Assembly (NCBI RefSeq): GCF_022829445.1
Contig: NZ_JAKSXY010000040.1
Span: forward strand, 1 to 64,000
Direction of reading: 5' to 3'
DNA length: 64,000 nucleotides
From: Methylobacterium sp. J-068
GTDB taxonomy: Bacteria; Pseudomonadota; Alphaproteobacteria; Rhizobiales; Beijerinckiaceae
The number at the start of each line of letters is the position of its first letter. Position 1 is the stretch's first letter. Under the pieces are notes generated by a model that worked only from the letters and a program-made list of their open reading frames with translations, did no database searches and had not been told where the DNA came from. Below are positions 1-64,000 of the stretch, piece after piece. A program made the position numbers and the translations under genes.

Positions 1-71
1 GGCGTCTTGGCCTTGGGCCGGCAGGCCTCGACCAAGGGCTCCAGTTCAGACCATTGCGCGTCGCTCAGCAT
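1..71 (-). CDS. IS5-family transposase, N-terminal fragment (cut by window edge)
   Basis: Reading leftwards from an ATG at 69-71 the first 23 codons give MLSDAQWSELEPLVEACRPK and then AKT. This is the characteristic amino terminus of IS5-type (IS427-like) DDE transposases, in which the DUF4096-like leader precedes the catalytic domain. A strong ribosome binding site, GGAGGG, lies just upstream of the ATG. The frame is also open upstream to an ATG at 353, but that stretch has no recognisable protein similarity, so I take the ATG with the ribosome binding site. The catalytic part is outside the window, so intactness cannot be judged. Confidence 0.8.
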   Translation of the reverse strand, partial: MLSDAQWSELEPLVEACRPKAKT

Positions 72-136
72 CGTCCCTCCTGCCTCAGAGAAACGAAAAC
101 GCAAGCCCAGCCAATCCGTCCAGGCGACGACAGGCC
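1..136 (-). mobile_element. Left end of an IS5-type insertion sequence
   Basis: The transposase start at 71 is preceded by about 65 bases that begin GGCCTGTCGTCGCC (reading leftwards from 136). Immediately outside lies CTAG (137-140), which fits the YTAR target duplicated by IS5-group elements. I therefore place the outer end at about 136. The other end and its matching inverted repeat are outside the window, so this boundary is an inference. Confidence 0.4.
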
Positions 137-140
137 CTAG

Positions 141-723
141 ACGTATGGTCCCGGTTGAGTCGTGCTGGGTGGACCCTGAAGCGATCCGGCTCTCTCGTCC
201 GGGCGTCGAGGAGGAACTCAGGCCGCACAGGGTCTTGCGCCTGCGAGCAGGGCTGTCGGCATCGGTGATCAGGGCGGACGGGTCCGAAGCTGGTCTCCGA
301 AGCCGGTCATGGCCGTCATCATCGTACCGCTTGACGGACTTCTTGGGATCCATCCGGGCATCCGCCGGGCTCGCCCGCCCGCGCCACCCTCACCGTCGTC
401 GCACGGATGACGTAGCACTGATGACGTAGCACCTGGCCGCCGCTCTCCAGCTCTCTCGACCACCCTGGGCTGTTCGGTGGACCGCCTCGGTGAATAATCA
501 AGCCCAGAACACTTCGGGCCTTCGCAAAAGCACAGCACGGACCAGACGGCGTGCGCCACGGCACGCGGCCTCATCGACGGGCCGCATGGCAGCGTTTCGC
601 CGATCGGCCCTCCTCGTCGCGACGATGGAGGCGCATCTTAAGACCATCGTCATCTCTCTCGCCGCAGATTGGCGCGAGCCAGGACTGTTTCTTCCAGGAC
701 GCAAGACCGTGAATACCGGGATC
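141..723. other. Gene-poor stretch beside the insertion sequence
   Basis: About 580 bases with several overlapping short open frames on both strands, none with a convincing ribosome binding site or recognisable protein. It contains a near-duplicated GATGACGTAGCAC at about 407-431. I see no RNA gene or clear terminator here. The stretch may be decayed sequence flanking the insertion element. Confidence 0.5.
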
Positions 724-879
724 ATGGACATCGAAACCGCCAAGATGCTGGTGGGGGCCGCCCTCGTCGTCGCCATCGGCGCATTCTCCGTGCTCACCGT
801 GGGCTGGATGATCCGGGACATGCTCCACGACCTGCGCGCCGGGCGGGCGGATCGGGCACGGATCTCCGACGCGGGCTGA
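724..879 (+). CDS. Small single-pass membrane protein (51 aa), hypothetical
   Basis: Begins MDIETAKMLVGAALVVAIG and contains one hydrophobic helix (about residues 7-30) followed by a charged, Arg/Asp-rich tail ending ARISDAG. This is the usual pattern of a small inner-membrane protein with a cytoplasmic tail. A GGGA sequence stands shortly before the ATG. The frame is open further upstream, but the upstream part has no protein-like character. I recognise no family. It stands alone, about 130 bases before the acyl-CoA dehydrogenase homologue. Confidence 0.5.
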   Translation: MDIETAKMLVGAALVVAIGAFSVLTVGWMIRDMLHDLRAGRADRARISDAG

Positions 880-1007
880 TCCCGGGGCGTGAAAGAACCT
901 CCGGCGCCGGAAGAATCGGGTCCGGGGAGTCATCGAGTTCGGGAAAAACCAGGTTTGGTATGAAAACCGGGTCTGGCGATCGCGCGCCGGTGATCCATTT
1001 CCCTGGG

Positions 1008-2300
1008 ATGAATTTCATTCTGCACGATCCCCGGCTGCACGATCACCTTTCGGGGGATCACCTGCCGCAGGATCACCTGTCGGAAGACTGTGTCGAGCAG
1101 GCCCGGATCCAGGCGATTCCGGCCCGGATCGGGGCCGCCGCGCGAGCCGTGTCCCGCCTCGCGGCCGAGCGCGCCGAGGCCCTCGACCGGGACGGCGGCT
1201 TTCCCGCCGAGGACGTCGCCCACGCCCATGCGGCCGGCCTGCTCACCGCGCCGCTGCCGGTGGCGCTCGGCGGGGCCGGTCTCGGCGCGCCCGCGATGGC
1301 GCCGGTGCTGGCCGGCCTCCTGGCGCAGATCGGGCGCGGCAGCCTCGCGCTCGGACGCCTCTACGAAGGTCACGTCAACGCCCTCGCCCTCGTCCTGCGC
1401 TACGCCGAGCCGGCCGTCGCCGAGCGCCTGGCACGGGACGTCCGCGCCGGACATCTGTTCGGGGTCTGGAACACCCAGCCCCAGACCGGCGGCCTCGTTC
1501 TCGAGAACGCCGGAGCCCCCGACGCGGCGGAGGGCGCCTGGACCCTCGGCGGCGTGAAGTCCTTCGCCTCCGGTGCCGGGTCGGTGACCCGCCCCCTCGT
1601 CACCGCGCGCCGGCCCGACGGGCGCCAGCAGATGCTGGTGGCGAGCCTGGAGCCCGGGACCCGCGCCGACCTGTCGAGCTGGCGGGCGCAGGGCATGCGC
1701 GCCTCGACCTCCGGAATCCTCGACTTCTCGGGGCTGCGCGTCGGCGCGGGCGACTTCGTCGGCGGCCCCGACGACTATTTTCGCGAGCCGCATTTCTCGG
1801 GCGGCGCCTGGCGCTTCGCCGCCGTGCAGCTCGGCGGCATCGAGGCGGTGTTCGACGCCCTGCGCGACCACCTCCGCGAGAGTGGGCGCGGCGGCGATCC
1901 CCATCAGGCGGCCCGCCTCGGGGAGGCCGCGATCGCGGTGGAGACCGCCCGCCTGTTCGTGGACCGAGCGGCTCGCCTCGCCGGCGACCCGGAGGCCGAG
2001 CCGGCGCGGGTGATCGCCTACGTCAACCTCACCCGTCTCGCGGTGGAGCGGGCGGGGCTCGACGTGCTGGAGCGCGCCCAGCGCTCGGTGGGGCTCGCGG
2101 GCTTCCTCAGCCCTCACCCCCTGGAACGGCTCGCCCGCGATCTGGCGACCTACCTGCGCCAGCCCGGCCCAGACCGGGCACTCACCAGCGCCGCCGCCCA
2201 CGTCCTCGCCGAGACGTGCTCCGCCGACGAGCTCTGGCGCGATCCGCCCGCCGCCGTGCGCCCCGCCGTGCCGGCCGGTTCTTCGGACGAGGCCCCATGA
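1008..2300 (+). CDS. Acyl-CoA dehydrogenase family protein
   Basis: A 430-residue flavoprotein of the acyl-CoA dehydrogenase superfamily: an alpha-helical N-terminal domain (FPAEDVAHAHAAGLLTAPLP, then GGAGLG), a central beta domain (FGVWNTQP, GVKSFASGAG, a signature of the FAD/substrate-binding region) and a helical C-terminal domain (ERAQRSVGLAGFLSPHPLER). The usual catalytic glutamate cannot be assigned confidently, so the substrate is unknown. The N terminus is unusual: HDPRLHDHLSGDHLPQDHL is encoded by imperfect repeats of GATCACCT. The stop overlaps the ATG of the following methyltransferase by 4 bases, so the two are translationally coupled. Homologues of this pair are often found with PIG-L deacetylase and glycosyltransferase genes in modification clusters, but those partners are not here. 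Confidence 0.8.
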   Translation: MNFILHDPRLHDHLSGDHLPQDHLSEDCVEQARIQAIPARIGAAARAVSRLAAERAEALDRDGGFPAEDVAHAHAAGLLTAPLPVALGGAGLGAPAMAPVLAGLLAQIGRGSLALGRLYEGHVNALALVLRYAEPAVAERLARDVRAGHLFGVWNTQPQTGGLVLENAGAPDAAEGAWTLGGVKSFASGAGSVTRPLVTARRPDGRQQMLVASLEPGTRADLSSWRAQGMRASTSGILDFSGLRVGAGDFVGGPDDYFREPHFSGGAWRFAAVQLGGIEAVFDALRDHLRESGRGGDPHQAARLGEAAIAVETARLFVDRAARLAGDPEAEPARVIAYVNLTRLAVERAGLDVLERAQRSVGLAGFLSPHPLERLARDLATYLRQPGPDRALTSAAAHVLAETCSADELWRDPPAAVRPAVPAGSSDEAP

Positions 2301-2884
2301 CGCGCGCCACGCACTCGCTCCCGCCGGAATACTTCACGGAGCTCTACGCCTCCAATCCCGATCCCTGGGGCTTCACCACCTCGGCCTACGAGCAGGCCAA
2401 GTACGAGGCCACCCTGGCGGCCCTCGGCCGGCCCCGTTACCCAGAGGCCCTGGAAGTGGGATGCTCCATCGGCGTGCTGACCCGCCGGCTGGCCGAGCGC
2501 TGCGAGGCCCTGCTCGCCCTCGACGTGGCGGAGAACGCCCTCACGGCCGCCCGCGCGCGCTGCGCCGACAGCCCGCATGTCGACTTCCTGCGCGCGGCGG
2601 TGCCGGCGGAATGGCCGCCGGGCCGCTTCGACCTCGTGGTGATTTCGGAGGTGCTGTACTTCTTCACGCCCGGCGACCTCGCGGCCCTGGCCGCGCACCT
2701 CGCCGCGGCGCTGAAGCCCGGCGCCGAGGTGGTCCTGGTCCACTGGCTCGGGGAGACGAACTATCCCCTCAGCGCCGACGAGGCCGTGGAGACGCTGATC
2801 GGGCTGACGCGGGACCGTCTCGCCCCCGCGCACCAGAGCCGCACCGAGCGCTACCGCCTCGACGTGCTGCGGGCCCCCGCGTGA
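2297..2884 (+). CDS. Class I SAM-dependent methyltransferase, NodS-like
   Basis: A 195-residue methyltransferase that begins with the ATG overlapping the preceding stop. It opens with YFTELYASNPDPWGFTTSAY, the hallmark N terminus of the NodS-like group. Motif I is LEVGCSIGVLTRRLA and the acidic end of beta strand 2 is LALDVAENAL, both expected for S-adenosylmethionine binding. FDLVVISEVLYFF matches motif IV. NodS itself N-methylates a chitooligosaccharide amine; the substrate here is unknown. Coupling to the acyl-CoA dehydrogenase homologue suggests both act on the same small molecule or glycolipid. Confidence 0.85.
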   Translation: MTRATHSLPPEYFTELYASNPDPWGFTTSAYEQAKYEATLAALGRPRYPEALEVGCSIGVLTRRLAERCEALLALDVAENALTAARARCADSPHVDFLRAAVPAEWPPGRFDLVVISEVLYFFTPGDLAALAAHLAAALKPGAEVVLVHWLGETNYPLSADEAVETLIGLTRDRLAPAHQSRTERYRLDVLRAPA

Positions 2885-2895
2885 GGCGCCCGCCA

Positions 2896-3609
2896 ATGTC
2901 CGACGATCCGGGCCCGTCCCTGGTTCACCGGCACGCCGCCTGGGTGCGCCTGACCCACTGGCTCAACGCGGCCGCGTTCCTGGCCCTGGTCGTCAGCGGC
3001 ATCGCGATCCTGCTCGCCCTGCCGCGCCTGTTCTGGGGCGAGACCGGGGCCAACGCGGCCCCCGCCGCCTTCGAATTGCCGCTGCCGGTCAACCTCGAAC
3101 AGACGGGGTGGGGCCGCAACCTGCACTTCCTCGCCGCCTGGATCCTCGTCCTCAACGGCATCGTCTATGGCATCGTCGCCTTCGTGGGCGGCCACTTCGC
3201 GCGCGACCTCGTGCCGGATCGGGACCAGCTGACGCCGCGCCACCTCGCCCGCGAGATCGCCGACCATGCCCGCCTCCGGCCCGCGCGGGGGCGCGAGGCC
3301 CTGCGCTACAACGCCCTGCAGAAATTCGCCTATCTGGCCGTGCTGTTCGTGCTGTTTCCCCTGATGGTGCTCACCGGCCTGACCATGTCGCCGGGCGTCA
3401 CGGCGGCCTATCCGGAGCTCTTCACCCTGTTCGGCGGACGCCAGTCGGCGCGCACGCTGCACTTCCTGACCGCCTGCCTGCTCGTGCTGTTCCTCGTGGT
3501 GCACGTGGCCCAGGTCTTCGTCGGCGGGGCCGGCAACCTCATGCGCTCGATGATCACCGGGCGCTTCCGCGTTCCACCGGACCGCTCCACGGAGCCCCCC
3601 GATGCATGA
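2896..3609 (+). CDS. Cytochrome b561-type membrane subunit
   Basis: A 237-residue protein with four hydrophobic helices and the histidines typical of Ni-hydrogenase/formate-dehydrogenase type cytochrome b: HAAWVRLTHWLNA at the start, NLHFLAAW, and TLHFLTACLLVLFLVVHVAQ near the end. The family binds two b haems and passes electrons between the quinone pool and a periplasmic partner. The last 8 bases overlap the next gene, a molybdoenzyme, so this is its likely membrane electron carrier. A second copy of the same two-gene arrangement is at 30255-32056. Confidence 0.85.
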   Translation: MSDDPGPSLVHRHAAWVRLTHWLNAAAFLALVVSGIAILLALPRLFWGETGANAAPAAFELPLPVNLEQTGWGRNLHFLAAWILVLNGIVYGIVAFVGGHFARDLVPDRDQLTPRHLAREIADHARLRPARGREALRYNALQKFAYLAVLFVLFPLMVLTGLTMSPGVTAAYPELFTLFGGRQSARTLHFLTACLLVLFLVVHVAQVFVGGAGNLMRSMITGRFRVPPDRSTEPPDA

Positions 3610-4342
3610 CCTCTCGCGCCGCCGCCTCCTCGTCGGATCGGGCACGCTGCTGGGGGCCGGCCTGCTCGGCGGCTGCGAGGCGCCGGCCCTGTCGCGCCTC
3701 GCCACCCCCTACGACTGGAGCAACGGCCTCACCTTCGCGGTCCAGCGCTGGCTCCAGCGCCACCAGCCCCTGGTGCGCGAGTTCGGGCCGGAGGCGATCT
3801 CGTCGGTGTTTCCGACCATCAACACCACGGACCCCGACAACCCCGATTATCGGCGCTCGCGGGCGCTCGGCTTCTCGGACTGGAAGCTCCCCGTCGGCGG
3901 CCTCGTGGAACGGCCCGGCGCGGTCTCGCTGGCCGACCTGCGGGGCATGCCGGCCCGCACCCAGATCACCCTGCATGCCTGCGAGCAGGGCTGGTCGGCC
4001 ATCGGCCAGTGGACGGGGGTGCCCCTCGCGCACCTGCTGACCCACGTGGGACTCAAGCTGGAGGCGCGCTTCATCGTCATCCGCAGCGTCGACGGCTGGT
4101 GGGACAGCTACGATCTGTTCGACGCCCTCCACCCGCAGACGATCCTGGCCTACGGCATGAACGGCGGCGCCCTGCCGGTGGCCCACGGCGCCCCGGTCCG
4201 CCTGCGGGTGGAGCGCCAGCTCGGCTACAAGAGCCTCAAATACGTCAGCGCGATCGAGGCCGTGGAGCGGGTCGACGGCTTCGGCAAGGGCCGCGGCAGC
4301 ATGGTCGCCGAACTCGGGTTCCCCTGGTACGCGGGAATCTGA
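3602..4342 (+). CDS. Sulfite-oxidase-fold molybdopterin oxidoreductase, exported
   Basis: 246 residues. The N terminus has a twin-arginine type leader (SRRRLLVGSGTLLGAGLLGG) ending in a lipobox-like LLGGC, so it is probably exported folded, perhaps as a lipoprotein. The body is the oxidoreductase molybdopterin-binding domain seen in sulfite oxidase and MsrP. Cys in LHACEQGWSAIGQWTGVPL is the expected molybdenum ligand and RLRVERQLGYKSLKYV is typical of the cofactor-binding end. The short length, with no dimerisation domain, is nearer MsrP/YedY-like enzymes than sulfite oxidase. The substrate is unknown. It forms an operon with the cytochrome b upstream. Confidence 0.85.
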   Translation: MHDLSRRRLLVGSGTLLGAGLLGGCEAPALSRLATPYDWSNGLTFAVQRWLQRHQPLVREFGPEAISSVFPTINTTDPDNPDYRRSRALGFSDWKLPVGGLVERPGAVSLADLRGMPARTQITLHACEQGWSAIGQWTGVPLAHLLTHVGLKLEARFIVIRSVDGWWDSYDLFDALHPQTILAYGMNGGALPVAHGAPVRLRVERQLGYKSLKYVSAIEAVERVDGFGKGRGSMVAELGFPWYAGI

Positions 4343-4456
4343 GGTCTTGGGGGGCGCGCGTCGGCGTGGGCGGAGCCCGGTAAAGCGCTCGGAGGGCACC
4401 TCGGTCCCGCCGCGCAGCCGCCGACGCGTCCACCTCGTCAAGCCAGGGTATGCCGT

Positions 4457-6634
4457 TCAGAAATCCATCGATGCCGAGAGCAGGAACGTCCGTGGAGTTC
4501 CCTGGCTCAGGATGCCTCGGCCGGTCGAGGCCCAGTAATTGTTGGCCGTCACGTTGACGACGTTCGCCCGCAGGGTCAGCGGCCGATCCCGGAAGGTTGT
4601 GGCATAGCGCAGGCCGACGTCCAGAGTCGCCCAGTCAGGGATCTTCTGGCTGTTGGCGAGATCATAGTACTGGGCCGCGGTGTAGATGACCCGGCCCGTC
4701 AGTGTCAGGCCCGGAATGAGGTTCGGCGGCAGGTCGTACTCGCCGTAGAGGTTGAGCTGCACGTCCGGTACGCCCACCGCGACGCGGCCGACATTGCTGG
4801 CAAGCTGCGCGCGGACCTGGATGCCGTCGAGCAGGCTGACACCGCCGAGCACGCGGATGCCGGGCATCGGCTCGCCGAACACCGTGAGTTCGACGCCGTC
4901 GTTGCGCTGGCGTCCGTCGACGGAGAATACCAGGGTGCTGGTGTCGAGGAAGCCGAAGGGCTGCTCGATCCGGAAGGCGGCGAAACCGACGCCGACGCTG
5001 CCGAAATCGTACTTGGCGCCGACTTCGGCCTGGCGCGAGACGGAGGCCGGGAAGGCGGCGCTGGCGTTGACGGCGTTCACGGGCGGTGCCGGTGAGGTCA
5101 GGCCTTCGATGTAGTTGGCGTAAAGCGAGAGACGTTCGATTGGCTTGATCACCAGGCCGATCCCCGGAGAGAACGCACCGGTGTCGCTGGAACCGGTCCG
5201 CGCGCCGGTGACGGCGCTGTAGGAATTCACATCGAGGCCCTGCCAGCGGCCGCCGAGGGTGAGCAGGACGCGGTCGTCGAAGGCCGACAGGGTATCGGCG
5301 ATGGCGATGCTGCGGTTGATCCGGCTCGACGTGCGCGGCGTCGCGTTCGACAATCCGACGGTCGAGCGCGGCGCGACATAGATCGGCTCGTAGAGGTTCG
5401 ACACGATGGTCGAACCGACGGTCTGTGCCGAGGGCTGGGCAAGGTCCTGCCAGAACCCCGTCGCGGCAAGGCCGAAGCTGTGCTTGATCGGGCCGGTCTC
5501 GAGGGTGCCGCGCAGACCCGCCTCCGCCGTCTCGTTGACAATATGGAAAGGAAGGTAGCTGATCGGATCGCGGTAATCGCCGCGCGCGTTGAAGATCGTC
5601 AGGACGCCGCCGAAATATTCCTGCCGGAAGTTCGAGCGGCCATACGCGCCGTATACGGTCAGGTCCGGGGTGAGGTCGTACTCGACCCGGGTGGCGATCT
5701 GCTGGTTGGCGCTGTTGCGATATTCCCAGGGCTGGTGCTGGTTCAGGGTCAGGTCCGGCGCGCGTGGGATGCGCACGCCGGTCGCCACGTTGCGATTGCG
5801 CAGCGGCGAGGAGAAGTCGAGTTCCTGGTAGCCGAGATCGAGGCTGGCCCGCAGGCGCTCGCCACGATAATCGAGGGCCAGGGACGCGACGCCCAGATGC
5901 AGGCTCTGGTTGTCGATCGGCGTGCGACCGTTGTTGAACGCCCCGTTGAAGCGGATGCCCCATTCCTTCGCGTCGCCGAAGCGCCGGCTGATATCGACAG
6001 CCTTGTAGATCTGCGCGTCCGAGGCGTAGCCGAGGGTGACGCGGTTCAGCGGCTCGTCTCCCGCCCGCTTCGGGATCAGGTTGATGATGCCGCCGATGTT
6101 GCCGAAGGGCGGGACGCCCGAGAGCAGCGTCGAGGGACCGCGCAGGACCTCGACGCGCTCGATCGGTTCGATCGCCGGGTTGAACGCATCGGCGACGCCG
6201 AACAAGCCGTTGAAGCCGATGTCCTGGGCAAAGACCGGGAAGCCGCGGATGAAGAAGCCCAGGATGCCGGAGAAGGCCGGCACGTTGGTGCGGATCGAGG
6301 GGTCGTTGTTGACCACGTCCTGAACGTTGCGCGCCTGCTGGTCGCGGACGAGCTTCTCGGTGTAGCTGGTCGAGCTGAAGGGTTGATCGAAGACGTTGCG
6401 GTTGCCGAGCAGGCCGAGCCGCGAGCCCGAGGCGACGACGACGCCCGGATAGGCGGGGGGCGGCGGCCCGACGATGCCGGTCGAGCCGCTCGGCGCGGTC
6501 CGGCCACCGCCTCGTCCCTCCACAGAGAGCTCATCGAGCTGAACATCGGCCTGCGCGATAGCGGCCTGCACGCCGCCCACCGAGGCCAACAAAGCAAAGC
6601 AGAGGCTGACACGACGGATTTCGCAGCACGGCAT
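4457..6634 (-). CDS. TonB-dependent siderophore receptor
   Basis: 725 residues, the usual size of outer-membrane ferric-siderophore receptors. There is a signal peptide (LCFALLASVGGVQAAIAQA), then a short TonB-box-like stretch (LDELSVEG). The plug domain includes DVVNNDPSIRTN, FFIRGFPV and IERVEVLRGPSTLLSG, followed by the GGIINLIPKRA segment conserved in FhuA-type receptors. The barrel ends RTFLLSASMDF with the terminal aromatic required for outer-membrane insertion. No siderophore biosynthesis or ABC transporter gene is adjacent, so the ligand is unknown. Its promoter lies in the 6635-7013 gap, where I could not identify a convincing iron box. Confidence 0.9.
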   Translation of the reverse strand: MPCCEIRRVSLCFALLASVGGVQAAIAQADVQLDELSVEGRGGGRTAPSGSTGIVGPPPPAYPGVVVASGSRLGLLGNRNVFDQPFSSTSYTEKLVRDQQARNVQDVVNNDPSIRTNVPAFSGILGFFIRGFPVFAQDIGFNGLFGVADAFNPAIEPIERVEVLRGPSTLLSGVPPFGNIGGIINLIPKRAGDEPLNRVTLGYASDAQIYKAVDISRRFGDAKEWGIRFNGAFNNGRTPIDNQSLHLGVASLALDYRGERLRASLDLGYQELDFSSPLRNRNVATGVRIPRAPDLTLNQHQPWEYRNSANQQIATRVEYDLTPDLTVYGAYGRSNFRQEYFGGVLTIFNARGDYRDPISYLPFHIVNETAEAGLRGTLETGPIKHSFGLAATGFWQDLAQPSAQTVGSTIVSNLYEPIYVAPRSTVGLSNATPRTSSRINRSIAIADTLSAFDDRVLLTLGGRWQGLDVNSYSAVTGARTGSSDTGAFSPGIGLVIKPIERLSLYANYIEGLTSPAPPVNAVNASAAFPASVSRQAEVGAKYDFGSVGVGFAAFRIEQPFGFLDTSTLVFSVDGRQRNDGVELTVFGEPMPGIRVLGGVSLLDGIQVRAQLASNVGRVAVGVPDVQLNLYGEYDLPPNLIPGLTLTGRVIYTAAQYYDLANSQKIPDWATLDVGLRYATTFRDRPLTLRANVVNVTANNYWASTGRGILSQGTPRTFLLSASMDF

Positions 6635-6856
6635 GGTGATCGAGGCCCGAGGTCAGCAACGTTGCGGATCGATCGAAACGCAATCCATCCTACCGAGAGC
6701 CCTATTTGATAAGACGAGACCCTATGCAATGGAAATTCAGATGAAACCCAGCCTCTTCGTCAGCATGTTGCCACGACGCAACATTGATTAATTAGAACAA
6801 TGCTAGACAACGGCGACTATACGCTGGTCTATCCCGGCAGAGGATCGGCGGTCATT

Positions 6857-6881
6857 TGTGACGTGAGGGCTTCACGTCACA
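6857..6881. promoter_or_regulatory. Perfect 10-bp inverted repeat between TonB receptor and ureG
   Basis: TGTGACGTGA (6857-6866) is repeated as its exact reverse complement TCACGTCACA (6872-6881) with a 5-base spacer. No T-run follows on either strand, so it resembles a dimeric regulator site more than a terminator. It lies in the 380-base gap upstream of the minus-strand TonB receptor and beyond the end of ureG. Which gene it serves is not clear. The rest of the gap (6635-7013) is comparatively AT-rich near 6780-6830 and holds no gene I can support. Confidence 0.5.
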
Positions 6882-7013
6882 CGCCGGGGCGTCCACTTTT
6901 CACATCGATGCAAGCGGCATGAACGGTCGGGCGAAAGTCCATACGAGGTCGTGAACGGTATGTCCGCTCGGGGGCGTCGACGGCCCCGCCGGCCGCGCTC
7001 CGGCACCAATCCA

Positions 7014-7643
7014 TCACCCCAGCCCTCCCGCCTCCACCACGAAGCCCGCGATGGCGTCCGCCCCGTGGCCGTCGCGGAGCGAGGCGAACACATAGGGCCG
7101 GGGGCCGCGCATCCGCTTCGTGTCGGATTCCATGATGCCGAGATCGGCGCCGACGAGGGGCGCGAGGTCGGTCTTGTTGACGATGAGCAGGTCCGAGCGG
7201 GTGATGCCGGGGCCCCCTTTCCGGGGGATCTTCTCGCCGCCCGCGACGTCGATGACGTAGAGGGTCAGGTCGGCGAGTTCCGGCGAGAAGGTCGCCGCGA
7301 GGTTGTCGCCGCCGGATTCGATCAGGATCAGGTCGAGCTTCGGAAAGCGCCGGCGCATCTCGGCCACGGCCGCGAGGTTGATCGAGGCATCCTCGCGGAT
7401 CGCCGTGTGCGGGCAGCCGCCCGTCTCGACGCCCATGATGCGCTCCTCGGGCAGGGCGCCCGCCACCGTGAGCAGGCGGGCATCCTCCTTGGTGTAGATG
7501 TCGTTGGTGATGGCGCAGATCTCGTAAGTCTCGCGAAACCGCTTGCAGAGCTGCTCCATCAGGGCGGTCTTGCCGGAGCCCACGGGGCCGCCGATGCCCA
7601 CGCGCAAGGGACCGTTGGGAGAGCGACCGCTGGGAGAAGCCAT
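7014..7643 (-). CDS. ureG: Urease accessory GTPase UreG
   Basis: 209 residues. UreG is the SIMIBI-class GTPase that drives nickel delivery into apo-urease. The P-loop [15 protein letters not shown] is at about residues 18-32, the metal-binding CPH motif is present in [13 protein letters not shown], and [19 protein letters not shown] and [10 protein letters not shown] (the NKxD guanine-specificity motif) follow. I start at the ATG at 7641-7643 because the extra upstream codons lie over the spacer with ureF. It is the last gene of the minus-strand urease operon, 11 bases after ureF. Confidence 0.96.
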
Positions 7644-7654
7644 CGTAGAATCCT

Positions 7655-8329
7655 TCACGAACGGAAGATGCGGGAATACTGGGTCTCGTGCCGGCACGAG
7701 CCGAGATCGAGGCTCAAGGTCGCGCTACCGAGGTCGTCCAGGGTCAGGTCCGGCACCGTGGCGGCGAGGGCGACCACGCGTGGGGTCAGGGCGGCGATCA
7801 CCCGGGTGCCCGCGCTCTGGCCGATGGGCGCGCAACGCAGGGCCGCCGAGACGAGGTTCTGCAGGAAGGCGAGGCCGAAGGCCGCCAGCACGGGCTCCAG
7901 GGTCATGCCGTGGGCGCCGGCCGCGAGCCCCACGGCCACCGGATAGGCCACCGGACCGGGCAGAGCCTCGGCGAGGCCCGCGAGGGCCGGCACCGGCCAC
8001 GCGACGCGGGTCGCCTCGAGGAAGCTCAGGCCCTGCTGGCTCGTCTCCAAGTGAAGCTCTCGCGAGGGGGCCAGGGCCAGCGCCAGATCGTTCACCGCGG
8101 CGAGCGCCCGCACATCGCCCGTCCGGGCCGCGCCATGGGCCTGCGCCACGAGGATGAGGTCGTTGCGGCCCGATCCCAATTCCAACACGTCGGCGAGCCA
8201 CGTCGCCAGGGAGGTCTCGTCGGCGACAGCCCCGGACTCCACGGCGCCTTCGAGCCCGTGCGAGTACGCATAGGCGCCGACGGGATAGCCCGGCGACAGC
8301 CAGGCCATCAGGCGCAGGGCGTCAATCAT
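7655..8329 (-). CDS. ureF: Urease accessory protein UreF
   Basis: 224 residues, all-helical. UreF bridges UreG to the UreD-urease complex during nickel insertion and acts as a fidelity checkpoint. Recognisable stretches are [21 protein letters not shown] at the start (the first 20 residues are the UreF signature) and [19 protein letters not shown] in the C-terminal half. The ATG overlaps the end of ureE by 8 bases. Because UreF normally acts with UreD, which is not in the window, ureD must be elsewhere. Confidence 0.93.
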
Positions 8330-8822
8330 GCGTGTGGGAATGACCGTGCGCATGACCATGGTCGTGACCGTGGTGATGGTGGCCCGCCGCCTCGCCCGCA
8401 TAGGCCCCGCCCTCGGGCCGGAACGGGCGCTCCACCGCGTCCGCGGTGCCACCCAAGCCCCGCACCATCTCGGCGAGCACGTGATCGTACGCGATGTAGA
8501 CGGCATCGGGGGCGATCTCGGCCGGGATGTGCCGGTTGCCGATATGCCAGATCAGCCGCTTCAGGGCGTGGTCGTCGGGCGCCCGGATCGCCAGGAGCCG
8601 CTCCGGCGCGGCCTCGACCCAGACGAGGCGCCCGTCCTGAAGCACCAGGGCATCGCCGTCGTCGAGCACGGTGGGCTCGGGCAGATCGAGCAGGAAGGAC
8701 AGTCCGTTCGCGGTCCGCATCGCCACGCGCCGGCGGTGCCGGTCGCCGTGGTCCAGGACGATGCGGTCGACGATCTCGCCCTGGAGGGCGTCGCGGCGCA
8801 GGACGGTCGTGGCACGGATCAT
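8322..8822 (-). CDS. ureE: Urease nickel chaperone UreE
   Basis: 166 residues. The N-terminal domain is followed by the nickel-binding domain: [14 protein letters not shown] carries the conserved histidine at the dimer interface. The C-terminal tail is very His-rich ([19 protein letters not shown]), a nickel reservoir seen in many UreE proteins. UreE hands nickel to UreG. It lies 111 bases downstream of ureC and overlaps ureF. Confidence 0.94.
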
Positions 8823-8933
8823 GGGTTGGACAACCGGGCTGGGCTCATCTCGGGCATCGGGGCGAGGACGTCACGGCGCTTCGGGCTCGATCGGACCGAG
8901 AGCGCGCTCACGGCCGCGAACCGGTATGTCGTC

Positions 8934-10661
<1,728 letters not shown>

Positions 10662-10666
10662 GGTCT

Positions 10667-11287
10667 TCAGAGTCTCCCCATCACGTCGCCGCGGAACCCG
10701 TACACGGTCCGGTTCCCGCCGAGGGGCACCAGCACCACCTCCCGCGTCACGCCGGGCTCGAAGCGCACCGCCGTGCCGGGGGCGATGTCGAGGCGCTGGC
10801 CGCGCGCCTTCTCGCGCTCGAAGGTCAGGCCCGGATTGACCTCGTAGAAGTGGTAGTGCGAGCCGACCTGGATCGGCCGGTCACCGACGTTGGAGACCGT
10901 CACCAGGGTGCGGGGCGCGTCTGCGTTGAAGACGATCTCGCCCGGCATGGTGACGACGCTGCCGGGCACCTCCGCCGAGGCCGCGCCCCGGATCGGATGA
11001 TGCACCGTGACGAGCTTGGTGCCGTCCGGGAACGTCGCCTCGACCTGGATGTCGTGGATCATCTCGGGGATGCCGTCCATGCACTGCTCGGCGGTGAGGA
11101 CGTGCCCGCCCGCCTGCATCAGGTCCGAGACCGAGCGCCCGTCCCGCGCGCCCTCCACCACGAAGTCGCTGATCAGCGCCACCGCTTCCGGGTAGTTCAG
11201 CTTCACCCCGCGGCCGAGCCGGTTGCGGGCCACCTGCGCGGCCATGGCGAGGAGGAGCTTGTCCTTTTCGCGAGGGGTGAGGAGCAC
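10667..11287 (-). CDS. ureAB: Urease gamma/beta fusion subunit
   Basis: 206 residues with gamma domain first ([20 protein letters not shown], then [21 protein letters not shown]) and beta domain second ([23 protein letters not shown], quoted here in part, and SHYHFYEVN). In most bacteria these are separate genes; a single fused gene occurs in Helicobacter and in some other lineages. I chose the GTG at 11285-11287 because the protein then begins exactly at the usual gamma start ([10 protein letters not shown]) and an AGGT ribosome binding site is upstream. It heads the minus-strand urease operon. Confidence 0.9.
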
Positions 11288-11469
11288 GGGGAAACCTCGG
11301 GGGTTGGGCGCGGGACGTGTCGGGCCCGTGAAGGCAAGGATTGTGCGCGCCGGGGCTCGAGCGGGCGAGACGCGGCGCGCATGCATGCATTCCCGGACGC
11401 CGAGCGCAAGGACTTCAGCGCGCGCGGGAGCGGTTGACAGGACGCCGGGCCCGGGTCGAACAGCGAGGG

Positions 11470-12414
11470 ATGCGCGACCCCAATTCCCAACCTCCGAAGC
11501 GAGAGACCGGTGCCGTGACCTACCCCCGCGACCTCGTCGGCTATGGCCGCACCCCGCCGCATCCGAACTGGCCGAACGGCGCGCGCATCGCGGTGCAGAT
11601 CGTGCTCAACTACGAGGAGGGGGGCGAGAACTGCATCCTCCACGGCGATCCGGCCTCGGAAGCCTTCCTGTCCGAGATCGTGGGGGCGCAGCCCTGGCCG
11701 GGCCAGCGCCACATGAGCATCGAATCGCTGTTCGAGTACGGCGCGCGCGCCGGGTTCTGGCGGCTCTGGCGGCTGTTCCGGGCCCGCGACATCCCCGTGA
11801 CGGTGTTCGGGGTCGCGACCGCCCTGGCGCGCCACCCCGACGCCGTCGCGGCGATGCGGGAGGCCGACTGGGAGATCGCCTGCCACGGCCTGAAGTGGAT
11901 CGACTACCGCGACTTCACCCGCGAGCAGGAGAAGGCGCACATGGAGGAGGCGATCCGCATCCACACCGAGGTCACGGGCACGCGCCCGCGCGGCTGGTAC
12001 ACCGGGCGCTCCTCGCCCCACACCCTCGACCTCGGGATCGAGGCCGGGATGACCTACCTCGCCGATTCCTACGCCGACGACCTGCCCTACTGGATCGCGG
12101 AGCCGAGCGGCCGGGGCCTCGTGGTGCCCTACACGCTGGACGCCAACGACATGAAATGCGCCGCCGTGCAGGGTTTCAACACGGGCGAGCACCTCTTCAC
12201 CTACCTGCGCGACACCTTCGACGCGCTCTACGCGGAAGGCGCGCAGGCGCCCAAGATGATGTCGGTGGGCCTGCATTGCCGCCTGATCGGCCGGCCGGGC
12301 CGGATCGGCGCGCTGGTCCGCTTCCTCGACCACATCGCCGCCCACGAGCAGGTCTGGGTCGCCCGGCGCATCGACATCGCCGAGCACTGGATCCGGACGC
12401 ACCCGCCGGCCTGA
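11470..12414 (+). CDS. puuE: Allantoinase PuuE, polysaccharide-deacetylase fold
   Basis: 314 residues. PuuE is the metal-independent allantoinase that opens allantoin to allantoate; it has a NodB-like barrel and is unrelated to the amidohydrolase AllB. Typical segments are [61 protein letters not shown] and [11 protein letters not shown]. The start ATG has a GAGGG ribosome binding site. It diverges from the urease operon, which removes the urea produced later in allantoin breakdown. Confidence 0.9.
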
Positions 12415-12499
12415 CCTCGGCACCGTCCCGCTTCGGATCGCGGCCCTCGAGGCCGTCGACCCGGCGGCGGATCTCGCCGGCATCGCGCAGGAGGTCCCG

Positions 12500-12718
12500 G
12501 TGCAAAAGGTCCTGGTGCGAGAGACCCTTGTGCAGGAGGGCCCGATGTTGGCGGCGGACGATGGCGTCCGGGCGCCCTATCTATCTTCGGAAGCGCTGGC
12601 CCGGGAGCTTCCTCCTGCGCGCCTCGACCGGGTGTCGAGCGGCGGCCACGCTTACGGCGCGCCCCGCGCCGAGGCCTTCAACCGGACGCTCGTGGCGTTC
12701 CCCGATTCCCAGGAGTGA
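12500..12718 (+). CDS. Hypothetical protein (72 aa) between puuE and a flavin reductase
   Basis: Opens with a GTG at 12500 and ends with a TGA that overlaps the GTG of the next gene (GTGA). The frame also runs open upstream to the end of puuE without another good start. The protein has no signal peptide or membrane helix and I recognise no family. The 4-base overlap and the operon position argue that it is translated; composition alone does not prove it. Confidence 0.45.
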   Translation: MQKVLVRETLVQEGPMLAADDGVRAPYLSSEALARELPPARLDRVSSGGHAYGAPRAEAFNRTLVAFPDSQE

Positions 12719-13269
12719 CCGCCGTGACCCAGACGAGGCCGAGCGCGGCGACGCCCGCCAGCATCGAGGCCGACGCCTTTCGCGGCGCCATGGCGCGGGT
12801 CGCCAGCGCGGTCCACCTCGTCACCACCGACGGACCGGGCGGCCGGGCCGGCTTCACCGCCTCGGCCGTCTGCAGCGTCAGCGACGCGCCGCCGACGCTC
12901 CTCGTCTGCGTCAACCGCACCACCTCGGCCTACGCGGCCTTGCGCGAGAATGACGCCCTCTGCGTCAGCACCCTGGCGGCGGAACAGGCCGCCATCGCCG
13001 CCGCCTTCGGCGGACGCACGCCGATGGCGGCGCGCTTCGCGGCGGCCGCCTGGACCACCCTCGTCACCGGCGCGCCGGCCCTTCGGGACGCGCTCACCGC
13101 CTTCGATTGCCGCATCGTCGCGCGCCACCCGGTCGGCACCCACGACGTACTCTACTGCGAGGTTGTGGGGCTCGCCGAGCCGGGCGCGGGCCACGCCCTC
13201 GTCTATGCCGACCGGGGCTATCACACCGTGACGCTGGGCGGACCGGCGCGGCGCGAGGACGCCGCCTGA
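12715..13269 (+). CDS. Flavin reductase (RutF/HpaC-like)
   Basis: 184 residues of the flavin-reductase-like, FMN-binding split-barrel family: FRGAMARVASAVHLVTTDG, GFTASAVCSVSDAPPTL, NDALCVSTLAAEQ and DCRIVARHPVGTHDVLYCEV are diagnostic. Members reduce FMN with NADH and feed a two-component monooxygenase. RutF does this in pyrimidine degradation, but no rutA-type monooxygenase is in the window, so the partner is unknown. It follows puuE in the same direction, hinting at a role in nitrogen-heterocycle breakdown. Confidence 0.8.
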   Translation: MTAVTQTRPSAATPASIEADAFRGAMARVASAVHLVTTDGPGGRAGFTASAVCSVSDAPPTLLVCVNRTTSAYAALRENDALCVSTLAAEQAAIAAAFGGRTPMAARFAAAAWTTLVTGAPALRDALTAFDCRIVARHPVGTHDVLYCEVVGLAEPGAGHALVYADRGYHTVTLGGPARREDAA

Positions 13270-13361
13270 GGGCGCCCCCTCCGCCCTCGACCGCGAACGG
13301 ACTCGGTGTAAGATCCGGCCCAACAGCGCGGGCTCGACGCTGGCAGGGCGAGGAAACGCGG

Positions 13362-15350
13362 ATGCGCATGGACTTTTCTCGCAAGGCCGTCCGCCTGGGC
13401 GCGGTCCTCTGCGGGGGCTTGTGCGGGAGCCCGGGGGAGCCCGCCCTGGCGCGGGTCACCGCCATCGAGGTGCGGGCGGTCGAGCCCTTCGCCGAGGGGC
13501 AGGATTTCGGCGCGGCCGGGGCCTACGAGCGCGTCATCGGCGTCGCGCGGGGCGAACTCGACCCGGCCGACCCGCGCAACGCCGGCATCGTCGACCTGGC
13601 GCTGGCGCCCCGCAACGCGCGCGGACTGGTGGAATACCGCACCGATTTCTTCATGCTGCGGCCGAAGGACCCCGCCCGCGCCAGCGGTACGCTGCTCTAC
13701 GAGGTCCTCAATCGCGGCCGGAAGTTCCTGTTCAACTGGGTGCTCGACGCAGCCCCGCAGGCCGCCCAGGCGGTGAACGATCCACGGAGCCTGCAGGATG
13801 CGGGCACGGCCCTGGTCCTGCGGCGGGGCGACACGCTGGTCTGGTCCGGCTGGGAGGCGGATGCCCTGCGCCAGCAGGGCGGCATGGCGATCGACGTGCC
13901 GGTCGCGACCCGTGACGGGGCGCCGATCGTCGAAACCGTGCGCGACGAACTCGTGAGCGCCACGCGGGGGCCGCCCGAGGCGCCGTTCGTGCTGACCTTC
14001 AGGGCCGCCGCCCTCGACCAGGCGAATGCCCGCCTCACGGTGCGCCGGCGGGAGGCGGACACGCCCCGCACCGTCCCGCCGCAAGCCTGGACCTTCGTCG
14101 CGCCGGGCGAACTGCGCCTGCTGCCCGGAAGCGTGAAGCCCGAGCCCGGAACGCTCTACACGCTGACCTACCCGGCGACCCAGCCGAAGGTGCTCGGCAT
14201 CGGCTTTGCCGCCACGCGCGACGTGGTGGCCTACCTGCGCGGGCCCGCCTCGGCCGAGAACCCGGCGGGCGGCGCGATCCGGCACGCGGTGGCGCTGGGC
14301 ATCTCGCAGAGCGGGCGCTTCCTGCGGGACTACATCCACCAGGGCTTCAACCAGGACGAGGCCGGCCGGCGCGTCTTCGACGGCATGCTCCTGCACATCT
14401 CCGGCATCGGCGGCGTCTACCTCAACGCCCGCTTCGGCCAGCCCTCGCGCACCAACACCCAGCACGAGGACCACCTCTACCCCGAGAACGCCTTTCCGTT
14501 CTCGGCCGCCACCCTGCGCGATCCGGTGACGGGCCAATCCGGCGCCCTGCTGCGCGGGGACGGGTTCGACCCGCTGCTGATGGAGGTGAACACCAGCACC
14601 GAGTACTGGCAGAAGGGCGCCTCGCTGCTGACCACCGATCCCCTCGGCCAGACGGACGTGGCGCTCCCCGAGACCGCGCGGGCCTACCTCGTCTCCAGCG
14701 GCTTCCATTACGGGCGCGCGGGCCTGACCTCGACCCGGGGGCCGTGCCTGCACCCCCGCAACACCCTCAACCCCGCCCCGGCCCTGCGGGCCCTGCTGGT
14801 GGCCCTGGAGGAGTGGGTCACGCGCGGCACGGCGCCCCCGCCGAGCCGGGTGCCGCGTCTCGCGGACGGAACGCTCGGGCCGGCCGAGGAGACGGGCTTT
14901 CCCTACATCCCGGGCCTGCGCATGCCCGATGCGCCGAACGCGATCGCGCGCTTTTCCAGCGCCGTCGACCCGCGTCCAGAGGCCGGCCCGCAATACAGAC
15001 CCCTGGTGCCGAGGGTGGACGCGGACGGCCACGAGCGCGCGGGCATCCGCCTGCCCGAGATCGCGGCGCCGGTCGCGACCCATACGGGCTGGAACCTCTA
15101 CGCCGAGCCGTTCCCGGCCGGGGAGCTCTGCGACCGGGAGGGCAGCCGGCTGCCCCTGGCGAAGGGCCAAGCCGAGCGGGAGGCGCTCGGCGATCCGCGC
15201 CCCTCCCTGGCCGAGCGCTACCCGGAGCGGGGCGACCGTCTCGCCGCCGTCACCCGCGCGGCGGACGGCCTCGTGGCGGACAGGCTGCTCCTGCCGGAGG
15301 ATGCCGAGCGCCTCGTCGCGGCCGCCCGCAAGGCGGACGATCAGCCCTGA
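13362..15350 (+). CDS. Alpha/beta hydrolase domain protein, secreted
   Basis: 662 residues with a basic, hydrophobic N terminus (RKAVRLGAVLCGGLCG) that may be a signal peptide. It matches the large alpha/beta hydrolase-domain family (PF20091-like) by ERVIGVARGELDPADPRN, LLYEVLNRGRK and the nucleophile elbow VALGISQSGRFLRDY (Ser about residue 313), then a catalytic-His candidate in SGFHYGRAGLT. The start ATG is preceded by AGGAAA. Substrates of the family are poorly known. The last 10 bases overlap the convergent gene at 15341. Confidence 0.75.
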   Translation: MRMDFSRKAVRLGAVLCGGLCGSPGEPALARVTAIEVRAVEPFAEGQDFGAAGAYERVIGVARGELDPADPRNAGIVDLALAPRNARGLVEYRTDFFMLRPKDPARASGTLLYEVLNRGRKFLFNWVLDAAPQAAQAVNDPRSLQDAGTALVLRRGDTLVWSGWEADALRQQGGMAIDVPVATRDGAPIVETVRDELVSATRGPPEAPFVLTFRAAALDQANARLTVRRREADTPRTVPPQAWTFVAPGELRLLPGSVKPEPGTLYTLTYPATQPKVLGIGFAATRDVVAYLRGPASAENPAGGAIRHAVALGISQSGRFLRDYIHQGFNQDEAGRRVFDGMLLHISGIGGVYLNARFGQPSRTNTQHEDHLYPENAFPFSAATLRDPVTGQSGALLRGDGFDPLLMEVNTSTEYWQKGASLLTTDPLGQTDVALPETARAYLVSSGFHYGRAGLTSTRGPCLHPRNTLNPAPALRALLVALEEWVTRGTAPPPSRVPRLADGTLGPAEETGFPYIPGLRMPDAPNAIARFSSAVDPRPEAGPQYRPLVPRVDADGHERAGIRLPEIAAPVATHTGWNLYAEPFPAGELCDREGSRLPLAKGQAEREALGDPRPSLAERYPERGDRLAAVTRAADGLVADRLLLPEDAERLVAAARKADDQP

Positions 15351-15730
15351 TCGGCGGGCGGCGGCGGGGCCCTGAGGGGGCCCTTGCGCAGGTCGTCGTA
15401 GAGGCGCTGGACCTCCTGGATCGTGGCGTGGCCCCGGCTCCAGTTGGTCTCGCGGACGTTGGTCTCGGTGAAGGCGCTATGCGAGGTGCCGCCGAAGCCG
15501 TTGAAGACGGTCACGACCCCGTCGGCGTGGTAGTCGATGCGGTAGGAGGGGCTGAGCCACTGGCCCTTCCGCTTGCCGGTGACGCCGATGCGCACCAGCG
15601 CGTCCCCGTGCCGCTTCTGACAGAAGCGCATGTTGCCGAGCATCCGGCGCAGGTATTCCTCGGGCTCGGCGAGCTCGCCCGCGATCTGGATCAGCGTCGC
15701 GTCCGGCGGAAGATGGGTCTTCTGGATCAT
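15341..15730 (-). CDS. Hypothetical protein (129 aa)
   Basis: Starts MIQKTHLPPDATLIQIAGEL. Short, soluble, with a conserved-looking basic centre (RFCQKRHGDALVRIGVTGKR) and a Pro-rich end. There is no signal peptide or membrane helix. I recognise no family. It overlaps the tail of the alpha/beta hydrolase gene by 10 bases on the opposite strand. About 125 bases of spacer separate it from xdhC. Confidence 0.6.
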   Translation of the reverse strand: MIQKTHLPPDATLIQIAGELAEPEEYLRRMLGNMRFCQKRHGDALVRIGVTGKRKGQWLSPSYRIDYHADGVVTVFNGFGGTSHSAFTETNVRETNWSRGHATIQEVQRLYDDLRKGPLRAPPPPADQG

Positions 15731-15855
15731 GTGACCTCGCCTGACAGGGGACCGCGCCCCGGCGCGCGTGGGAAACCGCCCGACCCGTCACGCGGGGCGG
15801 ATCGCCGCCAGACCACATTTCCGCGGTGTTGGCGAGGTTGCCGGCGCGCCCCCGA

Positions 15856-16674
15856 TCAGGTCGCGAACACCGCGATGAGTTCGGCCGCCACCAGGGCGGC
15901 GATCACGGCGGGGCGCTTGTCGCGCACCGGCGTGCCGCCGATGGGGCAGACGAGTCGCGCCAGGGCCGCCTCGTCGAGCCCCATCGCCCGGAAGGCGCCG
16001 AGGAAGGTGGCCCGCTTCGTGGCCGATCCGATCAGGCCGAGATAGGCGAAGCGGTTCGCCTCCAGCAGGCCGGCGCAGATCAGGCTGTCGAGGGCGTGGC
16101 TGTGGGTCGCCACCACGTGGGCGGCCCCCGGCGGCGCGGACCCGGCCACCGCGCCCGCCGGACCGGCCTCGCGCGCGGCGCGGGTGCTCGACACGCGGGC
16201 GATCTCTTCGGGTCGGTCATCGACGATCCGCATGCGGAACGGCAGCGGATCGAGCGCCAGCGCCAGGGCGCGCCCGACATGGCCGGCGCCGTAGATGATC
16301 ACCAGCGGTGCCCGCGCCGCCGCCTCGGCCTCTCGGGCGCGCAAGGCCGCGAGGGTGCGGGCATCGGCCCGCGCGATCGCGAGGGTGACGTGGCCGCCGC
16401 AGCACTGGCCGGTCTCCGGCCCCAGCGGCAGGGACAGGGCGGCCGCTCCCTCGCCCGACGCCAGGAGCCGCCGGGCGCGGGCGATGCCCGCCCACTCGTA
16501 GGTGCCGCCCCCGATGGTGCCGGCCACGCGGCCCGGCATCACCAGCATGGCGGCGCCCGCCTCGCGCGGCGTCGAGCCCCGCGCCTCCGCCAGGGTCACG
16601 AGGGCGGCCGGCTCGCCCGCGCCGAGGGCGGCGGACAGGGGCCCGGACAGCGCCTCCGACGGGTCGGCGCTCAC
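15856..16674 (-). CDS. xdhC: Xanthine dehydrogenase accessory protein XdhC
   Basis: 272 residues. XdhC binds molybdenum cofactor, promotes its sulfuration and inserts it into XdhB. Features: VTLAEARGSTPREAGAAMLV near the N terminus, the GTIGGG loop, GQCCGGHV (conserved cysteines), and the Rossmann stretch VIIYGAGHVGRALALAL. FAYLGLIGSATKRATFL is typical of the C-terminal half. The GTG start at 16672-16674 overlaps the xdhB stop by 4 bases, so it is the last gene of the minus-strand guaD-xdhABC set. Confidence 0.93.
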   Translation of the reverse strand: MSADPSEALSGPLSAALGAGEPAALVTLAEARGSTPREAGAAMLVMPGRVAGTIGGGTYEWAGIARARRLLASGEGAAALSLPLGPETGQCCGGHVTLAIARADARTLAALRAREAEAAARAPLVIIYGAGHVGRALALALDPLPFRMRIVDDRPEEIARVSSTRAAREAGPAGAVAGSAPPGAAHVVATHSHALDSLICAGLLEANRFAYLGLIGSATKRATFLGAFRAMGLDEAALARLVCPIGGTPVRDKRPAVIAALVAAELIAVFAT

Positions 16675-19031
16675 GGCCGCGCAATTCTGGAGTCTTCCGC
16701 CAGGGCCCGCATCCGGTCGACGGCGTCGAGGACGCGCTCGGGGGTCGCGGGCGCGTCGAGGCGGGGGCAGTGCCGGTGGCCGGCGACGGACGCCACCGCG
16801 TCCGAGAGCGCGTGCAGGCCGGCGATGCCGAGCATCAGGGGCGGCTCGCCCACCGCCTTCGAGCGGTAGATCGTCGCCTCGCGGTTCTCGTTCTCGTAGA
16901 GGGCGACGTTGAAGATGCGCGGGCGGTCGCCGCAGGCCGGGATCTTGTAGGTGGAGGGGGCGTGGGTGCGTAGCGCGCCCGCGCCGTCCCACCACAATTC
17001 CTCCGTGGTGAGCCAGCCGAGCCCCTGGATGAAGCCGCCCTCGATCTGGCCCCGGTCCACGGCCGGGTTCAGGGAGCGGCCGCAATCGTGCAGGATGTCG
17101 GCCCTCTCGATCCGGTACTCGCCGGTCAGGGTGTCGACCGCCGCCTGTACGCAGGCCGCCCCGTAGGCGAAGTAGTAGAATGGGTGGCCCCGGCCCGCCT
17201 CGCGGTCCCAGTGGATCGTCGGCGTCTTGTAGAAGCCCGTGGCCGAGAGCTGGACCCGGGCGAGATAGGCCGCGTGGATCAGCTCGGCCCAGGCGATCTC
17301 CCGGTTGCCCACCCGCACCTGGTTGGGCAGGAACAGCACCGTCTCGGGCGCGACGCTCCAGGCCTGCGCCGCGAAGGCGACGAGGCGCTCCTTCAGGGTC
17401 CGGGCGGCGGCCCGCGCCGCCATGCCGTTGAGGTCGGCCCCCGACGAGGCGGCGGTGGCCGAGGTGTTGGGCACCTTGCCCGTGGTCGTCGCGGTGATGC
17501 GCACGCGGTCGGCGTCGATCTGGAACTCTTCGGCCACCACCTGCGCGACCTTGACGTGGAGCCCCTGGCCCATCTCGGTGCCGCCGTGGTTCAGGCCGAC
17601 CGAGCCGTCGTTGTAGATGTGCACCAGGGCACCGGCCTGATTGTAGGCGGTGGAGGTGAAGGAGATACCGAACTTCACCGGCGTCAGGGCGATGCCGCGC
17701 TTGATCACCGGGCTCGCCGCGTTGGCCGCGTGCAGCGCCGCGCGGCGCCCGGCATAGTCGCAATCCGCTTCGAGCTTCGCCACCAGGTCCCGGATGCAAT
17801 TGTCGGAAATCACCTGGTGGTACGGCGTGACGTTGTCGGTCTCAGTGCCGTAGAAGTTGCGCTTGCGCACCTCCAGCGGGTCGAGCCCGCAGGCATAGGC
17901 CACCTCCTCGATCACCCGCTCGGCCGCCACCATGCCCTGCGGGCCGCCGAAGCCCCGGAAGGCCGTGTTGGACTGGGTGTTCGTGCGGTAGGGCCGCGAG
18001 GTCAGGTGCACCGCCGGGTAGTGGTAGCAATTGTCGGCGTGGAACAGGGCGCGGTCGGTGACGGGCCCCGAGAGGTCGGCGGCCCAGCCGCAGCGGGCGG
18101 CGAGCTGCATGTCGACGGCCAGGATCCGGCCCTCCGGATCGTGGCCCACGAGGTAGTCCACCTCGAAATCGTGGCGCTTGCCGGTGATGCGCATGTCGTC
18201 GTCGCGGTCGGGCCGGATCTTGGCCGCGCGGCCGGTCTTCTTCGCCACCAGGGCGGCCACGCAGGCGAAGAGGTTCGACTGGCTCTCCTTGCCGCCGAAG
18301 CCGCCGCCCATGCGGCGGACCTCCGCCGTCACCGCCGAATTGACCGTGCCGAGCACCCGGGCGACCAGGGCCTGGGCCTCGGACGGGTGCTGCGTCGAGG
18401 TGTGGACCGTGACCTCGTCGTCCTCGCCCGGGATGGCGAGGGCGATCTGGCCCTCGAGGTAGAAGTGCTCCTGGCCGCCGATGGCCACGCGGCCGCGCAC
18501 GATGCCGGGCGCCTCGGCCAGGACCGCGTCGGAATCGCCGCGCTTCAGGGTCATGGGCGGCCAGACGAGGGTTCCGTCCGCGCGGGCCTGCCCGTAGCTG
18601 AGGACGGGCGCGAGGTCCTCGTAGGCGATGACCGCGAGCCGGGCGGCGCGGCGCGCCGCGTCGCGGGTCAGGGCCGCCACCGCGAAGATCGGCTGGCCGA
18701 GATAGAAGACCCGGTCCTCGGCCAGCATCGGCTCGTCGCCCCGGTGCGAGGACGAGATCTGATTGACGCCCGGCACGTCGGCGGCGGTGAGCACCGCCGC
18801 CACGCCCTCGGCCGCGCGCACGGGGCCGAGGTCCACCGCGACGAGGCGGGCATGGGCCCGCTCGCTCAGGCCCAGGCAGACGTGCAGGAGCCCCGCCGGC
18901 TCGGCCATGTCGTCGATGTAGATCGCCGAGCCGGCCACGTGGCGGGCGGCGCTGTCGTGGGCGCGCGGCGTGTGGGCGCCGCCCGCGATCCGGTCGTCGG
19001 CCTTCGGGGCGGGAAGCGGGCGGTCAAGCAT
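16671..19031 (-). CDS. xdhB: Xanthine dehydrogenase molybdenum-binding subunit XdhB
   Basis: 786 residues, the large molybdopterin subunit oxidising hypoxanthine and xanthine to urate. Diagnostic parts: ARHVAGSAIYIDDM, RRMGGGFGGKESQ, the substrate-orienting arginine in TAFRGFGGPQGM, GGTEMGQGLHVKVAQV, and the catalytic glutamate in SKAVGEPPLMLGI near the C terminus. Length matches the split bacterial enzyme. It overlaps xdhA by 8 bases upstream and xdhC by 4 bases downstream. Confidence 0.97.
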   Translation of the reverse strand: MLDRPLPAPKADDRIAGGAHTPRAHDSAARHVAGSAIYIDDMAEPAGLLHVCLGLSERAHARLVAVDLGPVRAAEGVAAVLTAADVPGVNQISSSHRGDEPMLAEDRVFYLGQPIFAVAALTRDAARRAARLAVIAYEDLAPVLSYGQARADGTLVWPPMTLKRGDSDAVLAEAPGIVRGRVAIGGQEHFYLEGQIALAIPGEDDEVTVHTSTQHPSEAQALVARVLGTVNSAVTAEVRRMGGGFGGKESQSNLFACVAALVAKKTGRAAKIRPDRDDDMRITGKRHDFEVDYLVGHDPEGRILAVDMQLAARCGWAADLSGPVTDRALFHADNCYHYPAVHLTSRPYRTNTQSNTAFRGFGGPQGMVAAERVIEEVAYACGLDPLEVRKRNFYGTETDNVTPYHQVISDNCIRDLVAKLEADCDYAGRRAALHAANAASPVIKRGIALTPVKFGISFTSTAYNQAGALVHIYNDGSVGLNHGGTEMGQGLHVKVAQVVAEEFQIDADRVRITATTTGKVPNTSATAASSGADLNGMAARAAARTLKERLVAFAAQAWSVAPETVLFLPNQVRVGNREIAWAELIHAAYLARVQLSATGFYKTPTIHWDREAGRGHPFYYFAYGAACVQAAVDTLTGEYRIERADILHDCGRSLNPAVDRGQIEGGFIQGLGWLTTEELWWDGAGALRTHAPSTYKIPACGDRPRIFNVALYENENREATIYRSKAVGEPPLMLGIAGLHALSDAVASVAGHRHCPRLDAPATPERVLDAVDRMRALAEDSRIARP

Positions 19032-20520
19032 GGGCCGGCTCCCGGATCGCCGCGAGGCAGGTTTCGGGCGCGTGCGGCCCGCTCTCGTGGATCAGGCGCT
19101 CGATCAGGTTGCCGGCGACCTTGAGGCGGTAGCCGGCCGAGGCGCGCATGTCCGAGAGCGGGGTGAAATCCTGCGCGAGCGCCGCCCGGACGGCGGGGAC
19201 GAGCGCGGCGTCGAGGGGCAGGCCGGCGAGGGCGGCCTCGGCCCGGAGCGCGCGCTTCGGCGTGCCGGCCATGCCCCCATAGGCGATCCGCGCCTGCGTG
19301 ACCGTGCCGCCGTCGCGGGTGAGCCGGAACGCGCCGAGGAGCGCGGAGATGTCCTCGTCGAAGCGCTTCGAGACCTTGTAGGCGCGAAAGATCGTCTCCG
19401 GGCCGAGCTTCGGCACCCGCACGCCGGCGACGATCTCGCCCGGGCGCAGGTCCTGCCGTCCATGGGCGATGAAGAAATCCTCGAGCGGAATCTCGCGCTC
19501 GGTGCCCCGGCCGATCAGGTGGAGGCGCGCCCCGAGGGCGATCAGGGCCGGCGCGGCGTCGCCGATGGGGGAGCCGTTGGCGATGTTGCCGCCGAGCGTC
19601 CCGGCATTGCGGGTCTGTGCCGCGCCGTGGCGGCGGAAGAGCTCGCCGAGATCCGGATGCAGCCGGGCGAGGTGGGTGCCGGCCTCGGCGAGGCTCACGC
19701 CCGCCCCGAGAGAGAGGTGGTCGGGCGTTTCATCCACGACGCGCAGGGCACGCACCCGCCCGAGCCAGATCACCGGATCGAGCACGCGCAGGCCCTTGGT
19801 GACCCACAGGGCCACGTCGGTGGCCCCGGCGACGATCGTCGCGCGGGGATGCTCGGCCACGAGGTCGACCAGCGCCGGGATGGTGGCGGGGGCGAGGAAG
19901 CGGCCCCTGGGCCCGGCGACCGCGACGGTCTCCGCGTCGTGCAGGCGCAGCAGCCGGGCGAGGGTCGCGTCATGGGCGGCGTCGAACGCGTCCGCCTCGG
20001 GGGCGGCCAGCGCCCGCTCGGCGGCGCGCACGATGGGGGCGTAGCCGGTGCAGCGGCAGAGATTGCCCGCCAACGCGTCGTCGATGGGGCTCGCCGACGA
20101 CCGGGCGTCGCCGGTCGCGGCGGGCGGATCCTTCGTGAGCGCGAACAGCGACATGACGAAGCCCGGCGTGCAGAAGCCGCATTGCGAGCCGTGCTCCTCC
20201 ACCATGAGGCGCTGGACCGGGTGGAGCGTGCCGTCGGCTCCGCGCAGGTGCTCGACGGTCAGGAGCTGACAGCCGTCGAGCTGACCCAGGAAGGTGATGC
20301 AGGCATCGACCGCGCGGTAGCGCAGGCGCTCGGCGCCGGGCGGCCCCTCCGGGCGCACGACCACCACGGTACAGGCGCCGCAATCGCCCTCGTTGCAGCC
20401 CTCCTTGGTGCCGATCAGCCGCTCGGGGCCGCGCAGCCAGTCGAGCACCGTCAGCGTCGGGTCGCAGGACTCGATCGTGCGCGCCTCGTGGCCGAGTAGG
20501 AAGCGGATGGCGTGTCTCAT
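19024..20520 (-). CDS. xdhA: Xanthine dehydrogenase FeS/FAD subunit XdhA
   Basis: 498 residues. The N-terminal plant-type [2Fe-2S] domain has [13 protein letters not shown]; the second cluster domain has CGFCTPGF and CRCTGYAPI. The FAD domain follows ([44 protein letters not shown]), ending in the CO-dehydrogenase-flavoprotein C-terminal domain. Electrons from XdhB pass through these centres to NAD+. I start at ATG 20518-20520 ([10 protein letters not shown]), though an in-frame ATG at 20548-20550 is possible. Confidence 0.96.
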
Positions 20521-20565
20521 GCGAGCCCCCGTGAAATCGCCGAAACGCACGAAGATGTCGTGGGC

Positions 20566-20591
20566 ATTAAACAGGGGCGTCTCTGCCCCTG
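20566..20591 (-). terminator. Possible weak intrinsic terminator after guaD
   Basis: CAGGGGC (20572-20578) pairs with GCCCCTG (20585-20591) around a 6-base loop. On the minus strand the hairpin is followed by TTTAAT. It lies between the guaD stop and the xdhA start, so guaD and xdhABC may be partly separate transcription units. The T-run is short, so efficiency is doubtful. Confidence 0.4.
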
Positions 20592-20623
20592 CCTCCGGAG
20601 CGGGGCTGCGGCCGGGGCCACGC

Positions 20624-21985
20624 TCAGAGGCTCCCGAACAGGGCGTGGGCGAGGCGGGTATGGGCCTCGCGCAGCTGCCCGGTCTCGATGCCCAGGGGTT
20701 GGCCGTCGATCACCCGCCAGGCGCCCGCCACCATCACCCGGTCGGCCCGGTGGGCGCCGCAGAGCACCAGGGCGGCGAGCGGATCGTGCGCGCCGGAGAA
20801 GCGCAGTTCATCGAGGGTGAACAGCGCCAGATCCGCCTCGCGGCCCTCCGCGATCCGGCCGATATCCGTCCGCCCGAGGCAGGCGGCGGAGCCCTCGGTG
20901 GCCCAGCGCAGGGCGTCGAGATGGGTCACGGCCTCCGCGCCGTAGGTCAGGCGGTTGAGCATCAGGGCGTGGCGCACGCCCTCCATCAGGTTCGAATTGT
21001 CGTTCGAGGCCGAGCCGTCGACGCCGAGGCCGACGGGACTGCCCGCCGCCTCCAGCTCGCAGGTCCGGCACCGGCCCGACGCCAGGGTCATGTTCGAGGT
21101 CGGGCAGTGGCAGACGCCGACACCGGCGGCGCCCAGGCGCTTCACCTCCGCGTCGTCGAAGTGGATGCCGTGGGCGAGCCAGGTGCGGGGCCCCAGCCAG
21201 CCCACCTCCTCGAGATAATCGACCGGGCGCTGGCCGAACATCTCGACGCAGTAGCGGTCCTCGTCCAGGGTCTCGCCGAGATGGGTGTGCAGGCGGCAAT
21301 CGTGGGCTTCGGCGAGCGCCGCGCTCTCGCGCATCAGCCGCTTCGTGACGTTGAAGGGCGAGCAGGGCGCGAGGCCGATCTGCACCATCGCGCCGGGCGT
21401 GGGATCGTGGAACAGGCGCAGCACCCGCTCGCTGTCGGCCAGGATCGTGTCGTCACCCTGCGTGAGGCATTCGGGCGGCAGGCCGCCGTCGCGCACCGAC
21501 AGGCTCATCGAGCCGCGGGTGACGAAGGCGCGGATGCCGATCGGCCCCGCCTCCTCGACCTGGATGTCGACGGAAGATTCGAGTCCCTTGGGGAACAGGT
21601 AATGGTGGTCGCCGGCCGTGGTGCAGCCGGAGAGCAGCAGTTCCGTGTAGGCGAGGCGCGTGGCCAGCCGGAACGCGTCCGGCGTGATCTTGTCCCAGAC
21701 CGTGTAGAGCGCCTTCAGCCAGGGGAAGAGCGGCTTGTTGATCGCCACCGGGTGGGCGCGGGTCAGCGTCTGGAAGAAGTGGTGATGGGTGTTGACGAGA
21801 CCGGGGATGACCACGTGGCGGCCGGCCTCGAAGGTCTCGTCCACGGGGGCGGCGGGCCTGCCGCCCGCGGGCACCCGCTCGACGATGCGGGTGCCCGCGA
21901 CGACGACGCCCCCACCCGCATCGGCGGCGAGGATCGCCAGCGGGTTGCGGATCCAGAGGCGCTTGGATGGACCGGATTCGACCAT
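20624..21985 (-). CDS. 8-oxoguanine/guanine deaminase, amidohydrolase family
   Basis: 453 residues of the metal-dependent amidohydrolase superfamily. The metal ligands are visible: HHHF in VIPGLVNTHHHFFQTL, His in RLHTHLGETLDED, His in LAHGIHFDD, and Asp in GLGVDGSASNDNSN. The VNTHHHFFQTLTRA start and the VDGSASNDNSN motif are those of 8-oxoguanine deaminases and related guanine deaminase/atrazine-chlorohydrolase-like enzymes. Position just upstream of xdhABC supports a purine role, producing xanthine or urate. I chose the ATG at 21983-21985; the frame stays open upstream. Confidence 0.88.
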   Translation of the reverse strand: MVESGPSKRLWIRNPLAILAADAGGGVVVAGTRIVERVPAGGRPAAPVDETFEAGRHVVIPGLVNTHHHFFQTLTRAHPVAINKPLFPWLKALYTVWDKITPDAFRLATRLAYTELLLSGCTTAGDHHYLFPKGLESSVDIQVEEAGPIGIRAFVTRGSMSLSVRDGGLPPECLTQGDDTILADSERVLRLFHDPTPGAMVQIGLAPCSPFNVTKRLMRESAALAEAHDCRLHTHLGETLDEDRYCVEMFGQRPVDYLEEVGWLGPRTWLAHGIHFDDAEVKRLGAAGVGVCHCPTSNMTLASGRCRTCELEAAGSPVGLGVDGSASNDNSNLMEGVRHALMLNRLTYGAEAVTHLDALRWATEGSAACLGRTDIGRIAEGREADLALFTLDELRFSGAHDPLAALVLCGAHRADRVMVAGAWRVIDGQPLGIETGQLREAHTRLAHALFGSL

Positions 21986-22141
21986 GCTCTCCGTCACTCC
22001 TGTGTCCTGATCTCGCGAAGACGCCGTATCGTCGTCGTCAGCCTGCGCGAGGTCGAGGCGATCGTCACCAGCCATGATGCGCATCCGGGAAGCGCCATGA
22101 CGCCGCGCACGCCCCCCGGGGTGCGGCGGCAAGGGGTCCGA

Positions 22142-22702
22142 TCAGGCGTCGTCCCGCGCCTTGGCCGCGAGGCGGCGCAGGCGTCCCCCGCGCTTCTCGT
22201 AGGCGAAGATTGACGCCAGGGCAGGCGCGTCCGGCCCCGGAGTCTCGGGCCATCGCGTTTCGGCGGCGGGAGCGGCGCCCGCGGGCGCGGCGATCGGGGC
22301 CGTCGCCCGGCGCAGGACCGCCAGACGAACCACCTCGCGGTCCCGGCTCATCCGCGCCGCGGTCTCGGCATCCGCGCGGATCGACGCCGTGGCGCCGTCC
22401 TCGAAGCGAAGGTCGATCGACAGGGTGGGGCGCCCATCCCCGCCGAGCACGTCGAGCCCGGCCCCGAGGACGGAGGCCGCCAGCCCGAGGGGACGCGGCA
22501 GGGGACCGGTGGCGGCCAGCGCGTCCCGCAGGCCCCGCGCGATGCCGCCGCGTCGCGTCACCGCACCGGATTCATGCGGCAGGATCAGGTCCACCAAATC
22601 CTCGACACCCCGGACACTCCCGTCCGGAAAGGAAAGGACCCCGGTTTCGTAAGATCCCGGACCTTCGCCAAAGGTACCCGCAACAATCTGGATCTTCGTC
22701 AT
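22142..22702 (-). CDS. Hypothetical protein (186 aa)
   Basis: Begins MTKIQIVAGTFGEGPGSYET. The N-terminal half is a compact domain with a repeated small/hydrophobic pattern and a stretch VEDLVDLILPHESG; the C-terminal part is Ala/Pro-rich and ends KRGGRLRRLAAKARDDA. No signal peptide or membrane helix. I recognise no family. It lies 157 bases upstream of the guaD start on the same strand and divergent from rfbC. Confidence 0.6.
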   Translation of the reverse strand: MTKIQIVAGTFGEGPGSYETGVLSFPDGSVRGVEDLVDLILPHESGAVTRRGGIARGLRDALAATGPLPRPLGLAASVLGAGLDVLGGDGRPTLSIDLRFEDGATASIRADAETAARMSRDREVVRLAVLRRATAPIAAPAGAAPAAETRWPETPGPDAPALASIFAYEKRGGRLRRLAAKARDDA

Positions 22703-22952
22703 CGGTACTTTCTGCCCGCGCGACGCGAGGCGCGCGAAATCGAGAGCAAGAACAAGGACAACGCCGGACCGTCGAAGCTTCGCCCATCCGTTGCAAGGCC
22801 GGATGTCGGAAGCAAGGCAGGGACGTTCCGCGTCGCCGCGCCGGAAGCCATCAGGCCCCGTGCCGCTCGTTAAAGCACCCGTGCCCCTTGACAGGGCGCA
22901 ACCGAAAACTGCCTAGAACGGTCGAAATCTCGAAGTTTGGGGTCCTTCCACC

Positions 22953-23507
22953 ATGCAGGTGATCGAGACGAACATTTCGCACGTGCGGCGTATCGTTCCC
23001 AAACGTTTCGGCGACGAGCGCGGCTGGTTCTCCGAGACGTACCGGACGGATGTCCTGGCCAAGAACGGGATCGACGACGTCTTCATTCAGGATAACCAGT
23101 CCTTCTCCGCCCCTCAAGGCACCGTGCGCGGCCTGCATTTTCAGCGCCACCCGATGGCGCAGGCCAAGCTCATCCGCGTTCTGGCCGGCGCCATCCTGGA
23201 CGTCGCGGTCGACCTGAGGCGCGCGTCTCCGACCTATGGCCAGCACGTGGCCGTGCGGCTCGATGCCGAGAACGGCGAGCAATTGTATATCCCGATCGGG
23301 TTCGGGCACGGTTTCTGCACCCTCGTGCCGGACACGATGGTGGCCTACAAGGTCGCGGGCGGCGTCTACAGCCCGGAACACGATGCGGGCCTGCTCTGGA
23401 ACGATCCGGACCTCGGCATCGCCTGGCCGGTGACGGAAGCGGAGGCGCAGCTCTCGGCCAAGGACCGGGTCGCGCCGCGGCTGGCCGAACTTCCGCCGCT
23501 GTTCTGA
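22953..23507 (+). CDS. rfbC: dTDP-4-dehydrorhamnose 3,5-epimerase
   Basis: 184 residues, cupin fold. It epimerises C3 and C5 of dTDP-4-keto-6-deoxyglucose. The signature is complete: RGWFSETYRTD, FIQDNQSFSAPQGTVRGLHF (catalytic His in GLHF), AILDVAVDLRRASPTYG, YIPIGFGHGFCTL and LLWNDPDLGIAWP. First gene of the plus-strand rfbCBDA operon; rfbB begins 51 bases downstream. The 250 bases upstream should hold the operon promoter, but I see no distinctive site. Confidence 0.96.
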   Translation: MQVIETNISHVRRIVPKRFGDERGWFSETYRTDVLAKNGIDDVFIQDNQSFSAPQGTVRGLHFQRHPMAQAKLIRVLAGAILDVAVDLRRASPTYGQHVAVRLDAENGEQLYIPIGFGHGFCTLVPDTMVAYKVAGGVYSPEHDAGLLWNDPDLGIAWPVTEAEAQLSAKDRVAPRLAELPPLF

Positions 23508-23557
23508 GCCCACTACACCGGGCCCGACTCCTTATCCTCGAAAGATCGTTTCATCCC

Positions 23558-24631
23558 ATGCGCATCTTGGTCACCGGCGGCTGCGGCTTCATCGGATCGG
23601 CATTGGTCCTGCACCTGGTCCAGGATCTCGGACACGACGTCGCGACGCTGGACGCCTTGACCTACGCGGCCAACCCGATCTCGCTCCAGCCCCTGGCGGA
23701 CGACCCCCGGCACCGGCTGGTCGAGGCCGACATCTGCGACCCCAAGGCCGTGCACGCGCTCTACGCGGAGTTCCAGCCCGACGCGGTGATGCATCTCGCC
23801 GCCGAGAGCCACGTCGACCGCTCGATCACCGATCCGGGCGCCTTCATCCGCACCAACGTGGTCGGCACGCAGGTCATGCTCGACGGCGCCCGCACCTACT
23901 GGGACGGGCTGACGGGCGAGGCCAAGGCGAGGTTCCGCTTCCTCCACGTCTCCACCGACGAGGTCTACGGCTCCCTGCCGCCGGACGCGTTCTTCACCGA
24001 GGAGAGTCGCTACGACCCGCGCTCGCCCTACTCGGCCTCGAAGGCGGCCTCCGATCACTTGGCGCGCGCTTGGCACGAGACCTACGGCCTGCCGGTCCTG
24101 GTCACGAACTGCTCGAACAATTACGGGCCGCGCCACTTCCCCGAGAAGCTCATCCCGCTGATGATCCTCAACGCGCTCGAGGGCAAGAGCCTGCCCGTCT
24201 ACGGGGACGGCCTGAACGAGCGCGACTGGATCCACGTGGAGGACCATGCCCGCGGCCTCGTGGCGGTGCTGGAGAAGGGGCGTCTCGGCGAGACCTACCT
24301 CCTCGGCGGCCGCTCGGTGCGCAACAACCTCAGCGTGGTCAAGGCGCTCTGCGCCGCCTTCGACCGGCTGCGCCCCGAGCACGCGCCGCACGACCGGCTG
24401 ATCACCTACGTCACCGACCGCCCGGGCCACGACCGGCGCTACGCCATCGACCCCTCCAAGGCCGAGGCCGAGGTCGGCTGGCACCCCACCAAGGACTTCG
24501 AGCAGGCCCTGGAGGAGACCGTGCGCTGGTACCTCGACAACGAATCCTGGTGGCGTCCGATCCGCGAGGGCCGCTACACCGGCGAGCGCCTCGGGCTCGG
24601 CCTGAGCGCGAGCCCCGCCGGGAAGGCCTGA
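23558..24631 (+). CDS. rfbB: dTDP-glucose 4,6-dehydratase
   Basis: 357 residues, extended short-chain dehydrogenase. NAD-binding TGGCGFIGSALV at the start; catalytic parts are HVSTDEVYGSL (Thr/Asp/Glu) and YSASKAASDHL (YxxxK); NNYGPRHFPEKLIPL and NERDWIHVEDHARG are typical for RfbB. It makes dTDP-4-keto-6-deoxyglucose. Spacing to rfbD is 4 bases, so the genes form one operon. Confidence 0.97.
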   Translation: MRILVTGGCGFIGSALVLHLVQDLGHDVATLDALTYAANPISLQPLADDPRHRLVEADICDPKAVHALYAEFQPDAVMHLAAESHVDRSITDPGAFIRTNVVGTQVMLDGARTYWDGLTGEAKARFRFLHVSTDEVYGSLPPDAFFTEESRYDPRSPYSASKAASDHLARAWHETYGLPVLVTNCSNNYGPRHFPEKLIPLMILNALEGKSLPVYGDGLNERDWIHVEDHARGLVAVLEKGRLGETYLLGGRSVRNNLSVVKALCAAFDRLRPEHAPHDRLITYVTDRPGHDRRYAIDPSKAEAEVGWHPTKDFEQALEETVRWYLDNESWWRPIREGRYTGERLGLGLSASPAGKA

Positions 24632-24635
24632 CGAC

Positions 24636-25544
24636 ATGGACATCCTGATCCTCGGCGGCGCCGGGCAGGTCGGCACCGAGTTGCAGGTCCCGGCGCTCTG
24701 GGGGCCGGACGTGCGCCTGCACGCCCCGACCCGTGCGCAGCTCGACGTCACCGACGCGGCCGCGATCGAGGCCGCCTTGAGCGAGCGCCCCTACGCCGCC
24801 GTGGTCAACACGGCGGCCTACACCGCCGTCGACAAGGCCGAGAGCGAGATCGCGGCGGCCTGGACCTTGAACGCGGTGGCCCCGGCGCTCCTGGCCGCCG
24901 CCACGGCCCGCGCCGGCATCCCGCTCGTCCACGTCTCAACCGACTACGTCTTCGACGGGCAGGGCACGGGCGCCTGCATCCCCGAGACGCCGGTGAACCC
25001 CCGAAGCGTCTACGGCGCCAGCAAGGCCGCCGGCGAGATGGCGGTGCGGAGCGCCAACCCGCGCCACGCCATCATCCGCACCGCCTGGGTGGTGAGCCCG
25101 CACCGGGGCAACTTCGTCAAGACGATGCTGCGTCTGGCCGCCGAGCGCGACCGCCTCAGCGTGGTCGACGACCAGCACGGCAATCCGACCAGCGCGGGCG
25201 ATCTCGCCGCCGGCTTGGCGGTGATCGCCCAGGCGATGGCGCGCGATCCCGATGCCCCCACGGGCACGCACCACTTCGTCAATGCGGGCGCCACCACCTG
25301 GTGCGGGTTCGCGCGCGGGATCATCGCGGCCTCCGCCCGTCGCGGCGGACGCCTCGTGCCGGTGGACGCCATTCCGACCAGCGCCTTCCCGACCCCGGCG
25401 CGCCGCCCGGCCAATTCGCAGCTCTCGACGCGGAGCCTGACGGAGGCCTACGGCCTGACGCCCCGGCCGTGGACGGAGGCCGTCGATGACATCCTCGACC
25501 GCCTGGTCGGGCCCGCACACCAGCCCAAGGAGACACAGGCATGA
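24636..25544 (+). CDS. rfbD: dTDP-4-dehydrorhamnose reductase
   Basis: 302 residues. It reduces the 4-keto intermediate to dTDP-L-rhamnose. The nucleotide-binding start is LILGGAGQVGTELQV, followed by DVTDAAAIEAAL, VVNTAAYTAVDKAE, VSTDYVFDGQGTG and the catalytic YGASKAAGE. The C-terminal half has RPANSQLSTRSL, usual for this reductase. Its stop overlaps the ATG of rfbA by 4 bases. Confidence 0.96.
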   Translation: MDILILGGAGQVGTELQVPALWGPDVRLHAPTRAQLDVTDAAAIEAALSERPYAAVVNTAAYTAVDKAESEIAAAWTLNAVAPALLAAATARAGIPLVHVSTDYVFDGQGTGACIPETPVNPRSVYGASKAAGEMAVRSANPRHAIIRTAWVVSPHRGNFVKTMLRLAAERDRLSVVDDQHGNPTSAGDLAAGLAVIAQAMARDPDAPTGTHHFVNAGATTWCGFARGIIAASARRGGRLVPVDAIPTSAFPTPARRPANSQLSTRSLTEAYGLTPRPWTEAVDDILDRLVGPAHQPKETQA

Positions 25545-26431
25545 AGGGGATCGTTCTGGCCGGAGGCACCGGCACGCGGCTGCACCCGGCGACCCTGTCG
25601 ATCAACAAGCAGCTGCTGCCGGTCTACGACAAGCCGATGATCTACTACCCGGTCTCGGTGCTGATGCTGGCCGGCATCCGCGACATCCTGATCATCTCCT
25701 CGCCCGAGCACCTCGACAACTACAAGCGCCTGTTCGGCACCGGCGAGCAGTTCGGCCTGTCCTTCTCCTACGCGGTCCAGCCCCGCCCGGAGGGCCTCGC
25801 GCAGGCCTTCATCATCGGCGCCGATTTCGTGGGCGACGACAGCGTCGCCCTGGTGCTGGGCGACAACCTGTTCTTCGGCAACGGCATGGGCGAGTTGCTG
25901 CGGCGCGCGCGCGAGCGCGAGACCGGGGCCACGGTGTTCGCCTACCACGTCGACAATCCGTCGGCCTACGGCGTGGTGACCCTGGACAAGGACGGCCGCC
26001 CCTTGCGTCTCGTGGAGAAGCCGCCGGAGCCCGAGAGCCCCTGGGCGGTGACGGGCCTGTACTTCTACGACAACCAGGTGGTCGACATCGCCGCCGCCGT
26101 GAAGCCGTCGGCTCGCGGCGAACTGGAGATCACCAGCATCAACGAGGCCTACCTGGAGCGCGGCCAGCTCCATGTGGAGCGGATGTCGCGCGGCTACGCC
26201 TGGCTCGACACCGGCACGCATGACAGCCTGCTGGAGGCGTCCGAGTTCGTGCGCACCCTCCAGCACAGGCAGGGCCTCCAGGTCGCCTGCCTGGAGGAGA
26301 TCGCCTACCTGCAGGGCTTCATCGGCCAGGAGCAGTTGATCGCGCGCGGCAAGCTCTTCGCCAAGACCGCCTACGGCCAGAACCTGCTCAAGCTCGCCAA
26401 GGAAGACCCCGCCGCCCTCCTGGCCCGCTGA
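25541..26431 (+). CDS. rfbA: Glucose-1-phosphate thymidylyltransferase
   Basis: 296 residues, short RfbA type. GIVLAGGTGTRLHPATLSIN with KQLLPVYDKPMIYYP is the nucleotidyltransferase signature, with Arg and Lys expected to contact dTTP and glucose-1-phosphate. LGDNLFFG holds the metal-binding aspartate and VEKPPEPESPWAVTGLYFYD the sugar site. It forms dTDP-glucose, the first step of the pathway. The gene ends the operon; 230 bases further the next gene is convergent, and that spacer holds nothing I can name. Confidence 0.97.
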   Translation: MKGIVLAGGTGTRLHPATLSINKQLLPVYDKPMIYYPVSVLMLAGIRDILIISSPEHLDNYKRLFGTGEQFGLSFSYAVQPRPEGLAQAFIIGADFVGDDSVALVLGDNLFFGNGMGELLRRARERETGATVFAYHVDNPSAYGVVTLDKDGRPLRLVEKPPEPESPWAVTGLYFYDNQVVDIAAAVKPSARGELEITSINEAYLERGQLHVERMSRGYAWLDTGTHDSLLEASEFVRTLQHRQGLQVACLEEIAYLQGFIGQEQLIARGKLFAKTAYGQNLLKLAKEDPAALLAR

Positions 26432-26663
26432 CACGGAGCCACGGGACCTCCGGGACGCCCGATCGCGTCTCGGAGGCTCTCGGAGATGGCCCGGAGCCGC
26501 TCGCGTCTGGTCTGGTGGTGTTTGACGATCGTCGCTCGCCCTTGCGGGGACGGCCGGGTTGCGCGTGGCGATCCGGCCCCCCGAGACATCTCCAAGGCGG
26601 GCGGCTGGTTCCGTCAGCCTTGGTCTCTACGAGCCCGGAAACGTCGGACCAGACGGCGTCGGT

Positions 26664-26981
26664 CTACTGAAACTTGTCATCCGCCACGGACGGGGTCTTC
26701 ACCACGGCCAGCACGGCATCCGTGATGGCGCGGAACTGGTTCACCTCGCCCGGCTCGACGGTGAGGATGTCTCCGGCGCTGCAAGGCTCGCCGAGCATCT
26801 CGACCTCTCCGGACACGACCACCGTGATCTCGGTGGCGATGCGGTGGTAATGGGCGACATCGACGTCGCCGGCCTTGTAGCGCTTGATGCCGACTTCGAA
26901 GTCGCCCGTCCTCAGCACGGATGGCTCGAAGTTTCCGATGAACCAGCCCCCCACCATGTCCGCAAGTCGAGCACGCTTCAT
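26664..26981 (-). CDS. Cupin-domain protein, last gene of the glycan operon
   Basis: 105 residues forming one cupin barrel: VGGWFIGNFEPSVLRTGDFE, then DVAHYHRIATEITVVVSGEV (cupin motif 1, with two His and Glu as possible metal ligands) and GDILTVEPGEVNQF (motif 2). Small proteins of this type sit in polysaccharide loci, but I know of no defined reaction. The ATG overlaps the stop of the upstream nucleotidyltransferase by 4 bases. It could be a sugar isomerase/epimerase or a binding protein. Confidence 0.75.
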   Translation of the reverse strand: MKRARLADMVGGWFIGNFEPSVLRTGDFEVGIKRYKAGDVDVAHYHRIATEITVVVSGEVEMLGEPCSAGDILTVEPGEVNQFRAITDAVLAVVKTPSVADDKFQ

Positions 26982-27712
26982 GCCGTGGCGCCTTCTTCCA
27001 GGAGGGATTCGAGGTGGTCGACCTGCTTGTCGGACTTCAGGGGATGGTACTGGTCCGTCGTCAGGCGGTAGACGCCGATCTTCTTCTGGCAGAGGATCAA
27101 TTCGTTGAGGATCGGGCAGATGAAGAACTTGTTCTGAACGTGCGCGTCCTTGAGGATCATCTCCTTGGCGCCGTCGAAGAAGTCGGAGGCCTTCCTGAAC
27201 CAGTACAGGCCCGTGCTGGCCGAACGGCTGATCGGACGCTTCTCCGAACTCTCCACCACCCACCCCTCGGCATCGATGCGCACGTAGGAGTAGCGGGGAT
27301 GCAGCGACGGGAAGGTGAGGATGCCCGCGTCGGCGCCCTGGTTTCGGAAACCCGCGATGACGGCCGCGAAATCCACATCGATCTGGTCCGTCGCGCTCGC
27401 GACGACGAGCTCGGCGTCCATGTCGATGTCGCCGATCGCCAGCAGGGCGGTACAGGCCGCCCCCGCCGTCTCGCCCCGCAGGCCGATCGTCACGGATCCG
27501 GGTGCGATCTGCCCGATGATGTCGTTCAGGTAGTAGGTTTCGACATCCTCGTGCCGAAACAGGAAGATGAAGCGGGCCGACTCGGCCGCCTGCAGGGCCT
27601 TGACCTGGCGCTCGAGGAGGAGCGTGCCCTCGATCTCGGACAGCCAGGTCGGGTAGACCGGGCTTCCGGAGGCCGGCTGCTTTTCGCCGGCGGCAAGGAT
27701 GAGAACGTTCAT
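26978..27712 (-). CDS. Degenerate sugar nucleotidyltransferase-like protein
   Basis: 244 residues with the general Rossmann plan of nucleotidyltransferases: LILAAGEKQ at the start, LLLERQVKALQAA, LVVASATDQIDVDF (the aspartate region), and a late STGLYWFRKASDFF. The usual GxGTR and the following PK are altered: after AAG comes EKQPASGSPVYPTWLSEIEG. It may therefore bind a different nucleotide or act as a regulatory partner of the conventional enzyme at 28946. Both adjacent junctions are 4-base overlaps. Confidence 0.7.
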   Translation of the reverse strand: MNVLILAAGEKQPASGSPVYPTWLSEIEGTLLLERQVKALQAAESARFIFLFRHEDVETYYLNDIIGQIAPGSVTIGLRGETAGAACTALLAIGDIDMDAELVVASATDQIDVDFAAVIAGFRNQGADAGILTFPSLHPRYSYVRIDAEGWVVESSEKRPISRSASTGLYWFRKASDFFDGAKEMILKDAHVQNKFFICPILNELILCQKKIGVYRLTTDQYHPLKSDKQVDHLESLLEEGATA

Positions 27713-28338
27713 GCTGCGCCTCCGTGGATGGCAGCGATACGGCTATCGATGTTGGCGATGTTCACGTCCTGGACCGACTTCACGACCAGCACGTGCGCGC
27801 CCGAGGCACGCGCGGCCCGGATGCCGTGCTCGTTGTCCTCGACGATCAGGGTCTCGTCCGGCGACGTGCCGAGACGCTGCATCGCCAGGGTGTAGATCTC
27901 GGGGTCGGGCTTTGCCCGGCTGACGTCCTGGTTCGACAGCATGAGGTCGAGATACTTCGTCAGCCGCGCGCGGCTCATCATGGCCTCGACGGTGGGCCGG
28001 ATGGAGTTGGACGCGACGGCGAGCTTCACGCCGCGGCTCTTGAGGGCCGACAGCGCCATCTCGTGCATGAAGACCGGCTTGCAGCGGACGCTGACGATCT
28101 CCATCGTGTAGATCTGCTTCAACTCGTTCAGGAACCCGTGCAGCGCGCCCGGCAGGTTCTCGGTGGTCGACAGGAGCTCGAGCTTGCGCTTGGTCGGCAA
28201 CCCGTCGAACGTGGTCAGGTGATCGGCGCGGCTGATCTCCGTCCCGAACAGGCGCAGGGCCCGGTTGAGGGCATCGTAGTGCCACTCCTTGGCGTCGATG
28301 AGGACACCGTCCATATCGAAGACGACTGCTTTGATCAT
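27709..28338 (-). CDS. HAD-superfamily phosphatase
   Basis: 209 residues, HAD subfamily IA. Motif I VFDMDGVLIDAKEWHYDALN holds the nucleophile and acid/base aspartates, motif II is VASNSIRPTV, and motif III/IV are KPDPEIY and LIVEDNEHGIRAA. It likely removes phosphate from a small phospho-sugar or phospho-polyol made in the same pathway. It is coupled on both sides by ATGA overlaps in the five-gene operon. Confidence 0.8.
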   Translation of the reverse strand: MIKAVVFDMDGVLIDAKEWHYDALNRALRLFGTEISRADHLTTFDGLPTKRKLELLSTTENLPGALHGFLNELKQIYTMEIVSVRCKPVFMHEMALSALKSRGVKLAVASNSIRPTVEAMMSRARLTKYLDLMLSNQDVSRAKPDPEIYTLAMQRLGTSPDETLIVEDNEHGIRAARASGAHVLVVKSVQDVNIANIDSRIAAIHGGAA

Positions 28339-28949
28339 TGCTCGAACACCTGCCGTGCCTGATCCGGCTGATCCGTACAGAGCGTGACGCCGGGCGTTCC
28401 GGACAGCCGGGCCAGCGCGCGCCAGAGGGGAGCGGGGTCGCGTCCGTGCAACTCCGGTGAGACGATGCAGACGGCCTTGCCGCGCGCCAGATGGGCGGTG
28501 ATCGTCGTGTCGTCGAACCACTGCGTCTCGAAGGCGTCGAGCCATACGCCGTCCGCCTCCGCGTACAGGATGGGATCGGGCTCGACGTCGCTGTGACGCG
28601 TGTAATAGGGCAGCCCCGCGCGGCGGAACCGAACCATCTCGGGGCCGGACATGTCGAAGGCGAACCAGTCGATGGCGCGGCCGTCGAACGCCGTCGCCAG
28701 CAGGGGCGCCAAGCCGTCGGCCTTGACGTTGACGGCCAGCGGCAGGCCGGTTCCGTCGAAGGCGCGGACCACCGCGTCCCACGGCATCTCGGTTCCAGCC
28801 GGCGGATCGTGGGACACGACGAGTTTCCCGCCGCAGTCCCGAACGTCCGTCTCGGTTCCGAAGCCGGCGGCCAGGGTTCGATCGAAGGCCGTCCGCGCGT
28901 TCTTCTCCTCCGGCGTCAGCCAGAAGCCGCGATGGCTGATAATCCTCAC
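28335..28949 (-). CDS. Glycerophosphodiester phosphodiesterase-like protein
   Basis: 204 residues of the GDPD/PI-PLC-like barrel family. It starts RIISHRGFWLTPEEKNARTA, with the HRG catalytic motif at the start and GTETDVRDCGGKLVVSHDPP carrying the metal-binding Glu/Asp and second His. It has no signal peptide, so it works in the cytoplasm. The protein is shorter than typical GDPD, and this cytoplasmic type is associated in my memory with capsule/O-antigen loci. The start is a GTG at 28947-28949, overlapping the upstream stop (GTGA). Confidence 0.78.
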   Translation of the reverse strand: MRIISHRGFWLTPEEKNARTAFDRTLAAGFGTETDVRDCGGKLVVSHDPPAGTEMPWDAVVRAFDGTGLPLAVNVKADGLAPLLATAFDGRAIDWFAFDMSGPEMVRFRRAGLPYYTRHSDVEPDPILYAEADGVWLDAFETQWFDDTTITAHLARGKAVCIVSPELHGRDPAPLWRALARLSGTPGVTLCTDQPDQARQVFEQ

Positions 28950-29707
28950 CGGATCGCCGCCGTGGCGCGCGCGGCGACCGGCTGAGACACGAAGTATTCG
29001 AGGTCGGCGGGAATGCCGAGGCCGTACATGCCGGCCGTATCCGTGCCCACGTTGCTGATCGCGATCCGGGCGCCCTCGGCGATGATCTCGTTATAGACCG
29101 GCGCCACGTAGAACTCGCCGTTCACGCGCTTACCGTCGGCGATCATGCGCCGCGCGCCGCGCAGGAAATCGTGTCCGCGCGCGAAGTTGTAGATCCCGAC
29201 CGTGGCCTCGTCCGAGATCACCTGCTTCTCCACGACGGTGGTGACCAGCCCTTCCGCGTTCAGGCCGACGAACGACCATTTCGGGTCATGCGCCGTCATG
29301 GTCATGATCAATCCGTCGTAGCCCTGATCCTGAACCGCGAGGTAGTCGTCGATCGCGACGTCGACATACTGATCGCTGTTGGCGATCATCAGGGGCGCGT
29401 CGCTGATCTCGTCGGCCGCTGCCAGAACGGTGCAGGCCGCGCCCTCGGTGATCCCGTCGAGTTCCACGATCGCGCAGCCCGGCGCCCAGGTCGGCAGCAA
29501 TTCCGCCAGCTTGTAGTCGGCGACGTGATCGCGCTGGCATATGAAGACGAAGCGGTGCGGCCGCGACGGACGCAGGTTCTCGATGACCAGGCGGATCATC
29601 GGGACGCCCTTCACCGGGATGAGCGGCTTGGGGTCCTTGTATCCGGCGACCGCGAAGCGGCTGCCCCGCCCGGCCATGGGAATGACGATCGTCATCGGCT
29701 CGGTCAA
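28946..29707 (-). CDS. NTP-transferase (sugar/polyol-phosphate nucleotidyltransferase)
   Basis: 253 residues. IVIPMAGRGSRFAVAGYKDP followed by KPLIPVKGVPMI is the intact nucleotide- and phosphate-binding signature of the family. LMIANSDQYVD contains the metal-binding region, and TTVVEKQVISDEATVGIYNF matches the later sugar-binding part. I prefer the TTG start at 29705-29707 because GGAGGAG lies 6 bases upstream; ATG starts at 29722 and 29695 are possible. First gene of the minus-strand five-gene operon. It likely activates a sugar- or polyol-phosphate with CTP or another NTP. Confidence 0.75.
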   Translation of the reverse strand: MTEPMTIVIPMAGRGSRFAVAGYKDPKPLIPVKGVPMIRLVIENLRPSRPHRFVFICQRDHVADYKLAELLPTWAPGCAIVELDGITEGAACTVLAAADEISDAPLMIANSDQYVDVAIDDYLAVQDQGYDGLIMTMTAHDPKWSFVGLNAEGLVTTVVEKQVISDEATVGIYNFARGHDFLRGARRMIADGKRVNGEFYVAPVYNEIIAEGARIAISNVGTDTAGMYGLGIPADLEYFVSQPVAARATAAIR

Positions 29708-30254
29708 AGTGCTCTCCTCCATGCGGCCGCAGCACGGCGCTTCCCGTCTCTCGCTCGCATCGGACCCAACCCCGGACGGGTCCGATCAAGCCTCCGACGC
29801 CTTCCCCTTCGTGTCGGACAGGGGAAGGCCTCAGTCATGAGCGCTCGTAGATGATCGTAAAATCTCACGCCAGCTTCATTGCACCGTATTGATCGATGAC
29901 ATCACCTTCGCGTGACACGTCGAATTCAAACGACGACGCAGCCTCTGCTGAACAACGCGCGCCACGAATAGAACTCGTCATCGCGATCGGACACATCACG
30001 GAACAGACCATCATCGAAGCGTTGCCGCGGGCAACCCGCTATCACAGGCACCGGCAATCACCAAGACGCGAATTGGGCCGACGCCCCGCAGTCCGGCGAA
30101 CCGCGAAATCATCTGACCCGCATCCGACTGGTCAGAATCCGATCCGACGAAGCCTGCCGGGTTCCAGCAGCGGAGTCGCGCGATGCTTGGGTGATCTTCG
30201 AGCGGCCCATGGGGCCCGTCGATGGCAGGCCGGCGCCGGCCACCGCCTCGACGC
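29708..30254. other. Intergenic region between glycan operon and molybdoenzyme
   Basis: Roughly 550 bases upstream of the five-gene operon and downstream of the second molybdoenzyme gene. The centre (about 29845-30000) is less GC-rich than the genes around it and probably contains the operon promoter. A short plus-strand frame here has poor codon use and no ribosome binding site. I see no RNA gene or clear repeat. Confidence 0.5.
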
Positions 30255-31178
30255 TCAGATGCCCGCGTACCAAGCGTAGCCCTGGTCCTCCCAGTAGCCG
30301 CCCTTGCCCTGGCCGATATCGGCGAAGCTCGCGACCACCTCGATGCGCATCACGTACTTGGCCTGCTTGTAGCCGAGGTTGCGTTCGAGCCGCAGGCGCA
30401 AGGGCGCGCCGTTCGCGATCGGAAGCGTCTCGCCGTTGAGTGCGTAGGCGAGGATGGTCTGCGGATGGAAGGCGTCGACGAGGTCGATGCTCTCGTAGAA
30501 CCGGATCGGGGCCGTGCCGTCGTCCCCGGACGCCGTATCCTCCCCCTTGCCGCTGTCGCGTCTGTCCTCGGCGCCGGCCGGGCGCCGGGTCATGTTCGGG
30601 TTGGCGCCGGTGGGTGCCGCCTCGGGCTCCGTCGTCTCCGGGTCGTCGCCGCCTTCGAGGGGGCTGGCCTGTTCCATCGTGTCGGCGCAGTGGAAGACGA
30701 TGTAGCGCGCCGCCGGCTTCAGCCTGGCCCGGGTCAGGAGGTTGGCCAGCGGCACCCCCGTCCATTGGCCGATGCAGCTCCAGCCCTCGACGCAATCGTG
30801 GCGGGTGATCTGGGTCCGGGACGGCAGCGCGCGCAGCTCGGCCAGGGACAGGCTGAACGGCGCCTCGACGAGGCCACCGATCTCCAGGTGGTAATCGGCG
30901 AACTTGCGGCGCGCCAGCGCCTTGTAGGCCTTGTCCGGCGGGTCCTCCGTTCCGTTCGGCTTGAACCAGGGCGAGATGTCGGCCGCGGTGTATTCGGGCG
31001 CGAGGGACCGTTCGGTCAGGAGCAGGCGCTGGACGAACATGTTCGCGTCTTCGCCGGTCTTGAGCGTGCGTCGGAACCACTCGACGTTGCCCAGCCGGTC
31101 GCAGGCCCCGAGCAGGGTCGCGGCGGCCGTGGCCGAAGCCCCGGCCAGGAGTGTGCGGCGGCTCGGAATCCGGCTCAT
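30255..31178 (-). CDS. Sulfite-oxidase-fold molybdopterin oxidoreductase, with acidic insertion
   Basis: 307 residues, a paralogue of the protein at 3602. The leader IPSRRTLLAGASATAAATLL followed by GAC is twin-arginine-like with a lipobox-like cysteine. Molybdenum ligand Cys is in RHDCVEGWSCIGQWTGVPLA (here DC rather than AC precedes the ligand) and LRLRLERNLGYKQAKYVMRI closes the domain. About residues 175-230 form a low-complexity, acidic insert (SPLEGGDDPETTEPEAAPTG and onwards) absent from the paralogue. It overlaps the upstream cytochrome b gene by 4 bases, so the two form a unit. The substrate is unknown; oxidised methionine is one option given the neighbour at 32127. Confidence 0.85.
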   Translation of the reverse strand: MSRIPSRRTLLAGASATAAATLLGACDRLGNVEWFRRTLKTGEDANMFVQRLLLTERSLAPEYTAADISPWFKPNGTEDPPDKAYKALARRKFADYHLEIGGLVEAPFSLSLAELRALPSRTQITRHDCVEGWSCIGQWTGVPLANLLTRARLKPAARYIVFHCADTMEQASPLEGGDDPETTEPEAAPTGANPNMTRRPAGAEDRRDSGKGEDTASGDDGTAPIRFYESIDLVDAFHPQTILAYALNGETLPIANGAPLRLRLERNLGYKQAKYVMRIEVVASFADIGQGKGGYWEDQGYAWYAGI

Positions 31179-32056
31179 GCCTCGGGCTCCCGCGCCGGGG
31201 AGGCGGGGGTGATGTCCCGCTCGATCACGAACCAGCCGGTCACCATGCCCCGCATGTTGTTCCAGAAGCCCGACAGCACGACCAGGGCGACGTGGACGAG
31301 GACGAACAGCACGAGGAGGCCGGCCACCGCGAAGTGGACCGTGCGCGCCGATTGCCGGCCATCGAAGAGCGTCAGCAGGAAGGGGAAGGCCGCGTTCATG
31401 GCCGGCGACATCGCCAGCCCCGCCAGCACCTGCACCGGCAGGAGCACGAACAGGACGAGGGCGTAGGTGAGCTTCTGGATGACGTTGTAGCGCTTGGCCT
31501 CCTCTCCATGCGGGAAGCGCAGGGTCAGGTGCTCCCGGACCGAGGCGCCGAAGTGGCGAATCTGGTCGCGCGCGGGAATCACCCGGCCCCGAAGCTGCCC
31601 GCTGAACAGGCCGTAGAGCAGGTAGGCGAGCCCGTTGAGGACGAAGGCCCAGGCGAAGAAGAAGTGCCAGGAGCGGCCGCCCGTGAGGTCTTGGTCGCCC
31701 GGCAGCGTCGCCCAAGGCGGGAAAGCGCGGTCGGCCGGCGCGCCGTTGGGGCCGGTGGAGAGCCCGAGCAGGCCGGTCGTCTCGAAGCGGCGCCCGAGGA
31801 TCGTGGTCACGCCCTTGGGCGGATCGTCCTCGGTCGAGGTCATCGCCAGGAGCGGCGTGTCGAAGGTCGAGACATTGCCCCAGTACAGGGCGGGGTGCGC
31901 GTTGAAGATCTGCAGGCCGCTCATCAGCAGGACGAGGAGGCAGACCGCGTTGACCCAGTGGGTGACGCGGATGACGAGGGGGTGCCGGAACATCCAGCGC
32001 CGCCGTTCGACTTCGCGAAAATCGGGCGCGCAACGCGTCAGGTCGGTGGGAGCCAA
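31175..32056 (-). CDS. Cytochrome b561-type membrane subunit (second copy)
   Basis: 293 residues, four or five helices. Haem-ligand histidines are expected in FRHPLVIRVTHWVNAVCLLV, GGRSWHFFFAWAFVLNGLAY and TVHFAVAGLLVLFVLVHVAL. It is longer than the copy at 2896 because of a loop (STEDDPPKGVTTILGRRFET) between helices 1 and 2. It should carry electrons between quinols and the exported molybdoenzyme whose ATG overlaps its stop. A Met-rich small protein lies 70 bases upstream on the same strand. Confidence 0.85.
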   Translation of the reverse strand: MAPTDLTRCAPDFREVERRRWMFRHPLVIRVTHWVNAVCLLVLLMSGLQIFNAHPALYWGNVSTFDTPLLAMTSTEDDPPKGVTTILGRRFETTGLLGLSTGPNGAPADRAFPPWATLPGDQDLTGGRSWHFFFAWAFVLNGLAYLLYGLFSGQLRGRVIPARDQIRHFGASVREHLTLRFPHGEEAKRYNVIQKLTYALVLFVLLPVQVLAGLAMSPAMNAAFPFLLTLFDGRQSARTVHFAVAGLLVLFVLVHVALVVLSGFWNNMRGMVTGWFVIERDITPASPAREPEA

Positions 32057-32126
32057 ACCGGGGCCTCGTCGCGAGGGCGGGAGGAGGGGTCCGGGCGGAC
32101 CCCTCCAGGGTCGGATTCGAGTCGGA

Positions 32127-32357
32127 TCACATGCGGTTCATCATCCGCTTCTTCATCATGCGGCGCTTCATCATCTGCTTCCGCATCATGCGCTTCTTCA
32201 TCATCATCCGCTCGCTGCGGTCCATGCGGACCTGCGTCACACTGGAATGATCCGTCTGCAGGCCGTTGACGGCCATGGGCGCGGCGGTGGCGGCACCGGC
32301 GCCGAGAGCCAGCGAACCGAGGATCGTGGCGGCGAGCGCGAGGGTCTTGGTCTTCAT
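32127..32357 (-). CDS. Small secreted Met/Lys/Arg-rich protein (76 aa)
   Basis: Residues 1-25 are a signal peptide (KTKTLALAATILGSLALG, cleavage after ATA). The predicted mature part is 51 residues with 14 methionines. The last 27 residues consist almost only of Met, Lys and Arg in pairs such as RMMRKQMMKRRMMKKRMM. It contains no cysteine. Such a tail is unusual; comparable Met-rich exported proteins are described as oxidant scavengers that are re-reduced by an MsrP/YedY enzyme (MrpX of Azospira). The AGGAG ribosome binding site is at 32365-32369. The cytochrome b/molybdoenzyme pair is next on the same strand. Metal (copper) binding is an alternative. Confidence 0.8.
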   Translation of the reverse strand: MKTKTLALAATILGSLALGAGAATAAPMAVNGLQTDHSSVTQVRMDRSERMMMKKRMMRKQMMKRRMMKKRMMNRM

Positions 32358-32402
32358 GAATGATCTCCTACGAAAGAAAGATTGCCTCTCCGGACCCTGA
32401 GA

Positions 32403-32428
32403 GAAGCGATGAACTTTGCCCAAGTTCC
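32403..32428 (-). promoter_or_regulatory. Possible ECF-type promoter before the Met-rich gene
   Basis: On the minus strand GGAAC (32428 to 32424) is followed after 17 bases by CTTC (32406 to 32403), about 46 bases before the start codon. GGAAC is the -35 element of many ECF sigma factors, including the alphaproteobacterial general stress factor EcfG, but the usual -10 (CGTT) is not matched well. Weak support. Confidence 0.25.
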
Positions 32429-32570
32429 TGAAAAAGATAAGAAATTTTCACCGGGCATGCTCCCGGGACACAGTTCACCGAGCGCTGAAGCGGCCCGCTC
32501 GCGCGTGAGCGCCCGTTAGGGCTCCCAAGGGGTCTCGAAGGCTCCGTACGACCGCGCGAGGCGAAAGGTT

Positions 32571-32611
32571 TCATACCGAATCCGCCATCCCGAAGGGATC
32601 AAGCGGTATGA
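32571..32611. repeat. REP-like palindromic element, copy 1
   Basis: Outer arms TCATACCG (32571-32578) and CGGTATGA (32604-32611) pair perfectly; an inner hairpin ATCCC-GAA-GGGAT is at 32587-32599. The 16-mer AATCCGCCATCCCGAA (32579-32594) recurs exactly at 47821-47836. It lies between the hybrid kinase stop and the Met-rich gene, where it may cap the 3' end of the kinase mRNA. Confidence 0.55.
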
Positions 32612-32652
32612 CGCGGTCAAGGCGCAGCGGCGTCCCTCCGCTTCGCGGGCCC

Positions 32653-35600
32653 CTACGGCGACCGGCCGGCGATCATCTCCCGGATGCGGCCCCCCAGCGT
32701 CTCGACCACGAACGGCTTCGTCAGCACGGCCATGCCGGGCTCGAGCTGTCCGTCGCCGATCACCGTGCTCTCGGCATAGCCCGTGATGAACAGCACCTTC
32801 AGGCCGGGCCGCCGCGCGCGGCCGGCATCGGCCATCTGGCGCCCGTTCATGCCGCCGGGCAGGCCCACATCGGTGATCAGCAGGTCGAGGCGCACGTCCG
32901 ATTGCAGCACCTTCAGGCCCGAGGCGCTGTCGGCCGCCTCGATGGTGGTGTAGCCGAGTTCCTCCAGCACCTCCGTCACCAGCATGCGCACGGTCGGCTC
33001 GTCGTCGACGACCAGGACCGTCTCGCCGCGTCCTGCCCGGGAGGGCTCCGTCGGCCCGTCGAGCGGAGCGTCCTCGCCCACCGCGCGCCGGGTGCGGGGC
33101 AGGTACAGGCACACCGTCGTGCCCCGGCCGACCTCGGAATCGATGCGGACCTGGCCACCCGATTGCTGGGCGAAGCCGTAGATCATCGAGAGGCCGAGCC
33201 CGGTGCCCTGCCCGAGCGGCTTGGTGGTGAAGAACGGGTCGAACGCCTTGGCGACCACGTCCGGGCTCATGCCGGTGCCGGTATCGGTCACGCGGAGGGC
33301 GAGGTACGGCCCGGCGGGGAGGTCGTGCTCCCGGTCGAGCCAAAGGTTGGCGGTCTCGATGGTGATGCGCCCGCCCGCCGGCATCGCGTCGCGCGCGTTG
33401 ATGCAGAGGTTCAGGAGCGCGTTCTCCAGTTGCGGCGGATCGACCAATGTGGGCCAGAGCCCGGCGGCGCCGACGACCTCGACCGCGATGGCCGGCCCGA
33501 CCGTGCGCCGGATCAGCTCCTCCATCCCGCTCACGAGGGCGTCCACCTGGGTCGGCTTCGGGTCGAGGGTCTGGCGGCGCGAGAAGGCGAGCAGGCGGTG
33601 CGTCAGGGCGGCGGCGCGCTTGGCCGCCCCTTGCGCGGCCGCCATGTAGCGCTCGACATCGCCGAACCGGCCCTGCTGCATGCGGGACTGCATCAGTTCC
33701 AGCGAACCCGAGATGCCGGCCAGCAGGTTGTTGAAGTCGTGGGCGAGGCCGCCGGTGAGCTGGCCCACCGCCTCCATCTTCTGCGACTGGCGCAGCTGCT
33801 CTTCCAGAAGCGCCTTCGCCTCGGCGGCCTCCCGCTCGCCCGTGATGTCGCGCCCGACGCCCGTCAGGCGCGCGCCGCCGGGCTCCGGCGCCAGTTTCCA
33901 GGCGATCCAGCGCCAGGTCCCGTCCGCGGCCCGGATCCGGTTCTCGACCCGGACCGGCCGCCCGGAGGCACGCATGTCGCGGAGCGCCTCCGTCACGACC
34001 GGGCGGTCGTCGGGATGGATGATCTCCACGTAGGGACGGGTCAGCAGCGTCGCCTCGTCATGGCCGAGCAGGGCCGTCCATGACGGGCTGACCCGCCGGA
34101 GGCGACCGTCGTAATCGGCGTTGACGAGGAGATCCTCGCTGAGGTCCCAGAGGCGGTCGCGCTCGGCCGCCAGCCCGGCCTCGGCGTCGCGCTGGGCGGT
34201 GACGTCCTGCACGAAGACGTAGAAGCCGTCGACCGCCCCTCGGCCGTCCCGGCGCGGGGTGTAGCGGATGTCGGCGATGCGGCGGCGGCCGTCCGGCCAG
34301 GGCCAGGGCAGGTCCATGCGTACGGCCTCGCCGGCCAGGGCCCGCTCGATATACGGCAGCCGCACCCGGAAGCCCTGCTCGCTCACGATCTCGCGGATCG
34401 TCCGGCCGATGACGGCCTCGGGATCGCGGTCGAACCACTCGCGATAGGCGCCGTTGGCGAACCGGTAGGTCAGGCTGCGGTCGACGAAGGACACCAGCAG
34501 GGGCAGCGCATCGGCCACGAGGCGCAGGTCGGCCTCGCTCGCGCGGCGGGCCTCCTCGGCCCGGATGCGGGCGGTCTCGTCGCGGGCGACCTTGAGGAAG
34601 CCGCGCGGCCGGCCCTGCGCGTCGGGCGGCAGCGGATGCACCGACCCGTCCATGAAGACGCGCCGGCCCTCCTTCGTGAGGTGCCAGTGCGCGTCGGTGG
34701 CCGAGCCCGTCCGTGCCGCCGTCGCGAGTTCGTGCGCGTCCGCCCCCCGCGCGCGGTCCTCGGGCGTGAAGATCAGGCCGAAGGGCCGCCCCACCGCCTC
34801 CGGGGCGGACCAGCCGAACGCCGCCTCGGCGCCGGCCGACCAGCTCGTGATGATCCCGGCGGTGTCGGTCGTGAGGATGGCGTGGTCCTTGGCGCCCTCG
34901 ATCACGAGGCGCAGGCGCTCCTCGCTCTCACGCAGCGCGGCCTCGGCGCGCTTGCGGTCGTCCACGTCCTCGACGACGCCGTACCAGCGCAGGATCGCGC
35001 CGGAGGCGTCCCGGCGCGGATAGGCGCGGGCCCGCATCCAGCGATACTCGCCCGTGCCCGCGATGTGGATGCGGTAGTCGACGTCCACGGGCTCGCCGGA
35101 GGCGAGCCGGGCCGCGAACACCGCCAGGGTCGGTTCCAGGTCGTCGGGATGGAGCGGCTTGGTCCAGCCGGTGCCGTCCGGCTCGCCCGGGGCCTGCCCC
35201 GTGAGTTCGAGCCAGCGGGGCGAGTAGGAGACGATGTTGCCCTGCGGGTCGGCCGTCCAGGGCACCTGGGGGTTCAACTCGACCGTGTGGCGGAGATGGT
35301 CCTCGCTCTCGTGCCGGGCCGCCTCGCCCAGGACGCTGGCGGTGGTCTCGTTCGTGAGGATGAACAGGCCGGCGACGCGGCCCTCGCCGTCGAGGACGCG
35401 CGAGTAGGAGAACGTGAACCAGGTATCGGCGGCGCCCCGGTCGGTATCGAGCTTCCAGGGCAGGTTCTCGAAGCGGTGGCTGCGGCCCGCGAAGGCATCG
35501 TCGATGATGGGCTTGGCCTGCGCCCAGCCATCGGCCCAGACCACGTCGAAGCGCTCGCCCATGGCCCAGGCGAGGCGCGGGCCCAGCAGCGGGACGTAGG

Positions 35601-35844
35601 TGTCGTTGAAGAAGAAGTGGAGGTCCGGACCCCAGGCGAGGATCATCGATTCCGGCGAGTTCAGCACGAGGCTGAGCGCCGTGCGGAACGCCACGGGCCA
35701 GGTCTCCGGCGGTCCGAGGGGATGGTCCGACCAGTCGCGCGCGCGGATCAGGCGGGCGGCCTCGCCGCCGCCCGACAGGAAGGCCAGGGTGTCGCCCGGC
35801 AGGAAGGAGACGTCGCTCAACGTAGCGCGCCTCGCGAGGGACAT
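32653..35844 (-). CDS. Soluble hybrid histidine kinase with five PAS domains and a receiver
   Basis: 1063 residues without obvious membrane helices. Five PAS-type repeats are visible: around SPESMILAWGPDLHFFFNDT, PQVPWTADPQGNIVSYSPRW, ILTTDTAGIITSWSAGAEAA, LPLLVSFVDRSLTYRFANGA and DLLVNADYDGRLRRVSPSW. Then the HisKA domain (GGLAHDFNNLLAGI, phospho-His about 702), the ATPase domain with N box ALLNLCINARDAMP, G boxes and DPFFTTKPLGQGTGLGLSM, and a C-terminal receiver domain (VLVVDDEPTVRM, phospho-Asp about 991 in LLITDVGLPGG). AHDFNNLL kinases of this class are common in Rhizobiales. No response regulator gene is adjacent. Signal unknown. Confidence 0.9.
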   Translation of the reverse strand: MSLARRATLSDVSFLPGDTLAFLSGGGEAARLIRARDWSDHPLGPPETWPVAFRTALSLVLNSPESMILAWGPDLHFFFNDTYVPLLGPRLAWAMGERFDVVWADGWAQAKPIIDDAFAGRSHRFENLPWKLDTDRGAADTWFTFSYSRVLDGEGRVAGLFILTNETTASVLGEAARHESEDHLRHTVELNPQVPWTADPQGNIVSYSPRWLELTGQAPGEPDGTGWTKPLHPDDLEPTLAVFAARLASGEPVDVDYRIHIAGTGEYRWMRARAYPRRDASGAILRWYGVVEDVDDRKRAEAALRESEERLRLVIEGAKDHAILTTDTAGIITSWSAGAEAAFGWSAPEAVGRPFGLIFTPEDRARGADAHELATAARTGSATDAHWHLTKEGRRVFMDGSVHPLPPDAQGRPRGFLKVARDETARIRAEEARRASEADLRLVADALPLLVSFVDRSLTYRFANGAYREWFDRDPEAVIGRTIREIVSEQGFRVRLPYIERALAGEAVRMDLPWPWPDGRRRIADIRYTPRRDGRGAVDGFYVFVQDVTAQRDAEAGLAAERDRLWDLSEDLLVNADYDGRLRRVSPSWTALLGHDEATLLTRPYVEIIHPDDRPVVTEALRDMRASGRPVRVENRIRAADGTWRWIAWKLAPEPGGARLTGVGRDITGEREAAEAKALLEEQLRQSQKMEAVGQLTGGLAHDFNNLLAGISGSLELMQSRMQQGRFGDVERYMAAAQGAAKRAAALTHRLLAFSRRQTLDPKPTQVDALVSGMEELIRRTVGPAIAVEVVGAAGLWPTLVDPPQLENALLNLCINARDAMPAGGRITIETANLWLDREHDLPAGPYLALRVTDTGTGMSPDVVAKAFDPFFTTKPLGQGTGLGLSMIYGFAQQSGGQVRIDSEVGRGTTVCLYLPRTRRAVGEDAPLDGPTEPSRAGRGETVLVVDDEPTVRMLVTEVLEELGYTTIEAADSASGLKVLQSDVRLDLLITDVGLPGGMNGRQMADAGRARRPGLKVLFITGYAESTVIGDGQLEPGMAVLTKPFVVETLGGRIREMIAGRSP

Positions 35845-36101
35845 CGGGCGAGCGGGGCGGGGCCTCGGCCGTCGCGGACGCTTCGAAATGCCCTCATGCC
35901 GTCGTGTCGTCCCGAAGCGAGCGGCGGTCGACCATGGCGAGGGGTTCGGGGCTCGGCGAGAGGGCGGGGGGCATGCGGGCGTTTGCCTCGTACGGTGGGG
36001 GCACACAACGCGACGACCCGCCGCAGAACACGGCTTGCCCGACCGGACCCGCTCCCCGCAAGGCTCGTGACGGCCCGGTCGCCGCGTCCGGGCCGTTCGC
36101 C

Positions 36102-37805
36102 TCAACCCGGCTCGGCGCCCCCCGCCAGGAAGTCGAAGTCGCAGCCCTCGGGGGCCTGCGTCACGCTGCGGCGGTAGAGCGCCTTGTAGCCACGGCTTGG
36201 GGCCGGCGGCGGCCGGAAGCCTTCGAGGCGGCGGGCGATCTCCCCGGGCTCGACCAGCAGGTCCACCCGCTTGTCGCGGATCGAGAGGCGGATGCGGTCG
36301 CCGTCGCGCACCGCCGCGAGCGGGCCGCCGACCGCCGCTTCCGGTGCCACGTGCAGCACGATCGAGCCGAAGGCCGTGCCCGACATGCGCGCGTCCGAGA
36401 TCCGCACCATGTCCTTCACGCCGGCCTGCGCCAGCTTTCTCGGAATCGGCAGGTAGCCCGCCTCCGGCATGCCCGCCGCGTGCGGGCCCGCGTTCTGCAG
36501 GACCAGGATGTCGCCGGGCAGAACGTCGAGGTCGGGGTCGTCGATGCGCCGGCTCAGGTCCTCCAGGCCCGTGAACACCACGGCGCGGCCCTCCGACTCG
36601 AACAGCTCGGGCGTCGCGGCGGCGCGCTTGAAGATGGCGCCGTCCGGCGCCAGGCTGCCCGAGAGCGAGACGAGCCCGCCCACCGGCGAGACCGGATCGG
36701 CGAAGGGACGGATCACGGCGCGGTCGACCCAGCCGGGCGGCTCGTCCAGGCGCTCGGCGAGCGTGCGGCCCTCCACGTCCAGGGTGTCGAGATGGAGGAG
36801 CGGCCGGAGTTCGCGCAGGAGCGCGCCCATGCCGCCGGCCGCGTGGAAATCCTCCATGTAGCCCTGCCCGACGGGCTTCAGGTCGACCAGCACCGGGGTC
36901 TCGTCCGAGATCGCGTTGAAGCGCCCGGGTGGGACTCGAATCCCGAGGCGTCCCGCGATGGCGGTGAGGTGGACGATGGCGTTGGTGGAGCCGGAGAGCG
37001 CCATCAGCACCCGAATCGCGTTCTCGACCGACTTCTCGGTGATGACGTGGCTCGGGCGGATCTTCGTCTCGATGAGACGCACGGCGGCCCGCCCGGTCTC
37101 CTCGGCCGCGACGAGGCGGTCGGAATGCACCGCCGGAATCGCGGCGGTGCCGGGCAGCGACAGGCCGAGCACCTCCGCGATGCAGGCCATGGTGGAGGCG
37201 GTGCCCATCACCGCGCAGGTGCCGGCGGTGACCGAGAGCCGGCCCTCGACCTCGGCGATCTCCTCGGCGTCGACGCTGCCGGCGCGGTACTTGGCCCAGA
37301 ACCCGCGGCAATCGGTGCAGGCGCCGAGGCGCTGGCCGCGATGGCGGCCCGTCGACATCGGGCCGGTCACGAGCTGGATCGCGGGCAGGTCGGCGGAGGC
37401 CGCGCCCATGAGCTGGGCCGGCACGGTCTTGTCGCAGCCGCCGATCAGCACGACCGCGTCCATGGGCTGGGCCAGGATCATCTCCTCCGTGTCCATGGCC
37501 ATGAGGTTGCGGTACATCATGCTGGTCGGATTGAGGAAAACCTCGCCGAGCGACACGGTCGGGAAGGGGCGCGGCAGGGCGCCGGCCGCCAGCACGCCGC
37601 GCGAGACCGCCTCGACCAGTTCCGGCATGGAACGGTGGCAATTGTTGAAGCCGGACGGCGTCATGGCGATGCCGATGACGGGTTTCGCCAGCAGGGCGGG
37701 CGAGATCCCCATGGAGCGGGCGAACGAGCGGCGCAGGAAGCGCGCGAAGTCGCGGTCTCCATAGTTGGTCAGGCCCCGATCGAGTCCGTGCGGTTCGTCC
37801 GGCAT
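36102..37805 (-). CDS. IlvD/Edd-family dehydratase, sugar-acid type
   Basis: 567 residues. FeS-ligand cysteines are visible in VVLIGGCDKTVPAQLMGA, GACTDCRGFWAKY and TAGTCAVMGTASTMACIAEV. The serine-bearing VKDMVRISDARMSGTAFGSI is also conserved in the family. Sequence style (NPTSMMYRNLMAMDTEEMI, GPMSTGRHRGQR) is closer to sugar-acid dehydratases (arabinonate, xylonate) than to branched-chain IlvD, but the substrate cannot be decided. I begin at the ATG at 37803-37805 because GGAGGG lies 7 bases before it. It stands alone on the minus strand. Confidence 0.85.
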   Translation of the reverse strand: MPDEPHGLDRGLTNYGDRDFARFLRRSFARSMGISPALLAKPVIGIAMTPSGFNNCHRSMPELVEAVSRGVLAAGALPRPFPTVSLGEVFLNPTSMMYRNLMAMDTEEMILAQPMDAVVLIGGCDKTVPAQLMGAASADLPAIQLVTGPMSTGRHRGQRLGACTDCRGFWAKYRAGSVDAEEIAEVEGRLSVTAGTCAVMGTASTMACIAEVLGLSLPGTAAIPAVHSDRLVAAEETGRAAVRLIETKIRPSHVITEKSVENAIRVLMALSGSTNAIVHLTAIAGRLGIRVPPGRFNAISDETPVLVDLKPVGQGYMEDFHAAGGMGALLRELRPLLHLDTLDVEGRTLAERLDEPPGWVDRAVIRPFADPVSPVGGLVSLSGSLAPDGAIFKRAAATPELFESEGRAVVFTGLEDLSRRIDDPDLDVLPGDILVLQNAGPHAAGMPEAGYLPIPRKLAQAGVKDMVRISDARMSGTAFGSIVLHVAPEAAVGGPLAAVRDGDRIRLSIRDKRVDLLVEPGEIARRLEGFRPPPAPSRGYKALYRRSVTQAPEGCDFDFLAGGAEPG

Positions 37806-37889
37806 GACGCGTCCCTCCGGCATGGCGCTTTCCCTGTTGGATCGGTCTTATTGGATCGGTCTGGCATGCGTGTTCCGACGGCGCGGCGC

Positions 37890-38789
37890 TCAGCGCGGCG
37901 GGCGCGGGTTCTCGGGGTTCGGCCCGAAGGCCTCCGCGATGGCGCGCCCCGCCTCCGCCAGGATCGCGTTGCGCCGCTCCACGGGCGCGGTCGTGTCCGT
38001 CAGGTAGGCCGCGACCAGGATCGGCGCGCCGTCCGGCGGCCAGAGCAGGCCCACGTCGTTCGTGGTGCCCCGCTCGCCCGAGCCCGTCTTGTCGCCCACG
38101 CGCCAGCCCTCGGGCAGACGCGCCCGAAGCCGCGCGCCGCCGGTGCGATTGCCGCGAAGCCAGCCCACGAGCGTGTCCCGGGAAGCCGCGGTCAGGGCCG
38201 TGCCGAGGGTCAGGCGCTCCAGATCCGCCACCATCGCGGCGGGGCTGGTGGTGTCGCGCGGGTCGCCCGGCGCCGCCTCGTTCAGGGTCGGCTCGGTGCG
38301 GTCCAGCCGCGTGACCGGGTCGCCGAGGGTGCGGAGATGGGCCGTGAGTCCGGCGGGCCCGCCGAGCGTGGACAGGATGAGGTTGCCGGCCGTGTTGTCG
38401 CTGAGCGTGACGGCCGCCTCGCACAGGTCCGCGAGGGCCATGCTCCCCTCGCGCAGATGCGCCTGGGTGGCCGGTGAATAATCCACGAGATCGGCGGCGG
38501 TGTAGGCGATGCGGCGCCCGAGGCTGTCCCGGCCGGCATCGACCCGCGCCAGCACCGCGCCGGCCGCCAACAGCTTGAAGGTGCTGCACATCGGAAAGCG
38601 CTCGTCGGCCCGATGGCCGAAGCCGGCGCCCGTCCGCGTGTCCCGCGCGTGGATGCCGAGGCGCCCGCCGCTCTCCGCCTCCAGGGCGGCGAAACGCTGC
38701 GCGAGGGCCGCATCCGACGCCGCCGGCGCCGGCCCGAGACCGGCCAGGAGGGCGGCACCCGTGGTGAGGATCGTGCGCCTGCTCAGCAT
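37890..38789 (-). CDS. Class A beta-lactamase
   Basis: 299 residues with an exported, possibly twin-arginine leader (LSRRTILTTGAALLAGLGPA). All class A motifs are present, nearly at Ambler numbers: Ser69-Thr-Phe-Lys72 in MCSTFKLLAAG, Ser130-Asp-Asn in TLSDNTAGN, Glu166 in RTEPTLNEA and Lys234-Thr-Gly in GDKTGSGERG. These support a functional penicillin- or cephalosporin-hydrolysing serine enzyme in the periplasm. No ampR-type regulator or mobile element is adjacent, so it appears to be a chromosomal gene. The exact spectrum cannot be read from the sequence. Confidence 0.93.
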   Translation of the reverse strand: MLSRRTILTTGAALLAGLGPAPAASDAALAQRFAALEAESGGRLGIHARDTRTGAGFGHRADERFPMCSTFKLLAAGAVLARVDAGRDSLGRRIAYTAADLVDYSPATQAHLREGSMALADLCEAAVTLSDNTAGNLILSTLGGPAGLTAHLRTLGDPVTRLDRTEPTLNEAAPGDPRDTTSPAAMVADLERLTLGTALTAASRDTLVGWLRGNRTGGARLRARLPEGWRVGDKTGSGERGTTNDVGLLWPPDGAPILVAAYLTDTTAPVERRNAILAEAGRAIAEAFGPNPENPRPPR

Positions 38790-38869
38790 CGCGAGACCTT
38801 CCGGATGGTGTGGGGGCGGTGGCACGGGGTGAGCCGCGCGAGGCAGGCCGTTCCGGCGGCGGGGCTTCC

Positions 38870-39202
38870 TTAACGACGGGGCTTGCTAACGACAGGTTTG
38901 GGCATCTTCACCACCGTGCTCTTCACGGCCGGGTCCTTCGCCACGCTCCGCCTGGGCTTGCCGAACGGCCGGAGGGGCGCCTTGGCCTCCAGGGCGATGC
39001 GCGCGATCTCCTGCGGACGCGGCGCGCCGCTGGCGATCCGCCGCAAGGCGTCCAGCATCTCCTCGAGGGTCTGGGCCGATTCGCCCTCCAGCGTCTCTTC
39101 GGGCCGGATGCCATTGAGTTCCGGGGCGATCTCCTCGGCGGCTTCGCGGAGTTCGGCGATGAGTTCGGCGGGGCTGTAGCGCGGGGGGATCGTCTGGACC
39201 AT
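38870..39202 (-). CDS. Hypothetical protein (110 aa), basic tail
   Basis: From the ATG at 39200-39202: VQTIPPRYSPAELIAELREA at the start, an acidic helical centre, and a Lys/Pro/Arg-rich end (KSTVVKMPKPVVSKPRR) similar to nucleic-acid-binding tails. No signal peptide. I recognise no family. It lies 80 bases upstream of the beta-lactamase on the same strand. Confidence 0.55.
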   Translation of the reverse strand: MVQTIPPRYSPAELIAELREAAEEIAPELNGIRPEETLEGESAQTLEEMLDALRRIASGAPRPQEIARIALEAKAPLRPFGKPRRSVAKDPAVKSTVVKMPKPVVSKPRR

Positions 39203-39349
39203 GGCGCGACCATGGCAGGGGTCGGGAGGCGCGACAACCGTCCCCCGGAGCCGACCTTCAGCGCGCGGGGGACCCGGACGGCGCGGGTTCGAACGGTTCC
39301 GGCCCTTCGTGCGTTGCCATCGCCTCGGATACGAGGGGGAAAGGGCATC

Positions 39350-39649
39350 ATGCGCACCTGGAGGGCGATGGATCGCGCCCCGCAAGACGGCCGATGGATC
39401 ATCGCGATCCATCGCGACGACCCCGATCGCCGCGCGGTGATCCGCTGGGACCCGGAGGCCGCCGGCGATCCCCGGCCCTGGCACGTCGCCTCCTGCCAGC
39501 ACAGCTACCCGGCCGATGCCTTCACCGACTGGATGGACTTCCCCGACTGCCCGCCCGGCACCGAGGCCCGACCCGGAGAGCGCGAACGCGGGCCCATGGG
39601 AGATCACGATGGCGACCGAAGCGATAGGGTCCCTGACCCTGCAGGTTGA
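39350..39649 (+). CDS. Hypothetical protein (99 aa)
   Basis: Begins MRTWRAMDRAPQDGRWIIAI after a GAGGGGGAAAGGG ribosome binding region. The motif MDRAPQDGRWIIA resembles small conserved proteins of unknown role in Alphaproteobacteria (MSEAPKDGT.IL-type, DUF551-like). The C-terminal part is acidic and Pro-rich. Overlaps the next plus-strand frame by 41 bases. Confidence 0.6.
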   Translation: MRTWRAMDRAPQDGRWIIAIHRDDPDRRAVIRWDPEAAGDPRPWHVASCQHSYPADAFTDWMDFPDCPPGTEARPGERERGPMGDHDGDRSDRVPDPAG

Positions 39650-39929
39650 GCCCTGCCCGGAGGATTTCACCCGTTACCGCTGGGTCGTCCGGGAGGGCGG
39701 GCACACCGTGCGGGTGGCCCTCTACGCGCTGCCCGATGCCGGGTCGGCCGAGGCGCAGGGCCGCGCGGCCCTGGCGGAGGTGGCCGCGATCCGCCGCGAC
39801 ACGCGGGCCGCGTGGATGGACGGCGCCGTTCACGAGGACGACGTCCCCGCGCGACGCCGAGGTCCGGGCCGCCCTATCCCGGCCGGCGCGTCCGGCGCAG
39901 GCGCCGCCAGCCGAGCACGACGCCCGTGA
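39609..39929 (+). CDS. Hypothetical protein (106 aa)
   Basis: Begins MATEAIGSLTLQVEPCPEDF with a GGGAG ribosome binding site inside the upstream gene. RYRWVVREGGHTVRVALYAL followed by SAEAQGRAALAEVA looks like a compact small domain of genuine protein character. The last 56 bases overlap the convergent PepSY gene and give an Arg/Pro-rich tail, which may mean the real protein ends with little selection on it. No family recognised. Confidence 0.5.
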   Translation: MATEAIGSLTLQVEPCPEDFTRYRWVVREGGHTVRVALYALPDAGSAEAQGRAALAEVAAIRRDTRAAWMDGAVHEDDVPARRRGPGRPIPAGASGAGAASRARRP

Positions 39930-41289
39930 GGGCGATGCCCGCCCCGAGGCCGTTGAGAAGCCACATCACGAGGTCCCAGGCCGGGCGCGCCCGGGTCAGG
40001 ATCGCGAAGTCGAGACGGTGCGGCGCCTCGAACAGCCAGCGCTGGAGCCGGCCGCTGGCATCGAGCCGGTCGAGGAGGGCGCCGCTCTCGGGATCGACGT
40101 GAAGCCAAGTCGCGGCCGGGTCGTCGAAGCGGATGCGCAGGACGGGCAGGGGCCGCGTGTCGTGATGGGGATACCAGTAGGCGTCGAAGGCCGTCAGCAC
40201 CTCGATCCCGGCGATCCCGGCCCCCGGCAGGGCATGGCCGGCCGCGTTCCGCACCGCGTCCAGGCTCGGCGGCGAGACCACGACCCGGCGCGCCCGCGCG
40301 TCCGAGGCGACCAGCACCGGTTCGCCGCCGACCCCGCCGATCCGCACCTCGACGGCGCCGGGCAGGGGGATGTCGCGCAGGGCCGCGCGGGACACGGGCG
40401 CGACAGATCCGGCATAGGCCTCGCGCATCGCGGGCGGCGGCGTCCGCCCCGAGAACCAGTGGTTCGGATTCATCGAGAGCCAGCCGCTCGCCACGAAGCT
40501 GAGGAGGCTCAACCCGCCGATCGTTCCGAGGAGGTGGTGCCAGCGCGCGGCGCCGCGATAGGGCGTCACCGCGCCGGTGGCGTAGGGGCGGCGCAGGCGC
40601 AGGCGCCAGATCCCCAGCACGAGGCCGCTGAACACGCCCGCGATGCCGATGCCCGAGACCCAGAGCACGGTGCCGCGCCAGAGGTCCGCCCGCGCCCGCA
40701 GGGGCGTGGGATAGAACCAGTGCGGAATCGCCCCGAGCCAGTTCCAGAGGCGCTCCCGGCGGGTGGTGTCGAGGACGACCGCCCCGGTGCGGGCCGAAAC
40801 GTAGAGCTCGGTTCCGGCCGCGTCGCCGAGGGCCACCACGTGGAAGGGGCGGAGCGGATCGTAGCGGTCGCGCACCGTCCACTGGTCGCGCTCCACCGCC
40901 CGCACCGGGGCGTCGACCCCGAACCGCGCCGCGGCCTCGAGGGCGTCCACGGCGCCGAGGACGGCGCCGGTCTCCGCCGAGACCGGGTGCCGGGCGCCGT
41001 CGCGGGTGGTGACCTGATAGACCGGTGCCCCGCCCCGCATGGAGAGGGCGAGCCCGTCGGGCGCCGGGTCGAGCCCGGCCCGGGCGAGGGCCTCGTCGGG
41101 GCCGAGGATCACCCGGTCCCAGGCGATCGGCGTCAGGTAGGACAGGCGCTCCGGCTCGGTCAGGGCCGGAAACGCCACGTAGAGCATCACCAGCCCCGAC
41201 AGGACCCAGGCGGCGAGAAACGCGCCGGTGAGGATGCCGAGCCAGCGATGGCCGAGGATCAGCCATCGCTTCAGGACTTTCAGCCGCAT
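39874..41289 (-). CDS. PepSY-associated TM-helix membrane protein
   Basis: 471 residues with four membrane helices (HRWLGILTGAFLAAWVLSGL; LWVSGIGIAGVFSGLVLGIW; HHLLGTIGGLSLLSFVASGW; LNGLGAGIALTGVVLGWRRL) and large periplasmic segments between them. This is the PepSY_TM/PiuB-FoxB plan, in which conserved His residues bind haem and the protein reduces an imported metal chelate. The gene starts by overlapping the upstream TonB receptor stop by one base, so both are controlled by the cobalamin riboswitch at 43832. I infer a corrinoid or siderophore reductase. Confidence 0.82.
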   Translation of the reverse strand: MRLKVLKRWLILGHRWLGILTGAFLAAWVLSGLVMLYVAFPALTEPERLSYLTPIAWDRVILGPDEALARAGLDPAPDGLALSMRGGAPVYQVTTRDGARHPVSAETGAVLGAVDALEAAARFGVDAPVRAVERDQWTVRDRYDPLRPFHVVALGDAAGTELYVSARTGAVVLDTTRRERLWNWLGAIPHWFYPTPLRARADLWRGTVLWVSGIGIAGVFSGLVLGIWRLRLRRPYATGAVTPYRGAARWHHLLGTIGGLSLLSFVASGWLSMNPNHWFSGRTPPPAMREAYAGSVAPVSRAALRDIPLPGAVEVRIGGVGGEPVLVASDARARRVVVSPPSLDAVRNAAGHALPGAGIAGIEVLTAFDAYWYPHHDTRPLPVLRIRFDDPAATWLHVDPESGALLDRLDASGRLQRWLFEAPHRLDFAILTRARPAWDLVMWLLNGLGAGIALTGVVLGWRRLRRTRRPG

Positions 41290-43499
41290 CAGAACCGCAC
41301 GCTGTAGGCCACTTCGAACGAGCGCGGGCGGCCGAGCAGCCAGTTGGTGCCGATGCCGTTCACCGCGTTGCCGCTGATCGCGTAGACCTCGTCGAAGAGG
41401 TTGTAGGCGCGCAGCGACAGGCGCGAATTCGGCGTGACCTGATGGTCGAGCCCGGCATTGACCAGGGTGTAGGCGGGACGCTTCGCCTGGTTGCCGAAAT
41501 CGCTGAAGGTCTCGCCGACATGCTGCAGGCCGATCCGGGCCTCCCAGGCGGGGGCGAAGGCGTAGTTCAGCCATAGGTTTCCGACGCGCTCGGGCACGTC
41601 GATGGGCTGGCGCCCCGCATAGGAGACCACTGCGCCGGCGACGGTCTGGTTGAACGCATCGTACTGCGCGTGGAGCAGGGCGAGGTTGGCGTCGACGCGC
41701 CACGCCTCGAACAGGTGCAGGCTCACCGCCGCCTCGACGCCGAGGGAGGATTGCCGGCCGACCTGGGTGACGAGGGTGGGCTGGCCCGGAACCGTCGAGA
41801 TGAGGTTGTCCTTGACGATGCGGTAGCCCGCCAGCGTCCACTCGATCCGGCCGTCGAGGGCCGCGCCCTTGGCGCCGACCTCCACCTGCTCGCCGGTGGA
41901 GAGCTTGAAGTTGGCCAGCGACTGCGAGAGCGAGATCAGGCTGCCGACCGGGTCCGTGGCGGTGGCGACTTGCGCGTAGAGCGCCAGAAGCGGCGTCGGG
42001 TTGTAGACCGCGCCGAAGCGGTAGCTCAGGGCCTGGAAGTCCCGGTCGAATCCGGCGCCGGTGACGAGGTCCTGGCGGTGGAGCGTCGGCGCATCGTAGC
42101 GCACGCCCGCCAGCAGCGAGACCTGATCCGACAGGACGAGGCGGTTCTCGGCGAAGACCGAGGCCTGGCTGGTGCTGGTGGCGTAGGCCGGCCGGGCGAG
42201 GCCGTCTTTCGGGAACACGCCCGGATCGTAGAGGAACGGATCGACGCTGGTGCTGGCGTCGAAGTAGAAGTTGTTGGTGTGCCGGAAGGCGATGTGGTTC
42301 ACGTCGAACCCCGCCAGGAACTCGTTGCGGAAGCCGAACAGGGTGCCCCGGAAGGCGGCGTCGAAGCGGTTCCCGACCTGCTCTTGGCTGTGGTAGATCT
42401 CGAGGTAGTCCGATCGGTCGATCCGGCCGGTGTCCCGGTTGAAGGCGTATTGCTCGACGTCGCGCCACTGGCGCCGGCTCTGGAGCCGGTAGGCGGTGTT
42501 GCGGATCGTGACGTCGGCGCTGGGCGTCCACTCCGTGCGCAACTGCGTCCAGTTGTCGGTCCAGAGGATCTTGGCATCCCGGACGTTGTAGTTGTTGAAG
42601 CGGATGGATTCGAGGATGCGCCCGTTCACCAGGGGCGTGCCCCAGTAGCGCGCCGGCTCCTGGTAGCCGAAATCATGGCTCAGGGTGAAGGCGAGGTCCG
42701 GCGTGGCCTGGAGCGTCAGAGCGCCCGAGACCGCGAGGTTGCGAAAGCTCCCGTCCGGCGAGATCCAGCCCTCGGTGCGGTTGCCGCTGACGTTGAGGCG
42801 GTAGGCCAGGGCCTCGCCGATGGGGCCGCCGGAATCGAGGGCGAGGCGGGCGAGCCCGTCCGAGCCGAGCGCGGCGCGGGCCTCGTTGATCGGCGTGAAG
42901 ACCGGCTTCTTCGTCACCACGTTGACCACGCCGCCGATGGCGCCGTCGCCGTAGAGCACGGAGGCCGGCCCGCGCAGCACCTCGATGCGCTCGACGTTCC
43001 AGGTGTCGAACGGGAAGGTCACCGTGCCGGCGCCCACGAACAGGCGGGTGCCGTCATAGAGCTGCTGGATCGAGTTCGGGCCGGCGAAGCCCCGGGCCGT
43101 GAAGGCGCCGTTGCCGTTGCCGGGCGCGGCCACGGTGGTGATGCCGGTGGCGTTCTGGGTCACGGCCTCCGCCACCGTGTTCTGGCCCCGCAGGCGGGTG
43201 GTCTCGCCCGCGATCACGTCGACGCTGGCCGGCGTCTCCAGGGGCGTGAGGCCGAGGCGGCTGGCGCTTCGGCCGGGCGTGCGCAGGTTGAGGCCCTCGG
43301 CCGGCGCCGGGCCGCGCCCGCCCGAGCCCGAACCCGAGACTTCGAGGGTCTCCAGGGTCACGGCCGGTCGTGTTTCGGCCGGCTGAGCTTCGGCCGGCAT
43401 GGGCATCAGGCCGCCCAGCAGGGCCGCGAGGGGCAGGGCACGGCGCGGTCCCGAGCGGGCGCCGGGAGCGGGCGAGACGGGAGAATGAGCGAGGAGCAT
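41289..43499 (-). CDS. TonB-dependent receptor under cobalamin riboswitch
   Basis: About 736 residues. Signal peptide (RRALPLAALLGGLMPMPAEA), TonB-box-like VTLETLEVSG, plug domain with DVIAGETTRLRGQNTVAEAV, FTARGFAGPNSIQQLYDG and VERIEVLRGPASVLYGDGAI, then a barrel ending RPRSFEVAYSVRF with a terminal Phe. The start is uncertain: ATG at 43497-43499 or ATG at 43524-43526. It resembles FhuA/FecA-like receptors more than BtuB in plug style, but riboswitch control suggests vitamin B12 or a related corrinoid (or cobalt/nickel chelate) as substrate. The PepSY gene is next. Confidence 0.88.
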   Translation of the reverse strand: MLLAHSPVSPAPGARSGPRRALPLAALLGGLMPMPAEAQPAETRPAVTLETLEVSGSGSGGRGPAPAEGLNLRTPGRSASRLGLTPLETPASVDVIAGETTRLRGQNTVAEAVTQNATGITTVAAPGNGNGAFTARGFAGPNSIQQLYDGTRLFVGAGTVTFPFDTWNVERIEVLRGPASVLYGDGAIGGVVNVVTKKPVFTPINEARAALGSDGLARLALDSGGPIGEALAYRLNVSGNRTEGWISPDGSFRNLAVSGALTLQATPDLAFTLSHDFGYQEPARYWGTPLVNGRILESIRFNNYNVRDAKILWTDNWTQLRTEWTPSADVTIRNTAYRLQSRRQWRDVEQYAFNRDTGRIDRSDYLEIYHSQEQVGNRFDAAFRGTLFGFRNEFLAGFDVNHIAFRHTNNFYFDASTSVDPFLYDPGVFPKDGLARPAYATSTSQASVFAENRLVLSDQVSLLAGVRYDAPTLHRQDLVTGAGFDRDFQALSYRFGAVYNPTPLLALYAQVATATDPVGSLISLSQSLANFKLSTGEQVEVGAKGAALDGRIEWTLAGYRIVKDNLISTVPGQPTLVTQVGRQSSLGVEAAVSLHLFEAWRVDANLALLHAQYDAFNQTVAGAVVSYAGRQPIDVPERVGNLWLNYAFAPAWEARIGLQHVGETFSDFGNQAKRPAYTLVNAGLDHQVTPNSRLSLRAYNLFDEVYAISGNAVNGIGTNWLLGRPRSFEVAYSVRF

Positions 43500-43831
43500 G
43501 GAGCAACCGGGAACGGGCACGGGCATCGGCTGGAGCCGGCGAGACCTCTTCGCTAATACGAATGTTATAATGTTACAATCGCAGGACCACGCCGGAGCCG
43601 CGCACGTCCACGGCGCGGCCGCGCCGAAGCCGCGTCGAGCGGCCGGCGGAAGCGTGCGGGGACGGGACGCGCGGGGCGCGAGGGCGGAGAGGGGCATCGA
43701 CGGAACGGCTGACGCGGATCGCGCGAAGTGGCACGTCACCGCGAAGACGCCGGTCCGTTCGCCGCATGCGAACGCCTCGACACCCACCAGGACACCCCGC
43801 CCGATGCGTTTCGCGTGTGACCACGACTGAC

Positions 43832-44000
43832 GGCAGGTCTCCTGGCTCGCGGGTCACCGCCCTCTCATCGTCTTCCCAGAGGCTCGAGGCCGCCAGTGAC
43901 GTGTTGATGATGGGCTCGCCGCTTACAGTTGCGGGGGCAGCCGCGGCATCGGGTTTCCCCTCACCGCGTTCCCTTTTGATCCTCCGAGGAGGAACCGTCC
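43832..44000 (-). promoter_or_regulatory. Cobalamin riboswitch
   Basis: On the minus strand the transcript contains the ordered parts of the class: AACGCGGTGAGGGGAAACCC, then GCTGCCCCCGCAACTGTAAG with CGGCGAGC (43914-43942), GTCACTGG, TGGGAAGACGA and finally the B12 box AGCCAGGAGACCTGCC (43847 to 43832). These are the canonical conserved positions. The aptamer lies about 330 bases before the TonB receptor start, leaving room for an expression platform. I am very confident of the class; exact ends are approximate. Confidence 0.95.
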
Positions 44001-44497
44001 CGCGCAAGCTAGGCCGTTCGACGGGTCGGCGTCAATCGGGACGGCGGGGCGCGCCAGGGCGATCGCTCGAAGGAGATGGCGTCAGACGGTGCGTCTTGCG
44101 TGATTCATCAGGGCGCCCCTCTGGGTGAGCCCCCTCGGAGCCCGCTCCTTCGTCCGCCCGACGTCACAGCCCACGCGATCGCACGCCCTGCCGGACCCTC
44201 CGGGGCTGGAACATCGCCGAGTCGGCAAGCCATCTTTCCCGAGAGTGTCGTGAAACGTGTCGTGACTTGCCGGATCGGAGATCTTGCAGCCGCATCGTCG
44301 AGCTTGATGACGACCGACTTTGAAGAGTCAGGCCCCGGACCTATACCAGTGCCGACGATCTACTGGCGCACGCGGAAAATTCATCCATCCGCGAGCCGCG
44401 TCCGCGCTATTGCGCTCTTGGACGGTAGTGGTTAGCAGATGGTTTCGTCAAGGCAGAGAGCACCGGCCGTAGAAAACTTTGTCCGCCTTGATCACTG
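44001..44497. other. Intergenic region between riboswitch and large glycosyltransferase
   Basis: About 500 bases with divergent promoters expected: one for the riboswitch transcript to the left and one for the glycosyltransferase to the right. AT content rises towards the right-hand end. I found no tRNA, small gene or clear terminator. Confidence 0.5.
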
Positions 44498-47400
44498 ATG
44501 GCTGAGGTTTTTCGAGATATGATGCTTCCGTACCGCTTTGCACACATATATAATGGAAGCGCTTTCATTATATCTGATCTGCCTAATTTCTCAGACGCAT
44601 ATAATCTTCAAGTAGGCGAAGAGCGGGTTCTGTTCCACAGATTTCAGGGAACCTTGGCGAATCTGCTCGGCAACGGAAATCTGTTGCTCAACCACGATTT
44701 CTCGAATGGAACGGACAATTGGGCCGCGCCGTCGGCCCTGCCGGGATCGGTGAACTTCAGCACCGACTTCGCCGAGAGCACCCGCCTCGAAGGCAAGTCC
44801 GTCGCCTATCTTACCGGCGAGGCCGACGTGCCCTCGTTCTCCGTCTCGTATCGCGACCCGGAATTGGGAGACGAGTTTCCGGTCGTCCCGGGCAAGGCTT
44901 ACCGCTTCAAGGGCTATTTCGCCGCGCACCGCGCCCTGGGCCGCGTGGAGATCACGTTCCTGGACGCCCAGCAGAAAACGGTCCACGTCCTCGCGTGCCC
45001 CCTCACCGAACATGAAGGTGGCGCGAACGCGAGCGACTGGCAGCAGGTCGACCTCTCGGCGATGGCGCCACCCAGCGCCACCGCCGCGCGCCTCGGCATC
45101 CGCTTCGTACGGTCTCAGAATTCCGTACGGGGCATGAACTTCTTCCTGTTCTTCACGGACCTGTCCCTGACGATCGGCGATGGATCGCCGATCGGCGGCG
45201 GACATTCATCGGACGATGCGTGGACGCGCAGCCTGATCGCGATCTCGGGGGGGCGTTCGGCGCTCCAGATCTTCGAGGCCGAGGTCGACACGGAAGCGCT
45301 GAACAGGCACCGGTCCGTGGTCAAAGTCGTGTCCAGCACGGATTCGGCGGAAGCGTTCACGCTCTACGATGCGGCCGACGTCTTCTCCGGGTCCCAGGTG
45401 GATTTCGCCCTGGAGCAGGGCCGGTTGATTCGTGTCTCCCTGCGGGGAATTTCAGGTTGCAGCCTGTATTGCGACGGGGTCCGGCTCGACAATCTGGTGC
45501 AATGGGCGGACGGGACGAACCTGTACTTCAAGCTTCCCGATGCTCTCCTCGACCACCGCGTCCACCTGTTCGAAGTCCGCGATCCCCTGGGCCTCACGAT
45601 CCTGGCGCGCGACTATCATGGCGTGTCCGGCATCTCGACGCCCTGGCACATCCTGCAGGAGCACTCCGGCGCGGTGCTGCCGGCCCACCTCGCTCCGGCG
45701 GCATCCGACCGCTATCGGGCGCTCCAGGCGCATCTGCAGAGCGGGGCGAGCGAAACCAGCCGGCAGCAGCTGCTCCACGCCCATCGGGTCGTCACCAGGG
45801 GCTTCGACTTCAACCGGGAGTTTCTGCCGCTCACCTTTCCGGCGCACGAGGCACCGACCGTCTCGATCGTCATCCCGGTCCATAACAAGTTCGAGGTCAC
45901 GTATTTCTGCCTCTGCGCGCTCATCCTCGGATACAACAGGAACACGTATGAGGTCATCGTCGTCGACGATGGCTCGAAGGACAGGACGAAGGAACTCGCC
46001 GGTCTCGTCGCGGGCATCCGGATCGTCCGGAACGACGTCGGCCTCGGGTTCGTGGGCGCCTGCAACAGGGGCGCGGAGGAGGCGCGCGGCAAGTTCGTCG
46101 TCTTCCTGAACAACGATACCGAGCCCACGGCCGGGTGGCTCGACGAGCTGGTCGAGAGCTTCGACACCTTCGACCAGGTCGGCCTGGCCGGCTCCAAGCT
46201 CGTCTACCCGAACGGCGTCCTCCAGGAGGCGGGCGGCATCGTCTGGGGCAGCGGCAACCCGTGGAACTACGGCCGGGGCCAGAATCCCCACGACCCGCGC
46301 TACACCTATACCCGGCAGGCCGATTACCTCTCGGGCGCGGCAATCATGCTTCCGACGGCAGTCTGGAAGGAGATCGGCGGATTCAGCACCGAATTCATGC
46401 CGGCCTACTTCGAAGACACCGATCTCGCCTTCAAGGTCCGCGATCACGGCTACAAGACGCTCTACGTCGCCAGCTCCGTCGTCTACCACTTCGAGGGCAT
46501 AACCAGCGGCACGGACGTCTCCTCCGGCGCCAAGCGCAACCAGGAGATCAACCGGCCGAAGTTCAAGTCCAAGTGGACCAAGGCCTATCGCAATCACGGC
46601 CGCGAGGGTGAGAAGCCCGATCTCGAGAAGGATCGCGGCATCAGCGGCCGCGTGCTGTTCGTCGACTACCAGACGCCGAAGCCCGACATCGACGCGGGAA
46701 GCTACGCCGCCATCCAGGAAATGCGGATGGTCCAGGCGCTCGGCTACAAGGTGTCGTTCGTGCCGCAGAACTTGGCCTATCTCGGCGGCTACACCGAAAG
46801 TCTCCAGAAGATCGGCGTCGAGACGTACTACGCCCCGTTCTATCAGTCGATTTCCGAGGTCCTGGAGAGGCACGGCCACGAGTTCGATGCGATCTACATG
46901 ACGCGCTACTACGTCGCGAGCGACTGCATCGGCGCGGCGCGGCGCTGGGCGCCGCAGGCCAAGCTGATCATGAACAACGCGGACCTTCACTTCCTGCGTG
47001 AACTGCGGGCCGCCATCAATACGGGCGACCAGAGCCTCAGGGAGAAGGCGCTCCGGGTTCGCGACGAGGAGCTCGCGATCATGCGGCTGGTGGATCTCGT
47101 CCTGAGCTACAACAACGTCGAACATGCCGTGATCATGAGCCACAACCTGGACGCGTCTCCGGTCATGTACGTTCCGTGGGTGGAGCGGGTCTCCGAGACG
47201 GTGCCGGCGTTCGAGAGCCGCTCGCACATCGCCTTCCTGGGCGGCTTCAACCATCACCCGAATCGGGAGGCCGTCGCGTTCTTCGTGAAGAGCGTGATGC
47301 CGATCCTGAGAAGCAGGAACGCCGGCGTCCAGTTCGACGTCTATGGAAGCAACGTCTCGAAGGAGATCGAGGCGCTGTCCTCCGATGACGTCGTCGTCAA

Positions 47401-47755
47401 GGGCTACGTGACGAACGTCTCCGAGGTCTACGACCATTGCCTCGTGTTCGTCGCGCCGTTGACGAGCGGCGCGGGCATCAAGGGCAAGGTCATCAGCGCC
47501 CTCGCTCACGGCGTCCCGTGCGTGCTCTCCCCGCTCGCGGCGGAAGGCACCGGGCTGCGGCACGGGTACGACTGCCTGATCGCCGACACGCCGCAGGAAT
47601 GGGCGGAGAGCATCGCCCAGCTGCTCGAGAACCGGGAGATGTGGTCCTCGTTCTCCAAGAGAGGTCAGGACCTCGTGAGGTCGCTGTACGCCTTCGACGT
47701 CGGCGTGAAGACGATGCGCCGTGCGTTCGAGTCGGTCGGGCTGTATACGCAGTGA
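44498..47755 (+). CDS. Two-domain glycosyltransferase (GT2 plus GT4-like) with N-terminal carbohydrate-binding-like region
   Basis: 1085 residues. Residues 1-250 hold a jelly-roll, CBM-like module (LLLNHDFSNGTDNWAAPSAL, then VVPGKAYRFKGYFAAHRALG). Residues about 450-700 are a GT2 domain: SIVIPVHNKFEVTYFCLCAL, VIVVDDGSKDRTKEL, VVFLNNDTEPTAGWLDELV, and FEDTDLAFKVRDHGY. The C-terminal third is a GT4-like domain with TSGAGIKGKVISALAHGVPC. Such bifunctional enzymes build rhamnan- or O-antigen-type chains. The first 40 codons are AT-rich (atatataatgg and similar) unlike the rest, suggesting mosaic origin or a different start. No ribosome binding site is obvious. Confidence 0.85.
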   Translation: MAEVFRDMMLPYRFAHIYNGSAFIISDLPNFSDAYNLQVGEERVLFHRFQGTLANLLGNGNLLLNHDFSNGTDNWAAPSALPGSVNFSTDFAESTRLEGKSVAYLTGEADVPSFSVSYRDPELGDEFPVVPGKAYRFKGYFAAHRALGRVEITFLDAQQKTVHVLACPLTEHEGGANASDWQQVDLSAMAPPSATAARLGIRFVRSQNSVRGMNFFLFFTDLSLTIGDGSPIGGGHSSDDAWTRSLIAISGGRSALQIFEAEVDTEALNRHRSVVKVVSSTDSAEAFTLYDAADVFSGSQVDFALEQGRLIRVSLRGISGCSLYCDGVRLDNLVQWADGTNLYFKLPDALLDHRVHLFEVRDPLGLTILARDYHGVSGISTPWHILQEHSGAVLPAHLAPAASDRYRALQAHLQSGASETSRQQLLHAHRVVTRGFDFNREFLPLTFPAHEAPTVSIVIPVHNKFEVTYFCLCALILGYNRNTYEVIVVDDGSKDRTKELAGLVAGIRIVRNDVGLGFVGACNRGAEEARGKFVVFLNNDTEPTAGWLDELVESFDTFDQVGLAGSKLVYPNGVLQEAGGIVWGSGNPWNYGRGQNPHDPRYTYTRQADYLSGAAIMLPTAVWKEIGGFSTEFMPAYFEDTDLAFKVRDHGYKTLYVASSVVYHFEGITSGTDVSSGAKRNQEINRPKFKSKWTKAYRNHGREGEKPDLEKDRGISGRVLFVDYQTPKPDIDAGSYAAIQEMRMVQALGYKVSFVPQNLAYLGGYTESLQKIGVETYYAPFYQSISEVLERHGHEFDAIYMTRYYVASDCIGAARRWAPQAKLIMNNADLHFLRELRAAINTGDQSLREKALRVRDEELAIMRLVDLVLSYNNVEHAVIMSHNLDASPVMYVPWVERVSETVPAFESRSHIAFLGGFNHHPNREAVAFFVKSVMPILRSRNAGVQFDVYGSNVSKEIEALSSDDVVVKGYVTNVSEVYDHCLVFVAPLTSGAGIKGKVISALAHGVPCVLSPLAAEGTGLRHGYDCLIADTPQEWAESIAQLLENREMWSSFSKRGQDLVRSLYAFDVGVKTMRRAFESVGLYTQ

Positions 47756-47820
47756 TCCTGTCCGCTTGATCGAAGCGGAGAGGGTCTCGCTCAGCCCGCG
47801 CGGCGTCGGAGCGAAGCCCC

Positions 47821-47876
47821 AATCCGCCATCCCGAACGCGATCCCTCAGGGATCGCCGGAAGGGATCGACCGGATT
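47821..47876. repeat. REP-like palindromic element, copy 2
   Basis: AATCCG (47821-47826) pairs with CGGATT (47871-47876) and encloses a perfect hairpin GCGATCCC (47838-47845) TCA GGGATCGC (47849-47856). The first 16 bases are identical to the element at 32579. It lies just after the glycosyltransferase gene. Confidence 0.5.
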
Positions 47877-47890
47877 TGGCAGGCGCCCTC

Positions 47891-47932
47891 GTCGCGATGG
47901 AGACCGACCGATGGGTCGGTCTCCATCGCGAC
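47891..47932. promoter_or_regulatory. Perfect 19-bp inverted repeat, 4-base loop
   Basis: GTCGCGATGGAGACCGACC (47891-47909) is followed after GATG by its exact reverse complement (47914-47932). It would form a very stable hairpin. No T-run follows it, so it is not a classical terminator. The inner half, GACCGACC/GGTCGGTC, resembles TetR-type operators. The gap 47756-48057 holds this and the REP-like repeat but no gene I can support. Confidence 0.55.
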
Positions 47933-48057
47933 CGCGTATGCGTTCGGCGGTCGGACGCGATCGGGATAGCGCTGTTTTGGACACAGCCCCGGGGAATCCG
48001 GCCCGTTCCGGGCCCGCGCGTTGACGGACGGGCCAGCGCCGCTCTAGGCGCGGGGTC

Positions 48058-48426
48058 ATGCGCATCGTGCGGTCCGATCTGGCGGCCTGCCGCGCGGTCA
48101 TCGCCGTGGCCGCGCTCTATGCGCTCGCCCTGCAGACCCTGCTCAGCGGCATGATCGGGGTCCCGCCGGTGGACCCGGCCCACATCCTCTGCCTGCAGGA
48201 CGCCGCCGCCGAGGGCCGCCCGGATTCGGCGCCGCCGGTCCACGTTCACCTCTCCTGCTGCACGGCCGCCCATGTGGCGCCGTCCCTCGACGCCCCCGTC
48301 CTGGCCGCCGCCATCGTCTGGCCCGTCCGCCGGATCGCCGTGACGCGCTGGCGCCCGGAGATCGTCGCAACACCCCGGGCGCCGCCCGGCATCAGCGCCA
48401 GCGCGCGCGCGCCCCCCGTCGTCTGA
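48058..48426 (+). CDS. Small exported Cys/His protein (122 aa), DUF2946-like
   Basis: Begins MRIVRSDLAACRAVIAVAAL with a hydrophobic helix, and has an extracytoplasmic HVHLSCCTAAH segment that could bind a metal. Small exported or membrane proteins with a Cys/His cluster upstream of TonB receptors are often DUF2946 proteins linked to copper or iron uptake; the assignment is tentative. The stop is 44 bases before the TonB receptor, on the same strand, so they are likely cotranscribed. Confidence 0.6.
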   Translation: MRIVRSDLAACRAVIAVAALYALALQTLLSGMIGVPPVDPAHILCLQDAAAEGRPDSAPPVHVHLSCCTAAHVAPSLDAPVLAAAIVWPVRRIAVTRWRPEIVATPRAPPGISASARAPPVV

Positions 48427-48470
48427 TCGATCGAAACGCCTCCCGATCTCTCAGACCACGGATCCTCGCC

Positions 48471-50792
48471 ATGTCCCCCCCTGTCCGGGTCGAGCGCCGT
48501 CTCGCTCCGCTGCTGGTGCTGCTCGCCGCCGGCCCCGCCCTCGCTCAAGCTGTCCCGGAAGGCGTGACCCTCGCCGAACTCTCCGTGATGGGCGAGGGCG
48601 GCGGATCACCCGGCTCCGCCGGAGGCTCTTCCGTGCCCTTCGGGGTCGCGGCCCCGCCGGGCTCTGCGCCCGGCGTGATCGAGCATCCTGTGGGTCAGGT
48701 CGTCGGCACGGTGGGGCGGGACGGCACCGTCACGGATCGGCCGGCCACCAACATCGGCGCGGTCCTCGCCAACAGCCCCGGCGTCACCGTGCGCCAGGGC
48801 AACGGCGCCCGCGACGTGGTGATCTCGATCCGGGGCAACAACGCGCGCTCCACCGGGGTGACCAAAAACACGGTCGTGCTGGAGGACGGGTTCATCCTGA
48901 CGCAGCCCGACGGCGCCTCGCGCTTCGACCTCGTCGACCCGCGCGCCTATAGCCGCATCGACGTGTTCCGGGGGCCGCAATCGGCCCTGTTCGGCAATTA
49001 CGCCACCGGCGGCGCGCTCGCCTTCCGCACCCGCACGGGGCGCGAGATCGACGGCTACGAGATCGGCACCGATGCGGGCAGCTTCGGCTACCTCAGCAAT
49101 TACTTTACCGTGGGCGGGGCCAGCGGCCCCTTCGAGATCAGCCTGTTCGCCAGCGACGCGCGCGCCAACGGCTACCAGGACCACGCCTCCTACGACACGC
49201 AGACGATCAACCTGCTGGCGAGCTACACGCCGACGCCCGACACCCGGTTCACCCTGAAGGTGATCAACAACGTCGTGCAGGCCAACCTGCCGGCGCGCGC
49301 CTCCCTCGACCAGTACCGGATCAACCCCTACCAGCGCGGCTGCGCCACCGCCGCCGCGGCGGCCCCCGGCTGCACCCTGACGAACCTCTTCCGCAACGGC
49401 GCCTTCGGCCCGACGGTGGGCGTGACGGCGGACGAGGCCGATTTCGGGCGCCACGACCGGCGCACCATCGTGGCGGCGCGCCTCGAGCACGACATCGACG
49501 CGCAGACGACCTGGCGCATGCAGCTCGGCTTCGACGAGCGCAACTTCGACCAGCCGTTCTACACCACCTCCTCGCGCGGCTCGTACCCGTCCTGGAATGT
49601 CCTGACCGATGTGACCCGGCGCTACGACCTGATGGGCCTGCCGGCCGTGGGCTACGTGGCGCTCGCCTACAACACGATCGACAACCACATCACCACCTTC
49701 AACCGGGCGCTCGGCAGCGGGCCGGCGCTGGGCGCCCTGATCGGCGAGCAGGCGGCGGTGCAATCCAACCTCGGCGGCCGCGCGCGCACCGAGGTGGCGC
49801 TCTCGGACCTGTGGACGGGCGTGCTCGGCCTCAGCGCCGAGAACACGAGCATCACGGGGCGCAACCTCGCCTACACCTATTCGGCGGCCGGACGCCGGAC
49901 GAGCGTGGCGGATGCCGACCGCAGCTTCCTGAACGTCGCGCCGGAGGCCGCCCTGGTCTATCGCCCGAACTCCGAATGGGCGTTCCGGGGCCGGGTCGCG
50001 ACGGGCTACACCACGCCGGCCGCGAGCAACCTGTTCGTCACCGCGGCCGGCCTGCCGGGCAACAACACCGGTCTCCGGACCCAGGAGAACCTCGGCTTCG
50101 ACCTCGGGCTCGACTGGACCCCGACCGAAACCCTGCGCGTCAGCCTCACCGGCTTCCAGGAGTTCTTCCGCAACGAGCTGGTCTCGCAGTCGCCCGGCGC
50201 GGGGTTGCAGAGCTACACCTTCAACGCGCCGGCCTCGGAGCACCGTGGCATCGAGGTCGGAGCGGACTGGGCCTTCGCGCCGGGCTGGCGCGGCGTGCTC
50301 GCCTATACCCTCGACGATCAGACCTACACCCGCTACGTCGAGCAGCTCAGCGCCGGGGCGTTCTCGCAGCGCTTCGACCGCGCGGGCAAGGTCATCCCCG
50401 GCGTGCCCGCGCACCAGCTCCTCGCCCGCATCGGCTACGACCAGCCGACGGGACCGCTCGCCGGCCTCGGCGGCTACCTCGAGACGGTGGTGCAGGACGG
50501 CTTCTTCCTCGACAACGCCAACCAGCTGCGGGCGCCCGGCTACGCGCTCCTGAACGCCAACCTGCACTACGCCACAGACCTGACGGGCGGCTATGCCAAG
50601 CGCCTCACCCTCTACGTCGAGGTGCGCAATGTCCTCGACACCACCTACGCGGTCTCGGCCCAGAACCTCGCCAACAGCCTCAACGCCACGACGGGGCTCC
50701 AGAACGGCGCGGCGGTGCTGTCCGGCACGACGGGATCGATCTTCGCGGGCGCGCCGCGCAACGTCGTCGGGGGGATGAAGCTCGCGTTCTGA
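48471..50792 (+). CDS. TonB-dependent receptor
   Basis: 773 residues. Signal peptide (RRLAPLLVLLAAGPALAQA), then TLAELSVMGEGG as possible TonB box. Plug domain: NIGAVLANSPGVTVRQGNGA, DVVISIRGNNARSTGVTKNT and IDVFRGPQSALFGNYATGGA. The barrel ends NVVGGMKLAF with terminal Phe. A CATAAAAAPGC loop with two cysteines (about residues 292-302) may form a disulfide. Close neighbours are small exported proteins rather than transport ATPases. Substrate unknown; the Cys/His upstream protein hints at a metal. Confidence 0.9.
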   Translation: MSPPVRVERRLAPLLVLLAAGPALAQAVPEGVTLAELSVMGEGGGSPGSAGGSSVPFGVAAPPGSAPGVIEHPVGQVVGTVGRDGTVTDRPATNIGAVLANSPGVTVRQGNGARDVVISIRGNNARSTGVTKNTVVLEDGFILTQPDGASRFDLVDPRAYSRIDVFRGPQSALFGNYATGGALAFRTRTGREIDGYEIGTDAGSFGYLSNYFTVGGASGPFEISLFASDARANGYQDHASYDTQTINLLASYTPTPDTRFTLKVINNVVQANLPARASLDQYRINPYQRGCATAAAAAPGCTLTNLFRNGAFGPTVGVTADEADFGRHDRRTIVAARLEHDIDAQTTWRMQLGFDERNFDQPFYTTSSRGSYPSWNVLTDVTRRYDLMGLPAVGYVALAYNTIDNHITTFNRALGSGPALGALIGEQAAVQSNLGGRARTEVALSDLWTGVLGLSAENTSITGRNLAYTYSAAGRRTSVADADRSFLNVAPEAALVYRPNSEWAFRGRVATGYTTPAASNLFVTAAGLPGNNTGLRTQENLGFDLGLDWTPTETLRVSLTGFQEFFRNELVSQSPGAGLQSYTFNAPASEHRGIEVGADWAFAPGWRGVLAYTLDDQTYTRYVEQLSAGAFSQRFDRAGKVIPGVPAHQLLARIGYDQPTGPLAGLGGYLETVVQDGFFLDNANQLRAPGYALLNANLHYATDLTGGYAKRLTLYVEVRNVLDTTYAVSAQNLANSLNATTGLQNGAAVLSGTTGSIFAGAPRNVVGGMKLAF

Positions 50793-50869
50793 GCGGGATC
50801 ACGCCGGGGCCGCGAACCAACCCCGGCGCCGGCCGTTGCGTGAGCACCCGCACACCAACGGACGAACCG

Positions 50870-51190
50870 ATGACGCCAAGATTCCTGACGCCGAGCCGCC
50901 TCGCCCTCGCCACGGCCCTGTCCGTCTCCCTCGGTCTGGCAGCGCAAGCCCAGACCCTCGCGCCGACCGGGGGCGCCGGCAATACCGGTGTCACGCCTCC
51001 GAGCACGGTTCCGGGCACCGCCCCGAACGAGACGGGCGCGGGCCTGCGCCCCGCCCCGAGCGTCCCCGGCAATCCCAGCCCGGCCGCCGTGCCCGGCAGC
51101 ACGCCGGGCGTGAACATCGGCGGCACCCCGACCAGCGGCCCGCCCGGCACGGGCGGCGCGGCCGGCGGCCCCTCGATCAGCGGCCAGTAG
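50870..51190 (+). CDS. Secreted Pro/Gly/Thr-rich protein (106 aa)
   Basis: A signal peptide (RFLTPSRLALATALSVSLGL, ending AAQAQ) is followed by about 80 residues made mostly of Pro, Gly, Thr, Ala and Ser. The mature part is probably disordered. No charged cluster or cysteines. It starts 78 bases after the TonB receptor and may be cotranscribed. No family recognised. Confidence 0.65.
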   Translation: MTPRFLTPSRLALATALSVSLGLAAQAQTLAPTGGAGNTGVTPPSTVPGTAPNETGAGLRPAPSVPGNPSPAAVPGSTPGVNIGGTPTSGPPGTGGAAGGPSISGQ

Positions 51191-51344
51191 CCCGGGAAAA
51201 CCCGTTCTCCGCCGCCCGGGGCCATCGCCGGCGCGCGATGCCCCCGGGTTCGAGCCGCGTGCGTCCGAGCACAGCCGGCGGGATGCGGATCGCCCATCGT
51301 CGCCGGAGCCAAGGTTCGGTGCGAGGTCCGGTGGAGGCGATCCG

Positions 51345-51497
51345 ATGACGGCAGCAAGTCCCTTTCGCTGGCTCCTCACCCTCCTGGCGATGGTCTTGCC
51401 GGTCACGGCCCCCACGGACCGGCCCGAATCCCGGCGCAGCGAATCCGCGATCCCTCAGGTCAGCGGCGATCACGTGGTGTTCCGCCACTACCTCTGA
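51345..51497 (+). CDS. Small exported or membrane peptide (50 aa)
   Basis: ATG at 51345 with a good GGAGG ribosome binding site 7 bases upstream. Sequence MTAASPFRWLLTLLAMVLP is a signal-peptide or anchor helix, then a polar tail ending HVVFRHYL. No family recognised. It follows the Pro/Gly-rich protein on the same strand. Confidence 0.45.
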   Translation: MTAASPFRWLLTLLAMVLPVTAPTDRPESRRSESAIPQVSGDHVVFRHYL

Positions 51498-51597
51498 CAC
51501 GCGACCCGACGGGAATCCTGCCCGGGCCGGCAAAAGCGGCGGCGTCCGGCACGGAGCGTGTTCCGGCGCGGCGCCGTTTGGCTTACATCACGCCGCC

Positions 51598-52077
51598 ATG
51601 CCGCTCCCCGCCGCCACCGCTCCCGACGACATCGCCCACGTCATCCAGATCGCCCTCGCGCCGGCCTTCCTGCTCACCGCGCTCGCGACGCTGCTCAACG
51701 TCTTCTCGACCCGCCTCGGACGCGTCGCCGACAAGGTCGATGCCGCGGCCGCCGGCCTGCGGGGCGCCGATCCGCGCGAGGCGGGGCGCCTGTCGCGCCA
51801 GCTCTCGTTCCTGCGCCGCCGCTCGTTCATGCTGGATGTGGCGGTCGTGCTCGCCTCGACCGGGGCCGTGACGACCGGCATCGCGGTGCTCACCCTGTTC
51901 GTCGGCGCCCTGCGGGATGCCGCCACCGCCTCGGTCCTGTTCGCCTGCTTCGGCCTCGCGCTGATCTGCACAGTGGCGGCCGTCGGCGCCTTCCTGGTCG
52001 AGATCCTGATGGCCGGCCGCGGCATCCGCGACGAGGTCGACCGGCAGCAGGAACACGCCGAGGGCAAGGGGGCCTGA
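51598..52077 (+). CDS. DUF2721 family membrane protein
   Basis: 159 residues with three membrane helices: HVIQIALAPAFLLTALATLL, then the connecting FSTRLGRVADKVD, MLDVAVVLASTGAVTTGIAV and LALICTVAAVGAFLVEIL. The order and the conserved R-L-x-R-V-x-D loop fit the DUF2721 family. Function unknown. It ends before a convergent pair of tiny membrane genes. Confidence 0.8.
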   Translation: MPLPAATAPDDIAHVIQIALAPAFLLTALATLLNVFSTRLGRVADKVDAAAAGLRGADPREAGRLSRQLSFLRRRSFMLDVAVVLASTGAVTTGIAVLTLFVGALRDAATASVLFACFGLALICTVAAVGAFLVEILMAGRGIRDEVDRQQEHAEGKGA

Positions 52078-52119
52078 GCCGCGCCGTCCCGCTCGACGCC
52101 AAGCGCCGGAAAATCCTCC

Positions 52120-52332
52120 TCAGGGCGCCTTGGCCGGCGGGAAGGCCGTTCCGGGGCAGTTGGCCGCCAGGCCCGTGTCGCCGACGCGGTCGGGCGCGCA
52201 GGCGGGAATGGCCGGGCGCCCGCCATTCTCGATCCGGGCCTCCTGCAGCCGGTCGAACTTCCACAGGCCGAGGCCGATCACCACCAGGATGGCGAACAGG
52301 GCGGCACCCGCGAGCGGCAGCCAGCGCGGCAT
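52120..52332 (-). CDS. Small single-pass membrane protein (70 aa)
   Basis: Starts MPRWLPLAGAALFAILVVIG, one membrane helix, then an extracytoplasmic segment with two cysteines (PACAPDRV and AANCPGT). Its start codon overlaps the stop of the gene at 52332-52463 (TGATG). Function unknown; the pair looks like small subunits of a membrane complex. Confidence 0.5.
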   Translation of the reverse strand: MPRWLPLAGAALFAILVVIGLGLWKFDRLQEARIENGGRPAIPACAPDRVGDTGLAANCPGTAFPPAKAP

Positions 52333-52463
52333 CAGCGGGCGCTCGTACCGGCTTCCGGCACCGGCGCGGTGTGGGCGGTGTCGCCGTGCCTGACGAAGGC
52401 GAATAGGATCAGCCCCGCCAGGATGGCGGCGGTGGCGATGAAGACGGGAAACAGGCGGCGCAT
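52332..52463 (-). CDS. Small single-pass membrane protein (43 aa)
   Basis: MRRLFPVFIATAAILAGLIL is followed by FAFVRHGDTAHTAPVPEAGT and SAR. One membrane helix and a short polar tail with two His. The stop overlaps the next start by one base. Very short, so the call depends on the coupling and the clean helix. Function unknown. Confidence 0.45.
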   Translation of the reverse strand: MRRLFPVFIATAAILAGLILFAFVRHGDTAHTAPVPEAGTSAR

Positions 52464-52578
52464 CGGACGGGACCACGCTGGGAGAGACGGACCGCCGGGG
52501 ACGTGCCGGCGGAGACGGGTAACGCGCGGGCCGGCCCCGAGGTCGCAGGGGGGAGCCTCACAATCGTCGGCGACGCCG

Positions 52579-52953
52579 TCAGGCGCGCCCCGTGACCCGC
52601 TGCCCGGCCTCGCCGTAGCCGGAGCGCGCGCCCTCGCGGTTGACGATCCCGAAGCGCAGCACCGCCTGTTCGAGGTAGTCGATCGCCGCCAGAAGGGCGC
52701 GCCGCGCCGGCTCGACGGCCTCGGGCTCGTCCTCGGGAGGCGTCTCGGCGAAGTCGACGGCGGCGATGAGCACCCGGTCGCGCTCGTCCTCGATCCGGCG
52801 GTCGCGCTCGACCCGGCCCCGGATGTCGGCGTCGAAGCCTGCGACCACCGCGAAGGGAAAGTCGTCGCGGCGGGTGCCGCTCGGGTAGGCCAGGGTCAGG
52901 CGGCGGGCGAGGTCGGCCGCGTGCCGGACCTGGTCTGCGAGTTTGGCGTCCAT
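52579..52953 (-). CDS. Hypothetical protein (124 aa)
   Basis: Starts MDAKLADQVRHAADLARRLT. Mostly helical and charged, with VAGFDADIRGRVERDRRIED and EAVEPARRALLAAIDYLEQA. No signal peptide or membrane helix. It diverges from the UvdE gene at 53059 with 105 bases between. I recognise no family. Confidence 0.55.
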   Translation of the reverse strand: MDAKLADQVRHAADLARRLTLAYPSGTRRDDFPFAVVAGFDADIRGRVERDRRIEDERDRVLIAAVDFAETPPEDEPEAVEPARRALLAAIDYLEQAVLRFGIVNREGARSGYGEAGQRVTGRA

Positions 52954-53058
52954 CGCGGGGCTCCCGTGCCGGCGGCTGGCCCGGCGACGTGGCAACGCGC
53001 CGGCACGGGCGCCCGGTTCCGGCCGCGCACCAATGGCGCGCCGCCGCGTTGTCGCCCC

Positions 53059-54168
53059 ATGACCGATCCCATCCCGACCGATCCCATCCCGACCGATCAC
53101 GCGCCCCGCCTCGGCTTCTGCTGCAAGTTCATCCTCGACGGGCCGCCGGACGCCTTCAAGACCCTGAAGGCCGCCCGCGAGGCGACCCTGCGGATGAACC
53201 TCACCCACGCCACCATGGCGCACCTGACGTCGCTGGCCCCGGCCGCCCGCCGGGCCAAGCTCGAAGGGCTGGTGCGCCACAACCTCGGCGCCCTTGAGCG
53301 GCAGGTGGACTGGGTCGCGGCCCGCCCGCCGATCGAGCGCCTGCTGCGCATCGCCAGTAACGTGCTGCCGGGCTACACCCACGGGATCGCGCGCGACATC
53401 TACGCCGAGCCCGAGATGCGCCGCCTCGTCGTGGACGGGCTGGCGCGAATCGGCGAGATCGCGCGGGCCGGCGCGGTGCGGCTCAGCTTCCATCCGGGGC
53501 CGTTCTGCGTCATCGCCTCGCAGAACCCGAACGCCCAGCGCAACGGCATCGAGGAACTGGAGCACCACGCCGAGCTCATGGCGATGCTCGGCTACGGCAC
53601 GGGCTGGCACCCGCACGGCGCGCACATCAACATCCATGTGGGCGCCCGCGACCCCGGCATCGCGGGCTTTCGCGACAGCCTGCCCAGGCTCTCGCAAACG
53701 GCGCGCGACCTCCTCACCGTCGAGAACGACGAGAATTTCTTCGGGCTCGACACGGTGCTGGAGCTGGCCGACGCCGTCCCGGTGGTGCTCGACCTGCACC
53801 ATCACTGGGTCGAGAGCCGGGGCGAGTACATCGCGCCCGACGACCCGCGCGTCCTGAGGGTGCGCGAATCCTGGCGCGGCGTGCGCCCCGTGGCCCATAT
53901 CAGCGTCTCGCGCGAGGGCCTGCTCGACGGACACGCGCCCGACGCCCTGCCGGATTTCGCCGCGCTCACGGAGGCCGGCCACAACTGGCGCGATCTCGCC
54001 GCCCATTCCGACATGATGTGGAACCGGGCCGTCAACGCGCTCGTGGCGCGCCACATGGCCTGGGCGGATTTCGAGATCGAGGCCAAATCCAAGAACCTCG
54101 CTTCGGCCGGCATCGCCGCCGAGATCGCCGCGATCCTGCCGGCGGCGCGGATCGAGGCGGCGGCCTGA
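53059..54168 (+). CDS. UvdE-type UV damage endonuclease
   Basis: 369 residues with the TIM-barrel UvdE plan: LGFCCKFILDG at the start, VRLSFHPGPFCVIASQNP, GAHINIHVGARD, LLTVENDENFFGLD, PVVLDLHHHWVESRGEYIA and DFEIEAKSKNLA, the family's metal-ligand glutamates, histidines and aspartates. The enzyme nicks DNA 5' to UV photoproducts independently of UvrABC. The N terminus begins MTDPIPTDPIPTDHAPRL, from a 15-base direct repeat. Family membership is good; some relatives are functionally uncharacterised. Confidence 0.82.
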   Translation: MTDPIPTDPIPTDHAPRLGFCCKFILDGPPDAFKTLKAAREATLRMNLTHATMAHLTSLAPAARRAKLEGLVRHNLGALERQVDWVAARPPIERLLRIASNVLPGYTHGIARDIYAEPEMRRLVVDGLARIGEIARAGAVRLSFHPGPFCVIASQNPNAQRNGIEELEHHAELMAMLGYGTGWHPHGAHINIHVGARDPGIAGFRDSLPRLSQTARDLLTVENDENFFGLDTVLELADAVPVVLDLHHHWVESRGEYIAPDDPRVLRVRESWRGVRPVAHISVSREGLLDGHAPDALPDFAALTEAGHNWRDLAAHSDMMWNRAVNALVARHMAWADFEIEAKSKNLASAGIAAEIAAILPAARIEAAA

Positions 54169-54271
54169 GGGGGCGGGCGGCGTCGTGCCTGCCGCCCATG
54201 CCGACGACGGCACCGGACGGGGCGGGAACGCGCCCCGGCCTTTCCGGCAAACGCCCGTGCGCCGCCCCTCC

Positions 54272-54943
54272 TCAATGCCCGTGGTCGTGCCCGTCAGGCT
54301 CCGGCAGCGTCAGGCCGAAATGCGAGACGAGGTCCTGCACCTGGGCCGGGCTGAGGTGGCGCGGGTTGAGGTTGCGCAGGAGGAGATAGAGCTTGGCCGT
54401 CTCCTCAAGCTCCTCCGTGGCGAAGACCGCGTTCTCCAGGGTGGTGCCCGCCACCACGGGGCCGTGATTGGCCAGCAGCACCGAGGCGTAGCGCCCGGCC
54501 AGCCCCCGGATGGCGTCCGCCACCGCCGGGTCGCCGGGGCGGTAATACGGCACCAGCGCCGTGGCCCCGGCCCGCATGAGGTAATAGGGCGTAAGCGGGG
54601 GCAGCACCGCCCTCGGGTCGATCTCGGGCAGCATCGACACCGCCACTGCGTGGGTCGAGTGCAGGTGGACGATGGCGCGGGCCTCGGTGCGGCTGTCGTA
54701 GAGCGCGGCGTGGAGCGGGATCTCCTTCGTGGGCGCGTGGCCCGAGACCAGGGCGCCGCTGGCGTTGAGGCGCGAGATCGTGCCTGGGTCGAGGAAGCCC
54801 AGCGAGGCGTTGGTGGGCGTCACCAGCCAGCCGCCGTCGTCGAGGCGCAGGGAGATGTTGCCCGACGAGCCCGGCGTCAGCCCGCGCTCGAACAACGAGC
54901 GGCCGAACCGGCAGATCTGCTCGCGAAGCTTGGTCTCGCTCAT
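54272..54943 (-). CDS. otnC: 3-oxo-tetronate 4-phosphate decarboxylase (class II aldolase)
   Basis: 223 residues, class II aldolase/adducin fold. Phosphate-binding TPGSSGNISLRL, zinc-ligand VHLHSTHAVAVS and NHGPVVAGTTLENA are as expected, and the tail is His-rich (DGHDHGH). In tetronate catabolism the enzyme splits 3-oxo-tetronate 4-phosphate to dihydroxyacetone phosphate and CO2. It sits 32 bases after the LacI gene on the same strand, opposite the other pathway genes. Confidence 0.85.
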   Translation of the reverse strand: MSETKLREQICRFGRSLFERGLTPGSSGNISLRLDDGGWLVTPTNASLGFLDPGTISRLNASGALVSGHAPTKEIPLHAALYDSRTEARAIVHLHSTHAVAVSMLPEIDPRAVLPPLTPYYLMRAGATALVPYYRPGDPAVADAIRGLAGRYASVLLANHGPVVAGTTLENAVFATEELEETAKLYLLLRNLNPRHLSPAQVQDLVSHFGLTLPEPDGHDHGH

Positions 54944-54975
54944 GGGGCGTTCCTCGGGCTGGGGGGAGGGCGCTC

Positions 54976-55992
54976 TCAGGCGGTGGCGCCGGGGATCAGT
55001 TCGTAGCCGAGATCGACGGTCTCGGCCGGGCCGCCGGCGGTCAGGCGCTCGGCCGCGACCGCGCCGATCTCCAGGCGCGGGGTGCGGATCGTGGTCAGCG
55101 GCTGGGGCATCGCGGCGGCGATGTCGAGGGCGTTGAAGCCGAACAGTGCGAGGCGCTCCGGCACCGCGATCCCGTCCGCGAGGCAGTGGAAGTAGCCGCC
55201 CAGCGCCATGTCGTCGTTGGAGAAATAGACCGCGTCGAGATCCGGCCGGGCCGCCAGCAGCCGCCCCAGGGCGGCGCGCCCGGCCGCCGCCGAGGAGGGG
55301 CCGGGGGCGATCTCGGTCTCCGCCAGCGGGTGTCCGGCCTCGGCCAGCGTCTCGCGAAACCCCGTCAGCCGCTTGGCCGCGCGCAGGTCGAGGGTGATGT
55401 CGTGCCCGACATAGCCGATGCGGCGATACCCTCGCGCGATCAGGTGCCGGGCGCTGTCGCACCCCACCGCCCGGTTGGAGAATCCCACCACGATGTCGAG
55501 GCCGGTGCCGTCGGTGTCGATCATCTCGACGATGCGGATGCCGGAGGCCCGCAGGCGCGCCACCGAGCCCGCCCTGTGCTCCAGCCCCGTGACGATGAGG
55601 CCGGCCGGGCGCCAGGAGAGCAGGGCGCCGATCAGCGCCTCCTCCCGCTCGGGGTCGTAGTCCGAGACCCCGATCACGCTCTGGAATCCGTCCCGGTCGA
55701 GCGCCGCCGTGGCCCCGCGCAGGAGGTCGGGAAACACGATGTTGGTCAGCGACGGGATGATGATGCCGACGAGCTTGGCCCCCGCCGTGGATCCCGAGCC
55801 CGCCAGCATGCCGGCCAGCCGATTCGGCACGTAGCCGAGGCGGGCCACGGCCTCGGCGACCCGGTCCTGCGTGCGCTTCGAGAACGAGCCCTGGTTGCGC
55901 AGGACGCGTGAGACGGTGCTCTCGCCGACGCCCGCCGCGCGGGCGACGTCGGCCAGGGTCACGAGCCGGCGTTCGGGCTCATGCACGTTCAT
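54976..55992 (-). CDS. LacI-family regulator of tetronate genes
   Basis: 338 residues. DNA-binding N terminus VTLADVARAAGVGESTVSRV with hinge region LGYVPNRLAGMLAG, followed by a periplasmic-binding-protein-like effector domain (VGIIIPSLTNIVFPDLLRGA; VYFSNDDMALGGYFHCLADG; LALFGFNALDIAAAMPQPLT). Start chosen at ATG 55990-55992 because the helix-turn-helix follows at the usual distance. It likely represses the divergent transporter operon and its own gene at the palindromes at 56061-56107. Confidence 0.92.
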   Translation of the reverse strand: MNVHEPERRLVTLADVARAAGVGESTVSRVLRNQGSFSKRTQDRVAEAVARLGYVPNRLAGMLAGSGSTAGAKLVGIIIPSLTNIVFPDLLRGATAALDRDGFQSVIGVSDYDPEREEALIGALLSWRPAGLIVTGLEHRAGSVARLRASGIRIVEMIDTDGTGLDIVVGFSNRAVGCDSARHLIARGYRRIGYVGHDITLDLRAAKRLTGFRETLAEAGHPLAETEIAPGPSSAAAGRAALGRLLAARPDLDAVYFSNDDMALGGYFHCLADGIAVPERLALFGFNALDIAAAMPQPLTTIRTPRLEIGAVAAERLTAGGPAETVDLGYELIPGATA

Positions 55993-56060
55993 CGGCGGCG
56001 TCCGTCCTGTTCCAGAGGCTGCAAAGCCCATAGCAAGGTTAGTCGGCCACAACAATCAGA

Positions 56061-56107
56061 TTGGCAGCGCTGCCAACATCTGGTATCCAAGATGCAAGCG
56101 CTGCCAA
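56061..56107. promoter_or_regulatory. Twin LacI-type operators
   Basis: A perfect 16-base palindrome TTGGCAGCGCTGCCAA (56061-56076) and a second copy of its core, AAGCGCTGCCAA with an imperfect left arm, centred near 56099. CG-centred palindromes are the normal LacI-family operators. They lie between lacI and the transporter start, about 36 bases apart centre to centre. Confidence 0.75.
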
Positions 56108-56181
56108 AACGAGTCGCGCCACGACAAGATGCTGCAACGCCAGAACAGCGCCCCACCCCGTGGGCGCCGGCAGGAGGAAAC

Positions 56182-57498
56182 ATGAGCGTGCAAGCCGCAA
56201 CCGCGCGGGGCGTCGACGCGCCCGCGCCGGACTTCGTCGAACAGACCTATACGAAGGTGTTCTGGCGGCTCGTGCCGTTCCTGATGCTCTGCTACGTGGT
56301 CGCCTATCTCGACCGCGTGAACGTGGGCTTCGCCAAGCTGCAGATGTCCCAGGAGCTGGGCTTCAGCGAGACGGTCTACGGCCTCGGCGCCGGACTGTTC
56401 TTCATCGGCTACTTCCTGTTCGAGGTGCCCTCCAACGTCATCCTGCACCGGGTCGGCGCGCGCGTCTGGATCGCCCGCATCATGATCACCTGGGGCATCA
56501 TCTCCGCCGGGTTCATGTTCGTGAATTCGGCCACCTCGTTCTACATCATGCGCTTCCTGCTCGGCCTCGCGGAGGCCGGCTTCTATCCGGGCGTGATCCT
56601 CTACACGACGCAGTGGTTCCCGGCGCATCGCCGCGCCCGGGTGATCGCGGTGTTCATGTCGGCGATCCCCGTCTCGGGCATCTTCGGCAACCCGCTCTCG
56701 GGCTGGATCATGGACAGCTTCAACGGCGCGCAGGGGCTGTCGGGCTGGCAGTGGATGTTCCTGATCGAGGCCGTGCCGGCGGTGCTGGTTGGCCTCGCCG
56801 TGTTCTTCTACCTCGACAACCGCCCCTCCGAGGCCAAGTGGCTCGACGCGGCCGAGAAGCAGGTCATCGAGCGCGACATCGCCGCCGACGGCGCCGGCAA
56901 GGAGGCGAGCCCGCATTCCATCGCCACCGTGTTCCGCAACGGCCGGATCTGGTTCATGAGCCTGATCTACTTCGCCTTCGTCACGGGGCAGTACGGCCTC
57001 ACCTTCTGGATGCCCACCATCGTCAAGGCGTCGGGCATCCAGGGCAACCTGAACATCGGCCTCGTCAGCGCGATCCCGTTCCTGTTCGCGGTCTTCGTGA
57101 TGATTCTGCTCGGCCGCAGCGCCGACCGGATGCGCGAGCGCCGCTGGCACCTCATCGTGCCCGCGCTCTGCGGCGCGGTCGGTTTCGTGGTCGCCGCAAG
57201 CACCGGCAGCACGGTGGTGGCCATCGCGGCGCTGGCCGTGGCGGCGGGCGGTGTGCTCACCTGCGCGCCCCTGTTCTGGTCCCTGCCCACCGCCTTCCTC
57301 AGCGGCGCCGGGGCGGCCGCCGGCATCGCGCTGATCAACTCGGTGGGCAACCTCGCGGGCTTCGCCAGCCCCTACGTGATCGGGGCCCTGCGCGATTCCA
57401 CCGGCAGCACCGCCGCCGGCATGTACGCGCTCGCCGTGATGCTGGTGATCGGCGCGGTCTGCGTGTTCGTCACGCCGAAGCACGTGGTCAACCGCTGA
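56182..57498 (+). CDS. MFS transporter (anion:cation symporter type)
   Basis: 438 residues with about 12 membrane helices. The N-terminal YLDRVNVGFAKLQMSQELGF and the loop FFIGYFLFEVPSNVILHRVG match the ACS/GudP-like group that imports sugar acids such as glucarate, galactonate or tetronates. The start is preceded by AGGAGGAAAC. First plus-strand gene of the tetronate operon, beside the LacI operators, so I infer import of threonate/erythronate. Confidence 0.9.
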   Translation: MSVQAATARGVDAPAPDFVEQTYTKVFWRLVPFLMLCYVVAYLDRVNVGFAKLQMSQELGFSETVYGLGAGLFFIGYFLFEVPSNVILHRVGARVWIARIMITWGIISAGFMFVNSATSFYIMRFLLGLAEAGFYPGVILYTTQWFPAHRRARVIAVFMSAIPVSGIFGNPLSGWIMDSFNGAQGLSGWQWMFLIEAVPAVLVGLAVFFYLDNRPSEAKWLDAAEKQVIERDIAADGAGKEASPHSIATVFRNGRIWFMSLIYFAFVTGQYGLTFWMPTIVKASGIQGNLNIGLVSAIPFLFAVFVMILLGRSADRMRERRWHLIVPALCGAVGFVVAASTGSTVVAIAALAVAAGGVLTCAPLFWSLPTAFLSGAGAAAGIALINSVGNLAGFASPYVIGALRDSTGSTAAGMYALAVMLVIGAVCVFVTPKHVVNR

Positions 57499-57566
57499 GC
57501 CGGATGGCCGGCGGACCGCGCGTCCGCCGGCACCCTTTCCCGACAGGATTCCGACAGGTCCCCCCG

Positions 57567-58484
57567 ATGAGCACCCACACCTCGACCCCGCGCGCGGCCG
57601 TGATCGGCCTCGGCTCCATGGGCGCCGGCATGGCCGGTTCCCTCCTCCGGGCCGGTTTCTCGGTAGCCGCCTGCGACGTGAACGCGGAGGCCGTCGCGCG
57701 CTTCGCGGCGAGCGGGGGCCAGGCGGCAACGAGCCCGGCGCGCGCGGCGGAGGGCGCCGACGTGGTGGTCTGCGTCGTCGTCAACGCCGCCCAGACCGAG
57801 GCCGTGCTATTCGGCCCGGACGGGGCCGCCGCGACCATGCGCGCGGGCGCGGTGTTCGTCTCCTCCGCCACCATGGACCCGGCCATCGCCCGGCGCCTCG
57901 CCGCGCGCCTGGAGGAGACCGGCCGGCACTACCTCGACGCGCCGATGAGCGGGGGTGCGGCCCGCGCCGCCACGGGCGAACTCACCTTCCTGGCCTCCGG
58001 CACGAAGGCGGCCTTCGACGCGGCCCGGCCGGCCCTGGAGGCCATGGCGGGCAAGCTCTACGAACTTGGCGACGCCGCCGGGCAGGGCGCCGCCTTCAAG
58101 ATGATCAACCAGCTCCTGGCAGGCGTCCACATCGCCGCCGCCAGCGAGGCGATGAGCTTTGCCGCCAAGCAGGGGCTCGACCTGCGCAAAGTCTACGAGG
58201 TCATCACGGCGTCCGCGGGCAATTCCTGGATGTTCGAGAACCGCATGCCGCACGTGCTCGAGGGCGATTACAGCCCGAAGAGCGCGGTCGACATCTTCGT
58301 CAAGGATCTCGGCATCGTGCAGGACATGGCCCGTGCCGAGAAATACCCCGTGCCGGTCGCCGCCGCCGCCCTGCAGATGTTCCTGATGGCGTCCGGCTCC
58401 GGCATGGGCGGGGACGACGACGCCTCGGTAGCCCGCCTCTACGCCCAGGTGGCCGGCGTCACCTTGCCCTCCGCGAACGTCTGA
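57567..58484 (+). CDS. ltnD: L-threonate dehydrogenase
   Basis: 305 residues of the 3-hydroxyisobutyrate/6-phosphogluconate dehydrogenase family. The Rossmann motif is VIGLGSMGAGMAGSLL; substrate-binding DAPMSGGAARAATGELTFLA and the catalytic Lys in AAFKMINQLLAGVHIA follow. It oxidises L-threonate (or D-threonate) to 2-oxo-tetronate, a first step of the pathway. The gene context with otnK/otnI/denD supports this over other hydroxyacids. Confidence 0.85.
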   Translation: MSTHTSTPRAAVIGLGSMGAGMAGSLLRAGFSVAACDVNAEAVARFAASGGQAATSPARAAEGADVVVCVVVNAAQTEAVLFGPDGAAATMRAGAVFVSSATMDPAIARRLAARLEETGRHYLDAPMSGGAARAATGELTFLASGTKAAFDAARPALEAMAGKLYELGDAAGQGAAFKMINQLLAGVHIAAASEAMSFAAKQGLDLRKVYEVITASAGNSWMFENRMPHVLEGDYSPKSAVDIFVKDLGIVQDMARAEKYPVPVAAAALQMFLMASGSGMGGDDDASVARLYAQVAGVTLPSANV

Positions 58485-58498
58485 AGGGAGACGAGCCC

Positions 58499-59296
58499 AT
58501 GCCGCGCTTTGCCGCCAACCTCACCCTGATGTTCACGGAACGCCCCTTCCTCGACCGCTTCGCGGCCGCGGCGGAGGCCGGCTTCACCGCGGTCGAGTTC
58601 CTGTTCCCCTACGAGCATCCGGCGGAGGCCATCGCCGAGCGCCTGGAGCGGCACGGCCTGACCCAGGCCCTGTTCAACCTGCCGCCGGGCGACTGGGCGG
58701 CCGGCGACCGCGGCCTCGCGGCCCTGCCCGCGCGCTTCGAAGAAGTGCAGGCCGGCGTCGAGACCGGCCTCGCCTACGCCAAGGCCACCGGCGTGGCCCG
58801 GCTCCACCTCATGGCCGGCATGGCGGACGCGAACGACCCGGAGGCGCAGGCCGCCTATCGCCGCGCCGTCGCCTGGGCGGCCGAGCGCGTGGGCCGCGCG
58901 GGGCTCGACCTCGTGCTGGAGCCGATCAACGCCCGCAACATGCCGGGCTATTTCCTCGCCGACTTCGACGCGGCGGCGCGCCTGATCCGGGAATTGGCCC
59001 TGCCGAACCTGAAGCTCCAGTTCGACCTCTACCATGCCCAAATCCTGCACGGGGACGTGACCACGCGCCTGCGGGCGCTGATGCCGATGGTCGGGCACGT
59101 CCAGACCGCGAGCGTGCCCGCGCGGCACGAGCCCGGCACCGGCGAGATGAACGACGCCTTCCTCTTCGCCGAACTCGACCGCCTCGGCTACCGGGGCTTC
59201 GTCGGCTGCGAGTACAACCCGGCCGCCGGCACGGAGGCGGGCTTGAGCTGGTTCGAACCCTATCGCGCATCCCAGGTGCGGGAGACCACGCGATGA
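58499..59296 (+). CDS. otnI: 2-oxo-tetronate isomerase
   Basis: 265 residues, Hyi-like TIM barrel (hydroxypyruvate isomerase fold). FAANLTLMFTERPFLDRFAA, LEPINARNMPGYFLADFDA and QFDLYHAQILHGDVTTRL are typical, with metal-binding Glu and Asp in LEPIN and FDLYH. It interconverts 2-oxo- and 3-oxo-tetronate. It begins 14 bases after ltnD and its stop overlaps otnK. Confidence 0.88.
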   Translation: MPRFAANLTLMFTERPFLDRFAAAAEAGFTAVEFLFPYEHPAEAIAERLERHGLTQALFNLPPGDWAAGDRGLAALPARFEEVQAGVETGLAYAKATGVARLHLMAGMADANDPEAQAAYRRAVAWAAERVGRAGLDLVLEPINARNMPGYFLADFDAAARLIRELALPNLKLQFDLYHAQILHGDVTTRLRALMPMVGHVQTASVPARHEPGTGEMNDAFLFAELDRLGYRGFVGCEYNPAAGTEAGLSWFEPYRASQVRETTR

Positions 59297-60567
59297 GCCT
59301 CGCCCTCGGATCGGTGGCCGACGATTATACCGGCGCCTCGGACCTCGCCAACACGCTCACCCGGGCGGGCCTGCGCACGGTGCAGACCATCGGCATCCCG
59401 GCCGACGACCTCGCCCTCACCGACGTCGATGCCGTGGTGGTGGCCCTGAAGAGCCGCTCGATTCCGGCCGCCGAGGCCGTTGAGCGCTCGCGCGCGGCCG
59501 ATGCCTGGCTGCGCCGGCAGGGCGCCGCCCACGTGCTGTTCAAGATCTGCTCGACCTTCGACTCGACGGACCGGGGCAATATCGGCCCCGTCCTGGACGC
59601 CCTGCGCGGCGACGCCGGCGAGGCCATCGCCCTCGTCACCCCCGCCTTTCCGGAGACCGGCCGCACGGTCTACCAGGGCAACCTCTTCGTCGGCGCGCTG
59701 CCCCTCGACGAGAGCCCGCTGAAGGACCATCCCCTCAACCCGATGCGGGACGCCAACCTCGTGCGGGTGCTCGCCCGCCAGAGCGCGGCGGGCGTCGGGC
59801 TCGTGGATTTCGCGACGGTGACGCGGGGGCCGGAGGCCGTCGCGGCCCGGCTCGCGGCGCTCGCCGCCGAGGGCGCGGGCGCGGGCGTCGCGGATGCCAT
59901 CGCGGAGGCCGACCTCGAGACCCTCGGGGCGGCCGCGCTCCGTCATCGCGTCTCCGTCGGCGCCTCGGGCCTCGGCCTCGGCCTCGCCCGCGCCCTGGTG
60001 GCGGCCGGGCGGGCCGGCGCGCCGGACGACGCATCGGATCTCGGCGCGCCGGTGGGCGGCCTCGCCGCCTGCCTCGCCGGCAGCTGCTCGCAGGCGACGC
60101 TCGGCCAGATCGCGGCGGCGCAAGCCCTGATGCCTGTGCGGCGGCTCGACCCCGAGCGCGTGCTCGACGGCGAGGCCGAGATCGAGGACGCCCTCGCCTG
60201 GGCCGGGCAGCACATCGGCGCCGGCCCCGTCCTCATCGCCAGCAGCGCGGAGCCCGAGACCGTGCGGGCGCTCCAGGCGCGCCACGGCGGCGACCGGGTC
60301 GGCCACGCCCTCGAGGGTGCGCTCGCCCGCATCGCGGAGGGCCTGGTGTCACGCGGCGTGCGCCGCCTCGTGGTCGCGGGCGGCGAGACCTCCGGCGCGG
60401 TGGTCGACCGGCTCGGGCTGAAGGCCTTCCGCCTCGGCCCCGAGATCGCGGCCGGCGTGCCGGTCCTGCGCACCCTGGGGCAGGGCGAGGCGATGCTGCT
60501 CGCCCTCAAGTCCGGCAATTTCGGCGGCCGCGACTTCTTCCCCCGCGCCCTCGACCTGATGCGCTGA
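59293..60567 (+). CDS. otnK: 3-oxo-tetronate kinase (DUF1537 family)
   Basis: 424 residues. The N-terminal DUF1537 signature ALGSVADDYTGASDLANTLT and FKICSTFDSTDRGNIGPVL, plus the C-terminal GGETSGAVVDRLGLKAFRLG, are those of the four-carbon acid-sugar kinases. It phosphorylates 3-oxo-tetronate for OtnC. The ATG overlaps otnI by 4 bases. Confidence 0.92.
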   Translation: MSLALGSVADDYTGASDLANTLTRAGLRTVQTIGIPADDLALTDVDAVVVALKSRSIPAAEAVERSRAADAWLRRQGAAHVLFKICSTFDSTDRGNIGPVLDALRGDAGEAIALVTPAFPETGRTVYQGNLFVGALPLDESPLKDHPLNPMRDANLVRVLARQSAAGVGLVDFATVTRGPEAVAARLAALAAEGAGAGVADAIAEADLETLGAAALRHRVSVGASGLGLGLARALVAAGRAGAPDDASDLGAPVGGLAACLAGSCSQATLGQIAAAQALMPVRRLDPERVLDGEAEIEDALAWAGQHIGAGPVLIASSAEPETVRALQARHGGDRVGHALEGALARIAEGLVSRGVRRLVVAGGETSGAVVDRLGLKAFRLGPEIAAGVPVLRTLGQGEAMLLALKSGNFGGRDFFPRALDLMR

Positions 60568-60599
60568 GCCTCTTTCGACCCTCCGGGAAAGGACGACCC

Positions 60600-61559
60600 A
60601 TGCACGCTCTGATCCTCGGCGCCGCCGGCATGATCGGCCGGCGCCTCGCCGACGCCCTCACCGCTTCGGGCGACGCCCGCGCCCTCACCCTGGTGGACGT
60701 GGTCGAACCCGCCACCCCGGCGGGCTTCACCGGCTCCCTCGTCACCGCGAGCGCCGACCTCTCGGTCCCCGGCGCGGCCGAGGCCGCGCTCATCGGCCGG
60801 CCGGACGTGATCTTCCACCTCGCCGCCATCGTCTCGGGCGAGGCGGAGGCCGACCTGGAGAAAGGCTACCGGGTCAACCTCGACGCCACGCGGCTGCTCT
60901 TCGACGCGATCCGGCAAGCCCACGTCGCGGAGGGCTACCGGCCCCGCGTCGTCTTCACCTCGTCGCTGGCCGTGTTCGGGCCGCCGCTGCCCGGAATCAT
61001 CCCCGACGACATGATCCTGACGCCGGCCACCTCCTACGGCACGCAGAAGGCCATGGGCGAGTTGCTGCTCGCCGACTACACGCGGCGCGGCTTCCTCGAC
61101 GGCATCGGCCTGCGGCTGCCCACCATCTGCGTGCGGCCGGGCAAGCCGAACAAGGCGGCCTCGGGCTTCTTCTCCGGCATCATCCGCGAGCCTCTCAGCG
61201 GTCAGGAGGCGATCCTGCCGGTGCCCGACACCGTGCGCCACTGGTTCGCCAGCCCGCTTTCGGCCACGGAGTACCTCCTGCACGCCGCCCGCATCGACCT
61301 CGCGCCCCTGGGCTTGCGCCGCAACCTCACCATGCCGGGCCTGTCGGCGACGGTGGCCGACGAGATCGAGGCCCTGCGCCGGGTCGCCGGCGACGGGGCC
61401 GTGGCGCTGATCCGGCGCGAGCCGGACCCCGCGATCCAGGCCATCGTGGAGACCTGGCCGGAGGCGTTCGACACGCGGCGCGCCCTCGAACTGGGCTTCA
61501 AGGGCGACGCCAGCTTCGACGCGCTGGTGGAACTGCACATCGCCGAGACGCGAGCTTGA
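60600..61559 (+). CDS. denD: D-erythronate dehydrogenase
   Basis: 319 residues of the extended short-chain dehydrogenase group: LILGAAGMIGRRLADAL, then VVFTSSLAVFGPPLPG and YGTQKAMGELLLAD (Tyr and Lys). IRREPDPAIQAIVETWPEAF near the end fits DenD. It feeds D-erythronate to 2-oxo-tetronate, giving the cluster a second entry beside LtnD. The start is 32 bases after otnK. Confidence 0.88.
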   Translation: MHALILGAAGMIGRRLADALTASGDARALTLVDVVEPATPAGFTGSLVTASADLSVPGAAEAALIGRPDVIFHLAAIVSGEAEADLEKGYRVNLDATRLLFDAIRQAHVAEGYRPRVVFTSSLAVFGPPLPGIIPDDMILTPATSYGTQKAMGELLLADYTRRGFLDGIGLRLPTICVRPGKPNKAASGFFSGIIREPLSGQEAILPVPDTVRHWFASPLSATEYLLHAARIDLAPLGLRRNLTMPGLSATVADEIEALRRVAGDGAVALIRREPDPAIQAIVETWPEAFDTRRALELGFKGDASFDALVELHIAETRA

Positions 61560-61596
61560 GCCGACCGGAGCGGGCGCGCCTCGCGAAGGTGGGCCT

Positions 61597-62601
61597 TCAC
61601 CCCCGCACCCGGCCCTCGATCGGGTAGGCCGGGTCGTTGTAGCCCGGCGTCGAGGGGTGGCCGGTGACGATGTGGGCGTCGACGAGCGCCTCGTCCTCGG
61701 GCGTGAAATCGTAGCCGAGCGCGCCGAGATACTCGTCCCACTGCGCCTCCGTGCGCGGCCCGGCGATGACCGAGGTGATCAGCCGGTTGGCCAGCACCCA
61801 GTTCACCGCGAACTGGCCCGCCGTGAGGCCGCGCGCGGCGGCGTGGGCCTGGAAGGTGCGGGCGATCCTCAGGGATTCCGGGCGCCACTCCGTCTGCATC
61901 ATGCGGGTGTCCTGGCGGCCCGCGCGGGTGCCCTCGGGGGCGGGGGCGTCGGGATCGTACTTGGCCGTGAGGACGCCGCGGGCGAGGGGCGAGTAGGGCA
62001 CCACGCCGAGGCCGTAATGGCCGCAGGCCGGCAGGTGCTCGGTCTCGGGCATGCGGTTCAGGGCGTTGTAGTAGGGCTGGCTCACCACCGGCCGGTCGAT
62101 GCCGAGATCGTCGCAGAGCCGGCAGATCTCGGCCACGCGCCAGGCGCGGTAGTTCGAGACGCCGAAGTAGCGGATCTTGCCCTGGCGCACGAGCAGCGCG
62201 ATGGCGCCGATGGTCTCGGCCAACGGCGTGGTGTGGTCCTCCTTGTGGAGGTAGTAGATGTCGATGACGTCGGTGCCGAGCCGCCGGAGGCTGGCCTCGG
62301 CGGCGCGCAGCACGTGGGCGCGCGACAGGCCCCGGTCGTTGGGACCCTGGCCCATCGGGTTGGCGACCTTGGTGGCGAGCACCCAGGCCTCGCGGTCGCC
62401 CCGGATCGCCCGGCCCACCACCTCCTCGGAGCGGCCCTCGTTGTAGACGTCGGCGGTGTCGAGGAAGTTGATCCCGGCCCCGCGCGCGCTGTCGATGATG
62501 CGGCCGGCGGTGGCCTCGTCGGTGGGGCCGCCGAACATCATCGTGCCGAGGCAGAGCGGGGAGACCTTGAGGCCGGAGCGGCCGAGACTGCGGTACTGCA
62601 T
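61597..62601 (-). CDS. Aldo/keto reductase
   Basis: 334 residues, (beta/alpha)8 barrel. The catalytic tetrad is visible: Asp and Tyr in DTADVYNEGRSEEV, Lys in LATKVANPMG, His in YYLHKEDHTTPLAET. VSPLCLGTMMFGGPTDEATA at the start and GVVPYSPLARGVLTAKYDPD fit the AKR11/12-like bacterial group. Convergent with denD, 37 bases after it. Substrate unknown; reduction of a sugar-like aldehyde is possible. Confidence 0.88.
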   Translation of the reverse strand: MQYRSLGRSGLKVSPLCLGTMMFGGPTDEATAGRIIDSARGAGINFLDTADVYNEGRSEEVVGRAIRGDREAWVLATKVANPMGQGPNDRGLSRAHVLRAAEASLRRLGTDVIDIYYLHKEDHTTPLAETIGAIALLVRQGKIRYFGVSNYRAWRVAEICRLCDDLGIDRPVVSQPYYNALNRMPETEHLPACGHYGLGVVPYSPLARGVLTAKYDPDAPAPEGTRAGRQDTRMMQTEWRPESLRIARTFQAHAAARGLTAGQFAVNWVLANRLITSVIAGPRTEAQWDEYLGALGYDFTPEDEALVDAHIVTGHPSTPGYNDPAYPIEGRVRG

Positions 62602-62627
62602 CGGGCGTGCTTCTCCATCCGGGGCGC

Positions 62628-63548
62628 TCAGGCCCCACGTATCCATTGCACCAGACCGGAGGCACTCCGAAAGTCCTCCAGGGCATGAACCGCCGCGTCG
62701 GGCAGGGCGGCGCGCGCCATGGTGGCCAGCGCGTGGCCGGGGCCGAGTTCTAGCACGCGGGTGGCGCCGAACTCACCGACGCCCTCCAGGCAGGCCGCCC
62801 AGTCGAGGGTCCGCGAGACCTGCGCGGCGAGCTTGGCGAGACCGGCCTCCGGGCGGAACACCGCCGCCCCGTCGAGGCCACTGAGGAGGCGCGGGGCCGG
62901 GCGCGGCGGGGGCGTCAGGGGCGCCTCGGCCAGCCGCTCGGCGAACCGGGCCGAGGCTTCCGACAGCAGCGGCGTGTGCGAAGGGATGTGGACGGGCAGG
63001 CGTAACGCCCGCGCGGCGCCCGCCGCGAGCGCCGCCGCGCAGAGGGCGTCGAGGGCCTCGACCCGGCCGCCGACCACCACGCTGTCGGCGGCGTTGCGGA
63101 TCGCCGGCTGGCACGCATGCTCCCCCGCCAGGGCGAAGAGGCGCCCGGCGGGCAGGCCGCGCAGGCCCGCGAGGCCGTAGCCGGGGCCGGCCGCCGCATC
63201 CATCGCCTCGGCGCGGGTGGCGGCGAGGCCTAGCACGGTCTCGGGCGCGAACAGGCCGGCGCAGCCGAAGGCCGCGAGATCGCCGATGCTGTAGCCGACC
63301 ACCACGCAGCGCGCCGGGTTCGCCGCCCGCACCAGCGTCCAGGCACTGAGCCCGGCGACGCAGCACAGGATCTGCCCGGTGCGGTTGGCGTGCAGGTCCG
63401 CGCCCGAGCGCACGAAGTCGCGCGGGTCATGGCCGAGCAGCGGAGCCGCCGCCGCGAAGACGCCTTCCGCCTCCGGACGATCGGCGGTGAGGGCGAACAT
63501 GCCGGGGTGCTGCCCCCCCTGGCCCGAGAGCAGGATCGCCAGGGTCAC
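62628..63548 (-). CDS. mdcH: Malonate decarboxylase malonyl transferase subunit MdcH
   Basis: 306 residues of the malonyl-CoA:ACP transacylase family. LLSGQGGQHPGMFALTADRP matches the N terminus, the nucleophile is Ser in VVGYSIGDLAAFGCAG, and HIPSHTPLLSEASARF holds the catalytic His. MdcH charges the decarboxylase acyl carrier with malonyl groups. I use the GTG at 63546-63548 because a GGAG ribosome binding site lies upstream; an ATG at 63581 is the alternative. It follows mdcB, so this is the end of the mdc operon. Confidence 0.9.
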   Translation of the reverse strand: MTLAILLSGQGGQHPGMFALTADRPEAEGVFAAAAPLLGHDPRDFVRSGADLHANRTGQILCCVAGLSAWTLVRAANPARCVVVGYSIGDLAAFGCAGLFAPETVLGLAATRAEAMDAAAGPGYGLAGLRGLPAGRLFALAGEHACQPAIRNAADSVVVGGRVEALDALCAAALAAGAARALRLPVHIPSHTPLLSEASARFAERLAEAPLTPPPRPAPRLLSGLDGAAVFRPEAGLAKLAAQVSRTLDWAACLEGVGEFGATRVLELGPGHALATMARAALPDAAVHALEDFRSASGLVQWIRGA

Positions 63549-63561
63549 GCGACGCTCCGGG

Positions 63562-64000
63562 TCATGGAGACTCCCACGCATCGACGAACAGCGTCATGGC
63601 GAGGAGGTCGGCCGCCCCGCCGGGGCTGAGGCGCCGGGCGACGAAGGCCCGGTGCAGGTCCTCCGCGCGCGCGAACCAGTCGTCCCGGGCGATCCCGCCC
63701 CGGCTCAGGAAATCCGCCGCCGCGCGCCGCGCGAAGGCGAACCCCTCCGGGCCGCCGCGATGCAGCAGGTTGGTGTCCTCCAGAGAGGCGATCAGGGCGA
63801 GACAGGCCTCGACCCGCGCGGCCTCGGGCGCCTCGGGGCGCAGGGCGCGGGCCCGGCGCAGGGCGGGCAGGCCGGTGCCGTAGAGGGTCGGAAACCCGGC
63901 CGCCGCCTCGGCCGGCGCGCCGCCGATCCCGTGGCGCCGCCGCGCCCGCGCGCCCGGCGCGTGCAGGAGTTCGGGACCGTCGAGGATGCCGTCCGCGTGG
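63562..64000 (-). CDS. mdcB: Triphosphoribosyl-dephospho-CoA synthase MdcB, C-terminal part
   Basis: Open to the window edge and ending at a TGA whose complement is at 63562-63564. Readable pieces are LYGTGLPALRRARALRPE, LIASLEDTNLLHRGGPEGFA and SPGGAADLLAMTLFVDAWE, the hallmark of CitG/MdcB proteins. The enzyme makes the precursor of the decarboxylase prosthetic group. Its stop is 14 bases before the mdcH start; the N terminus is outside the window. Confidence 0.88.
   Translation of the reverse strand, partial: HADGILDGPELLHAPGARARRRHGIGGAPAEAAAGFPTLYGTGLPALRRARALRPEAPEAARVEACLALIASLEDTNLLHRGGPEGFAFARRAAADFLSRGGIARDDWFARAEDLHRAFVARRLSPGGAADLLAMTLFVDAWESP

Follow-up and report, generated by a model that had tools for sequence, protein, structure and literature searches.

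The question raised by this locus is why a short secreted peptide crowded with methionine and basic residues should be encoded directly ahead of a membrane cytochrome and an exported molybdoenzyme. The window, that is, the whole stretch of 64,000 nucleotides analysed from Methylobacterium sp. J-068, holds the three genes in the minus-strand order peptide, cytochrome, molybdoenzyme, with 70 bases between the first two and an overlap of 4 bases between the last two; this layout, the peptide length of 76 residues and its 14 Met in the last 51 residues had been given in a preliminary description and proved exact to the base. We consider it likely, with a probability of roughly 0.7, that the cassette is a renewable Met sink in which a lipid-anchored, quinol-fed reductase would regenerate the peptide, a hairpin would set the ratio of the products and an ECF-type stress sigma factor would govern expression. 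Behind this reading, sequence supplies the order and synteny of the genes, the signals, a predicted fold, the hairpin and the promoter element, and Met-sulfoxide reduction, quinol feeding and scavenging are proposed by analogy with relatives.

In the literature found, as far as its accessible parts go, sacrificial Met sinks are described in only three organisms. The 2015 work of Melnyk on Azospira suillum MrpX-YedY-YedZ is said to describe a Met-rich periplasmic peptide that serves as a hypochlorite sink and is recycled by a YedY-type enzyme, and by that description the window cassette resembles it in both components. For Brucella melitensis, the accessible part of one report (PMC8315932) presents bcrXQP, an MXKDX peptide plus Msr pair under BcrS/AbcS control, as HOCl-induced and as conferring HOCl resistance. 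In both BcrXQP and the window cassette, one operon encodes an exported Met-rich pentapeptide-repeat protein together with a YedY-like enzyme and a membrane partner, and a sink and repair function is proposed; whereas BcrXQP carries MXKDX repeats, an adjoining SigF-type sigma factor (ECF16) and HOCl induction, the window cassette has M-K-K-R-M repeats, a GGAAC promoter and an acidic enzyme insert, with no NrsF found adjoining. In UPEC, according to the portion of PMC8550376 available, a cytochrome b, an MsrP-like enzyme and a Met-rich peptide likewise lie together (c3566-c3567-c3568, likened here by description) and act in ROS defence, and mutants of c3566 and c3567, beside the peptide gene c3568, grow more poorly with tert-butyl hydroperoxide; control there is by a two-component system, unlike that of the window cassette.

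The peptide gene (32127..32357; minus strand, as are the other genes and elements of the cassette), recognised as an ORF and by direct reading, begins with a putative signal peptide (residues 1-25, 32283..32357) cut by eye after ATA. Its basic residues equal Met in number, and Met spacing delimits a tail with a pentapeptide period, MMMKKR-MMRKQ-MMKRR-MMKKR-MMNRM, at residues 51-76 (32130..32207). Relative to shuffled residues, Met at a spacing of five is in strong excess in type I peptides (z 22, for a set that, here and in the charge correlations below, wrongly included the Agrobacterium locus L096) and in MXKDX peptides (z 14), the excess being weak in type II (z 1.7) and in the orphan peptide C85 (z 2.5). 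The type I repeat is M-K-K-R-M, not M-K-K-D-x, and the net charge is about +12. A search returned 126 relatives at E<=0.01; among the best 120 of these, the organism-named ones belong to Methylobacterium or Methylorubrum, bar one Oxalobacteraceae metagenome protein, and the UniRef names of three relatives among the matches listed start with 'Pentapeptide M...' or 'Pentapeptide MXKDX repeat'. No Pfam or NCBIfam family scored above cut-off for the window peptide; TIGR02953 (cut-off 41 bits) matched neither it nor five further Methylobacteriaceae peptides, including two paralogs from the same genome, and its cut-off was passed by four Rhizobiales peptides (L105, L090, L099 and L084; 41.5-74.2 bits). 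A literature search, conducted mostly without subscription papers, found no paper on the Methylobacterium peptide.

The molybdoenzyme (307 aa, 30255..31178; PF00174, 1.1e-30) starts with a putative Tat twin-arginine signal and lipobox (R7 R8 ... L-G-A-C26, with Asp at +2; 31101..31178), recognised from its conservation pattern: R7, R8 and C26 occur in 85/85 compared molybdoenzymes, Asp27 in 81/85, and the combined RR-plus-lipobox pattern in 84/85. The canonical MsrP of the same genome differs from these enzymes, with their Tat arginines and lipobox-type Cys, in this respect. Cys129 (codon 30792..30794), the predicted Mo ligand by conservation, lies in the motif CVEGWS, of which C129, G132, W133 and S134 are invariant in 85/85; the canonical MsrP has CVEAWS at this site. 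An AlphaFold model of the enzyme finds its best match in 1xdy/1xdq (Foldseek E of ~2e-13, with a TM of only 0.40-0.51). The enzyme joins a sulfite-oxidase fold to a CVE(A/G)WS Mo-Cys site, as MsrP does, and the MsrP-like reading of the preliminary description is supported by the fold, by E. coli MsrP being the closest solved relative and by a homologous b561 and molybdoenzyme pair of the same genome that adjoins MsrA, MsrB and DsbD. Against the MsrP equivalog NF003767 the enzyme scores 89.6 bits, below the cut-off of 207, and the genome's canonical MsrP scores 426.

The sole segment of the model with pLDDT below 50 is a predicted acidic, disordered insert at residues 175-219 (30522..30656), the loop as a whole comprising 64 aa with a net charge of -9. 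When the insert columns are left out of tree building, a minimum of one change accounts for the insert, and an acidic disordered loop of ~50 residues was apparently gained once in the Methylobacterium-branch enzyme; it is kept in type III enzymes, which come from Methylobacterium loci lacking a peptide gene alongside. A charge match of peptide and insert was considered as proof of docking and rejected: the Spearman coefficient of -0.53 over 54 cassettes falls to -0.09 within type I (p 0.59, n=35), with -0.69 within type II (p 0.04, n=9) and -0.35 within MXKDX (p 0.32, n=10). Since the insert represents one change on the tree, the association across groups amounts to one evolutionary event, unreplicated.

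Between the peptide and molybdoenzyme genes lies that of a membrane cytochrome b561 of 293 aa (31175..32056), which matches PF01292 (2.4e-24; 86.6 bits against a gathering score of 30.1). Its start codon TTG is aligned with TTG in 25/32 and with GTG in 7/32 type I relatives, and His 33, 131, 176, 241 and 255 are invariant in 79/79 sequences, in keeping with the haem ligands of PF01292. A match to PF01794, which we take to be the ferric-reductase-like family of MsrQ, was absent among the Pfam matches at E<=1, and the cytochrome is not placed in the MsrQ family.

Conservation of the arrangement, which the preliminary description had proposed as a check, was found among 80 named relatives of the molybdoenzyme, whose loci total 678,580 bases: a Met-rich secreted peptide adjoins the cytochrome in 52, and 49 of the 51 short Met-rich ORFs (35-200 aa) end 49-161 bases before the cytochrome start. 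In the remaining 28/80 loci no peptide was detected next to the enzyme, two of these loci (L037 and L057) being cut by contig ends. The peptide (E<=1e-10) occurs in 59/111 genomes of the genus, in up to six copies, and has the cytochrome beside it in 24/29 loci checked, once as a mere fragment; its linkage to the pair is seen in several parts of the tree. In Methylorubrum extorquens ATCC 55366 a type I cassette lies on the plasmid pME152. The same genome carries a second cassette of 77-84% identity, split by a contig end, and three more cytochrome/molybdoenzyme pairs without a detected peptide. Lone peptides without the pair also exist (C85 in the same genome, L140, L141, L160 and L162, with 1.5 kb downstream covered for the L-loci), and the window peptide has its two nearest relatives in L140 and L141, at 92% identity, which slightly lowers confidence in the sink reading.

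In the gap between the peptide and cytochrome genes, stem conservation and covariation point to a hairpin, GGAGGGGTCC-GCCC-GGACCCCTCC (32083..32106). With G-U pairs counted, 46/54 loci can form a stem of 9 bp or more, compared with 7-10% of dinucleotide shuffles and, in the 75-base stretch preceding the peptide gene, 7/54. Covariation over 30 type I sequences is 0.346 versus 0.164 when shuffled, with 7/10 pairs changed on both sides. Rfam gave no match over 29800-33000. A terminator scan returned two matches, which are two placements of one stem upstream of the peptide (32384-32407) and, at a shuffled mean of 1.4, near chance.

Upstream of the cassette lies an ECF-type promoter-like element, GGAAC-N16-GCTT (32404..32428), whose GGAAC begins 71 bases before the peptide start codon. 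GGAAC stands at -69 to -73 in 32/34 type I loci (mono-nucleotide shuffles average 2.4), and GGAAC-N16/17-N-[CGT]TT occurs in 32/34, as against 0/34 both in the stretch 220-330 bases upstream and on the opposite strand. In the window by itself the pattern is no rarer than chance (2 found, 3.0 expected), so the evidence lies only in its conserved position across loci. The -10 part is variable over the 34 loci, TGTT being commonest at N16 and TCTT at N17. The EcfG motif of Sphingomonas melonis is GGAAC-N17-20-GTT-like, and, in the parts of the literature available, the GGAAC element fits RpoE-type and EcfG-type sigma factors alike; the controller would be a stress sigma factor of ECF type, with EcfG of the general stress response as a candidate. 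The SigF-type motif GTAAC occurs in 0/34 type I loci, and a simple promoter scan found no sigma-70-like site. NrsF, elsewhere the partner of an HOCl-responsive sigma factor, adjoins 0/32 type I and 0/9 type II cassettes (flanks of up to 4 kb on either side, less in six type I loci), so HOCl need not be the signal here. A distant ECF sigma factor (~30% identical) lies within the flank of four type I loci, and with two NrsF genes elsewhere in the genome, SigF/NrsF may control the window cassette in trans. The hybrid histidine kinase upstream (32653-36000) was considered as a fixed controller and set aside, its relatives occurring in 10/32 type I loci at varying positions and at >=50% identity in only 4/32.

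By its gene content, the cassette is a variant of the MrpX/BcrX-Msr systems, in which the exported Met-rich peptide neighbours a YedY-like enzyme and a membrane protein of b type, and SigF (ECF16)/NrsF control was not found beside it. The Rhizobiales MXKDX cassettes (TIGR02953, PF01292, PF00174, ECF and NrsF) share its gene order and Tat lipobox, a molybdoenzyme ~50% identical and, in 9/11, a hairpin after the peptide gene; in contrast, their peptide is nearer neutral (-7 to +8), their enzyme has no insert, 7/11 have a GTAAC-N-CGA promoter and 9/11 a SigF-like ECF factor with NrsF. E. coli MsrPQ has the MsrP fold and the CVE(A/G)WS site in common with the window, which differs in its Tat-lipoprotein signal, in PF01292 rather than a ferric-reductase-type MsrQ, and in an enzyme below the MsrP cut-off that exists besides the separate canonical MsrP. 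The preliminary description had held that a b561 donor instead of MsrQ makes the system distinct; as a novelty this had to be given up, because both Rhizobium MXKDX cassettes tested have a PF01292 cytochrome (R. etli also an ECF sigma and NrsF) and the UPEC cassette includes a gene annotated 'cytochrome B' (PMC8550376, accessible part). What is new is the Methylobacterium branch, with its basic repeats, enzyme insert, covarying hairpin and GGAAC element without adjoining SigF/NrsF. In about half of the genus genomes examined this reworked peptide is present, and the cassette that mostly houses it departs from those of Rhizobiales in promoter, enzyme and the charge of the peptide. This offers a natural comparison of near-neutral with strongly basic peptide, insert with none and SigF with GGAAC promoter, bearing on the question of whether these peptides serve as general sponges for oxidants or as substrates dedicated to the neighbouring reductase. 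The results also point to an MsrP-like subfamily, coupled to b561 and of Tat-lipoprotein type, that is separate from MsrPQ.

In the proposed mechanism, an ECF-type stress sigma factor, perhaps EcfG, would turn the cassette on, and the hairpin after the peptide gene would cause the peptide to be made in excess over the enzyme. Once exported, the peptide's ~14 Met would react with strong oxidants such as hypohalous acids, singlet oxygen and peroxides; the molybdoenzyme, exported by Tat and lipid-anchored at the outer face of the inner membrane, would re-reduce Met sulfoxide on the peptide and probably also on other envelope proteins, with electrons passing from quinol through cytochrome b561. 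The sink reading is supported by the synteny, the second cassette, the MsrP fold with CVEGWS, the pair beside MsrA/MsrB/DsbD and the covarying hairpin, as well as by the Rhizobiales MXKDX cassettes and, within the accessible parts of their sources, the Brucella bcrXQP HOCl data and the UPEC c3566/c3567 mutants. Against it stand the below-cut-off MsrP score, the enzyme loci without a peptide, the peptides without a pair and the lack of an adjoining NrsF.

Hypothetically, the membrane or the acidic loop of the enzyme might retain the peptide through its positive charge. A tentative extension, possible rather than probable, is that in Methylobacterium and Methylorubrum a free-floating Met sink became an electrostatic shield on the anionic outer face of the inner membrane, with an acidic-loop enzyme, general-stress control and a hairpin-set ratio. 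If so, replacement of Asp by Arg/Lys plus a second Met per pentapeptide gave the peptide its charge of ~+12, the new acidic flexible loop of the lipid-anchored MsrP-like enzyme captures the peptide for re-reduction by quinol electrons, control is by general stress rather than hypochlorite-specific, and the intercistronic hairpin sets the peptide:enzyme ratio.

Met-rich export peptides can bind Cu(I), and the peptide could instead be a periplasmic Cu(I)/Ag(I) buffer, the pair repairing Met oxidised under metal stress. In Paraburkholderia a relative of the pair has cueR and a heavy-metal P-type ATPase nearby, ~1.2 kb before the peptide gene of the twin cassette there is a permease-like ORF whose tail is rich in His (L004 5027-6181, read by eye), and Caulobacter sigF, which controls a YedY-like gene, responds to heavy metals (PMC3511200, accessible part). 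Such a role is nevertheless unlikely, as inspection by eye revealed no copper gene next to the window's cassette, the homologous pair of the same genome sits with MsrA/MsrB and not with copper genes, and the peptide, with a net charge of +12 surrounding its Met pairs, should be a poor binder of cations.

Quite improbable, too, is a molybdoenzyme with a different principal substrate (sulfite, other S- or N-oxides, or envelope Met sulfoxide in general), with the peptide a passenger or chaperone-like cationic protein: sulfite dehydrogenases have the same fold, and both enzyme loci without a detected peptide and peptides without a pair are known, but CVEGWS is the MsrP-type site, where the genome's sulfite-oxidase-type gene has CAGNRR, the SorA and SorT models score far below cut-off and in several parts of the tree the peptide is linked to the pair. 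Sulfite oxidation as the main activity is rated low on the strength of the CVEGWS site. A role as a cationic peptide that acts on membranes or binds polyanions, an envelope stabiliser or antimicrobial with Met incidental, would suit the peptide's strong basicity and the copies without an enzyme pair, but is highly improbable given that the Met spacing of five is common to basic type I and near-neutral MXKDX peptides, which differ in charge, and that an MsrP-like enzyme is often in company.

A second, diverged cytochrome b and molybdoenzyme pair lies elsewhere in the window (2923..4342, plus strand), without peptide and without insert; apart from the peptide, no ORF of 35-200 aa in the 64 kb reaches both 8 Met and a Met content of 10%. 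Features that come in addition to the preliminary description are the Tat-lipoprotein signal, the acidic loop, the MXKDX-like pentapeptide period, the GGAAC promoter, the hairpin and the multiple copies.

The cassette of the window comprises, on the minus strand, genes for a secreted peptide of 76 residues (32127-32357), a cytochrome b561 (PF01292, 31175-32056) and a molybdoenzyme (PF00174, 30255-31178), and the gene spacings claimed for these three in the preliminary description were obtained again on re-reading. The TTG start of the cytochrome is supported by the aligned codon of its type I relatives (those with a basic, MMKKR-like peptide), which is TTG in 25 of 32 and GTG in seven. Directly upstream on the same strand lies a hybrid histidine kinase gene encoding multiple PAS domains plus a receiver domain (32653-36000), relatives of which occur, in no fixed position, at 10 of the 32 type I loci.

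The cassette represents a variant of an already known sort of system rather than a new sort. The likeliest function, by analogy, is that of an oxidant sink combined with repair, on the joint basis of a locus of the same genome and three outside comparisons: Brucella bcrXQP, with its HOCl induction and resistance (PMC8315932), uropathogenic E. coli c3566-c3568 (PMC8550376), and the Azospira MrpX cycle as represented in citing papers. The locus within the genome, the strongest link there to Met-sulfoxide repair, is a row on contig C31 (L025 548-5678, L170) encoding NrsF, DsbD, MsrB (SelR), MsrA (PMSR), cytochrome b561 and a molybdoenzyme; the row is an apparent envelope Met-sulfoxide repair island. 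MsrA and MsrB are apparently exported, as judged by eye. For the window cassette, Met-sulfoxide repair is a putative activity, and the oxidant dealt with may not be the same as elsewhere. Bradyrhizobium EcfF mutants are sensitive to singlet oxygen and the EcfF regulon includes Msr genes (PMC3420878); a comparable singlet-oxygen role may suit leaf-dwelling Methylobacterium.

Both the best solved relative and the best fold match of the window enzyme are E. coli MsrP/YedY (1xdq, 1xdy), with modest TM-scores of 0.40-0.51. Its CVEGWS motif resembles CVEAWS of the single canonical MsrP of the genome (contig C90, 426 bits), and it scores under the MsrP cut-off. RR and Cys26 are present in all 85 compared enzymes, a Tat-plus-lipobox pattern fits 84 and Asp stands at +2 in 81, whereas the canonical MsrP of the genome has no lipobox. 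Under the E. coli Lol rule, such a pattern with Asp at +2 would mark an inner-membrane lipoprotein. A consistently net-acidic loop of 29-82 residues characterizes those enzymes of the best 80 of 592 loci that come from Methylobacterium and Methylorubrum, the window enzyme, its twin in the same genome and one Lichenifustis enzyme; the loop spans 5-16 residues in the remaining enzymes, including those of Microvirga and of the three other pairs of the genome. In the window protein model (mean pLDDT 77, pTM 0.67), this insert (175-219) is the sole stretch of three or more residues with pLDDT below 50. The insert requires one change on a quick tree built without its columns. The same tree, in which 37 of the 81 inner branches are weak, places every one of the 34 type I enzymes inside a single starred set of 37, whose other members are L059, of type II, and two loci at contig ends, L037 and L057. 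Co-variation within type I gives no support for docking of the peptide to the insert. In the cytochromes, five His are kept in 79 of 79, as expected of a two-haem b561.

Methionines recur at a spacing of five in type I peptides (z 22 against shuffled residues) and in the MXKDX pentapeptide-repeat peptides of Rhizobiales (z 14), while type II peptides (QGMQP...KKMKK-like) do not clearly show it (z 1.7 at a spacing of five and 3.6 at a spacing of four). When the repeats are aligned in register, MXKDX peptides have the form M-K-K-D-(A/S/T) and type I peptides M-K-K-R-M, so that we read type I as a probable MXKDX-like repeat with Asp replaced by Arg and one more Met. No single sequence model covers both. 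TIGR02953 matches all four Rhizobiales peptides tried, one by only half a bit, and none of five further Methylobacteriaceae peptides; in UniRef, some peptide relatives are named pentapeptide MXKDX proteins. The mature peptides carry a net charge of +9 to +14 (type I), +5 to +12 (type II) or -7 to +8 (MXKDX).

A GC-rich stem-loop, whose sequence varies from group to group, immediately follows the stop codon of the peptide gene. Stems of at least 9 bp occur in 28/34 type I, 9/9 type II and 9/11 MXKDX genes (dinucleotide shuffles, 7-10%), compared with five, two and none in the 75-base stretch that precedes the peptide gene. Across 30 type I sequences, two-sided changes affect 7 of 10 stem pairs, and covariation is 0.346 versus 0.164 when shuffled and 0.172 for the best slid version, although kinship alone can raise the value above that of shuffles in the absence of structure, and the pairing scheme itself was derived from these sequences. 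By eye, no T-tract follows the stem in most loci, and the hairpin is therefore read as a putative attenuator or 3′ stabiliser favouring the peptide.

Upstream, GGAAC occurs 69-73 bases ahead of the peptide ATG in 32 of 34 type I genes (mono-nucleotide shuffles, 2.4), followed after N16-17 by a TGTT-, TCTT- or GCTT-like element; this extended pattern was found in 0/34 more distant stretches and 0/34 opposite strands. This element resembles the EcfG sites of Sphingomonas melonis (GGAAC-N17-20-GTT) and also the E. coli RpoE -35 (GGAACTT). Seven of 11 MXKDX cassettes carry GTAAC-N-CGA, similar to the Caulobacter SigF motif (PMC3511200), and neither motif was found in type II. An ECF gene with NrsF accompanies 9/11 MXKDX cassettes; NrsF adjoins none of the 32 type I or nine type II loci. 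A distant ECF sigma flanks four type I loci, and two NrsF genes lie elsewhere in the window's genome.

That genome (5.1 Mb, 128 contigs) holds the twin cassette, broken across a contig end (end of C81, start of C41), with identities of 78% (peptide), 84% (cytochrome) and 77% (enzyme) to the window cassette. A third, solitary peptide on C85 (L005 6464-6709) is of Met/Arg/His type, contains MRMERRMERRMMHRR and is preceded, by eye, by a PhoH-like ORF; no cytochrome or molybdoenzyme relative was found across 13 kb. Three more cytochrome-molybdoenzyme pairs (window 2923-4342, C113 and C31) showed no Met-rich peptide in the stretches examined. The pair at 2923-4342, on the plus strand about 26 kb from the cassette, is diverged, lacks the acidic insert and has an enzyme with a very long tree branch.

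In a molybdoenzyme scan of named genomes, the best 80 of 592 loci had the cytochrome upstream in 79 (the exception, L057, is truncated at a contig end) and an adjoining Met-rich secreted peptide in 52, with none detected at 28. The 52 comprise 32 type I loci (34 once window and twin are added), nine type II, hosted by Methylorubrum and Methylobacterium, and 11 MXKDX, from Agrobacterium, Rhizobium, Neorhizobium, Mycoplana, Kaistia, Filomicrobium and one other Rhizobiales. Peptide relatives occur elsewhere in 13 of 14 Methylobacterium genomes with a peptide-less listed locus (two only at E ~4e-5) and in none of five such genomes of other genera. At E<=1e-10, the peptide is present in 59 of 111 genomes of the genus, with up to six copies each, and a cytochrome lies beside it at 24 of 29 examined loci, in L155 as a fragment only; L156 stops 334 bases past the peptide, and L140, L141, L160 and L162 have no cytochrome in the 1.5 kb downstream. 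Peptide and enzymes are apart in some genomes, including for the peptides closest to that of the window (L140 334-621 and L141 651-938, 92% identity), near which a putative response-regulator gene was seen by eye. L117 and L118, which are related to the peptide, carry an in-frame stop codon within the matched stretch and are possibly decayed copies. Among the pairs without adjacent peptide (L060-L082), several upstream regions are, by eye, antisense of an aspartate carbamoyltransferase-like gene.

Plasmids of Methylorubrum extorquens and of Methylobacterium radiotolerans also carry cassettes, both with peptides read as type I; the three genes are annotated there as encoding a hypothetical protein, a cytochrome b/b6 and a molybdopterin-binding protein. 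Small molybdopterin-dependent oxidoreductases sharing about 34% identity with the window enzyme are found repeatedly on plasmids of E. coli and Klebsiella (H59-H67; matches in 59 Escherichia and 16 Klebsiella records). On a Paraburkholderia fungorum plasmid (L139), a relative of the cytochrome-molybdoenzyme pair has cueR and a heavy-metal P-type ATPase gene nearby, which may point to copper.
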